A model generated the notes under the pieces. That model saw only the letters and a list, made by a program, of their open reading frames with translations. It had not been told where the DNA came from and ran no database searches. DNA of 34,761 bases from Verrucomicrobiales bacterium (GTDB lineage: Bacteria > Verrucomicrobiota > Verrucomicrobiia > Limisphaerales > JACDHS01). Shown here one piece after another: positions 1 to 34,761 of this stretch. The position numbers were made by a program, and so were the translations under genes. The first letter of the stretch is position 1; each line of letters starts with the position of its first letter. Location: contig JAQGOU010000326.1 of NCBI GenBank assembly GCA_028293445.1, positions 1 to 34,761 on the forward strand. The letters are read 5' to 3'.

Positions 1-416
1 TCAATGTTGTTACCGGGTCCAATTATGAAGGCCTGTTTGAAATGCTCGTGAACAAACGATTCGACATTTTTTTGCGAGCGGCGGTGGAGGTCACCGATGA
101 GTATCAACAGCGCAAAGAGAAAATGCCGGAGCTGCACATTGAAGAGAACCTGCTCTTCTATTATCCACTGCCGATGTATTTCTGGTTTTCGAAAACCGAT
201 GAGGGCAAACGCCTGGCGTCACGGGCGGAGCAGGGGATGCGGATGATGATCGAGGACGGGAGCTACGATCAAATTTTCGACAAATATCAACGGAGCAAAA
301 TTGAAGGCCTGCACTTGAAAACGCGCAAGATCTTTAAGATTAACAATCCGTTTCTTGGACCGGAAACGCCGTTCCAAGACAAACGGCTTTGGTTTGATCC
401 GCAGACCTATAAATAG
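1..416 (+). CDS. Periplasmic solute-binding protein, family 3-like (C-terminal part)
   Basis: The frame is open from the first bases (codons from position 3), so the gene begins outside the window and only about 138 C-terminal residues are seen. The Trp/Tyr-rich stretch followed by a long helix (EGKRLASRAEQGMRMMIEDG) and a YDQIFDKY segment is what I expect of the last lobe of family-3 (amino-acid-type) substrate-binding proteins, where a G..D.I..KY motif sits near the C-terminus. The stop lies 23 bases before a membrane histidine kinase on the same strand. The pair may form a ligand-sensing unit, or the protein may be the sensor partner rather than part of a transporter, since no permease is visible. 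The family call comes from fold-level pattern recognition; the specific ligand is unknown. Confidence 0.6.
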   Translation, partial: NVVTGSNYEGLFEMLVNKRFDIFLRAAVEVTDEYQQRKEKMPELHIEENLLFYYPLPMYFWFSKTDEGKRLASRAEQGMRMMIEDGSYDQIFDKYQRSKIEGLHLKTRKIFKINNPFLGPETPFQDKRLWFDPQTYK

Positions 417-439
417 ATATTTAATGGAATAAACTTTTA

Positions 440-2392
440 ATGCTCTCCCGAAAAACATCCGTAGCAACGATCGTCATTATCGCCCTGGTGATAGTGACGA
501 CACTGTTGCTGGGGACGTTTGGGCTGATCAATTATCGCGGGGAGCGGGAGCGAGAATGGACGCAGCTGCGGAATGGGCTTGCGGTAAATGCCGATCAGAT
601 CGCAGCCGGTCTGGCGCTGCCCGTCTGGAATTTTGATCGTCCGCAGATTGATAAAATTCTCGAGAGCACCATGCGGAACGAAGCGATCTACGCCGTTGTC
701 GTGACCCTCGCCGATGCGAAGGGATCCGTCCATGGGTTGGTGAGGGATAATTTCTGGAGAATTGAGAAGATTGTCTCCGAACCCCGCGTGAGCGGACTCC
801 CTCTCGAAGAGCGGAAGATAGTTGTTTCGAGTGGAACCATTGGCACCGTAAAACTCTTTGCCACGACCCAGTTTGTGGAGGCGCAGTTGAAACGGACGTT
901 TGTCTCGACGCTTGCCTACATTCTCGCGCTGGACCTGATTCTGACATTGAGCCTTTATCTGTTGCTCTGGCGCTGGGTTCTCCATCCGCTGAAGAAGGTT
1001 GAGAGTTACGCCGTAGCGGTAAGCTCGGGTAGTGCGAGCGACGGAAATAAACGAGCCAAACCGTTTCATGGTGAACTGGAGAACCTCAGCGCATCCATCG
1101 AAAAAATGGTGCGCCAACTCGAAGAGCGTTACGCAGAACTGCAACGAACGGAAAAAGAATTACAGCGACAGGCAGCGTTCAATGAACTGATGACATCGCT
1201 CCTGTCCAAATTCGCCAGCGCTACCGGTGCTGAGATCGACGGACACATTCGCGAGAGTCTGGAGCAGGTCGGTCGTTTTCTGGGAGGTGAATACGCCTTT
1301 ATCGTCCGCGCTTCCGCCGATCAAAGTTCCTGGAGTGTCGTTTATGAATGGTGTGCGGAGGGAATTGCGAGCCGGTTTCAAAATTATCAAAACGTGCCGA
1401 TGGGAACAGCCGCATGGACTGAGGATCGTATTCGGGCGAATCAATTTGTCATCGCAACTATCGATGAGCTTCCTCCCGAGGCCAATTCGATTCGGGAACG
1501 ATGGAAATCGGAAGGAACGCTGGCGACGGTCCAGGCGCCGTTGCGAGGCCGTGGCGGAAATGTAAACGGTTCCATCGGCCTTTTTTCCTGCACCCACATC
1601 AAGACCTGGGACGAGGCAGATGCCAGGCGGTTGAGGATGTTGGGCGATGCGATCGCAAATACGTTGGAACGAAAGAGCGCAGAAGAGGCGTTGCTGCTGT
1701 CGCGCGAACATCTGCGAGCCCTTTCATCCCGATTACAATCGCTACGCGAAGAGGAGCGCACTCGCATCTCGCGCGAGATTCATGATCATCTTGGGCAGTT
1801 GTTGACTGCGTTAAAACTCGATATGCGGTGGATCGAAAGAAAACTTCCGGGTATTGAAGAAACCGACCTCCGCGTCAGTTTGCTGATCAAACTTAATGCA
1901 GCCCAAAAACTCACCGACGAGACAATTGTTTCCGTGCAGAAGATTGCGTCGGAACTCAGGCCGGGAGTATTGGATCGGTTAGGTTTGGCCGCGGCGCTGG
2001 AAGTCGAAGCGCAGGCATTTCAATCGCGAACCGGGCTCCAGTGCGAATGGAACCTTCCGAAAGACTGCGTCGCGATGCCTCAGGAACAAGCGACGGCGAT
2101 GTTCCGGATTTTTCAGGAAATTCTCACCAACATTGCCCGTCATGCGCAGGCGACGAAGATCTCCGTTTGCCTGAAGCCTGAAGAGAATCAGATGGTGCTG
2201 ACGGTGCGGGATGACGGACGCGGGATGCTGGCCAGCGACATCGACAATGCAAAATCGCTCGGAATTCTCGGGATGCAGGAACGAGCCATGATTCTTGGGG
2301 GCGCGATTGTATTCGATGGCCAGAGCGGAAAAGGAACGACGGTGACAGTGCGGATTCCTTTTGATAGAACTGCGGTACCGCAACATCTATGA
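440..2392 (+). CDS. Membrane sensor histidine kinase, GAF plus HisKA_3 (NarX/DegS type)
   Basis: 650 residues. One membrane segment lies near residues 9-30 and a second near 156-178, bounding a periplasmic sensor region of about 125 residues. A HAMP-like or coiled-coil linker (about 180-250) leads to a GAF-like domain (about 250-415). The dimerisation/phosphoacceptor helix carries ISREIHDHLGQ with His448 as the likely phosphorylated residue. An ATPase domain follows, with an N-box (EILTNIARHAQ, about 558-568) and a G-box (DDGRGM, about 590). The HisKA_3 type normally pairs with REC-LuxR regulators, and exactly such a gene follows with a 4-base ATGA overlap, so the two are almost certainly co-translated cognates. 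It would autophosphorylate on a periplasmic or cytoplasmic cue and pass phosphate to the regulator. The cue itself is unknown; the preceding solute-binding protein is a candidate partner. Confidence 0.93.
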   Translation: MLSRKTSVATIVIIALVIVTTLLLGTFGLINYRGEREREWTQLRNGLAVNADQIAAGLALPVWNFDRPQIDKILESTMRNEAIYAVVVTLADAKGSVHGLVRDNFWRIEKIVSEPRVSGLPLEERKIVVSSGTIGTVKLFATTQFVEAQLKRTFVSTLAYILALDLILTLSLYLLLWRWVLHPLKKVESYAVAVSSGSASDGNKRAKPFHGELENLSASIEKMVRQLEERYAELQRTEKELQRQAAFNELMTSLLSKFASATGAEIDGHIRESLEQVGRFLGGEYAFIVRASADQSSWSVVYEWCAEGIASRFQNYQNVPMGTAAWTEDRIRANQFVIATIDELPPEANSIRERWKSEGTLATVQAPLRGRGGNVNGSIGLFSCTHIKTWDEADARRLRMLGDAIANTLERKSAEEALLLSREHLRALSSRLQSLREEERTRISREIHDHLGQLLTALKLDMRWIERKLPGIEETDLRVSLLIKLNAAQKLTDETIVSVQKIASELRPGVLDRLGLAAALEVEAQAFQSRTGLQCEWNLPKDCVAMPQEQATAMFRIFQEILTNIARHAQATKISVCLKPEENQMVLTVRDDGRGMLASDIDNAKSLGILGMQERAMILGGAIVFDGQSGKGTTVTVRIPFDRTAVPQHL

Positions 2393-3033
2393 AGCAGCCA
2401 ACCAAAAAGATTCTCGTCGCGGATGACCACAGCATCGTGCGCAAGGGATTGAAGGACACTCTCGAGGATGAATTGGGGAATGTGACCATCGGTGAAGCGG
2501 AGAACGGGCGAGAAGTTCTGGATATGGTGCGAAAGGAGAAATGGGATCTTCTGCTTCTGGACATCAACATGGAGGGACGCAGCGGTCTCGAAGTGTTGGA
2601 GGAATTGCGCAAAACTAATCCCAAATTGCCGGTTTTGATTCTGAGCATGTATCCCGAAGAAGAATTGGCCGTGCGCGCTTTAAAGCAAGGCGCCGCGGGA
2701 TATCTCAGCAAACGACGGGCGTCCGAGGAAATGGTCGATGCCGTTAAAAAGGTTCTCGCGGGCGGGCGCTACATCAGCGCGACGGTCGCGGAGAAACTTG
2801 CGGCCGATTTGCAGCGTGAGTCGCAGCAGCCGTTGCATGAATCTCTGTCCAATCGCGAATTCCAGGTGATGCGAATGATCGCGATGGGGCGTTCCCTAAA
2901 AGAGATTGGCGTCGAGTTATCAATCAGCGCAAAAACGGTGGGGACCTATCACACGCGGCTTTTTCAGAAGATGGGGATGAACAGCGATATCGAGCTGACC
3001 CGCTACGCGTTGATCAATAAATTAGTCGATTAA
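2389..3033 (+). CDS. NarL/FixJ-family response regulator (REC + LuxR-type HTH)
   Basis: 214 residues. The receiver domain shows the acidic pair D12-D13, the phosphoacceptor D58 in LLLLDINMEGRSG and the conserved Lys in GYLSKR (about 108). The C-terminal part is a LuxR/GerE helix-turn-helix with LSNREFQVMRMIAMG and the recognition region EIGVELSISAKTVGTYH. The start codon overlaps the kinase stop by four bases, indicating translational coupling. Family knowledge predicts that phosphorylation promotes dimerisation and promoter binding. Target genes are not identifiable here. A small stem-loop with a short T tract just downstream may end the transcript. Confidence 0.95.
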   Translation: MKQPTKKILVADDHSIVRKGLKDTLEDELGNVTIGEAENGREVLDMVRKEKWDLLLLDINMEGRSGLEVLEELRKTNPKLPVLILSMYPEEELAVRALKQGAAGYLSKRRASEEMVDAVKKVLAGGRYISATVAEKLAADLQRESQQPLHESLSNREFQVMRMIAMGRSLKEIGVELSISAKTVGTYHTRLFQKMGMNSDIELTRYALINKLVD

Positions 3034-3049
3034 AGTTCTTCAGATTCCT

Positions 3050-3068
3050 TCGCGCACGACGCGATTTT
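3050..3068 (+). terminator. Possible weak intrinsic terminator after the LuxR-type regulator
   Basis: A 5-bp stem (TCGCG / CGCGA) with a 5-nt loop is followed by four T residues, 17 bases after the regulator stop. The stem is short and the T tract minimal, so this could be chance. Confidence 0.3.
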
Positions 3069-3194
3069 CGTAGATTCAGTTGCTGCACATTGTAAGCCAC
3101 AGGCTGACAGCAATTCCCTCTCAGGCTTACGCAACATCGCGCTTCGGGCTCAATCGCCGCATCCGGTTTTCTTCCTTAACTTGTGTGCAGTTAA

Positions 3195-3626
3195 ATGAAC
3201 ACAGGTAAAAAACTTCGAGTAGTGCTGGTGGATGACTCTTCCATCTTTCGTGAGCGCATAGCGGCGCTCATCTCTGTCTTGCCGGGCGTTGAAATCGTCG
3301 GGCAGGCTCCGGATGCCCTGAGCGGATTGGCTTTCGCGCAAGCGTTTCGCCCTGACGTGATGGTGTTGGATATCAACTTGCCGGGTGCAAGCGGTATCGA
3401 ACTTCTGAAGGCAGTTAAAGGCCACACTTACCCCCCGCTGGTGATCATGCTCACCAACCACAATGAATCGCAGTTGCGTGACAAGTGTTTTGAGCTGGGC
3501 GCGGAGTTTTACTTTTACAAACCAGAGGAGTTTGAAAAAGCGGTCGAGGTCTGCCGTGACCTGGGTGAGCGTCGGTTTAACTCCGCATCGGCAAAGGGCC
3601 CCCGAGATGAATCCCGCAGGAACTAA
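3195..3626 (+). CDS. Single-domain response regulator (receiver only)
   Basis: 143 residues, essentially only a receiver domain: acidic pair D13-D14, phosphoacceptor D59 in VMVLDINLPGASG, Thr in MLTNHN, and Lys in YFYKPEEF. There is no DNA-binding or enzymatic output domain; the last 20 residues are a polar tail. It is followed after 4 bases by a PAS histidine kinase that lacks its own receiver, so this protein is the natural phosphoacceptor partner. Receiver-only proteins usually act by protein-protein contact (CheY-like) or as a phosphorelay intermediate. The 160-base leader upstream contains a split inverted repeat (3079-3135). Confidence 0.92.
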   Translation: MNTGKKLRVVLVDDSSIFRERIAALISVLPGVEIVGQAPDALSGLAFAQAFRPDVMVLDINLPGASGIELLKAVKGHTYPPLVIMLTNHNESQLRDKCFELGAEFYFYKPEEFEKAVEVCRDLGERRFNSASAKGPRDESRRN

Positions 3627-3630
3627 GATC

Positions 3631-5553
3631 ATGAACGCACCTTTAAATCCAGAGGCGAATCGGCCTGGAAATTTTTCGCAGTTTACCTTTCCTCCATCGA
3701 CTCCGCCTGCCGCAGGAGTTTACGGCGAGAGGCATTTGCATTCATTGATTGAGAATGTATCCGACATCGTTGCGGTTTTGAATGACGAGGGATTTGTCCG
3801 CTACGTCAGCCCATCGGTCGAGCGGATCCTCGGATATAGACCGCAAGATATCGTTGGGACAAATGCCTTTGACCTGATTCACCTGGACGATTTGTTGGCT
3901 GCCAAGACGTCTTTTGTCCAGGCCTTGTTGAACCCCGGTCAATCCAGTGGTCTCGTCCCGGTGCGCACCCGTTACCAGGACGGTTCTTGGGGACATATGG
4001 AGGCGATTGGCAAAAGTCTGCCTGACGCGTTGGGGCAACTTATCGTAGTCCTGAGCCTGCGCGATATTACTTCCCGAAAAGAAGCGGAAGCGGCTTTGCA
4101 ACGTTCTGAATACAAGCTCCGACTGCACTCCGAGCAAACACGAATGGCCCTGATCGAGTGGGATACGGAATTTAGAATTACGGGCTGGAATGCGGCTGCG
4201 GAAAAAATGTTTGGTTACACTGCCGATGAAGTCGTTGGCAAGACAGGCGGCATGATCGTGCCGGAGAGCTCTAAAGGGCTCGTCAGAGAGATCGGTCGTG
4301 ACCTGCTCCTCGGGCAGGGTGGCGAACGGATGACGAACGAAAATCTTACGCGGGATGGCCGTAAAATTATTTGCGACTGGTGCAATACGCCGCTCCTGAC
4401 GGCAGAGGGTAAAGTGATCGGAATTATTTCCCTGGTGGAAGACGTGACGGAACGCCAGGTGATGGCGGAACAGATGCGTGAACAGGCCAGCCTCTTGGAC
4501 CTAGCGCAGGACGCGATTCTCGTGTGGGATTTAGAGCAACGGATTAAATATTGGAACAAGAGTGCCGAGAGACTTTATGGGTGGATGACGGACGAAGTAA
4601 TTGGACAACAAGTATCCACATTCCTGTTTCCCAAGAAGACCAGTTTCCAGGCGGCGTTGATTACGTTGATGGAAAAGGGCGAGTGGAGCGGGGAACTTGT
4701 GCAGACCGCGAAATCTGGCAAGGAGATTTTCGTCAGCAGTCGATGGACTTTGGTGAAGAACTCCCAGGGCAGGGCGAAATCCGTGTTGGTCATCAACACC
4801 GATATCACCGAGAAAAAGCAGTTGCAGGCGCATTTTCTACGCGCGCAACGAATCGAGAGTCTCGGAACGCTGGCCAGCGGCATCGCACATGATCTCAACA
4901 ATATCTTCGCTCCCATTTTGATGATTACACCCATGCTGCGGAGTGAACTGAAGCGTAGTGAGGCATTGGCTCGATTGGATACTTTGGAATCGAGCGCGTT
5001 GCATGGAGTGGAGATTGTGAAACAAATCCTCACCTTCTCTCGTGGCCTCAAGACCGGAAAGGAGCCGATCCAGATGCATCAGCTCATGGAAGGATTTGCG
5101 CGGTTGATTCGCGAAGTATTCCCGAAGTCTATTACTCTTCATTTTACAATCCCGAAGGATCTCTGGGTGGTAAACGGCAATGCCACGGAGTTGCACCAGG
5201 TGCTCATGAATTTATTCATCAATGCACGCGACGCCATGCCGAGCGGCGGCGTTTTAACGCTCATCGCAACAAATATCATTCTCAACGAGGAGACGGCTCC
5301 CAGGATCGTGAATGCCAGGCCCGGCCGTTATGTCTCCTGGCAGGTGTCCGATACCGGCGTCGGTATTCCGCCCGAAAACATGGCGCGAATTTTCGATCCG
5401 TTTTTCAGCACCAAAGAACAGGCCAAAGGCACCGGCCTCGGACTCTCCATCATGCATGGGATTATCAATAACCATGACGGCTGTATCGAAGTTCAAAGCC
5501 GGGAAATGCAAGGCACTGAATTTAAAATCTATCTGCCTGCCAGCAACGCGTGA
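3631..5553 (+). CDS. Soluble sensor histidine kinase with three PAS domains (NtrB-like core)
   Basis: 640 residues from the chosen start. I prefer ATG 3631 because AGGA lies 9 bases upstream and it starts just after the preceding stop; an in-frame ATG at 3607 and longer forms would overlap the receiver gene. There are no membrane segments. Three PAS domains are visible: one with SDIVAVLNDEGFVRYVSPS, one with RITGWNAAAEKMFGY, and one with DAILVWDLEQRIKYWN. The kinase core has His420 in ASGIAHDLNNIF, an N-box HQVLMNLFINARDAMP, a G1 box DTGVGIPPE, an F-box IFDPFFSTK and GTGLGLSI. It ends after the ATPase domain without the receiver found in many hybrid relatives. It probably works with the receiver-only protein just upstream. 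Signals are unknown; PAS domains often bind small ligands or cofactors. Confidence 0.92.
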   Translation: MNAPLNPEANRPGNFSQFTFPPSTPPAAGVYGERHLHSLIENVSDIVAVLNDEGFVRYVSPSVERILGYRPQDIVGTNAFDLIHLDDLLAAKTSFVQALLNPGQSSGLVPVRTRYQDGSWGHMEAIGKSLPDALGQLIVVLSLRDITSRKEAEAALQRSEYKLRLHSEQTRMALIEWDTEFRITGWNAAAEKMFGYTADEVVGKTGGMIVPESSKGLVREIGRDLLLGQGGERMTNENLTRDGRKIICDWCNTPLLTAEGKVIGIISLVEDVTERQVMAEQMREQASLLDLAQDAILVWDLEQRIKYWNKSAERLYGWMTDEVIGQQVSTFLFPKKTSFQAALITLMEKGEWSGELVQTAKSGKEIFVSSRWTLVKNSQGRAKSVLVINTDITEKKQLQAHFLRAQRIESLGTLASGIAHDLNNIFAPILMITPMLRSELKRSEALARLDTLESSALHGVEIVKQILTFSRGLKTGKEPIQMHQLMEGFARLIREVFPKSITLHFTIPKDLWVVNGNATELHQVLMNLFINARDAMPSGGVLTLIATNIILNEETAPRIVNARPGRYVSWQVSDTGVGIPPENMARIFDPFFSTKEQAKGTGLGLSIMHGIINNHDGCIEVQSREMQGTEFKIYLPASNA

Positions 5554-5595
5554 ACAGGCCCGCTTCTTTTCAATCTTTTTTAAAATACTAAATAA

Positions 5596-6450
5596 ATGCA
5601 CAAGAATCCTTTTTATACCGCTATGCGAGTCACCATTATAGCGTGGTCCACTACCAGTTGGAGCGTCGACATTAAGGCGCAGACGCCCGCGCCAATACCC
5701 GAAACCGTCGCCTATAAAACAGGCGACACCATTCTGAAGGCTTACATTTACCGTCCGGAAGGTGAGGGCCCGTTTCCTGCCATCGTCTGGCAACACGGCA
5801 GTCCCAAGCCGTTAATGGAATCAGGTCCTGTATCGCGGTTCGATGCCCTCGCCGCGTTGTGCGTCAGCAATGGGTACGTTTTGTTTATTCCAGATCGCAT
5901 TCATCGCAATATCTATTTTAGAACTCTCGCCGACCGAATCTCTGGAAGTGTTGCGTCGCCCGAAAAGGAATTCGTTTTCCGGCACGCTCTAGAACAGCTG
6001 GAAGAAAATCATCAGGTTTCAATCGACGCTCTGGAATGGCTCAAAGGGCAGGGATACGTGGATGAAAATCGCATTGTCATGTCGGGATATTCCATGGGAT
6101 CAGTGCAAACGCTTTACGAGGCGAAAAAGCACCTGGGCGTTCGCGCCTACATTCCGTTCACGCTTCCTTCGAGCACCTGGGGCGGAAGCGAGCAACTTCA
6201 GGATCTGATGGTGGAAAGTGTCAAAGCCGCCGATGCCCCGATCCTTTTGATCCAGGCACAAAACGATTACAATCTCCGCGCGAGCGAGGCACGGGGAAAA
6301 GATTTCGCGCAAAAAGGACCGCCGAACGGTTTGAAAATCTATCCCCCGTACGGCAAGACGCAGAAGGACGCGAATCTTTTTGTCCTCACCGGTTGCGAAG
6401 TCTGGGGGCAGGATGTTTTCACGTTCATCCAGGCCGCCGTCCAACCGTAA
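5596..6450 (+). CDS. Dienelactone hydrolase-like alpha/beta hydrolase, His position altered
   Basis: 284 residues with a poorly resolved N-terminus; an internal Met9 could begin a weak signal peptide ending near KAQT. The fold is recognisable: strand VWQHGSP, the nucleophile elbow GYSMGS (GxSxG), and an Asp in LIQAQNDYN matching the acid of the triad. In this family the catalytic His normally sits in an (A/G)H.F motif near the end, before a W..DV..F segment. Here the matching stretch reads KDANLFVLTG...WGQDVFTF, with Asn at the expected His position. Either the triad is completed elsewhere or the protein is catalytically altered. No strong ribosome-binding site is seen. It converges on the PhoH gene with only 13 bases between stops. 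Confidence 0.75.
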   Translation: MHKNPFYTAMRVTIIAWSTTSWSVDIKAQTPAPIPETVAYKTGDTILKAYIYRPEGEGPFPAIVWQHGSPKPLMESGPVSRFDALAALCVSNGYVLFIPDRIHRNIYFRTLADRISGSVASPEKEFVFRHALEQLEENHQVSIDALEWLKGQGYVDENRIVMSGYSMGSVQTLYEAKKHLGVRAYIPFTLPSSTWGGSEQLQDLMVESVKAADAPILLIQAQNDYNLRASEARGKDFAQKGPPNGLKIYPPYGKTQKDANLFVLTGCEVWGQDVFTFIQAAVQP

Positions 6451-6463
6451 CTCGTTTTCGGAT

Positions 6464-7771
6464 TTAGAGAATATTAGCAGCCAATTCGGCCAGCTCGGAG
6501 CGTTCGCCCCGTTGCAGTTCGATATGGGCGGCAATCGGATATTCGCGGAACTTGCTCACGACGTAATTGAATCCGTTCGAGGAAGAATCCACGTAAGGAT
6601 TGTCGATTTGCCACGGATCGCCCGTGAAGATTAATTTCGTTCCCATGCCGACACGCGTGATGATTGTCTTCGCTTCGAGCGGCGTGAGATTTTGCGCTTC
6701 ATCGATAATCATGAACTGATTCGCAATGCTGCGTCCGCGGATGTAGCTGAGCGCTTCCACGGTGATCGTCCCGTTGCGCATCAAATCGGCACTGCGACGA
6801 TGTTCCTGGCCCATGTTCAGGTCGCTCAATAATTCGAGAGCGTCATGAATCGGTTGCATCCAGGGCGCAAGTTTCTCTTCCAAGGAACCGGGAAGGAATC
6901 CCAGTTCTTTGCCCATCGAAATGGTTGGGCGCGCCACGACGACCCGGCGGTATTCACGATCATTGGCGGTGCGCTTGAGTCCAGCGGCCATCGCCATAAG
7001 CGTTTTGCCCGTGCCAGCTTTGCCCATGAGAGTGACGAGCTTGATGCGATCGTCGAGCAACGCGTCGAAACCAAAATGTTGTTCACGATTGCGCGGCTTG
7101 ATTCCCCAGACGCCATCGCGCACTTCGAGAATCGGAATCAACTTCTTGCCTGTCGGATCTACCTTGGTAAGAGCGGTGCGCTTGGGATTTCCTTCTTCGA
7201 CGAGGGTGCAATATTCGTTCGGGAAATATTTCTTGCCCGGAGGCAGTTCCATTTCGCCATCGGAACGGAACTTGGCAATTTGCGCGGCCGACACCGTCTT
7301 CTCGATCATCCCGCTATAAAGATCCGTCAGGAAAACGCGATCGGTCTCATAATCTTCGGCGTCGAGGCCAAGGGCATCGGCTTTAACGCGGAGATTGATG
7401 TCTTTGCTTACCAGAACGGTCTTGATGCGTGGGCTCGCTTTTTGAATCGACATCGCCATCGAGACGATGCGGCTGTCGACGGTGTTATTGCCGAACACAG
7501 TCATACTGGAGTCGTTCTTCTCGCGAAAGGCGATGCGAAGTTTGCCGCCGTTCGGAAGCTTGACCCCTTTGGCTAGTTGTCCTTTGCCACGGAGTGAATC
7601 CAGGGTGCGCGAGACTGCGCGCGCGTTCTGGCCCAGCTCAGAGGATTCCCGTTTGAAGCGATCGATCTCTTCGATTACTTCAATCGGGATGATGACATTG
7701 TTGTCTTCAAAGTTAAGGATTGATTCTGGATCGTGGAGGAGAACGTTAGTATCAAGAACGTAGTTTTTCAC
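6464..7771 (-). CDS. PhoH-family ATPase with N-terminal PIN domain (PhoH2 type)
   Basis: 435 residues. The N-terminal PIN nuclease domain begins at the first residues (YVLDTNVLLHDPES, acidic residue D7), with a later acidic site VDSRIVSM. The C-terminal PhoH ATPase domain has a Walker A at 250-257 (GKAGTGKT) and a Walker B-like IIDEAQNLTP at about 355-363. PIN-PhoH fusions are known as RNA helicase/ribonucleases of the PhoH2 group, so an ATP-dependent RNA-degrading role is expected. The start lies inside the end of the upstream GST-like gene (20-base overlap), which suggests coupled translation. It is the last gene of a three-gene minus-strand operon. Confidence 0.94.
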   Translation of the reverse strand: MKNYVLDTNVLLHDPESILNFEDNNVIIPIEVIEEIDRFKRESSELGQNARAVSRTLDSLRGKGQLAKGVKLPNGGKLRIAFREKNDSSMTVFGNNTVDSRIVSMAMSIQKASPRIKTVLVSKDINLRVKADALGLDAEDYETDRVFLTDLYSGMIEKTVSAAQIAKFRSDGEMELPPGKKYFPNEYCTLVEEGNPKRTALTKVDPTGKKLIPILEVRDGVWGIKPRNREQHFGFDALLDDRIKLVTLMGKAGTGKTLMAMAAGLKRTANDREYRRVVVARPTISMGKELGFLPGSLEEKLAPWMQPIHDALELLSDLNMGQEHRRSADLMRNGTITVEALSYIRGRSIANQFMIIDEAQNLTPLEAKTIITRVGMGTKLIFTGDPWQIDNPYVDSSSNGFNYVVSKFREYPIAAHIELQRGERSELAELAANIL

Positions 7772-8435
7772 GTAAGGTTGAGTTTTTAATTTTAGACATG
7801 CGTGCGAACCACTCGCTTATACGAGTGTGCAAAGTTGGTAACTGATAATGTCCGGAATACAAAAAGTTTCCGAGCATACCATATAAATCGAAATCAACAA
7901 AACGCGGTTGCTGGTCCAGGAGGAACGGTCGCGTGATGAGCATCTGTTCGAAAGGCATCAGTTTCTGCGCGAGTTGTTCCAGCAGGAGTTGTTGTTGCTC
8001 GCGCCAATGATCGATGCAGTGACGTCCGAATTTCCGTTCTTTGAAGCGGATGAATTCCAACTGATCCGCTTTGCGAACGAACTCGCGGAAATGAATGTCG
8101 TTGAGCCGAAAGGTTAATCCTTCCACATCGCCTTCGATGTCGTTCCAGAGAAGATTCTGGAGTCCACGCCACTCGGAGGGAAAAAGTCCCAGCTGAAATT
8201 TTTGATCGAGATACTTGGCGACGACTTGCGAATCATTATCCATCTCGAAGATCACTGTGCGACCATCCCGCACGACTGGCACCTGGTAATAACGTTCCTT
8301 CGTCATTTTCCAGATGAGCGAACGATCGTTGACGCTCGGAAGATTGGTGGTTTTAAACGGGATTCCGGAAAATTCCAGAATTCGCCGCTGCACGATGCAG
8401 AAGGGACTCCAGGGGAACTGAATCAGTTCAATCAT
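7752..8435 (-). CDS. Glutathione S-transferase-like protein
   Basis: 227 residues. The N-terminus has the thioredoxin-fold look of GSTs: IQFPWSPFC near residues 4-12, then a betaalpha unit and the cis-Pro segment YQVPVV, followed by IFEMDNDSQVVAKYLDQKF where the GST E(S/N) motif contacts glutathione. The C-terminal half is all-helical. It overlaps the upstream gene by 4 bases (ATGA) and the downstream PhoH gene by 20 bases, so the three form one translationally coupled operon. Enzymatic activity is plausible but unproven; GST-like proteins also act as stress or scaffold factors. No signal peptide is present, so it is probably cytoplasmic. Confidence 0.72.
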   Translation of the reverse strand: MIELIQFPWSPFCIVQRRILEFSGIPFKTTNLPSVNDRSLIWKMTKERYYQVPVVRDGRTVIFEMDNDSQVVAKYLDQKFQLGLFPSEWRGLQNLLWNDIEGDVEGLTFRLNDIHFREFVRKADQLEFIRFKERKFGRHCIDHWREQQQLLLEQLAQKLMPFEQMLITRPFLLDQQPRFVDFDLYGMLGNFLYSGHYQLPTLHTRISEWFARMSKIKNSTLREKLRS

Positions 8436-9226
8436 TTCGTTCGTTGATGCCCGCCGATTAAATCTGGCAAATGTGCCTTCAAGTCGGTGAGACGCTGCAA
8501 CGTTTTGTCAAAATCTTCAATGAAATGTTGCGCCTGATATTTTTTGGATTCCCGCAGGCGGCGGATGGCGAGTTCGAGTTGGCGGCTTTCATTGGCAAAC
8601 TCCACTTGTAAACGCCGGGCCACGAGGTCCACCTGGCGCAGGTGTTTAAAACTCCGTAAGTCCGGGCAACGTCCACCGAGAAGGTCGACGATGTCCTCAC
8701 GGGCTTGTGACGTCACTTTTCGGTCAAAGGTGTAAAACCCGGTGAATTGTTTTCGCTCGAAGGCCCTCGTGTTGTTCGCTTGTTCGGTCAGGAACATCAC
8801 GCGATTGCGAATCCCTTCATACAGGATCACCCGAAATTTTCCAAGGAACGCCTCGGCATCGTTGCAATACTTCACGCGATGAGTCTTCCGCGCGAGTTTC
8901 CCCGTGGCGATGACCTGCACGTCCTCCAGGACTTTGGCCAGTTGCAGATAGCGTTCGTGTTCGGCTTCGAACTGCTCGGCATCCTGAAAGGTGGCCAGGA
9001 ATCTGCCGTTCTCTTCTTCAAGCGCAAATTCTTCAATCGCGCGACTGAAGGCAGCGACCGATTTGGCGTCGAAGAGGAAAAAGGTATTTTCTGTGAGTGA
9101 CTCAGGAGAAATGGCGTCACACGCTTTGTGGGCGCAATCGATTCTCGAGATGGCCGCGTTATCGGGCAGGTATTCCCGGACACGTTCCAGAAAGGTTTCG
9201 TTGTTTAAAACTTTTTTGGTTCGCAC
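8432..9226 (-). CDS. DICT-like sensory domain protein
   Basis: 264 residues starting at GTG 9226; the first ATG alternatives lie well inside. Residues about 45-110 resemble the DICT domain, a sensory module associated with cyclic-di-GMP and two-component proteins. The cues are FSRAIEEFALEE, then FLATFQDAEQFEAEHERYLQLAKV and a short hydrophobic strand VQVIATGK. The C-terminal third is rich in charged helices (possible coiled coil, about 195-260). No output domain is recognisable, so it would act by contact or through its operon partners, the GST-like protein and PhoH2 ATPase. I identified the domain by pattern recall only. It is promoter-proximal in the operon; the 590-bp structured gap lies upstream. 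Confidence 0.55.
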   Translation of the reverse strand: MRTKKVLNNETFLERVREYLPDNAAISRIDCAHKACDAISPESLTENTFFLFDAKSVAAFSRAIEEFALEEENGRFLATFQDAEQFEAEHERYLQLAKVLEDVQVIATGKLARKTHRVKYCNDAEAFLGKFRVILYEGIRNRVMFLTEQANNTRAFERKQFTGFYTFDRKVTSQAREDIVDLLGGRCPDLRSFKHLRQVDLVARRLQVEFANESRQLELAIRRLRESKKYQAQHFIEDFDKTLQRLTDLKAHLPDLIGGHQRTK

Positions 9227-9817
9227 GCCCTAAAGCTAGGGAGGACTACGGCAAAAGTAAAAGGCGTTTTCCCCCACGTGGGCCTACGACGATGTCTGAC
9301 GAGTTTGGTTCGTACTCAAGGGGAAAGCGTCTGGCGCTAAAGGCTTCGGAAGGAAGGCATATGCCTATATATATGCGGACTGGCGTGAGAGCGCTGAAAA
9401 CCATTTCGCAAGAGTCCAATATCGTTTCTTGAACCAAAACGGAGTCCGGAAGTTTCTGGAATTGTTTTTAGAAGCTAAAAAACTTTCCAGAAATTTCTGG
9501 GGTTTCTTAAATAGCGGAAAATCAGGCACTTGCGACAAATGAGTCTTTTTTTCGAGAAATAGGGGCGAATCGGAAGAAAACTGGAATTCAAAGCCGCACC
9601 ACGAGGACCCTATTGTTCGGAGATCCCGGATCCTTTTCACGTCCAGAACCATTTTGGAGCCAAAACGTCGTCATGTTCGCCGGAATTCCGCGCATCCCGT
9701 TTGCGCTCGATTTTGTCCAGCCTGCTGCACTCGTAAATATCCCGTGGAAAAAAACTTCCAACGTTATGCTTGCCAAACGGCCTTCGTTACATAGATTTAA
9801 CGGCTCGTTTTCAAATA
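9227..9817. other. 591-bp palindrome-rich intergenic region
   Basis: No convincing gene is present between the divergent DICT-like operon and yajC. It must carry both promoters. It contains several perfect palindromes: CCCACGTGGG (9273-9282), AGGCATATGCCT (9355-9366), CCAGAAATTTCTGG (9487-9500) and CGGAATTCCG (9681-9690). It also holds a long imperfect hairpin (9446-9500), listed separately. Short ORFs here have no recognisable domains and weak starts. Confidence 0.6.
9446..9500. repeat. Long imperfect hairpin
   Basis: The arms 9446-9461 and 9485-9500 pair over 16 positions; the two non-Watson-Crick positions are G-U wobbles on the plus-strand transcript. Inside them GTTTTTAG (9464-9471) pairs with CTAAAAAAC (9475-9483) with one bulged A and a 3-nt loop. 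The outer right arm is itself a 14-bp palindrome. It has no T tract and lies about 320 bases from yajC, so it is not an obvious terminator. It could be a structured leader, a small RNA or a remnant of a palindromic repeat element. Confidence 0.6.
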
Positions 9818-10159
9818 ATGATCTGGAACCATTTCAATTTACTATTGGCAGACACTGTAACCCAGCCGAACCCGACTGCTGAGACGGTTAAAATGATCGG
9901 CACAATGGCCGTCATGGGGGCTGCTCTTTACTTTATCATGATCCGTCCGCAGCAGAAGAAGGCGAAGGAGCATCAGGCTCTCCTTTCCTCATTGAAGCCG
10001 GGCGACAAGGTCGTCACCAGTGGCGGAATTGTTGGCGTGGTCATCAGTGTAAAAGACAAGAATGTTTCCATTCGTTCCGCAGATTCCAAATTCGAAGTTT
10101 TGAAGTCCGCTGTTACCGAACTCAGCGAACGTGGCAGCGAGACAACTGAATCCAAATAA
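9818..10159 (+). CDS. yajC: Preprotein translocase accessory subunit YajC
   Basis: 113 residues from ATG 9818; an upstream in-frame TTG at 9770 would add 16 residues that do not resemble the family, so I prefer the ATG. One membrane segment (about residues 27-44, ending in FIMIRPQQKKAKEHQ) is followed by the conserved cytoplasmic domain LKPGDKVVTSGGIVGVV. The I(M/R)RPQQK motif after the membrane span is diagnostic. YajC associates with SecDF and the SecYEG channel. The stop is separated by one base from the secDF start, the standard gene order. Confidence 0.95.
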   Translation: MIWNHFNLLLADTVTQPNPTAETVKMIGTMAVMGAALYFIMIRPQQKKAKEHQALLSSLKPGDKVVTSGGIVGVVISVKDKNVSIRSADSKFEVLKSAVTELSERGSETTESK

Positions 10160-10160
10160 C

Positions 10161-12710
10161 ATGAATCGCAATTACTATCTGAAATTGGCGCTGGTTCTTT
10201 TCCTGGTCGCCTGGTCTGTCTACTCCATTTATCCGCCCACCAATCGTGATTTGATCCAGACCTTTCGCGAAAAAGCTGAAAAGCCCGATGCCGCGTTCAA
10301 TGCCATCGTCAAGCATGCGGAAGAATTGCGCGATCAAGACCGCAAGGACAAGAAGGCGGATCACCCCTACGCGAATCTAAAGGAAGCGATCGGCACGACC
10401 AACGACGTCACCAAATACTTCCCGCTCGTTGATGCGAAGTCGGAAACGGATCCGACACGAGCAGTTTTGAACTACGTGCAAAAGGAAGCTGCGGGCAAAA
10501 TTCATCTCGGCCTTGATCTGCGCGGCGGTTCCTCGTTCCTCCTGGCCATGGATGCGAGTAGTCTCACAAACAGTGTCAATGATAAGAAGAGCGCGTTGGA
10601 TCAAGCCGTTGAAGTGTTGCGCAAACGTGTCGATCGTCTCGGCGTGGCTGAGCCTCTAATCCAACCTGAAGGTGAAGACCGTATTCTCGTGCAGGTTCCA
10701 GGTGCTTCTGAATCTGAACGCGAAGAAATTCGCACTACTCTCCAAAAAGCAGCCTTTCTCGAATTCCGCATGGTCCATCCCGACAGCTACGAAATGATCA
10801 AGCAGGGGAGTGTGGAACCGGGTTGGGTAATTCTGAAGGAACCAGCTCGTCACAAAGCGGGCGCTAACAACGAACCGAATGCTTACGTCGTCAGCAAGAA
10901 AGCCGAGAAGGGTTTGACCGGCAAATATGTTACCCACGCAGGCGTGAGCCGTGATCCAACGACGGGCCATCCTTACATTGATTTCGAATTGAATGCGGAA
11001 GGCGCCCAAAAGTTTGAGCAAATTACAACCGAGTATGCTCCTCGCGAGGGCAAACGCCATCAGTTGGCCATTGTGCTCGACGGTGAACTTTATTCGGCCC
11101 CGACCATTAACGGTGCGATTTCTGGCGGACGCGCGCAAATCACTGGTGATTTCACCCTTCAGGAAGCGTTCTCCCTGGCCAATACTTTGGAAAATCCGTT
11201 GCAGGCACCGGTCAAGATTCTTTCTGAAAACAGTGTCGATCCTTCGCTGGGTGCGGACACGATCTCGAGCGGTATCAAATCCGCGATCTACGGTATTATC
11301 TTTGTGGCCGCGTTCATGGCGATTTATTACCTCTTCGCAGGTGTGGTCGCGAATGTGGCGCTGATTACCAACATCATCATTCTTTTCGGCGTCATGTGTT
11401 CGGTCGGAACAACGCTGACGTTGCCGGGTATCGCCGGTATCGTTCTAACCGCTGGTATGGCGGTCGATGCGAACGTCCTGATCTTTGAACGTATTCGTGA
11501 AGAGTTGGCGCACGGGAAGTCGATGCGCGGTGCGCTGAATGCCGGTTATTCCCGCGCTTTCGGGACCATCTTTGACTCACACGTTACGACGTTAATTTCC
11601 TCAATCATCCTGATTTTCATGGGCACAGGTTCCATCAAAGGATTCGGTATCGCCCTGACGATCGGTGTGGCCGCCAGCTTGTTCACGGCGCTCGTCGTAA
11701 CTCGTTTGGTGTTCGACTTCATGCTCGACAAAGGGTTGCTCAAGTCGATGAAGATGATGCATTTCAGATTCCCGCAGAACATCAACTTCATGAAGTTGGC
11801 CAAGCCGGCGTTTATCACATCATGGGCGATTATCATTGTCGGCCTTGGTGTTGGTTTCACCCGCGGCGAGAAGTTGCTCGGCATTGATTTCGTGGGCGGT
11901 GATAACGTGACGCTCAGCTATCAAGGGCCAAAGGTTGCAGCGGAAGAGTTGCGCAAGGCGCTCGATGCAGCGAAAATTCCAGAGCCTCTCATTCAGTATC
12001 AAAAGAATGAAGCGACTGGCGGCGACCTGTTGCGCGTCACCAGTAAGGGCGGCAGCGGGGAAGTGATACCCGGTGTGCTTGTTAAAGCGTTCCCGAACGC
12101 CGGTTTCAAATTGGTTGGGAAAGAAACGGTTGGTCCGACAGTTGGTGTAGAGATTCAAAAATCCGCGCTCGTTGCGTTGATTCTTTCGCTCTTCGGTATC
12201 CTGATCTACGTAGCTCTTCGCTACGAATTCTCCTTTGCTGTCGGCGCGGTGATCGCGATCATGCACGATTTGTTGATGACCATCGGCATTTATTGCATGG
12301 CGAACTATTTCACCGGCGGTGCGGCGCAATTCAACGCGACAGTCGTGGCGGCGCTCTTGACCATCGTCGGTTTCTCGATCAACGACACGATCGTTATCTT
12401 TGACCGTATTCGTGAAGACTTGAAGCTCGGTGTGCGCGGCACATTCCCTGAAATCATTAATCAGGCACTGAATCAAACCCTGAGCCGTACGATTATCACC
12501 TCAGGCACCGTGTTCCTGGCGACTCTCTCGCTTTACATCTTCGGCGGGGGCGCAATCAACGATTTCGCGTTCACTTTCCTCGTTGGTATCATCACTGGAA
12601 CTTACTCGTCGATTTACATCGCGAGCGCTTTTGTTCTCTGGTGGCACAAAGGAGAGCGTCCGAAGATTGCCTCGCAGGTCACGATGGATTCGGTTGCCGC
12701 CAAGGTTTAG
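10161..12710 (+). CDS. secDF: Protein translocase SecD-SecF fusion
   Basis: 849 residues from ATG 10161; a GTG at 10131 lies inside yajC. The N-terminal membrane anchor (about residues 6-23) precedes a large periplasmic region with the SecD signature LGLDLRGGSSF (about 115-125). A six-span SecD membrane domain follows, with GMAVDANVLIFERIREE. The SecF half begins near residue 530 with its own anchor and the SecF motif LLGIDFVGGDNVTL (about 573). It ends with a second six-span domain carrying FSINDTIVIFDRIRED. Fusion of the two subunits is normal in several phyla, including Verrucomicrobiota. SecDF uses the proton gradient to help pull exported proteins through the channel. Confidence 0.97.
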   Translation: MNRNYYLKLALVLFLVAWSVYSIYPPTNRDLIQTFREKAEKPDAAFNAIVKHAEELRDQDRKDKKADHPYANLKEAIGTTNDVTKYFPLVDAKSETDPTRAVLNYVQKEAAGKIHLGLDLRGGSSFLLAMDASSLTNSVNDKKSALDQAVEVLRKRVDRLGVAEPLIQPEGEDRILVQVPGASESEREEIRTTLQKAAFLEFRMVHPDSYEMIKQGSVEPGWVILKEPARHKAGANNEPNAYVVSKKAEKGLTGKYVTHAGVSRDPTTGHPYIDFELNAEGAQKFEQITTEYAPREGKRHQLAIVLDGELYSAPTINGAISGGRAQITGDFTLQEAFSLANTLENPLQAPVKILSENSVDPSLGADTISSGIKSAIYGIIFVAAFMAIYYLFAGVVANVALITNIIILFGVMCSVGTTLTLPGIAGIVLTAGMAVDANVLIFERIREELAHGKSMRGALNAGYSRAFGTIFDSHVTTLISSIILIFMGTGSIKGFGIALTIGVAASLFTALVVTRLVFDFMLDKGLLKSMKMMHFRFPQNINFMKLAKPAFITSWAIIIVGLGVGFTRGEKLLGIDFVGGDNVTLSYQGPKVAAEELRKALDAAKIPEPLIQYQKNEATGGDLLRVTSKGGSGEVIPGVLVKAFPNAGFKLVGKETVGPTVGVEIQKSALVALILSLFGILIYVALRYEFSFAVGAVIAIMHDLLMTIGIYCMANYFTGGAAQFNATVVAALLTIVGFSINDTIVIFDRIREDLKLGVRGTFPEIINQALNQTLSRTIITSGTVFLATLSLYIFGGGAINDFAFTFLVGIITGTYSSIYIASAFVLWWHKGERPKIASQVTMDSVAAKV

Positions 12711-12744
12711 TCCCCGGGGCGGGGATCGTTTGTTGTGGATTATA

Positions 12745-12772
12745 TGTTGCATCGTGACGAAGCGATGCAACA
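12745..12772. repeat. Perfect 10-bp inverted repeat upstream of the TerC gene
   Basis: TGTTGCATCG (12745-12754) and CGATGCAACA (12763-12772) are exact reverse complements with an 8-nt loop. It lies 26 bases before the terC-family start and 34 after the secDF stop. There is no T tract, so it is not a typical terminator. It may be an operator for the downstream gene or an mRNA stem-loop. Confidence 0.7.
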
Positions 12773-12798
12773 GTTGATGCTGTAATCATTCATTAACG

Positions 12799-13767
12799 AT
12801 GCTTGCCATCACCGAGATCACGTCCTGGCATTGGGTTGGTTTTATCGTGGTCGTGCTGATTCTGATTGGCATCGATCTCGGGGTTTTTCACCGCAAGGCA
12901 CACGTCGTCAAATTCAAAGAAGCGTTGATCTGGACCTTCCTGTGGTTTGGGTTGGCGATGCTCTTCTCCTTCGGTTTAGCGCACTTTCGCACGCGGGAGG
13001 AATCCCTGCAGTTTTTCACCGGCTACATCATCGAATTATCCCTTTCGATGGATAACGTGTTTGTAATCGCCGTGATCTTCTCCTATTTCCGTGTCCCCCT
13101 GGTGAATCAGCATCGCGTTTTGTTTTGGGGTATCCTGGGTGCGCTGATCATGCGCGGAACATTCATCGGAGTGGGGATCATATTGATTCAACATTTCCAC
13201 TGGATTCTCTACGTCCTGGCGTTGCTTGTAATTTACAGCGGCATCAAAACATTTTTCTCCACAGAATCTGGCGTGGAACCAGAAAAGAACGGGATCATCC
13301 GGCTCACGCGAAAGTTCTTTCCGGTATCGAACGATTTCGTTGGTGATAAGTTTTTTACCCGTGAAAACGGTCGGACGATCTTAACACCGCTCGCCCTCGT
13401 TTTGCTGATGGTTGAGACGACCGACCTTATCTTTGCTCTCGATTCAATTCCCGCCATCTTTGCTGTGACTCAAGAGCCCTTCCTCGTGTTTACATCCAAT
13501 GTCTTTGCGATCCTTGGTTTGCGATCCCTGTATTTCGTTCTCGCGAATGCAATCAGTTACTTCCGTTTCCTGAAAGTTGGCCTTTCCGTGGTGCTCGTCT
13601 TTATCGGGCTGAAAATGATTCTTCCGTTAATGCACGAGCAGTTTAACTTTCTGGATAAGGTGCGCATCACAACCACACAATCGCTCTTGACGATTGCCGG
13701 GATTCTTTTGACCTCGGTCATCGTTTCCGTTCTCGCGGAAGCGTTTTCGCGCAAGCGGACAAAATGA
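12799..13767 (+). CDS. TerC-family integral membrane protein
   Basis: 322 residues with seven to nine predicted membrane spans. The family signatures are clear: IIELSLSMDNVFVIAVIF near residues 75-92, and VETTDLIFALDSIPAIFAVT near 211-230 with conserved acidic residues within the membrane. The Alx/TerC family is linked to metal export, in particular manganese, and in some bacteria to metal loading of exported enzymes. The original tellurite-resistance name is not evidence of that role here. The stop overlaps the recJ start by four bases (ATGA). A 10-bp inverted repeat lies just upstream; I did not see a yybP-ykoY manganese riboswitch. Confidence 0.93.
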   Translation: MLAITEITSWHWVGFIVVVLILIGIDLGVFHRKAHVVKFKEALIWTFLWFGLAMLFSFGLAHFRTREESLQFFTGYIIELSLSMDNVFVIAVIFSYFRVPLVNQHRVLFWGILGALIMRGTFIGVGIILIQHFHWILYVLALLVIYSGIKTFFSTESGVEPEKNGIIRLTRKFFPVSNDFVGDKFFTRENGRTILTPLALVLLMVETTDLIFALDSIPAIFAVTQEPFLVFTSNVFAILGLRSLYFVLANAISYFRFLKVGLSVVLVFIGLKMILPLMHEQFNFLDKVRITTTQSLLTIAGILLTSVIVSVLAEAFSRKRTK

Positions 13768-15473
13768 AATTTCGATGGTCTATTGCCCCGAGCCAGCCGC
13801 TGTTCACCGCAAAGATTGCGGTGGAACAGAAGGCCTCGCCACTTCTGGCGCAATGTTTATGGAATCGTGGCATCAGTGAGCCAGAGCAAGTAGATCGATT
13901 CCTCGGACCGCGCCTCAAGAACCTCGCCGATCCTTTTTTGATTCCCAACATGCAAATCGCGGTGGAGCGATTGCTTCTCGCGCGGGAAAAGAATCAATCG
14001 ATCGTTATTTTTGGCGACTACGATGTCGATGGGGTCAGCTCGACGGCGTTGCTCACCGAATTTTTGCGCGCACTCGGTTGGCGCATTGATTTCTATTTAC
14101 CCAACCGATTCGATGAAGGATACGGACTCAGTCAGGACGCCGTTGAGAATTGTCTGAAGAAATTTAAACCCGAACTGTTCCTCGCGGTGGATTGCGGCTC
14201 AACCGCCGTCGCGACGATTGGCTGGCTCAGCGAACGACAGATTGACGTTATCGTCCTGGATCATCACCAGGTTTCTGATCCTGCGCCGAACGCCGTCGCA
14301 TTGGTTAATCCACAGCTCGGTGCGAATTATCGCGAACTTTGCTCGGTCGGGCTTGCCTTCAAGCTGGCCCACGCGGTCCTGAAGCGGGCGCGTGAACTTG
14401 GGTTGCCCGGCACCGCAGAATATGATTTGCGGCCGATGCTCGATTTCGTTGCGCTCGGAACGATTGCTGACATCGTTCCGCTGAACGGGGAAAATCGCAT
14501 TCTTGTTACGTGCGGTTTAGAGCGGCTGAATTGCACGGAACGCCCGGGGTTGATTGCTTTGAAGTCGGTCGCGCAAATAGAAAATGCACTCGGGCCGCGT
14601 GAAGTCGGCTTTCAACTCGCACCGCGGCTCAATGCGGCAGGACGTCTCGAGACGGCCGAAGACGCATTGAACCTGCTGCTCGCCCGCGATCTCGCGGAAG
14701 CAGAGCCGATCGCGCAACGTCTGGATTCATGCAACCGCGAGCGACAGAAGATTGAGCGTGGCATCACCGAGGAGGTGATCGGAGCCATCAAGGCTCGTTT
14801 CAATCCTGAAACGGATTTCTTCCTCATCGAAGGCCAATTGCTGTGGCATATCGGTGTTGTCGGCATTGTTGCTTCGCGCGTCATGCATGAATTTTATCGA
14901 CCAGCCATCATCCTTGGTGGGGAAGGTGCAGAGTGGCGTGGTTCCGGGCGGAGCATCGAAGGATTCGATTTAGCCGCAGCGCTACGAAAGTGCGACGATT
15001 TGCTTTTGCGTCACGGCGGACACGCCATGGCGGCCGGACTTAGCATCGACTCAGAAAAGGTCGACGCCTTGCGTTGTCGCTTGAATGAAATCGCTCGCAC
15101 GACGCTTACGGCTGAACAACTGAAACCGGTCTTGCGCATCGATGCGGAAATTTCTCTTTCCGATTTGAATCTCGAGCGGGTGGAGGAATTGGAGCGCCTG
15201 GAGCCTCACGGACCTGCGAATCCATCAGTTCAACTCGTCGCGCGGAAGGTCTCCCATCAGCGTCCGCCACAACGCATGGGTAAAGAGAATCAACACGCAA
15301 AATTCCACGTCACGGATGGAAAACAAACCTTTGAAGCGGTCTGGTGGAATTGCGGCAAAGACGCTTCGTTTCCGAAAGTAATGTTCGACCTCGCCTTTGC
15401 CCCGCAGATTAATGAATACAACGGCAACCGCCGCGTGCAGTTGAAGGTGCTGGACTGGCACGCCATCGAGTAG
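13764..15473 (+). CDS. recJ: Single-stranded-DNA-specific exonuclease RecJ
   Basis: 569 residues, full length for the family. The DHH phosphoesterase domain shows GDYDVDGVSST (about 84-94), the DHH motif proper at 166-168 (VLDHHQVSDP), and DFVALGTIADIVPL. The DHHA1 domain has the glycine-rich RHGGHAMAAGLSI near 415-427, and a C-terminal OB-type region follows. RecJ is a 5'-to-3' single-strand exonuclease of recombination and mismatch repair that depends on Mn or Mg. Sharing a transcript with a TerC-family metal protein (4-base overlap) is notable, though this may be coincidental. Confidence 0.97.
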   Translation: MKFRWSIAPSQPLFTAKIAVEQKASPLLAQCLWNRGISEPEQVDRFLGPRLKNLADPFLIPNMQIAVERLLLAREKNQSIVIFGDYDVDGVSSTALLTEFLRALGWRIDFYLPNRFDEGYGLSQDAVENCLKKFKPELFLAVDCGSTAVATIGWLSERQIDVIVLDHHQVSDPAPNAVALVNPQLGANYRELCSVGLAFKLAHAVLKRARELGLPGTAEYDLRPMLDFVALGTIADIVPLNGENRILVTCGLERLNCTERPGLIALKSVAQIENALGPREVGFQLAPRLNAAGRLETAEDALNLLLARDLAEAEPIAQRLDSCNRERQKIERGITEEVIGAIKARFNPETDFFLIEGQLLWHIGVVGIVASRVMHEFYRPAIILGGEGAEWRGSGRSIEGFDLAAALRKCDDLLLRHGGHAMAAGLSIDSEKVDALRCRLNEIARTTLTAEQLKPVLRIDAEISLSDLNLERVEELERLEPHGPANPSVQLVARKVSHQRPPQRMGKENQHAKFHVTDGKQTFEAVWWNCGKDASFPKVMFDLAFAPQINEYNGNRRVQLKVLDWHAIE

Positions 15474-15476
15474 GAT

Positions 15477-16019
15477 TTATTTCTCCCGGAGCAGCTGTTC
15501 GATTTTCTTTTTCATCAATTCGTAATCCTTGTCGCCTTTGACGTACTGTCCGCCCGGGTGGATATGACGCACCACACCTTTGCGATCAATGAGGAAGCTG
15601 ACGCTCGTGAAACCTTGCTTCTCCCGATCCAGCCACCATTCGTGCAGCGTCTTCCAATCGGGATCAACCGCCACAGGAAACTTGAAGTGAAAGTTCTCCG
15701 CGAGCGCTTTAACGTCGCCATCTTTTAACGGAGCATCCCCTTTGTGGTGATAAAAACCGATCACCTGCAAACCACGATCGGAATAGCTTTCGTTAAATTC
15801 ATTCAGGGCGGGCGCCGTGGCGCGACAGTAGGGACACTCGGGAGCGGTCCACCAGCGGATGAGCACCACTTTACCGCGTAGATCCTTTAGTTGCAGTGGA
15901 GCCGAGTGAATCCAATTTGTGACGTTCCACTCCGGCGCCGGTTTGCCCAGAAGCGAGGACGTGTCTTTCCCAACAGCACAGGTGACAAGCAACCAACACA
16001 ACAGCAACGCTGCTCTCAT
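15477..16019 (-). CDS. Exported thioredoxin-like (TlpA/redoxin-family) protein
   Basis: 180 residues. A signal peptide (MRAALLLCWLLVTCAVG) targets it to the periplasm. The redoxin domain has LKDLRGKVVLIRWWTAPECP with the active-site pair C62-C65 (CPYC). This differs from the WCGPC of thioredoxin and fits the atypical TlpA/AhpC-TSA-like exported proteins. Later motifs are VIGFYHHKGDAPL and SFLIDRKGVVRHIHPGG. The start is immediately adjacent to the stop of the ThuA-domain gene upstream on the same strand (TAA directly followed by ATG), so the two are probably co-expressed. Confidence 0.9.
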   Translation of the reverse strand: MRAALLLCWLLVTCAVGKDTSSLLGKPAPEWNVTNWIHSAPLQLKDLRGKVVLIRWWTAPECPYCRATAPALNEFNESYSDRGLQVIGFYHHKGDAPLKDGDVKALAENFHFKFPVAVDPDWKTLHEWWLDREKQGFTSVSFLIDRKGVVRHIHPGGQYVKGDKDYELMKKKIEQLLREK

Positions 16020-16814
16020 TTATTTACCGTAACCCGCCTTGGGTTTCCCGTCGTCGCCTAATTTGTTGCAGGACCAAAGCAGTCCACGTGTGACGAGATC
16101 CAGGTATTCTTTCAACTCCATGGTTTCGACAGAATGTCCGAGCGTTGTTCCGAAGACGCGCGTTTTACCGTAAGTGTTCACCCAGATACTCGGATGCTCA
16201 TCGTTGGGTTTGTTCGGGGTGAGACTCTTGGCGAGCGGCGTGCAGTTGGGCCAGACCTGTTTGATTTCGTAAAGTTCATCGGGCTTGTCATGCCATTTTG
16301 CGGGCCAGCCTTTCATGATGGGATGCTCGGGTTTGACTGCGACGACATCAAACTCGCGACGGGCTTGATGGCGATAAGAACTGACGCCGAGCAGCTTTCT
16401 CCACTCGTCTGTTTGCGCTTCACGATAACTGTGGATCGAACAATGAATCATCACCGCAGGAATGCCGCTGTTTGTATGCGCCCGCACAATGCTGTCAATG
16501 AACGGAACATCGACCAGTTTGCCGGAGCATTCGTTGTGAACGATCACGTCGAAGTTTTTGATCCAATCCGGTTTTTCGTAGATGCTGAACTTGGTTTCTT
16601 TCTCATCCGCGCCACCTTCGTGAATGATGGTCCAGGTCACATTGGCGCGGGCGCTGATGCCTTCGGATAAAATTTTCTTTTGCGCTTCGTAATCATGGCA
16701 ACAACCGCCGGTGATCAGCAGGGCGCGAAGGGGAGCGGTGTCGGCTGCGGTGGCATTGGAGAGACGGATTGCCAACGAGAGGAACAATAAAACTTTCGAC
16801 AGGGTTTTTATCAC
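16020..16814 (-). CDS. Exported ThuA-domain protein (trehalose-utilisation-like)
   Basis: The ORF is open back to an ATG at 16958, but there is no internal Met. The first 48 codons of that longer form come partly from a repeat (the encoded LLSIDYWLFS stretch), so I propose GTG 16814. From there a signal peptide (VIKTLSKVLLFLSLAIRLSNATA) precedes the mature ThuA domain, giving 264 residues. ThuA features are ALLITGGCCHDYEAQKK, a Trp/acidic-rich DVIVHNECSG strand, MIHCSIHSYR, and GKTRVFGTTLGHS near the end. The fold is class-I glutamine-amidotransferase-like and the family is associated with carbohydrate metabolism; the reaction is unresolved. Such proteins are often numerous in Planctomycetes and Verrucomicrobiota. 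Confidence 0.85.
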   Translation of the reverse strand: MIKTLSKVLLFLSLAIRLSNATAADTAPLRALLITGGCCHDYEAQKKILSEGISARANVTWTIIHEGGADEKETKFSIYEKPDWIKNFDVIVHNECSGKLVDVPFIDSIVRAHTNSGIPAVMIHCSIHSYREAQTDEWRKLLGVSSYRHQARREFDVVAVKPEHPIMKGWPAKWHDKPDELYEIKQVWPNCTPLAKSLTPNKPNDEHPSIWVNTYGKTRVFGTTLGHSVETMELKEYLDLVTRGLLWSCNKLGDDGKPKAGYGK

Positions 16815-16888
16815 AAAAAGAGTGACGGGTTTCAGGAAGGGGAGGTTACTCAAAACGCGCGGTGGTGGCTTTGCTGCTGCGCGGCTGA

Positions 16889-16917
16889 ATAGCCAATAGT
16901 CGATAGACAATAGCCAA
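16889..16917. repeat. Heptamer-built repeat, left copy
   Basis: On the minus strand this reads TTGGCTAT, TGTCTAT, CGACTAT, TGGCTAT, i.e. 7-bp modules ending in CTAT. It is an imperfect inverted copy of 17013-17042, about 95 bp away. Confidence 0.75.
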
Positions 16918-17012
16918 ACGCCGAGATCGCTATATTGAGATTCTCTAGCGCTTCGCAACAGGCGAATAGGCGTGCGGGGCGAGCCGGTGGAGTTTCACGT
17001 TAGGTTGTCCCA

Positions 17013-17042
17013 TTGGCTATCGAACTATTGTCTATTGGCTAT
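17013..17042. repeat. Heptamer-built repeat, right copy
   Basis: On the plus strand this reads TTGGCTAT, CGAACTAT, TGTCTAT, TGGCTAT. Outer modules match the left copy while the two middle modules are in swapped order. It ends 29 bases before ispD. No ORF is supported between the copies (16918-17012). Confidence 0.75.
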
Positions 17043-17071
17043 GCGAACGAAGCTAGCTAGACTCCGCGCCC

Positions 17072-17749
17072 ATGACATCAGCCATCATTGTCGCCGCTGG
17101 CAAAGGGACGCGCATGGGGCCAAACATCGACAAGCTATTTCTCGAAGTCGCTGGCAAACCGGTCGTCGTTCACACCTGGAAGACATTTGAAAATGCCTCC
17201 TGCATCGACGAAATCATCCTTGTCGTTCGCGACGGCATGCAATCCGCGTTCTCGGAACTGGCGCAACAAAATGATTTCAAAAAACCCTTCCGTTTCGTCA
17301 TCGGCGGCAAGGAACGGCAGGACTCCGTCTGGAATGGCTTATTGGCTCTTTCACCTGACGCACAAATCGTCGCCATCCAGGATGGCGCTCGCCCGTGCAC
17401 TAGCGTCGACTTGATTCAGGCTACGATTACTGCCGCGCGCGAAGTCGGTGCCGCCGTCGCCGCGCAAGCGGTTACCGACACCATCAAAGAAACCGCCGAC
17501 GGCGCGACCATCTCGCGTCATCTGGATCGCAGTCGGCTCTGGGCCGTGCAGACCCCTCAAACGTTCCGCGTCGACGTGATTCGCCATGCCCTCGGGCTGG
17601 TTCGTGAGAAGAATTTGAGCGTTACCGACGATACCGCCGCCTGCGAATTGATCGGGCAACCCGTAAAGCTCGTGGCTTCTCTCACCCCCAACCCCAAGGT
17701 CACGCTCCCGAGCGATTTGCCCTATATCGAACTGCTTTTGCGAAAATAA
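17072..17749 (+). CDS. ispD: 2-C-methyl-D-erythritol 4-phosphate cytidylyltransferase
   Basis: 225 residues, typical length. The N-terminal nucleotide-binding loop IIVAAGKGTRMG (residues 4-15) with K20 in NIDKLF, the segment VAIQDGARPC carrying the CTP/metal Asp, and the later TPQTFRVDVI and VTDDTAACE motifs identify the IspD family. It transfers CMP from CTP to methylerythritol phosphate in the MEP pathway of isoprenoid synthesis. No ispF is adjacent. It is followed on the same strand by the protease gene after a 111-base gap. Confidence 0.96.
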   Translation: MTSAIIVAAGKGTRMGPNIDKLFLEVAGKPVVVHTWKTFENASCIDEIILVVRDGMQSAFSELAQQNDFKKPFRFVIGGKERQDSVWNGLLALSPDAQIVAIQDGARPCTSVDLIQATITAAREVGAAVAAQAVTDTIKETADGATISRHLDRSRLWAVQTPQTFRVDVIRHALGLVREKNLSVTDDTAACELIGQPVKLVASLTPNPKVTLPSDLPYIELLLRK

Positions 17750-17860
17750 GGTGATTTCCGACCCGCGAACCGGCACTATGCTGTTCGTGATTGAGCGAAA
17801 AAACTTCGTGCACCCGCTTGCGGTTGTTCCGCTCCCAAACTATTTTTCGTCAGCAGAAAT

Positions 17861-19198
17861 ATGAAGAGACGATTCGTTTATGGGTTTGTCGGGCTTATCC
17901 TCGGCCTGAATTTATTTGTTGGCGCGCAGATTTATTTATACTCCGCCAAAGCCTCCGACAAAAACGACCCCTACACCAACTACCGATTACTTTCCGAAGT
18001 TCTGGAAAAGGTCCGCCAGGAATATGTCGATGGCGACAAAGTAACTTACGAGGAACTCATCCACGGGGCGCTCAAAGGCATGCTGGGTACGCTCGATCCG
18101 CACAGTGAGTTCATGGACGTTAAGAAATATAAGGAACTGAAAGACGATACTCAGGGCGAATTTGGCGGCGTCGGCATTGTCATCTCCATGAGCAAAGACA
18201 AATACCTGACCGTCGTGGCGCCGATGGAAGACACTCCCGGTTTCAAAGCAGGCATTCTCTCGGGCGACCGTATCACCAAAATTGACGGCAAGAGCACGGA
18301 AAAGATGACGCTGGAAGATGCCGTGAAGCGTTTGCGCGGTGAACCTGATACCGCAGTGACCCTCGAAGTCTATCGTCCCTCGAGCCCGACGAAAGAAGGA
18401 CAGATTAAGGATTTCAAACTGACACGCGCCATCATCAAGGTGGACACCGTCAAAGATGTTAACGGCAAACGTGAATTTCCAATCAGCGACAACCACATCG
18501 GTTACGTGCGCCTCACCCAGTTCGGCGAACAAACGTCCTCTGACCTGGAGAAAGCGTTGAAGAAACTCGAATCGCAGGGGATGCAGGCGCTGGTCCTCGA
18601 TTTGCGTGGCAATCCCGGTGGTCTGCTCGATCAAGCCGGCCAGGTCTGTGAAAAATTTGTTCCTCGCGGACAACTCATCGTCTCGACGGAAGGTCGCGGT
18701 TCCATGCAACGTTCCGAATATCGTGCGCACGGTGATCATCGTCATCCGCAGTTCCCCATTGCTGTTCTGATCAATGGCGGCAGTGCGAGTGCATCGGAAA
18801 TTGTGGCCGGTTGTTTGCAGGACTTGCAAAACCTCACCCACGCCATCGTCATTGGTGAACAATCTTTCGGCAAAGGATCCGTCCAAAGCATCCTGCCGCT
18901 GCCCGATGGCTCGGCGTTGCGTTTGACGACGGCGAAATATTATACGCCCAGTCACAAGGTCATCCATGAACACGGCATCACGCCTGATATCCTGGTGCCG
19001 ATGAGCGACGAAGATGAACGCGATATCTCCTTTAAACGTTCTCCGGGTGGTCTGGAAACGCTCGACGAAAAAGAACGCGACCGCATCAAGAGCATTCACG
19101 ATGTGCAACTCGAACGCGCATCCGACGTTCTGAAGGGAGTCTTGCTCTACAGTCAGCGCAATGGAGTGAAGCCGGAGAAGGTTGCTTCAAAAAATTAG
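17861..19198 (+). CDS. S41 family C-terminal processing peptidase
   Basis: 445 residues with an uncleaved-looking N-terminal membrane segment (about residues 5-25), giving a periplasmic membrane-anchored enzyme. A short helical region precedes the PDZ domain (about 95-180, with FGGVGIVISMSKDKY and GFKAGILSGDRITKI). The catalytic core has VLDLRGNPGGLL, the Ser motif NGGSASASEIVAG (likely Ser310) and the general-base Lys338 in GEQSFGKGSV. Relative to the plant D1 protease the Ser-Lys spacing is about three residues longer. CtpA-type proteases trim exported proteins and modulate cell-wall hydrolases. A strong terminator follows. Confidence 0.95.
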   Translation: MKRRFVYGFVGLILGLNLFVGAQIYLYSAKASDKNDPYTNYRLLSEVLEKVRQEYVDGDKVTYEELIHGALKGMLGTLDPHSEFMDVKKYKELKDDTQGEFGGVGIVISMSKDKYLTVVAPMEDTPGFKAGILSGDRITKIDGKSTEKMTLEDAVKRLRGEPDTAVTLEVYRPSSPTKEGQIKDFKLTRAIIKVDTVKDVNGKREFPISDNHIGYVRLTQFGEQTSSDLEKALKKLESQGMQALVLDLRGNPGGLLDQAGQVCEKFVPRGQLIVSTEGRGSMQRSEYRAHGDHRHPQFPIAVLINGGSASASEIVAGCLQDLQNLTHAIVIGEQSFGKGSVQSILPLPDGSALRLTTAKYYTPSHKVIHEHGITPDILVPMSDEDERDISFKRSPGGLETLDEKERDRIKSIHDVQLERASDVLKGVLLYSQRNGVKPEKVASKN

Positions 19199-19229
19199 TG
19201 GCGCATTCCTTCCAGTGCCGATTTAAATC

Positions 19230-19258
19230 AGCGGCGGCCATGAGGTCGCCGCTTTTTT
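19230..19258 (+). terminator. Intrinsic terminator after the S41 protease gene
   Basis: A 10-bp stem (19230-19239 with 19244-19253, one G-U pair), a 4-nt loop and a run of six T residues. It ends only 5 bases before the tsaD start, so tsaD depends on readthrough or on a promoter inside this region. Confidence 0.88.
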
Positions 19259-19262
19259 GTTG

Positions 19263-20306
19263 ATGTTAATTCTTGCGATTGAAAGTTCCTGCGACGAAAC
19301 CAGCGCTGCTGTCATTCGTGACGGAGTCGTTGTGTCGAATGTCGTCTCTTCGCAAATAAAACTGCACGCTGAATATGGCGGGGTCGTTCCTGAACTTGCG
19401 TCACGCGAACATCTCCGCGGCTTGATCCCGGTGACACAAGCGGCCTTGCGCGAGGCAAATGTCACCGCGATGCAATTGGACGCTCTCACCGCAACGCGCG
19501 GTCCTGGCTTGCCCGCAGCGTTGATGATCGGTCTCAAAGCGGCGCAGGCGATGGCCTTCACGTTGCACAAACCTTTTCTTGGCATTCATCATCACGAAGC
19601 GCATTTGTATTCTCCGTGGATTTCCGGAAACCCGCCGCGCGCGGATTTTGAAAATCTGCAGCCGAACGTCTCGCTGATCGTCAGTGGTGGTCACACGATG
19701 CTCGTTCACGTGGAGCGCGAACTGCATCATCGCGTATTAGGTTCGACCCTCGACGATGCTGCGGGTGAATGCTTCGACAAAGTCGGAAAGCTGATGGGCC
19801 TTCCGTATCCGGCTGGGCCGGAGATCGATCGGCTGGCCGAGCAGGGGAATGCGAAGGCGTTTGATTTTCCCCGTCCGATGTTGAACGACAAGAATGATGA
19901 TTTCAGTTTCGCCGGTTTGAAAACGTCGGTCCGTTACTTCCTGCAAAAAAATCCTGGGCTCCTGGACGACTCACAAACCATTCGAGACCTCTGCGCCAGC
20001 GTTCAAGCCGCCATTGTTCAAGTGCTGGTGAAGAAAACCATTCGCGCCACGCAACGTCTCGGACTTCAGTGCGTGACCGCTTCCGGTGGTGTGACCTGTA
20101 ATCGTTCTCTCCGCAAGGAACTTGCCGCCGCCTGCACCGAAAACGGTTTCACCCTGCGCGTCGCCGAAAAGACCCTCTGCACGGACAACGCCGCCATGAT
20201 CGGCATTCTGGCCGAACGGAAACTGCTGGCGGGTGACGCCGGTGCTTCGCTTGATGCCGAAATTGAGCCGGGTTGGCCTCTGGAGCAGGCAACTTCCCGG
20301 GCATAG
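19263..20306 (+). CDS. tsaD: tRNA N6-adenosine threonylcarbamoyltransferase TsaD
   Basis: 347 residues from ATG 19263, chosen over two TTG codons just upstream because MLILAIESSCDETSAAV is the canonical N-terminus. Signatures are the metal-binding HHHEAHLYSP, SLIVSGGHTMLV, LDDAAGECFDKVGKLMGLPYPAGP, SGGVTCNRSLR and CTDNAAMIG. TsaD transfers the threonylcarbamoyl group to A37 of ANN-decoding tRNAs, working with TsaB, TsaE and TsaC, none of which is in the window. The start lies 5 bases after the terminator T tract. A 42-bp repeat array begins about 60 bases after its stop. Confidence 0.97.
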   Translation: MLILAIESSCDETSAAVIRDGVVVSNVVSSQIKLHAEYGGVVPELASREHLRGLIPVTQAALREANVTAMQLDALTATRGPGLPAALMIGLKAAQAMAFTLHKPFLGIHHHEAHLYSPWISGNPPRADFENLQPNVSLIVSGGHTMLVHVERELHHRVLGSTLDDAAGECFDKVGKLMGLPYPAGPEIDRLAEQGNAKAFDFPRPMLNDKNDDFSFAGLKTSVRYFLQKNPGLLDDSQTIRDLCASVQAAIVQVLVKKTIRATQRLGLQCVTASGGVTCNRSLRKELAAACTENGFTLRVAEKTLCTDNAAMIGILAERKLLAGDAGASLDAEIEPGWPLEQATSRA

Positions 20307-20968
20307 CGCCAAAGGGAGTTTCACCGCCAGTTTCGATCGTAAAATCCCCCAAATCCTGCTCGATTTGAGCCTTAATACGGAAAAAACGCCGATTTCAGAT
20401 CTTGAAATCAGTTTTTTGGCGGACAAAAACCTCGCCGCGACTCTTGAAATGCGCTTTTGGCCGCCCAAAAGACTCTCGCGACTTCTGAAATTGGTTTTTC
20501 GGCGCCCAAACGCCGATTTCAACTCTTGAAACCGGTTTTTGGGCGGACAAAACCTCTCCGCAACTCTTGAAATTGACGTTTTGGCCGATAAAAGCGCTCT
20601 GCGCCCTTCTGAAAACGGTTGGGCGACGCTCGACCAAGCCTCTGCAACTCCTGAAAACGATTGGGCGACGCTGACCAAGCCTCTGCAACTCCTGAAAACG
20701 GTTGGGCGACGCTTGACCATGCCTCTGCAACTCTTGAAAACGGTTGGGCGACGCTTGACCATGCCTCTGCAACTCCTGAAAACGGTTGGGCGACGCTCGA
20801 CCATGCCTCTGCGACCCCTGAAAACGATTGGGCAACGCTTGACCATGTCTCTGCAACTCTTGAAAACGGTCGGGCGACGCTTGACCATGCCTCTGCAAAT
20901 TTAGTTCGGTGTGCAATTTGGGAAACTTTGACCTTTGAACAAAACCGGACCTGAGTAAACTTTAACCC
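20307..20968. other. 662-bp non-coding gap mostly filled by the 42-bp repeat array
   Basis: The region holds the 42-bp minisatellite (20365-20901) plus about 58 bp of flank after tsaD and 67 bp before the SseB-like gene. No stable gene is supported. Open frames crossing the repeats on both strands exist because 42 is a multiple of three, and they shift frame at the 40- and 41-bp units. Confidence 0.8.
20365..20901. repeat. Graded 42-bp tandem repeat array (13 units)
   Basis: Units start at 20365, 20402, 20444, 20486, 20526, 20567, 20609, 20651, 20692, 20734, 20776, 20818 and 20860. Lengths are 37, 42, 42, 40, 41, 42, 42, 41, 42, 42, 42, 42 and 42. Each begins with (T/C)TGAAA and ends near CAACTC. 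The first six units are strongly diverged (T-rich, with GGCGGACAAAA-like cores). The last seven are nearly identical, with cores such as GGTTGGGCGACGCTTGACC. Units are contiguous, with no unique spacers. The gradient implies recent amplification at the sseB-like end. Confidence 0.93.
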
Positions 20969-21775
20969 ATGGCCGACTTTGTTCCTTCAAATGCACTCGA
21001 TCGCGCGATTACCGCTTTGCAGCGGAGCGACTCGGCGACCCCCGAATTTTACCGCCAGTTGGCCGAAGGAGATATCTGGTTTCTCGTCGCGTATCATCCT
21101 GAAGTCGAGGACGCCGTTCTTGAGCTCAAAAATGGATCGCAGCTTCCTTTCATTCGCATAAAAGATTCGGAAGGGCAGGTGGTCCCACTCTTCTCCTCCG
21201 AAGCGCGTCTGAACGAGAGTCTGAAAGCCGGTAAGGTGGCGCCTAAAACTTTTTCAGTAGCGTCGATGCCCGCAAAGCTGGCGCTGCAACTTCTCGGTCG
21301 GGTAGGAATCCGGGCCGTGGTCAACAGGGCGTGCGCGACTGGTTCAATCACCATTCCCGCCAACCTGATGACCGCTCTCGCCGATGGGACTGCGCTCAAA
21401 CCCAAGGGCATGGCGACGGGAGAATCAAGAAATGTCACGCTGACCGTGCTTAACCCGGCCGATTACCCAACGAATTTAATTCAGCCGGTGTTCGAACTCA
21501 TCCGGAAGCACAAGAATTTCCGGGCCGCATGGATCTTTGGTCCGCCGGTCGGAACGGCTCCAACCCCGAAGCCAACTGTTTATTATTTGTTGCTGCTAAT
21601 GGATCCGCGCGACGAAGTGCTCTTTCACGATTTCAACATGGTCGTGCAGGCAGCGCGCGCGGGAGCTTTCGATGTCGAGATGAGCCTGGCCGACGAAAAG
21701 GATAAAGTTGCCGTGGCGAGCTTATTCAAGCAGGCCGCTCCCTTTTACGTCGCCGCCGATTATCAGCAGCCGTAA
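20969..21775 (+). CDS. SseB-family protein (N- and C-terminal SseB domains)
   Basis: 268 residues. The N-terminal half (about 1-125) matches the SseB N-domain pattern: ALDRAITALQRSD, FYRQLAEGDIWFLV, LPFIRIKDSEGQVVPLFSSEARL. The C-terminal half (about 145-265) resembles SseB_C: NPADYPTNLIQPVFELIRKHKNF, a strand YYLLLLMDP, and DFNMVVQAARAG. SseB was named for enhanced serine sensitivity in E. coli. Its molecular function is poorly known and it has no evident catalytic residues. The gene stands alone between the repeat array and the convergent aldehyde dehydrogenase. Confidence 0.85.
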   Translation: MADFVPSNALDRAITALQRSDSATPEFYRQLAEGDIWFLVAYHPEVEDAVLELKNGSQLPFIRIKDSEGQVVPLFSSEARLNESLKAGKVAPKTFSVASMPAKLALQLLGRVGIRAVVNRACATGSITIPANLMTALADGTALKPKGMATGESRNVTLTVLNPADYPTNLIQPVFELIRKHKNFRAAWIFGPPVGTAPTPKPTVYYLLLLMDPRDEVLFHDFNMVVQAARAGAFDVEMSLADEKDKVAVASLFKQAAPFYVAADYQQP

Positions 21776-21818
21776 AGACCGTGCCGGAAAATTATCCCTT
21801 TGATCCTTACGGATATCC

Positions 21819-23408
21819 TTAGCCGACGAGGTCATCCTTCGTCAGCTTGGAATCGACGAGACGCCAGACGTTGCGCCGATTCTTGTTTTGTAACGCCGTC
21901 GGCAGTGCGGAGTCGGGAAAGCTTTGGAAACAGATCGGTCGCGCAAATCGTTTGATCGCCGCGGTGCCGACCGAGGTGAACATTGGATTCGTCGTGGCAG
22001 GGTAGGGGCCGCCATGGTGCATCGAGGGACAAACTTCCACTCCCGTTGGAAAACCATTGAAGAGTAAACGTCCGACCTTTTGTTGGAGAATGGAAACGAG
22101 ATTCTTGTGTTGGGCGAGATCTTCTTCCGTGCCGTGAATCGTCGCGGTGAGCTGCCCTGGCAACGCTCTCGCTATCTTCTCGAAGTCGGTTGCTGAATCA
22201 CAACTGACGACCAGGGTCGAGGGACCAAAGAGTTCCTCGTGCAACACTTCATTGGCCAGGAACGTTTGGGCGTTCGTCGTGAAAACTGTGGCTGGCGCAC
22301 GCTGTTTATCTGTGGCGGCGGATTTGCCCACCACACGAACGCCGGAAACATTTTCCAACCCCGCGATGCCTTTATTAAAATTGGCGCAAAGGTTTTGATA
22401 TAACATGGTCCCGGACGGTGCGTTGGTAGCCACTTGCCCCGCTTTTTCTAAAAAGGAATTCAGGTCGGCTCCGTTCAAACCAAACGCCAATCCAGGGTTT
22501 GTGCAGAACTGGCCAACGCCCATCGTAACGGATTGAACGAGACCTTCGGCGATGGCGGCGCCGTTTTTCTTCAAAGCGCCCGGTAAAATGAAAACAGGAT
22601 TCGTGCTTCCCATTTCCGCGTAAACAGGAATCGGTTCCGGACGCGCCGCAGCCGCATCGAAGAGCGCACGACCGGCTTTCAGTGAGCCGGTAAAACCAAC
22701 GGCTTTGACTTGAGGATGGCGCACCAGGTGCAAGCCGACGTCGTGACTCACGCCATGGACCATGGAGAAAATTCCAGCGGGCATTTTGGTGGCGGTAATC
22801 GCAAGGCGAAAGGCTTGTGCGACGAGTTCTGATGTTCCTGGGTGGGCGGGATGTGCTTTGACGATGACCGGATTGCCGGCCGCAAGCGCCGAAATCGTGT
22901 CGCCGCCCGGGACCGAGAATGCCAAGGGAAAATTGCTCGCACCAAAAATCGCGACCGGTCCGATGGGGATCAGCATTCGACGCAGATCAGCTTTCGGAAA
23001 CGGCTTGCGGTCGGGAATGGCGCGGTCGATGGTCGCTTCGAGCCATGAACCTTCGCGAATGAGATCCGCAAACATTTTGATCTGACCCACGGTGCGTCCG
23101 CGTTCCATGAGCAATCGTGCTTCGGGTAAACCGGTTTCCGCCTGGGCGCGTGCAATCAGATCCGGGCCGAGACGCAAGAGTTCTTCGGCGACTTGATCGA
23201 GGAATGCAGCGATCTGTTCCGCCGGCAGTGCAGACAACGTTTCGAACGCTTCAGCCGCCAACGCCACAGCACTGTCGATTTCTTCCCGGGTCGCTTCTGA
23301 GAATTTTGGTGCTAAGGTTTCGCCAGAAGCTGGGTTAACGGCTGAAAACGTTGTCGTCCCTGTAGCAGAAAGCTTCTCGCCAATAAAATTGTTTCCGTGC
23401 AAGTTCAT
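21819..23408 (-). CDS. NADP-dependent aldehyde dehydrogenase, ketoglutarate-semialdehyde type
   Basis: 529 residues from ATG 23408. An in-frame upstream start at 23489 would add 27 residues and nearly reach the divergent gene, so I prefer the shorter form, MNLHGNNFIGEKLS. Aldehyde dehydrogenase signatures are FGASNFPLAFSVPGGDT, VKAHPAHPGTSELV, GFTGSLKAG, the general-base Glu of AEMGSTNP (about 265) and the catalytic Cys302 in GVGQFCTNPGL. The GQFCTNPG context is typical of 2,5-dioxovalerate (alpha-ketoglutaric semialdehyde) dehydrogenases of sugar-acid and hydroxyproline breakdown. No other pathway gene is nearby, so the substrate is uncertain. Confidence 0.9.
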   Translation of the reverse strand: MNLHGNNFIGEKLSATGTTTFSAVNPASGETLAPKFSEATREEIDSAVALAAEAFETLSALPAEQIAAFLDQVAEELLRLGPDLIARAQAETGLPEARLLMERGRTVGQIKMFADLIREGSWLEATIDRAIPDRKPFPKADLRRMLIPIGPVAIFGASNFPLAFSVPGGDTISALAAGNPVIVKAHPAHPGTSELVAQAFRLAITATKMPAGIFSMVHGVSHDVGLHLVRHPQVKAVGFTGSLKAGRALFDAAAARPEPIPVYAEMGSTNPVFILPGALKKNGAAIAEGLVQSVTMGVGQFCTNPGLAFGLNGADLNSFLEKAGQVATNAPSGTMLYQNLCANFNKGIAGLENVSGVRVVGKSAATDKQRAPATVFTTNAQTFLANEVLHEELFGPSTLVVSCDSATDFEKIARALPGQLTATIHGTEEDLAQHKNLVSILQQKVGRLLFNGFPTGVEVCPSMHHGGPYPATTNPMFTSVGTAAIKRFARPICFQSFPDSALPTALQNKNRRNVWRLVDSKLTKDDLVG

Positions 23409-23497
23409 TCGAGTTTTTGTCAGTAAATCAGAATGGCAGGCTGGCGCTAGTTTATAGTTCGCAGATAAACGCGAATTCAGCGATTGCATACAGTTTG
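23409..23497. promoter_or_regulatory. Divergent promoter region, aldehyde dehydrogenase and TMTC-like gene
   Basis: 89 bp separate the chosen divergent starts. Both must be driven from here unless the longer start codons are used. No clear operator or -10/-35 pair stood out on either strand. Confidence 0.4.
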
Positions 23498-25396
23498 ATG
23501 AATCGAATCAGTCAATGGTTTCTGAAACAGCCCGAGCACATTCGCTCAGGATTGGTTCTCATCCTGTTAACAGGTTTGATTCTGGCGGGTTTCTGGGAGG
23601 TCACACATTGTGACTTCGTTAATTTCGACGACACAGAATACCTCACGGAAAATTTTCATGTGCAGCAAGGGGTGACGTGGAAACAGGTGGCCTGGGCTTT
23701 ACAAAGCAATCACGCCGGAAACTGGCATCCGCTCACGTGGATATCGCACATGATCGATTGGAGTCTCTACGGGGCAAAAGCGGCAGGGCACCATTTCACG
23801 AACCTTCTCTTTCACATCGGGAACACGCTTCTTCTGTTTTTGATTTTGAAGGAGATGACAAAAGCATTGTGGAAAAGCGCGTTTGTCGCGGCGCTCTTCG
23901 CAATTCACCCGATGCATGTTGAATCAGTGGCCTGGATATCAGAGCGCAAAGATGTGCTCAGCGCCTTCTTTGCCCTGCTGACGATTTGGTTCTACTGGCG
24001 TTATGCGGACTGGAAACGGACCGCAACCGCAAACGGCGGGGAAGGTGTGGATGCGCATCGAAAGACCGCGAAGCTTCATTACTTTCTCGCACTCGTTTGT
24101 TTCAGCCTTGGTTTGATGTCGAAGCCGATGTTGGTGACGCTGCCATTTGTTTTATTGCTTCTGGATTTTTGGCCGCTGGAAAGAATGGGTGACTTTGATT
24201 CGTTGCGTGCGGCGGCGGAGAAGATCAAGGTTCTGCTGCTGGAGAAGTGGCTGTTTTTTGTCCTGACGATGGCGGCCTCTGTTACGACTTTCCTGGTGCA
24301 GAGGAATGCGGGGGCGATGGGATCCAATTACTCACTTCCTAATCGCCTGGCGAATGCGTTTGCATCTTACGTCGTGTACATCGGAAAACTGCTTTGGCCG
24401 TTAGACCTTGCGGTCTTTTATCCGTTATCCCCGAGGCAAGACATGACTCGTGCCCTCTGCTCATTCCTTGTCATTGCCTGCATTTCGCTTCTGGTCCTGA
24501 TGAGAGCAAAGACAAAGCGCTATATCTTTACCGGTTGGTTTTGGTTTGTGGGAATGCTCGTGCCGGTCATAGGTTTTGTTCAAGTGGGAATTCAAGCGAT
24601 GGCGGATCGCTACAGTTACCTTCCGGCGATTGGTCTTTTTATCCTGATAGCGTGGGGCGCGGGCGAGTGCTTGAAAAAGGTGCGCCTGTTGCCGTTCCTG
24701 GCTACGGCAGTTGTAATTGCGTGCACCTTGCTGACGCAAAGACAGGTGTCATTCTGGCAGAACAGTGCGACGCTGTTTTCCCACGTTTTTGCGGTAACGA
24801 GAAAAACTCCCGTCTCGCACATTCAACTGGGGGCAGCTCTGGGTTTTTGTCGGCGTTATGAAGAGGCGATTCCCTACTTCGAACGGGCAGCGAAATTGGA
24901 TCCCGAAAGTGACCTGGCGCATCTTGATTGGGGGATCGTGTTGATTGCGATGGGAAAGAATGAGGAGGCGGCAACGCACCTGCAACAAAGTATTCGCCTG
25001 AATCCCGATGTGCCGAGTGCTCATGATAATCTTGGAATTGCGCTGACGCATTTGAAGCGCTACACGGAAGCAGAGTCCGAGTACAGAAGGGCATTGAAGC
25101 TTGCTCCCGGTAATCCCGCCGTATTATCACGGTTGGCATTTTCGTTGATGGAACAGAAAAAGTTCGATGAGGCAGAACCCATTTTTCTCCAGGCGCTTCG
25201 GTTGAATTCCTCGTTGCAGGAGGCGCATATCTATCTCGGCTTTATTTACGTCACGGAGAAAAGATTCGATGAAGCGATCGAGCATTGTATCGCGGCCGTC
25301 CGAATCAACCCGAATGATGTTCAGGCGCAGAATAATTTACAGACGGTCATTTCAAGGAAGAGAGAAGCACAGGAAAGCGCTGTCAAAGTGCCTTAA
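23498..25396 (+). CDS. TMTC-like polytopic membrane protein with C-terminal TPR repeats
   Basis: 632 residues from ATG 23498; a longer form from 23417 would add 27 residues overlapping the divergent gene. The N-terminal two thirds has about ten membrane spans and a first-loop segment [12 protein letters not shown] with the paired acidic residues usual in GT-C glycosyltransferases. The hallmark [18 protein letters not shown] follows at about residue 137. The last 200 residues are tetratricopeptide repeats, about five or six units (for example [20 protein letters not shown]). The architecture resembles eukaryotic TMTC protein O-mannosyltransferases and bacterial relatives, so a membrane glycosyltransferase acting on a lipid-linked sugar donor is plausible. 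Its stop overlaps the convergent fucose-synthase stop (shared TTAA). Confidence 0.82.
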
Positions 25397-26331
25397 TGGC
25401 AATGCTTGGACACGAAATCTTTGTACGCCAGTTCGATCCCGGCACGAAGAGCAACTTTAGGTCTCCAGCCCAGGTTGAAGATTCTCGAACTGTCCATGAG
25501 TTTGCGGGGAGTACCATCGGGTTTGGAGGTGTCCCACGCCACTTCGCCTTTGAAGCCAACGATTTCGCACACAAGTTCGGATAGCTCGCGAATGGTGATT
25601 TCGCTTCCGGAGCCAATATTAATGAAGTCTTCTTCGCTATAATTTTCCATCAAAAACACACAAGCCGCGCCAAGATCGTCTGCATGTAAAAATTCTCGAA
25701 GCGGGTTTCCTGTTCCCCAACAGGTGACCACAGGGGCTCCAGCGACTTTGGCTTCGTGGAATTTGCGGATCAACGCTGGCAGGACATGAGAATTTTGCGG
25801 GTGATAATTGTCATTCGTCCCATAAAGATTCGTAGGCATCGCCGACGTAAAATCGCAGCCGTATTGCCGGCGATAGGCCTGGGACATCCGGATCCCGGCA
25901 ATCTTTGCGATTGCATACCATTGATTGGTCGGTTCAAGCGGGCCGGTGAGAAGGTATTCCTCCTTCAGCGGTTGCGGGGCGAGTTTGGGGTAAATGCAGG
26001 AACTGCCCAAAAACAGAAGCTTTTGGGAACCATGCACATAGGCGTTGTGAATGATGTTGTTCTGGATTTGGAGGTTTTCATAAAGGAACTCGGCCGGCTT
26101 CGTGTCGTTCGCGAGAATTCCCCCGACTTTCGCCGCGGCAACAAATACGTATTCAGGCTTCTCAGCTTTAAAGAAATCTCGTACGGCATTGGCATCCATC
26201 AAATCCAATTGCGAATGGGTGCGGCCTATCAGGTTGACGAACCCTTGTTTTTCCAACTCGCGCCAAATTGCGCTGCCCACCAACCCGCGATGTCCGGCGA
26301 CATAAATTCGAGCGCTTTTTGCGATTGTCAT
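25393..26331 (-). CDS. fcl: GDP-L-fucose synthase (GDP-4-keto-6-deoxymannose epimerase-reductase)
   Basis: 312 residues, family-typical. The short-chain-dehydrogenase N-terminus has [10 protein letters not shown] (glycines 13, 16, 19). Signature motifs follow: [28 protein letters not shown] (catalytic Ser near 110), and the YxxxK pair Tyr139-Lys143 in [27 protein letters not shown] and a C-terminal substrate region complete it. It converts GDP-4-keto-6-deoxy-mannose to GDP-L-fucose using NADPH, for capsule, exopolysaccharide or glycan synthesis. The usual partner GDP-mannose dehydratase (gmd) is not in the window. The convergent neighbour is a possible glycosyltransferase, so a glycan theme is possible but unproven. 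Confidence 0.95.
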
Positions 26332-26484
26332 CGGCTAATTTATGACAGGAGCGGGAAAATAAAAGCAAGGTGCAGTTTTACTCTGTCCAGATATGAGGCA
26401 TATTCCTGCCCCTTACGGATGGATATTAGTAAAGAATGACGCGTGCATATGAGGAACTGAAAACAATATTTGATTGTTGACCTT

Positions 26485-26500
26485 TGGCACTATCTTTGCT
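26485..26500 (+). promoter_or_regulatory. Sigma-54 promoter of the pilin gene
   Basis: TGGCAC followed by 5 bases then TTGCT matches the sigma-54 -24/-12 consensus, with 10 bases between the GG and GC dinucleotides. Transcription would start near 26511, about 92 bases before the pilin start. RpoN-driven pilin genes are well known, so position and context agree. An enhancer-binding activator would be needed; none is in the window, and its sites are not identified. Confidence 0.8.
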
Positions 26501-26520
26501 ATTCCAGAGACTGCGGTTCG

Positions 26521-26581
26521 ACAAAAGGCAATCCGTGAACCACGTCCGTAATATTATAACCAGCCTTTTGTTTGGTTCACG
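26521..26581 (+). promoter_or_regulatory. Two interleaved inverted repeats in the pilin mRNA leader
   Basis: ACAAAAGGC (26521-26529) is complementary to GCCTTTTGT (26563-26571). CGTGAACCA (26534-26542) is complementary to TGGTTCACG (26573-26581). Both are perfect 9-bp matches in the order A-B-A'-B'. With A' and B' only 1 nt apart and A and B 4 nt apart, the two full stems cannot coexist, so they are alternative hairpins or DNA operators. The second arm ends 12 nt before AAGG and 21 nt before the pilin start. Confidence 0.7.
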
Positions 26582-26602
26582 CCGCAAAAAAAAAGGTAAA
26601 GT

Positions 26603-26956
26603 ATGCAAATCAAAACAAATAATAAGCTCGGCTTCACACTCGTGGAAATCATGATTGTGGTCGCCATCATCGGTCTGTTGGCTGCGATCGCGATTCCTAA
26701 CTTCGTGAAAGCTCGTGCCACCGCTCAGCAAAATGCTTGCGTGAACAACCTCCGTCAGATCGACGGTGCAAAAGACCAGTGGGCGATTGAAAAAGGTAAG
26801 AAGACTGGTGATTCTCCGGCCTCTTCCGATGTTGAAGAATATATCAAGAAAGTTCCAGTTTGCCCAGCCGGTGGATCGTATACGTACGGTGTTGTCGGAA
26901 CGAACCCGGCCTGCAGTTTGAGCACGTTGACCGCTGGCGCGCATTTGTTGCAATAA
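26603..26956 (+). CDS. Short PulG/GspG-like prepilin (first copy)
   Basis: 117 residues. A class III signal peptide ends at G10, with F11 and E15 in GFTLVEIMIVVAIIGLLA, the prepilin peptidase recognition motif and hydrophobic helix of type IV pilins and type II secretion pseudopilins. The mature protein is about 107 residues, with NACVNNLRQIDGAKDQWAIEK and Cys residues (C45, VPVCPAGG, NPACSLS), a small C-terminal domain characteristic of Verrucomicrobiota-like pilins. AAGG lies 7 bases upstream of ATG 26603. Transcription is likely from the sigma-54 promoter. A very long hairpin follows, then a paralogue. It could be a surface filament subunit or a pseudopilin; no assembly ATPase is in the window. 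Confidence 0.88.
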   Translation: MQIKTNNKLGFTLVEIMIVVAIIGLLAAIAIPNFVKARATAQQNACVNNLRQIDGAKDQWAIEKGKKTGDSPASSDVEEYIKKVPVCPAGGSYTYGVVGTNPACSLSTLTAGAHLLQ

Positions 26957-26957
26957 C

Positions 26958-27010
26958 CTTTTGAAAAATGCAAAAGCTTAGAATTTGCTAAGCTTTTGCT
27001 TTTTCAAAGG
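26958..27010. terminator. Very long hairpin between the two pilin genes
   Basis: An uninterrupted 12-bp stem (26970-26981 with 26988-26999) and a 6-nt loop are followed by TTTTT. Allowing one bulged T at 26969, pairing continues for about 11 more bases (26958-26968 with 27000-27010), giving roughly 23 bp. It resembles an intrinsic terminator reading either way and sits 10 bases before the second pilin start. It would attenuate transcription into the second gene or protect the first mRNA from 3' decay. Confidence 0.85.
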
Positions 27011-27020
27011 CAAGGCGGCT

Positions 27021-27374
27021 ATGCGCGTAAATATGCGTGTTTCCGCAGGGTTTACCCTTGTGGAAATAATGATCGTAGTAGCGATCATTGGATTGCTCGC
27101 CGCTATCGCCATCCCCAACTTTTTTAAAAGTCGACTCGCTGCGCAGCAGAATGCCTGTATAAACAATCTGCGACAAATCGAATCGGCGAAACAGGTATGG
27201 GCCTTAGAGCAGAAAAAGTTAAATGTTGATGTCGTTGGAGAAGCGGACCTAGTTGGGCCGCAGCTTTATATTAAAAATCACCCCGTATGCCCTGCAGGGG
27301 GAGAGTACGACTATAAGACTGTGGGCTCAAATGCTACTTGCACACTCGTCGGCCATGTGTTAGTTGGCGACTGA
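27021..27374 (+). CDS. Short PulG/GspG-like prepilin (second copy)
   Basis: 117 residues from ATG 27021. AAGG lies 5 bases upstream, and this start gives the same 10-residue leader ending at G10 as the first copy, which supports it over the in-frame ATG at 27033. GFTLVEIMIVVAIIGLLA and the following AIPNF are shared with the first pilin; the C-terminal part differs but keeps the CPAGG and late Cys layout (HPVCPAGGEYDY, ATCTLVGH). A tandem duplication followed by divergence is the simplest explanation. Transcription must pass the long intergenic hairpin or come from its own promoter. A GAAA-loop terminator follows. Confidence 0.88.
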   Translation: MRVNMRVSAGFTLVEIMIVVAIIGLLAAIAIPNFFKSRLAAQQNACINNLRQIESAKQVWALEQKKLNVDVVGEADLVGPQLYIKNHPVCPAGGEYDYKTVGSNATCTLVGHVLVGD

Positions 27375-27390
27375 GTTATTAATTCTCAAA

Positions 27391-27427
27391 GGCTTGAAGC
27401 GAAAGCTTCAAGCCCTTTTTTTTAAAG
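27391..27427 (+). terminator. Intrinsic terminator with GAAA tetraloop after the second pilin
   Basis: A perfect 10-bp stem (27391-27400 with 27405-27414), a GAAA tetraloop and a run of eight T residues starting one base after the stem. It separates the pilins from the ABC transporter genes, so those probably have their own promoter between here and 27458. Confidence 0.92.
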
Positions 27428-27457
27428 TGATCACGAAATCGGGGTTATCCGTCTCAA

Positions 27458-28213
27458 ATGCCAGATTTGGTTAAAATCGAGAAACTCCGCGTAGAATATC
27501 GGAGTCGTGAGTCCCAAAATGGCTTTAAAGTCGCCGTCGACGGTTTGGATCTGACGGTTGGTTCTGGAGAGGTGTTTGGTTTTCTGGGCCCAAACGGTGC
27601 GGGGAAGACCACAACAATGAACGTGTTGCTGGGCTTTGTAAGTCCGAGCAGTGGCTCGGCTTCTCTTTTTGGAGTGGATGTTCGCGAACCGATCGCCCGT
27701 CAGCGTATTGGTTACCTTCCTGAACTTACCTATTATTACAAATTTCTGAGCGCTGAGGAGTTGCTGAGGTTTTACGGGAAAATTTTCCGGATCCCGAAGG
27801 GCGAATTGGAAAAGCGCATTGATTCCATTTTGAAGTTGGTGGAACTGGAGCATGCTCGAAAACGGCTCATCAAAACTTATTCCAAAGGCATGCAACAACG
27901 TGCTGGAATCGCACAAGCACTCATTAATAATCCAGACTTACTAATCCTGGATGAGCCAACCAGCGGCTTGGATCCGATTGGGCGCATGAAAGTCCGCGAA
28001 ATTATTCAGCGACTGAAGGAGGAGGGGAAGACGGTATTTTTTTCCTCACATGAATTGGGAGAAGTCGAAACAGTTTGTGATCGTGTCGCAATTCTTTATC
28101 AGGGCAAACTACAAGTCGAAGGTCGCGTCGACGATCTTGTTAAAAATTATAAAACCAATTTAGAACAAATCTTCTTGAAGGTCATTGGCTATCAATCTTC
28201 TCAGGCGGTATGA
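27458..28213 (+). CDS. ABC transporter ATP-binding protein
   Basis: 251 residues. Walker A at 44-51 (GPNGAGKT), the Q-loop region, a divergent signature YSKGMQQRAG (141-150) in place of LSGGQ, Walker B with ILDEPTSGLDP (163-173), and a switch-type His in FFSSHELGEVE. The C-terminal extension after about 215 is short. The subfamily is that of exporters with separate ABC-2 permeases. The stop overlaps the permease start by four bases (ATGA), so they are one functional pair. Substrate is unknown; the context with pilins and an exported TPR protein suggests export of a surface component. Confidence 0.93.
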   Translation: MPDLVKIEKLRVEYRSRESQNGFKVAVDGLDLTVGSGEVFGFLGPNGAGKTTTMNVLLGFVSPSSGSASLFGVDVREPIARQRIGYLPELTYYYKFLSAEELLRFYGKIFRIPKGELEKRIDSILKLVELEHARKRLIKTYSKGMQQRAGIAQALINNPDLLILDEPTSGLDPIGRMKVREIIQRLKEEGKTVFFSSHELGEVETVCDRVAILYQGKLQVEGRVDDLVKNYKTNLEQIFLKVIGYQSSQAV

Positions 28214-28992
28214 TCAATAACGCGCTAGCAGTCGCCGGTATCGTGATCAAGGAACTCTACCGGCGAAAAGATTTTTATGTTTTATTCGTCCTCACCGCGT
28301 TGATCACGCTTCTGCTCGGATGCGTAAATTTCTTCAATGACGATCGCATCGCCCGCTATCTGAAGGAAATCTGTTTGTTACTGATCTGGATTTCATCCCT
28401 GATCATCGCAGTGACTACGACGGCACGGCAGATTCCTGCGGAGCGCGAGAATCGAACAATCTTTCCGCTGCTCGCAAAACCGCTGACCCGTGGGCACCTT
28501 GTCTTTGGTAAATTCCTTGGCTGTTGGTTTGCTTCGGGATTATCGCTCGTTGTCTTTTATTTTTTCTTTTGTGTAGTAAGCGGTGCACGGGAGCATCAAT
28601 GGCCGCTCCTCATTTATCTTCAAGCATTGTGGCTGCACTGGATTTTATTGGCGCTCGTGGTTGCCATGGTTTTGCTTGGTTCAATCATGTTTGCCGCCCC
28701 ATCTTCCAACTCGACCATCTGCTTCATCTTCATTGTCGGCATCTTATTGGTGGGACGGCATCTTCACAGGATTGCCATCCAATTACAGGAGCCGATCAGG
28801 ACGATTGTCTCCGTTATATATTTTGCGATTCCACATCTTGAGTTTTATGATATTCGGGAAATGATTGTTCACAATTTGCCACCCATTTCGATGCTGGCCT
28901 GTCTGATCGCCACCGTGTACGCGATCGGCTATACCGCTTTTTTTCTGATTGCCACATGGTTGGTATTTCGAAGAAAAAGTTTAACGGCGTGA
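28210..28992 (+). CDS. ABC-2 type transporter permease
   Basis: 260 residues with about six predicted membrane spans, near residues 21-40, 52-72, 108-130, 137-165, 170-185 and 235-252. Between spans 2 and 3 is the ABC-2-like coupling region ENRTIFPLLAKPLTRGHLVFGKF. Together with the preceding ATPase (4-base overlap) it forms an exporter; half-transporter permeases usually work as dimers. A TPR-containing exported protein follows after 3 bases, so the three are probably one operon. The cargo cannot be inferred from sequence. Confidence 0.87.
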   Translation: MINNALAVAGIVIKELYRRKDFYVLFVLTALITLLLGCVNFFNDDRIARYLKEICLLLIWISSLIIAVTTTARQIPAERENRTIFPLLAKPLTRGHLVFGKFLGCWFASGLSLVVFYFFFCVVSGAREHQWPLLIYLQALWLHWILLALVVAMVLLGSIMFAAPSSNSTICFIFIVGILLVGRHLHRIAIQLQEPIRTIVSVIYFAIPHLEFYDIREMIVHNLPPISMLACLIATVYAIGYTAFFLIATWLVFRRKSLTA

Positions 28993-28995
28993 CCC

Positions 28996-29880
28996 ATGCC
29001 CAAGTTGTTTTTAGCATTTCTTTTTGTCCTTTGCTTTAGCGTTGCGGCTTTACGGGAGAACACTCCCTCCATCTCCGTTGCGACGCCTCGGCAGCCGGAT
29101 GTAAACACTGGCGCAGGTTTGCTTTCGTCTCTGATGGGAGATAGCCGTCGCATGTTCGCGAATCATTTTTTTTCGAAGGCGGATGCATATTTCCACAGCG
29201 GGTATTATCCCACGATTTTTGATCGTTCCGCCTCTCCAGAGCGGTCGCACCTGCAGGGTGGGGGCGGGGAGCAGCCCGAAGGGGAAGACCATAACCACTC
29301 TGAGCATGACGAAAAGGCTGGTTTTCTCGGGGAGCCGCTGGACTGTCTGGAATCGTTTGGACGGAATTTTTTCCCCTCACAACATTCGCATCTTGAAACA
29401 GGAAATGAACGGGAGTTATTACCCTGGTTGAAGCTTTCGGCCGAGCTGGATCCTCAAAAGATTGAGACATACACGATCGCCTCGTTCTGGCTTCGGACGC
29501 GCCTGGGCAAAACTAATGAGGCGGAGCAATTCTTGCGCGAAGGCCTGCACGCCAATCCGAATAGCTACGAAATCCTTTTTGAATTAGGGCGGATCTGTGA
29601 AGAGAACCACAAAGACACAGCATGCGCTCATAATTTATACGCGCTCGCATTGCAAAAATGGACAGATGAAAAAAACAGAGGTGGTAGTCCAGATGAATTT
29701 GTGTGTCAGCAAATCACAGCTTTCGCTGCGCGTTTGGAAGAACGAGCAGGAAATTTTCCCGCCGCAATCGGCTATCTCGAGAAGCTAAAAGAAATTTCGC
29801 CAGCGAAGGATTTAATCGGAAAACAAATCCTCGACCTTCGTGCGAAAATAGACGGACCAGGTATCCCGCTAAAAAAATAA
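28996..29880 (+). CDS. Exported TPR protein downstream of the ABC exporter
   Basis: 294 residues. The N-terminus looks like a signal peptide (MPKLFLAFLFVLCFSVAA, cleavage about 18). A region with FSKADAYFHSGYYPTIFD (about 55-75) is followed by a low-complexity acidic, His-rich segment (about 85-115, with EGEDHNHSEHDEK) that could bind metal or simply be flexible. The C-terminal half consists of TPR-like helices (LPWLKLSAELDPQKIETYTI, AEQFLREGLHANPNSYEILF, AAIGYLEKLKEISP). It follows the permease after 3 bases. Its role is unknown; TPR proteins often scaffold envelope complexes, and this one may assist the exporter. Confidence 0.78.
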   Translation: MPKLFLAFLFVLCFSVAALRENTPSISVATPRQPDVNTGAGLLSSLMGDSRRMFANHFFSKADAYFHSGYYPTIFDRSASPERSHLQGGGGEQPEGEDHNHSEHDEKAGFLGEPLDCLESFGRNFFPSQHSHLETGNERELLPWLKLSAELDPQKIETYTIASFWLRTRLGKTNEAEQFLREGLHANPNSYEILFELGRICEENHKDTACAHNLYALALQKWTDEKNRGGSPDEFVCQQITAFAARLEERAGNFPAAIGYLEKLKEISPAKDLIGKQILDLRAKIDGPGIPLKK

Positions 29881-29900
29881 CTCGTTGCAGGCGAAAGTTG

Positions 29901-29928
29901 TTGAATTCAATTTTCTGCGTCATACTAT
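29901..29928 (+). promoter_or_regulatory. Candidate sigma-70 promoter of tRNA-Pro
   Basis: TTGAAT (29901-29906) and TACTAT (29923-29928) are separated by 16 bases, each near the -35 and -10 consensus. Transcription would start about 19 bases before the tRNA. Confidence 0.55.
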
Positions 29929-29953
29929 CTGCGCGCATTCACATGCGTCTGGT

Positions 29954-30030
29954 CGGGACGTAGCGTAGCTTGGTAGCGCGCTTCCTTGGGGTGGAAGAGG
30001 TCGTGAGTTCAAATCTCACCGTCCCGACCA
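29954..30030 (+). tRNA. tRNA-Pro (anticodon GGG), CCA encoded
   Basis: A 77-nt cloverleaf: acceptor CGGGACG pairs with CGTCCCG. The D arm contains TAGC and GGTAGCG. The anticodon stem CTTCC/GGAAG encloses loop TTGGGGT with anticodon GGG. The T arm has GTGAGTTCAAATCTCAC, and the discriminator A is followed by CCA. It closely parallels E. coli proline tRNA. Flanking GGT and ACC extend the acceptor pairing by three bases in the precursor. Located between the TPR-protein gene and the rhomboid gene. Confidence 0.96.
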
Positions 30031-30035
30031 TTTAT

Positions 30036-30926
30036 TTACTTCATACTCAGCCACCAGGTAAAAATTACCCAAGAGAGCGTCAGTAGCACACATATCTGGT
30101 TAATGGTTGTGTTTTGACGAAACCACTTCGGCACTAAATGCAGTGCACAGCCAAAAATACACCCGAACGCAAAACCTCCGACATGTGCGACGACATCACT
30201 ATTTGGGCTTAGGCCCAGAAGAATCAGAATTGAAAGCGCTGCGGCAAAGCTGCGCACAACCAGTCGAGTGCGGGAGGCGGAGTTTTGTTTCCAATGCACG
30301 AGCGTTTGCACTGCGATCAGGCCCAAGGCTCCCATGACCATCCCCGACGCCCCGAGGCTTCTGTGGTGTTCAGGATAAAACCAAAGTGCCGCGAGATTCC
30401 CGCCCGCTCCGGCCAGATATGCGCCCACAATCCCAAAACCGGGACCATAGGTTGCCATGGCAATACCCAGCAAGAGAAAGCCCGTCGACGCATTTGCAGC
30501 GAGATGCGAAATGTCTGCATGGAGCGTCACCGCTGTAAACAGTCTCCACCATTGTCCCGCGTGGACGGCGATACTGTCCATCAATCCGAGGGCTTCCAGT
30601 TGAGGGTAACGAACTTTATTCCAGTAATAGAGCGTCACGATGGCGGCACACCAAAAAATGCTTCCGGAATGGAACCATAGATCTGAGCTGTGCAAATGGT
30701 GCTGCCAGTTCCAACCGCGCCAGTGGCGATTCTCCACGCGATACCGTTCGATCGTCAGAATCGCCTTTTCATATTCAACCTCCTCGACCTCAAGCGTCCA
30801 TCCGTCATCGCCGTTTGAAATGGTTGGATGAATCGACTGACTAGCCAGGGCGAGAGCGAAGTCCATTGCTTCTCGACGTGATCGCACGGGAATCCGTCGG
30901 ACCGAATTTTCAACGTTGTCGTTCAC
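30036..30926 (-). CDS. Rhomboid-family intramembrane serine protease
   Basis: 296 residues. A soluble N-terminal domain of about 75 residues precedes the membrane core. Rhomboid residues are visible: LHADISHLAANASTG (His136/His141 and Asn145 in the H...N position), the nucleophile Ser194 in LGASGMVMGALG, and the second catalytic His248 in VVAHVGGFAFGCIFG. About six to seven membrane spans are present. Rhomboids cleave membrane proteins within the bilayer; the substrate is unknown. It is divergent from the hypothetical gene at 31101 with about 174 bases between, and its 3' end lies 5 bases after the tRNA gene. Confidence 0.92.
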   Translation of the reverse strand: MNDNVENSVRRIPVRSRREAMDFALALASQSIHPTISNGDDGWTLEVEEVEYEKAILTIERYRVENRHWRGWNWQHHLHSSDLWFHSGSIFWCAAIVTLYYWNKVRYPQLEALGLMDSIAVHAGQWWRLFTAVTLHADISHLAANASTGFLLLGIAMATYGPGFGIVGAYLAGAGGNLAALWFYPEHHRSLGASGMVMGALGLIAVQTLVHWKQNSASRTRLVVRSFAAALSILILLGLSPNSDVVAHVGGFAFGCIFGCALHLVPKWFRQNTTINQICVLLTLSWVIFTWWLSMK

Positions 30927-30971
30927 GAGAGTTCTTGGTATGTTACCTGCGTTCTACTGAATGTATGTTGC

Positions 30972-30990
30972 ATTCGATTACAAATCGAAT
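30972..30990. repeat. Inverted repeat in the rhomboid/hypothetical divergent region
   Basis: ATTCGATT and AATCGAAT are perfect 8-bp arms with a 3-nt centre. The position, between divergent starts, suits an operator. A second, overlapping GAATG/CATTC pair lies just 5' of it. Confidence 0.6.
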
Positions 30991-31100
30991 CACGAGTTTT
31001 CCCGCAGGCATTCACGTCCCCTCGTCAGGTTCTCGTTCCTTTTGGATCCACTCGTTTCGATTTCGTCGTCCTTTCCTCGAAAACAACCCGACACATCCTT

Positions 31101-31841
31101 ATGAAACTCATCCAGCCAAATTGCCGCTTACAATTCACCTCCGACGATATTGATTTCATTTGCACTGTTCTTGAAAAAAAGATTGGCGACGCTGCTTTTC
31201 TAACTCAACTGCTTGCCGACACTGAGACACGGGACGTGATTCTGGACGATGAAAAACTCTTTCATGCGTTGCTGGAACAGAATGGATGTCTTCGGGTTTC
31301 GACGCATTTCTATTTCTATATCCTCGTCCGACACGTTTTGCGGCGCGCAGGAATTCAGGACCGGGCCGTTGCTGATTACGTCGCAGAAGTTTTAACGGAG
31401 TTTTCGCGCAATGAACGACTGCGGTGTTCGGTCATGGGACAGGCGAATCCTTTGGAATACTTTTTTGAAATGCTGGCGGCGTTACAACAGGCGGACGAAC
31501 GAACCAGCTTCTGTATCCGCACGCATATTGGGAACCATTCTCTTTTTCTATCGGGCGTTTTTCCGGAGCGAATCCGCTTCCGCGCAGAACGACGTGGGTT
31601 TCCTGATCTGAAATATTATGAGCAACTGGGCAGGACGAATTTCCGCGTGGCGCGTGATCATCGGCTTGCGCAACGCTACGATCTCGCGAAGATTTTTGAC
31701 ACCCTTTCGGAGCAATTTGGACCTGCCCGGCGTGCGTTGAACGATTTAGCCGAGCGAATCTTCACGTTTACGGATTGCGATGCATCGGTGCACGCCCTGT
31801 TGCACCAGAATGAGCATCATCCCAACAAGCCGAGCGCTTGA
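31101..31841 (+). CDS. Protein of unknown function, conserved-looking
   Basis: 246 residues, no signal peptide and no membrane segments. I do not recognise a family. It looks mostly helical, with a Phe/Tyr cluster RVSTHFYFYILVRHVL near 72-87, a middle segment SVMGQANPLEYFFEMLA, and a strand-rich section HIGNHSLFLSGVFPERIRF near 145-160. The C-terminal tail after about residue 215 contains several His and Cys. Codon use is like that of the neighbours. It overlaps the convergent HAD gene by 25 bases at the 3' ends. Nothing in the sequence shows a reaction. Confidence 0.75.
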   Translation: MKLIQPNCRLQFTSDDIDFICTVLEKKIGDAAFLTQLLADTETRDVILDDEKLFHALLEQNGCLRVSTHFYFYILVRHVLRRAGIQDRAVADYVAEVLTEFSRNERLRCSVMGQANPLEYFFEMLAALQQADERTSFCIRTHIGNHSLFLSGVFPERIRFRAERRGFPDLKYYEQLGRTNFRVARDHRLAQRYDLAKIFDTLSEQFGPARRALNDLAERIFTFTDCDASVHALLHQNEHHPNKPSA

Positions 31842-32428
31842 AGTTTTTGCCGGCTCTCTTCCGGGTGTTGATGAAGAATAGCGTGCCAGCCGCGTGCGGC
31901 TCCTGCCGCGACATTCTCAGCGCGATCATCGAGGTAGACAATCTGCTTCCCCGCTTTGCCAGTCATCTTTTCCACGACTTCGTAGATCTTCTCGTGCGGT
32001 TTCATTGCGCCTTGTTCGTAGGAATAAACATATCCCGTGAAGTTGGCGAAGAATGGGAAACGTTCCTTGATCCAGCGCACTGCTAATTCGTTCGTGTTGG
32101 AGAAAATGTAAGTTGGTATCCCGAGCGTCCGCAGCGTGGCCTGCAAATCGATCATGGCTGGAATCGGGCTGAAGATGTCTGCAAAGATCGTGCAGAATTC
32201 GTCGTGCGTTCCTCCATATCCAGTGCCCGCGCAAATCTCTGTATAAAATGCCTCCTTGGTCATGAGGCCCGTTTCAAAACGATAGAGCAGGGGAGAATGA
32301 TCGATGAACGTGCGAATGGTTTCGGCCGTATTCGTTCCGTTTGCAGCAAATTTCCCCGCCGCAATGCCGTAATCAAAATCCACCAACACTTTGCCTAAAT
32401 CGAAGACAACGACTTCTGGAGTTTTCAT
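31817..32428 (-). CDS. HAD-superfamily hydrolase (YihX-like phosphatase)
   Basis: 203 residues. Motif I at residues 8-18 is VFDLGKVLVDFD with the nucleophile Asp10. The usual second Asp position is Gly12, as in the YihX/epoxide-hydrolase-N-like branch with DLG..L. The motif II region is YIFSNTNEL and motif III/IV is QIVYLDDRAENVAAG. The cap helices lie between, about 20-85. It is probably a small-molecule phosphatase; YihX acts on glucose-1-phosphate, but this specificity is not shown here. It sits just downstream of recR on the same strand and may be co-transcribed. Confidence 0.87.
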   Translation of the reverse strand: MKTPEVVVFDLGKVLVDFDYGIAAGKFAANGTNTAETIRTFIDHSPLLYRFETGLMTKEAFYTEICAGTGYGGTHDEFCTIFADIFSPIPAMIDLQATLRTLGIPTYIFSNTNELAVRWIKERFPFFANFTGYVYSYEQGAMKPHEKIYEVVEKMTGKAGKQIVYLDDRAENVAAGAARGWHAILHQHPEESRQKLQALGLLG

Positions 32429-32438
32429 TGAAGGCTAT

Positions 32439-33041
32439 TTAAATCATCTCCCGGCGACCCTCAAGAGCGCGGCTCAATGTAATCTCATCGGCAAATTCCA
32501 GACCACTCCCGGCAGGAATGCCGTGGGCAATGCGTGATACTTTAATCGATTTGCTGGCAAAGCGTTTGGCGAGGTAGGAACTGGTCGCATCGCCCTCTAC
32601 ATCGGTGCTCAGCGCGATGATTACTTCACGAACCGGTTCGCTCGCAAAACGTTTCTCCAGTTCCATGATACGTAGATCTTCCGGTTCGACTCCATTGAGC
32701 GGCGAAATTTTTCCGCCCAGGACGTGAAATAGCCCGTGATAAGTTCCAGACCTTTCGATGTTGAAAATGTCGGTGGGCCGTTCGATCACGCAAATCAAAG
32801 AAGGATCGCGTCGGGCGTCGGAACAAATAGGGCAGGGGTCCTTCTCGGTCAGGCCACCGCAAATGGAGCAGAGAAAGATTTTCTCGCGTGCGTGCACGAG
32901 AATCTGTGCGAGTTGACCAACCGCGCCCGCATCGCTCTGGACCAGGTGCAACGCCAGTCGTTCTGCGGAGCGCGGGCCGATGCCGGGAAGTTTGCTGAGC
33001 GCCGCGGTGAGGGCGACGATCGGTTCGGGAAGAGACGCCAT
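32439..33041 (-). CDS. recR: Recombination mediator protein RecR
   Basis: 200 residues, typical. The helix-hairpin-helix N-terminus has LSKLPGIGPRSAERLALHL. The Cys4 zinc finger is C58-C61-C70-C73 (CSICGG...CPIC). A Toprim domain follows (CVIERPTDIFNIER, YHGLFHVLGGKISPLNGVEPED), and a C-terminal Walker-like segment (EVIIALSTDVEGDATSSYLA) completes it. RecR works with RecF/RecO to load RecA onto gapped DNA. Gene order dnaX-ybaB-recR is widespread in bacteria. Confidence 0.97.
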   Translation of the reverse strand: MASLPEPIVALTAALSKLPGIGPRSAERLALHLVQSDAGAVGQLAQILVHAREKIFLCSICGGLTEKDPCPICSDARRDPSLICVIERPTDIFNIERSGTYHGLFHVLGGKISPLNGVEPEDLRIMELEKRFASEPVREVIIALSTDVEGDATSSYLAKRFASKSIKVSRIAHGIPAGSGLEFADEITLSRALEGRREMI

Positions 33042-33044
33042 TAA

Positions 33045-33356
33045 TTACATCAATCCGGGCAAGCTGAAGCCCTGCGTGATCTTGCCCATTTCTTCGGTGG
33101 AAATCTCCTTCGCCTGGGCGAGAGCTTGATTCGCGGCGGTTATAATCATGTCTTCGACTAATTGTGCGTCAGAAGGATTGAGCGCCTGCGGGTCAATTTT
33201 GATCGAGGCGATGCTGCCATCGCAGCGGGCCACCACCTTCACCGCGCCACCGCCGCTGGTTGCTTCGACCGTGCGCGCGGCGAGTGTCGATTGAGTTTGT
33301 TCCATCTGCTGCTGCATGCGAGCAGCCTGCTTTACGAGTTTTCCAATGCTGGACAT
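33045..33356 (-). CDS. ybaB: YbaB/EbfC-family nucleoid-associated protein
   Basis: 103 residues: helical N-terminus (LVKQAARMQQQMEQTQSTLAA), central strands (VEATSGGGAVKVVARCDG) and the family motif NPSDAQLVEDMIITAANQALAQAKE. It binds DNA as a dimer. It lies between dnaX and recR (3-base gap to recR), the conserved arrangement. Confidence 0.93.
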   Translation of the reverse strand: MSSIGKLVKQAARMQQQMEQTQSTLAARTVEATSGGGAVKVVARCDGSIASIKIDPQALNPSDAQLVEDMIITAANQALAQAKEISTEEMGKITQGFSLPGLM

Positions 33357-33426
33357 AGGTCTTAAAAATCTAGGTTGGTTATTGCTTCACTGTAGAAAAA
33401 CATATTCGGACCATCTGCGCAATCGA

Positions 33427-34761
33427 TCAGGCGCGCACATCCACGATCTGGCCCTTGAAAATCTCCAGTGCTTTTTGGATCAACGGATCATTCTTGAAAT
33501 CATCTTTGTTAAACGGCACTGACTCCAACTTCGGCTTTGCCGCTTGAGCTGGTGGTGCGGCGACCGCTGGTGTTGCCGGACTTTCCCACGGCGGCGTTGC
33601 AGTCGGTGATTTGGCGGGTGTCGTTATGGCCGGTGCAGCCGGGGCGACAGCTTCTGCTGGTCGCGCCCAATTGGCAGGCGCTTCCGCCTGGATGAACTTT
33701 ATCTGGCAGGTTCCATAACCAAGCTCATGCAACTTCGTTTGCAGGAGCGCATGGTTTTTCGAGTTGTCCACCATGCCGAGATGGTCCGCATACTCCGGAT
33801 CAAAGCCGATCGTTAGCACGTTCTTCACCAACGATACCGGATGCGCTTCGACCAAATAACTTTTCGTGAAAGCGCTCACGCGTCCAACCGCTTCCAGGAC
33901 TTGTGGCCACAAGGTGTTCAAATCGACGGCTCCACCGGCGTGTGCCGCTGGTGCCACTGGCGCTGGAGCAGATTGAACTTCGGAAACCGCGGCGGCGGCT
34001 TTTGGCTTCATCGCCGGTGTTGGCGCAGGTGCCGCTGCCACACTCGGTGCCGCAACCGGGCTTCGCGTTGGCGCTGCGACCTGCGTTGATGCCATCGGCG
34101 CCGTGCCTGAGCGAAGCTGTTGCAGCTGTTTCAAAACCGTATCGATGCTGACCGCATTCCGGGATTCGATCGCCTTCAGCAAGGTCACTTCGATGAGAAT
34201 TTTCTTGGATGCCGCATCCCGCAGGCGCGATTCACCATCTGTAAAAACTTCCATGACGCGCGTCAGCCCATCCGTGCTGGCGAGCGCTGATTGTTTCGCG
34301 AGGGTCGCTGCTTCGCTTTCTGAAACTTCCAGCAGCTTCAGGTCACCTTTGGAAACCTGATAGATCAACAGATTGCGGAAATGGTTTAGCAAATCGGACA
34401 GGAGCCGCGCGAGATCCTTGCCGCCTTTGGCGAGATCGTTAAATTCCCGGAGAGCTGTTTCTGTCTCGCCGTTCAACACCGCTTCCGCGAGCGCCAGAAT
34501 CTGGCTTTGCGCCGTGAGGCCGAACATCGAAAGCACATCCGGTTCTTCGATTTTATTGCCGCAAAAACTGATCAGCTGATCGAGCGTGCATTCCGCATCG
34601 CGCATTCCGCCGTCAGCGCCGCGGCCGATCGCGTAAAGCGCTGCTTCATCGATCTGCACCTTTTCCTGGGTCGCAATCGTCTTGAGATGATCAACGATCA
34701 ACGCCGTCGGGATTCGACGGAGATCAAATCGTTGGCAGCGGGAAAGGATCGTTGGCGGAAG
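33427..34761 (-). CDS. dnaX: DNA polymerase III subunit gamma/tau (C-terminal part)
   Basis: The frame runs to the window edge, so the 5' part (including the Walker A region) lies beyond 34761. The visible N-terminal residues PPTILSRCQRFDLRRIP, GADGGMRDAECTLDQLISFCG and the clamp-loader lid helices are diagnostic of DnaX. Past about residue 210 of the visible part it becomes Ala/Pro-rich, the tau linker. It ends with a domain containing LWPQVLEAVGRVSAFTKSYL, which resembles tau domain V. The gene overlaps nothing and is 70 bases upstream of ybaB. I saw no obvious slippery A-rich frameshift site, so only one long product is supported here. Confidence 0.93.
   Translation of the reverse strand, partial: LPPTILSRCQRFDLRRIPTALIVDHLKTIATQEKVQIDEAALYAIGRGADGGMRDAECTLDQLISFCGNKIEEPDVLSMFGLTAQSQILALAEAVLNGETETALREFNDLAKGGKDLARLLSDLLNHFRNLLIYQVSKGDLKLLEVSESEAATLAKQSALASTDGLTRVMEVFTDGESRLRDAASKKILIEVTLLKAIESRNAVSIDTVLKQLQQLRSGTAPMASTQVAAPTRSPVAAPSVAAAPAPTPAMKPKAAAAVSEVQSAPAPVAPAAHAGGAVDLNTLWPQVLEAVGRVSAFTKSYLVEAHPVSLVKNVLTIGFDPEYADHLGMVDNSKNHALLQTKLHELGYGTCQIKFIQAEAPANWARPAEAVAPAAPAITTPAKSPTATPPWESPATPAVAAPPAQAAKPKLESVPFNKDDFKNDPLIQKALEIFKGQIVDVRA

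What the first reader, a model, noticed from the sequence alone, without database searches (positions are those of the whole stretch)
26485..26602. Sigma-54 pilin leader with two mutually exclusive 9-bp stems
A near-perfect -24/-12 element gives a leader of about 92 nt. Within it A (26521-26529) pairs with A' (26563-26571) and B (26534-26542) with B' (26573-26581), interleaved A-B-A'-B'. Loop lengths (4, 20 and 1 nt) do not permit both full stems at once. Formation of B:B' leaves only 12 nt before the ribosome site. This looks like a two-state switch (ligand, temperature or protein) or a double operator controlling a surface filament gene, and I know of no described element with this layout.
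Basis: partly seen in the sequence, partly recalled or inferred. Interest (0 to 1): 0.65.

Follow-up and report, generated by a model that had tools for sequence, protein, structure and literature searches.

The report
Conserved pseudoknot RNA leading pilin mRNA
The start of this pilin gene's messenger RNA folds into an intricate knotted shape that has been kept by evolution across a whole order of Verrucomicrobia bacteria, always in front of pilin genes, and no RNA family library searched here describes it, so it is a new candidate control element for surface filaments.

Summary
The repeats are real, at the stated coordinates, and part of a conserved structured RNA. This holds in 69 leaders and in 73 copies (few shared) found with a covariance model in which B was not a paired helix. 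A covariance-model search finds the element in 152 of 320 genomes of the order and none sampled outside it; every copy with readable downstream sequence precedes a prepilin gene. It matches no Rfam 15 family.

The "mutually exclusive switch" reading is not supported. Only 6 of the 9 B pairs are conserved, loop lengths are nearly invariant, B alone would be about 7 kcal/mol weaker than A, and a coarse geometric test lets P0, A and B coexist. The simplest model is a P0-closed pseudoknot.

It starts at the predicted transcription start (mean +3.9, s.d. 1.7) under sigma-54 promoters; some copies instead carry sigma-70-like promoters, so it acts as RNA rather than as part of the promoter. My preferred mechanism is a 5'-end block on RppH/RNase E decay; a riboswitch or protein-binding leader remains possible. 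Structure ~0.93, mechanism ~0.45.

The parts
26485..26500 (+). sigma-54 -24/-12 promoter element TGGCACTATCTTTGCT
   Evidence: 11 of 11 consensus positions; same element at a similar distance in front of most relatives' leaders; only match in the window
26511..26511 (+). predicted transcription start (+1), 12 nt downstream of the -12 C
   Evidence: inferred from promoter geometry; not mapped experimentally
26513..26516 (+). P0 5' strand GCGG (pairs with 26582-26585)
   Evidence: 4 of 4 pairs with compensatory changes; 97.5% and 100% of cells paired
26521..26529 (+). helix A 5' strand ACAAAAGGC
   Evidence: 9 pairs; 96-98% of cells paired, compensatory changes at 9 of 9 (A1) and 8 of 9 (A2) pairs
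26530..26534 (+). linker L1, conserved AAU at its 5' end
   Evidence: AAU columns 94-97% identical, length 5-6 nt in 66 of 69
   Evidence: 98.8% (A1) and 100% (A2) of cells paired; changes on both sides in 7 and 8 cells; every slid control lower
26541..26562 (+). linker L2, 22 nt here, 19-34 nt in relatives; conserved UAACCC-like 3' end
   Evidence: here UAACCA
26563..26571 (+). helix A 3' strand (A') GCCUUUUGU
26572..26574 (+). linker L3, 3 nt
   Evidence: 3 nt in 68 of 69 sequences
26575..26580 (+). helix B core 3' strand (B') GUUCAC
26582..26585 (+). P0 3' strand CCGC
26586..26602 (+). purine-rich spacer with ribosome site (AAGG) before the start codon
   Evidence: spacer length varies 4-47 nt among relatives
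26603..26956 (+). prepilin-like gene, 117 aa, class III signal GFTLVEIMIVVAIIGLLAAIAIPNF
   Evidence: Pfam PF07963 N_methyl E 6e-8; homologues in 58 of 58 relatives
26970..26999 (+). 12-bp stem plus U tract: likely terminator of the pilin transcript

Best explanation
The first ~75 nt of this pilin mRNA form a conserved pseudoknot: outer helix P0 closes a fold in which helix A (9 bp) and helix B (6-bp core) interleave with short, nearly fixed linkers. SHOWN by comparison: the three helices, the loop lengths, the link to prepilin genes, and the position at the predicted transcription start. INFERRED: all three helices form at once; the element acts on the mRNA; and, most likely, it closes off the 5' end so that RppH and 5'-sensing RNase E/G cannot start decay, giving long-lived pilin mRNA, possibly adjustable by a factor that reads the conserved AAU and AACCC loop bases. 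Confidence: about 0.93 for the structured RNA, about 0.45 for the 5'-end-protection mechanism.
For: Covariation at all three helices, 90.2% of cells paired against 33-46% in slid controls; B core alone 98.8% against 20-46%; second set of 73 copies, few of them shared with the first, in which B was not a modelled helix, 99.1% against 33-44%. Fixed linkers. A more stable than B in 65 of 69 as separate hairpins, mean 7.3 kcal/mol, so conservation of B makes most sense if both form. P0+A+B sterically possible. P0 starts at mean +3.9, s.d. 1.7, whereas the spacer to the start codon has s.d. 5.3: the element is anchored to the 5' end, not to the ribosome site. Copies without sigma-54 (12 of 73, one of which keeps a near-consensus box; also G046/L180) as a group carry -35/-10-like boxes that again place the start near P0. 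RNase E/G in 55 of 58 relatives, RNase J in 0 of 58. RppH and RNase E need single-stranded 5' ends, and 5' structures stabilise mRNAs; that review cites work on ompA and on the pilus-subunit mRNA papA (PMC3997798).
Against: No RNA or expression data exist here; the transcription start is predicted. Conserved unpaired bases and rigid loop lengths go beyond what a simple protective hairpin needs, which hints at a ligand, a protein, or a special tertiary fold. The presence of RppH was not tested. The geometric test is coarse (rigid helices, distance limits). In this window itself A and B alone are nearly equal in energy (-13.5 and -12.1 kcal/mol).
Confidence: 0.45

Rival explanations
1. A riboswitch: the pseudoknot is a ligand pocket (for instance for a second messenger that controls surface attachment) lined by the conserved AAU and AACCC bases, and ligand binding changes pilin translation or mRNA fate.
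For: Conserved unpaired bases and fixed linkers; single target gene class; precedent of a class II c-di-GMP riboswitch in front of pilA1 in Clostridioides difficile (PMC6366702).
Against: No terminator in the leader, no co-variation of A' with the ribosome-site region, spacer to the start codon varies 4-47 nt, no Rfam riboswitch match; targets are structural genes only, so no ligand is suggested.
Confidence: 0.3
2. A protein-binding leader: a regulator, or the pilin/assembly system itself, binds the pseudoknot and sets translation or decay.
For: Same conserved loop bases; copies sit in front of each of several tandem pilin genes, as expected for coordinate control.
Against: No candidate protein found; not tested.
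Confidence: 0.15
3. Two mutually exclusive hairpins, A:A' or B:B', acting as a two-state switch.
For: The arms interleave, and with all 9 B pairs the closed form is tight (40 of 12,000 sampled poses clash-free); in this window the two hairpins are close in energy.
Against: Across relatives B is about 7 kcal/mol weaker than A; linkers are fixed, which separate hairpins would not need; with the conserved 6-bp B the joint fold is possible.
Confidence: 0.06
4. DNA operators next to the sigma-54 promoter.
For: Inverted repeats beside a promoter; the B arm (GTGAAC/GTTCAC) is conserved in sequence.
Against: A arm sequence varies freely while pairing is kept, with G-U pairs; the element persists where the sigma-54 promoter is gone.
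Confidence: 0.03

Closest known systems
Class II c-di-GMP riboswitch upstream of pilA1 in Clostridioides difficile (RF01786)
   Same: Structured 5' leader RNA in front of a type IV pilin gene (PMC6366702).
   Different: No Rfam match, even at E up to 10 for this leader; no terminator platform here; sigma-54 context; ligand unknown.
5'-terminal mRNA stabilisers such as the ompA 5' UTR and papA 5' stem-loop of E. coli
   Same: Structure at the very 5' end of an abundant surface-protein mRNA, in bacteria that have RNase E/G.
   Different: Those are simple stem-loops, from general knowledge; this is a family-wide pseudoknot with conserved loop bases. No half-life data here.
Small H-type pseudoknot riboswitches (SAM-II, preQ1 classes)
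   Same: Two interleaved helices in a short leader (general knowledge).
   Different: Extra closing helix P0, a 19-34-nt middle linker, ribosome site outside the structure, no Rfam match.
Candidate structured RNAs from earlier comparative surveys (Weinberg 2010; the 2021 survey of 26 bacterial genomes)
   Same: Found by the same kind of evidence.
   Different: Neither main text mentions pilins, pili or Verrucomicrobia. The 2017 survey was not held.

Membership tests
c-di-GMP-I / c-di-GMP-II / other Rfam riboswitches | Match to the family covariance model | tested here: not met
   No riboswitch family matches the leader at gathering score in the window, at E up to 10 in 26450-26660, or at E up to 1 in 20 loci holding homologues
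Riboswitch (as a kind) | Direct, specific ligand binding that changes expression | not testable with these tools
   needs probing and reporter experiments
Riboswitch (as a kind) | Expression platform: terminator or sequestered ribosome site | tested here: not met
   no terminator in the leader; no co-variation of A' with the ribosome-site region
Structured cis-acting leader RNA | Conserved structure supported by compensatory changes | tested here: met
Structured cis-acting leader RNA | Consistent position upstream of one gene class, same strand | tested here: met
   67 of 67 model-found copies with readable downstream sequence precede prepilin genes: 64 by script, 3 read by eye
H-type pseudoknot | Two interleaved helices, each supported on its own | tested here: met
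   A and B covary
H-type pseudoknot | Both helices present in one molecule at once | tested here: inconclusive
   geometry allows it, linkers and energies favour it; not observed directly
5'-terminal mRNA stabiliser | Structure within a few nt of the 5' end | tested here: met
   P0 at +0 to +9, mean +3.9, relative to predicted starts; starts not mapped
5'-terminal mRNA stabiliser | Longer mRNA half-life that depends on the structure | not testable with these tools
   needs a rifampicin half-life experiment
sigma-54 promoter | GG-N10-GC -24/-12 element and an RpoN protein in the organism | tested here: met

The most novel reading that the evidence does not exclude
A new class of ligand-sensing or factor-sensing pseudoknot RNA, confined to Limisphaerales, that controls type IV pilin production from the 5' end of the mRNA.
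Probability: 0.35. Interest if true: 0.85.

Novelty: new variant of a known kind. Interest (0 to 1): 0.7.

Why it matters
It is a well-supported structured RNA family absent from Rfam 15, with a clear target (prepilin genes), a covariance model and over a hundred examples, in a group where I found no paper on RNA control of pili. It shows pilin expression in these bacteria has a conserved RNA layer that persists when the promoter type changes. Whether it is a decay block or a sensor can be tested directly on a ~75-nt RNA.

Tried and rejected
Alternative helix GGUU (cols 7-12) with AACC (cols 73-76): no covariation beyond shuffles. A' capturing the ribosome site: own pairs no better than shuffled ones. 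Transcription attenuator: no terminator in the leader. Known Rfam RNA: none. A block against a 5' exonuclease of the RNase J type (xrRNA-like): disfavoured, no TIGR00649 match in 58 relatives, though 9 of 14 control genomes pass the cut-off. DNA operator: see rivals. Further copies in the own genome: only this one, although the genome holds about 65 pilin-like matches. Single-sequence folding was uninformative (z -0.79), as can be expected for a pseudoknot.

Full report
OBSERVATION. A 26521-26529 pairs with A' 26563-26571 and B 26534-26542 with B' 26573-26581, interleaved; the sigma-54 element lies at 26485-26500 and the prepilin start codon at 26603. In random sequence such a crossing pair is rare per site (about 1e-4 per 92 nt at window composition), but the window contains a second one inside a gene, so chance had to be settled by comparison.

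RELATIVES. The 117-aa product carries the prepilin methylation motif (PF07963). Homologues in the order were collected. In front of most of those with a recognisable -24/-12 box lies a leader of the form GCGGUU-GCAGCAGGC-AAUCA-GUGAAC...UAUAACCC-GCCUGCUGC-nnn-GUUCAC-G-CCGC, followed by a purine-rich ribosome site. Record titles name Verrucomicrobia subdivision 3, Limisphaerales and Pedosphaera. NCBI places Limisphaerales in Verrucomicrobiota.

COVARIATION. On 69 distinct leaders (A1) the P0+A+B structure pairs 90.2% of cells, against 33-46% when partners are slid; all five measures exceed all 500 shuffles. Helix A changes on both sides at all 9 pairs, in up to 31 sequences at one pair. P0 changes at all 4. 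The B core is conserved in sequence but still changes on both sides at 4 of 6 pairs and pairs in 98.8% of cells. In 73 copies found by covariance model R1 (one is the window itself and a few others may repeat A1), built with P0 and A but without B as a helix, the three helices pair in 99.1% of cells and B in 100%. Caveat: shuffles do not remove relatedness; the slid controls do.

DISTRIBUTION. R1 finds the element in 41 of 58 relatives, mostly one per family, in 152 of 320 genomes of the order and 75 of 118 genera. In phylum-wide and class-wide samples no genome outside the order had it. Copies are mostly 1-3 per genome. In a 73-copy set all 67 with enough downstream sequence precede a prepilin gene (64 by script, 3 seen by eye in the printed sequence).

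PROMOTER INDEPENDENCE. 61 of the 73 have a sigma-54 element; P0 then starts at +0 to +9 of the predicted start, mean +3.9, s.d. 1.7 (similar). Of the other 12, one (L121) has a near-consensus TCGCAC box. The remaining 11 plus L180 carry, as a group, -35/-10-like boxes that again place the start near P0: summed score 88 against 76.4 (s.d. 3.3) in shuffles, 0 of 1000 reach it, though only one is clearly significant on its own. In genome G046 (L180) the leader is recognisable (36.9 bits, E 1.6e-8) without a sigma-54 box; in G036 (L181) the sigma-54 box remains but the leader is gone. So promoter and leader are separable and the leader is an RNA element. RpoN is present in 55 of 58 relatives, including this genome.

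PSEUDOKNOT OR SWITCH. Linkers are nearly invariant: P0-to-A 2-3 nt in 68 of 69, A-to-B core 5-6 nt in 66 of 69, A'-to-B' core 3 nt in 68 of 69, while the middle linker varies from 19 to 34 nt. As separate hairpins P0+A averages -14.7 and P0+B -7.3 kcal/mol; A wins in 65 of 69, but in this window the two are close (-13.5 and -12.1) because B is extended to 8-9 pairs here. A rigid-helix closure test finds clash-free poses with P0, A and the B core together (about 3-14% of the closable poses checked for the various core models, 0.3% with the full 9-bp B stacked on P0, none for an impossible control). I conclude a single P0-closed pseudoknot is the likeliest fold; co-existence itself is inferred.

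MECHANISM. There is no terminator in the leader; the only ones near are after the pilin genes. A' does not co-vary with the ribosome-site region. The spacer to the start codon varies widely (4-47 nt), while the 5' position is tight. The order has RNase E/G (55 of 58) and no RNase J (0 of 58). Both RppH and RNase E rely on single-stranded 5' ends, and the review in PMC3997798 cites 5'-structure stabilisation of ompA and papA mRNAs. This favours a 5'-end block. The conserved AAU and AACCC loop bases are not explained by that alone, so ligand or protein recognition stays open.

COMPARISON. No Rfam 15 family matches the leader or its homologues. Literature searches found no description; only open-licence papers are held, and the 2017 survey of structured RNAs could not be read. 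The nearest functional parallel is the class II c-di-GMP riboswitch before pilA1 of C. difficile.

Noticed in passing
26970-26999 and 27391-27414: Terminator-like stems after each of the two tandem pilin genes; the first reads as a terminator on both strands. The second pilin gene (about 27021-27374) has no leader element of its own.
   Followed up: partly
28232-28308: A second crossing pair of 9-bp inverted repeats, inside an ABC-type permease gene; probably chance.
   Followed up: no
19971-20916: Tandem repeats coding on either strand for repeated peptides (e.g. MVKRRPTVFRSCRG), beside the tsaD-like gene; nature unknown.
   Followed up: no
G000 (whole genome): About 65 prepilin-like matches in one genome but only one with the leader element.
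   Followed up: partly
G047:C196, pilin 15377-15709 and rpoN 16939-17412, both minus strand: rpoN lies about 1.2 kb from a pilin gene in one relative that lacks the leader element.
   Followed up: no
L142:95-140, minus strand: Sub-threshold match to Acido-Lenti-1 RNA (33.9 bits, cut-off 37) near a pilin array.
   Followed up: no
L021:1390-1481 and L082 leader near 1863-1985: A divergent form (GTCGGTTGGCAGAAGTGAAACAAGGTGAGTTCGC...) with longer middle linker, perhaps a subtype.
   Followed up: no
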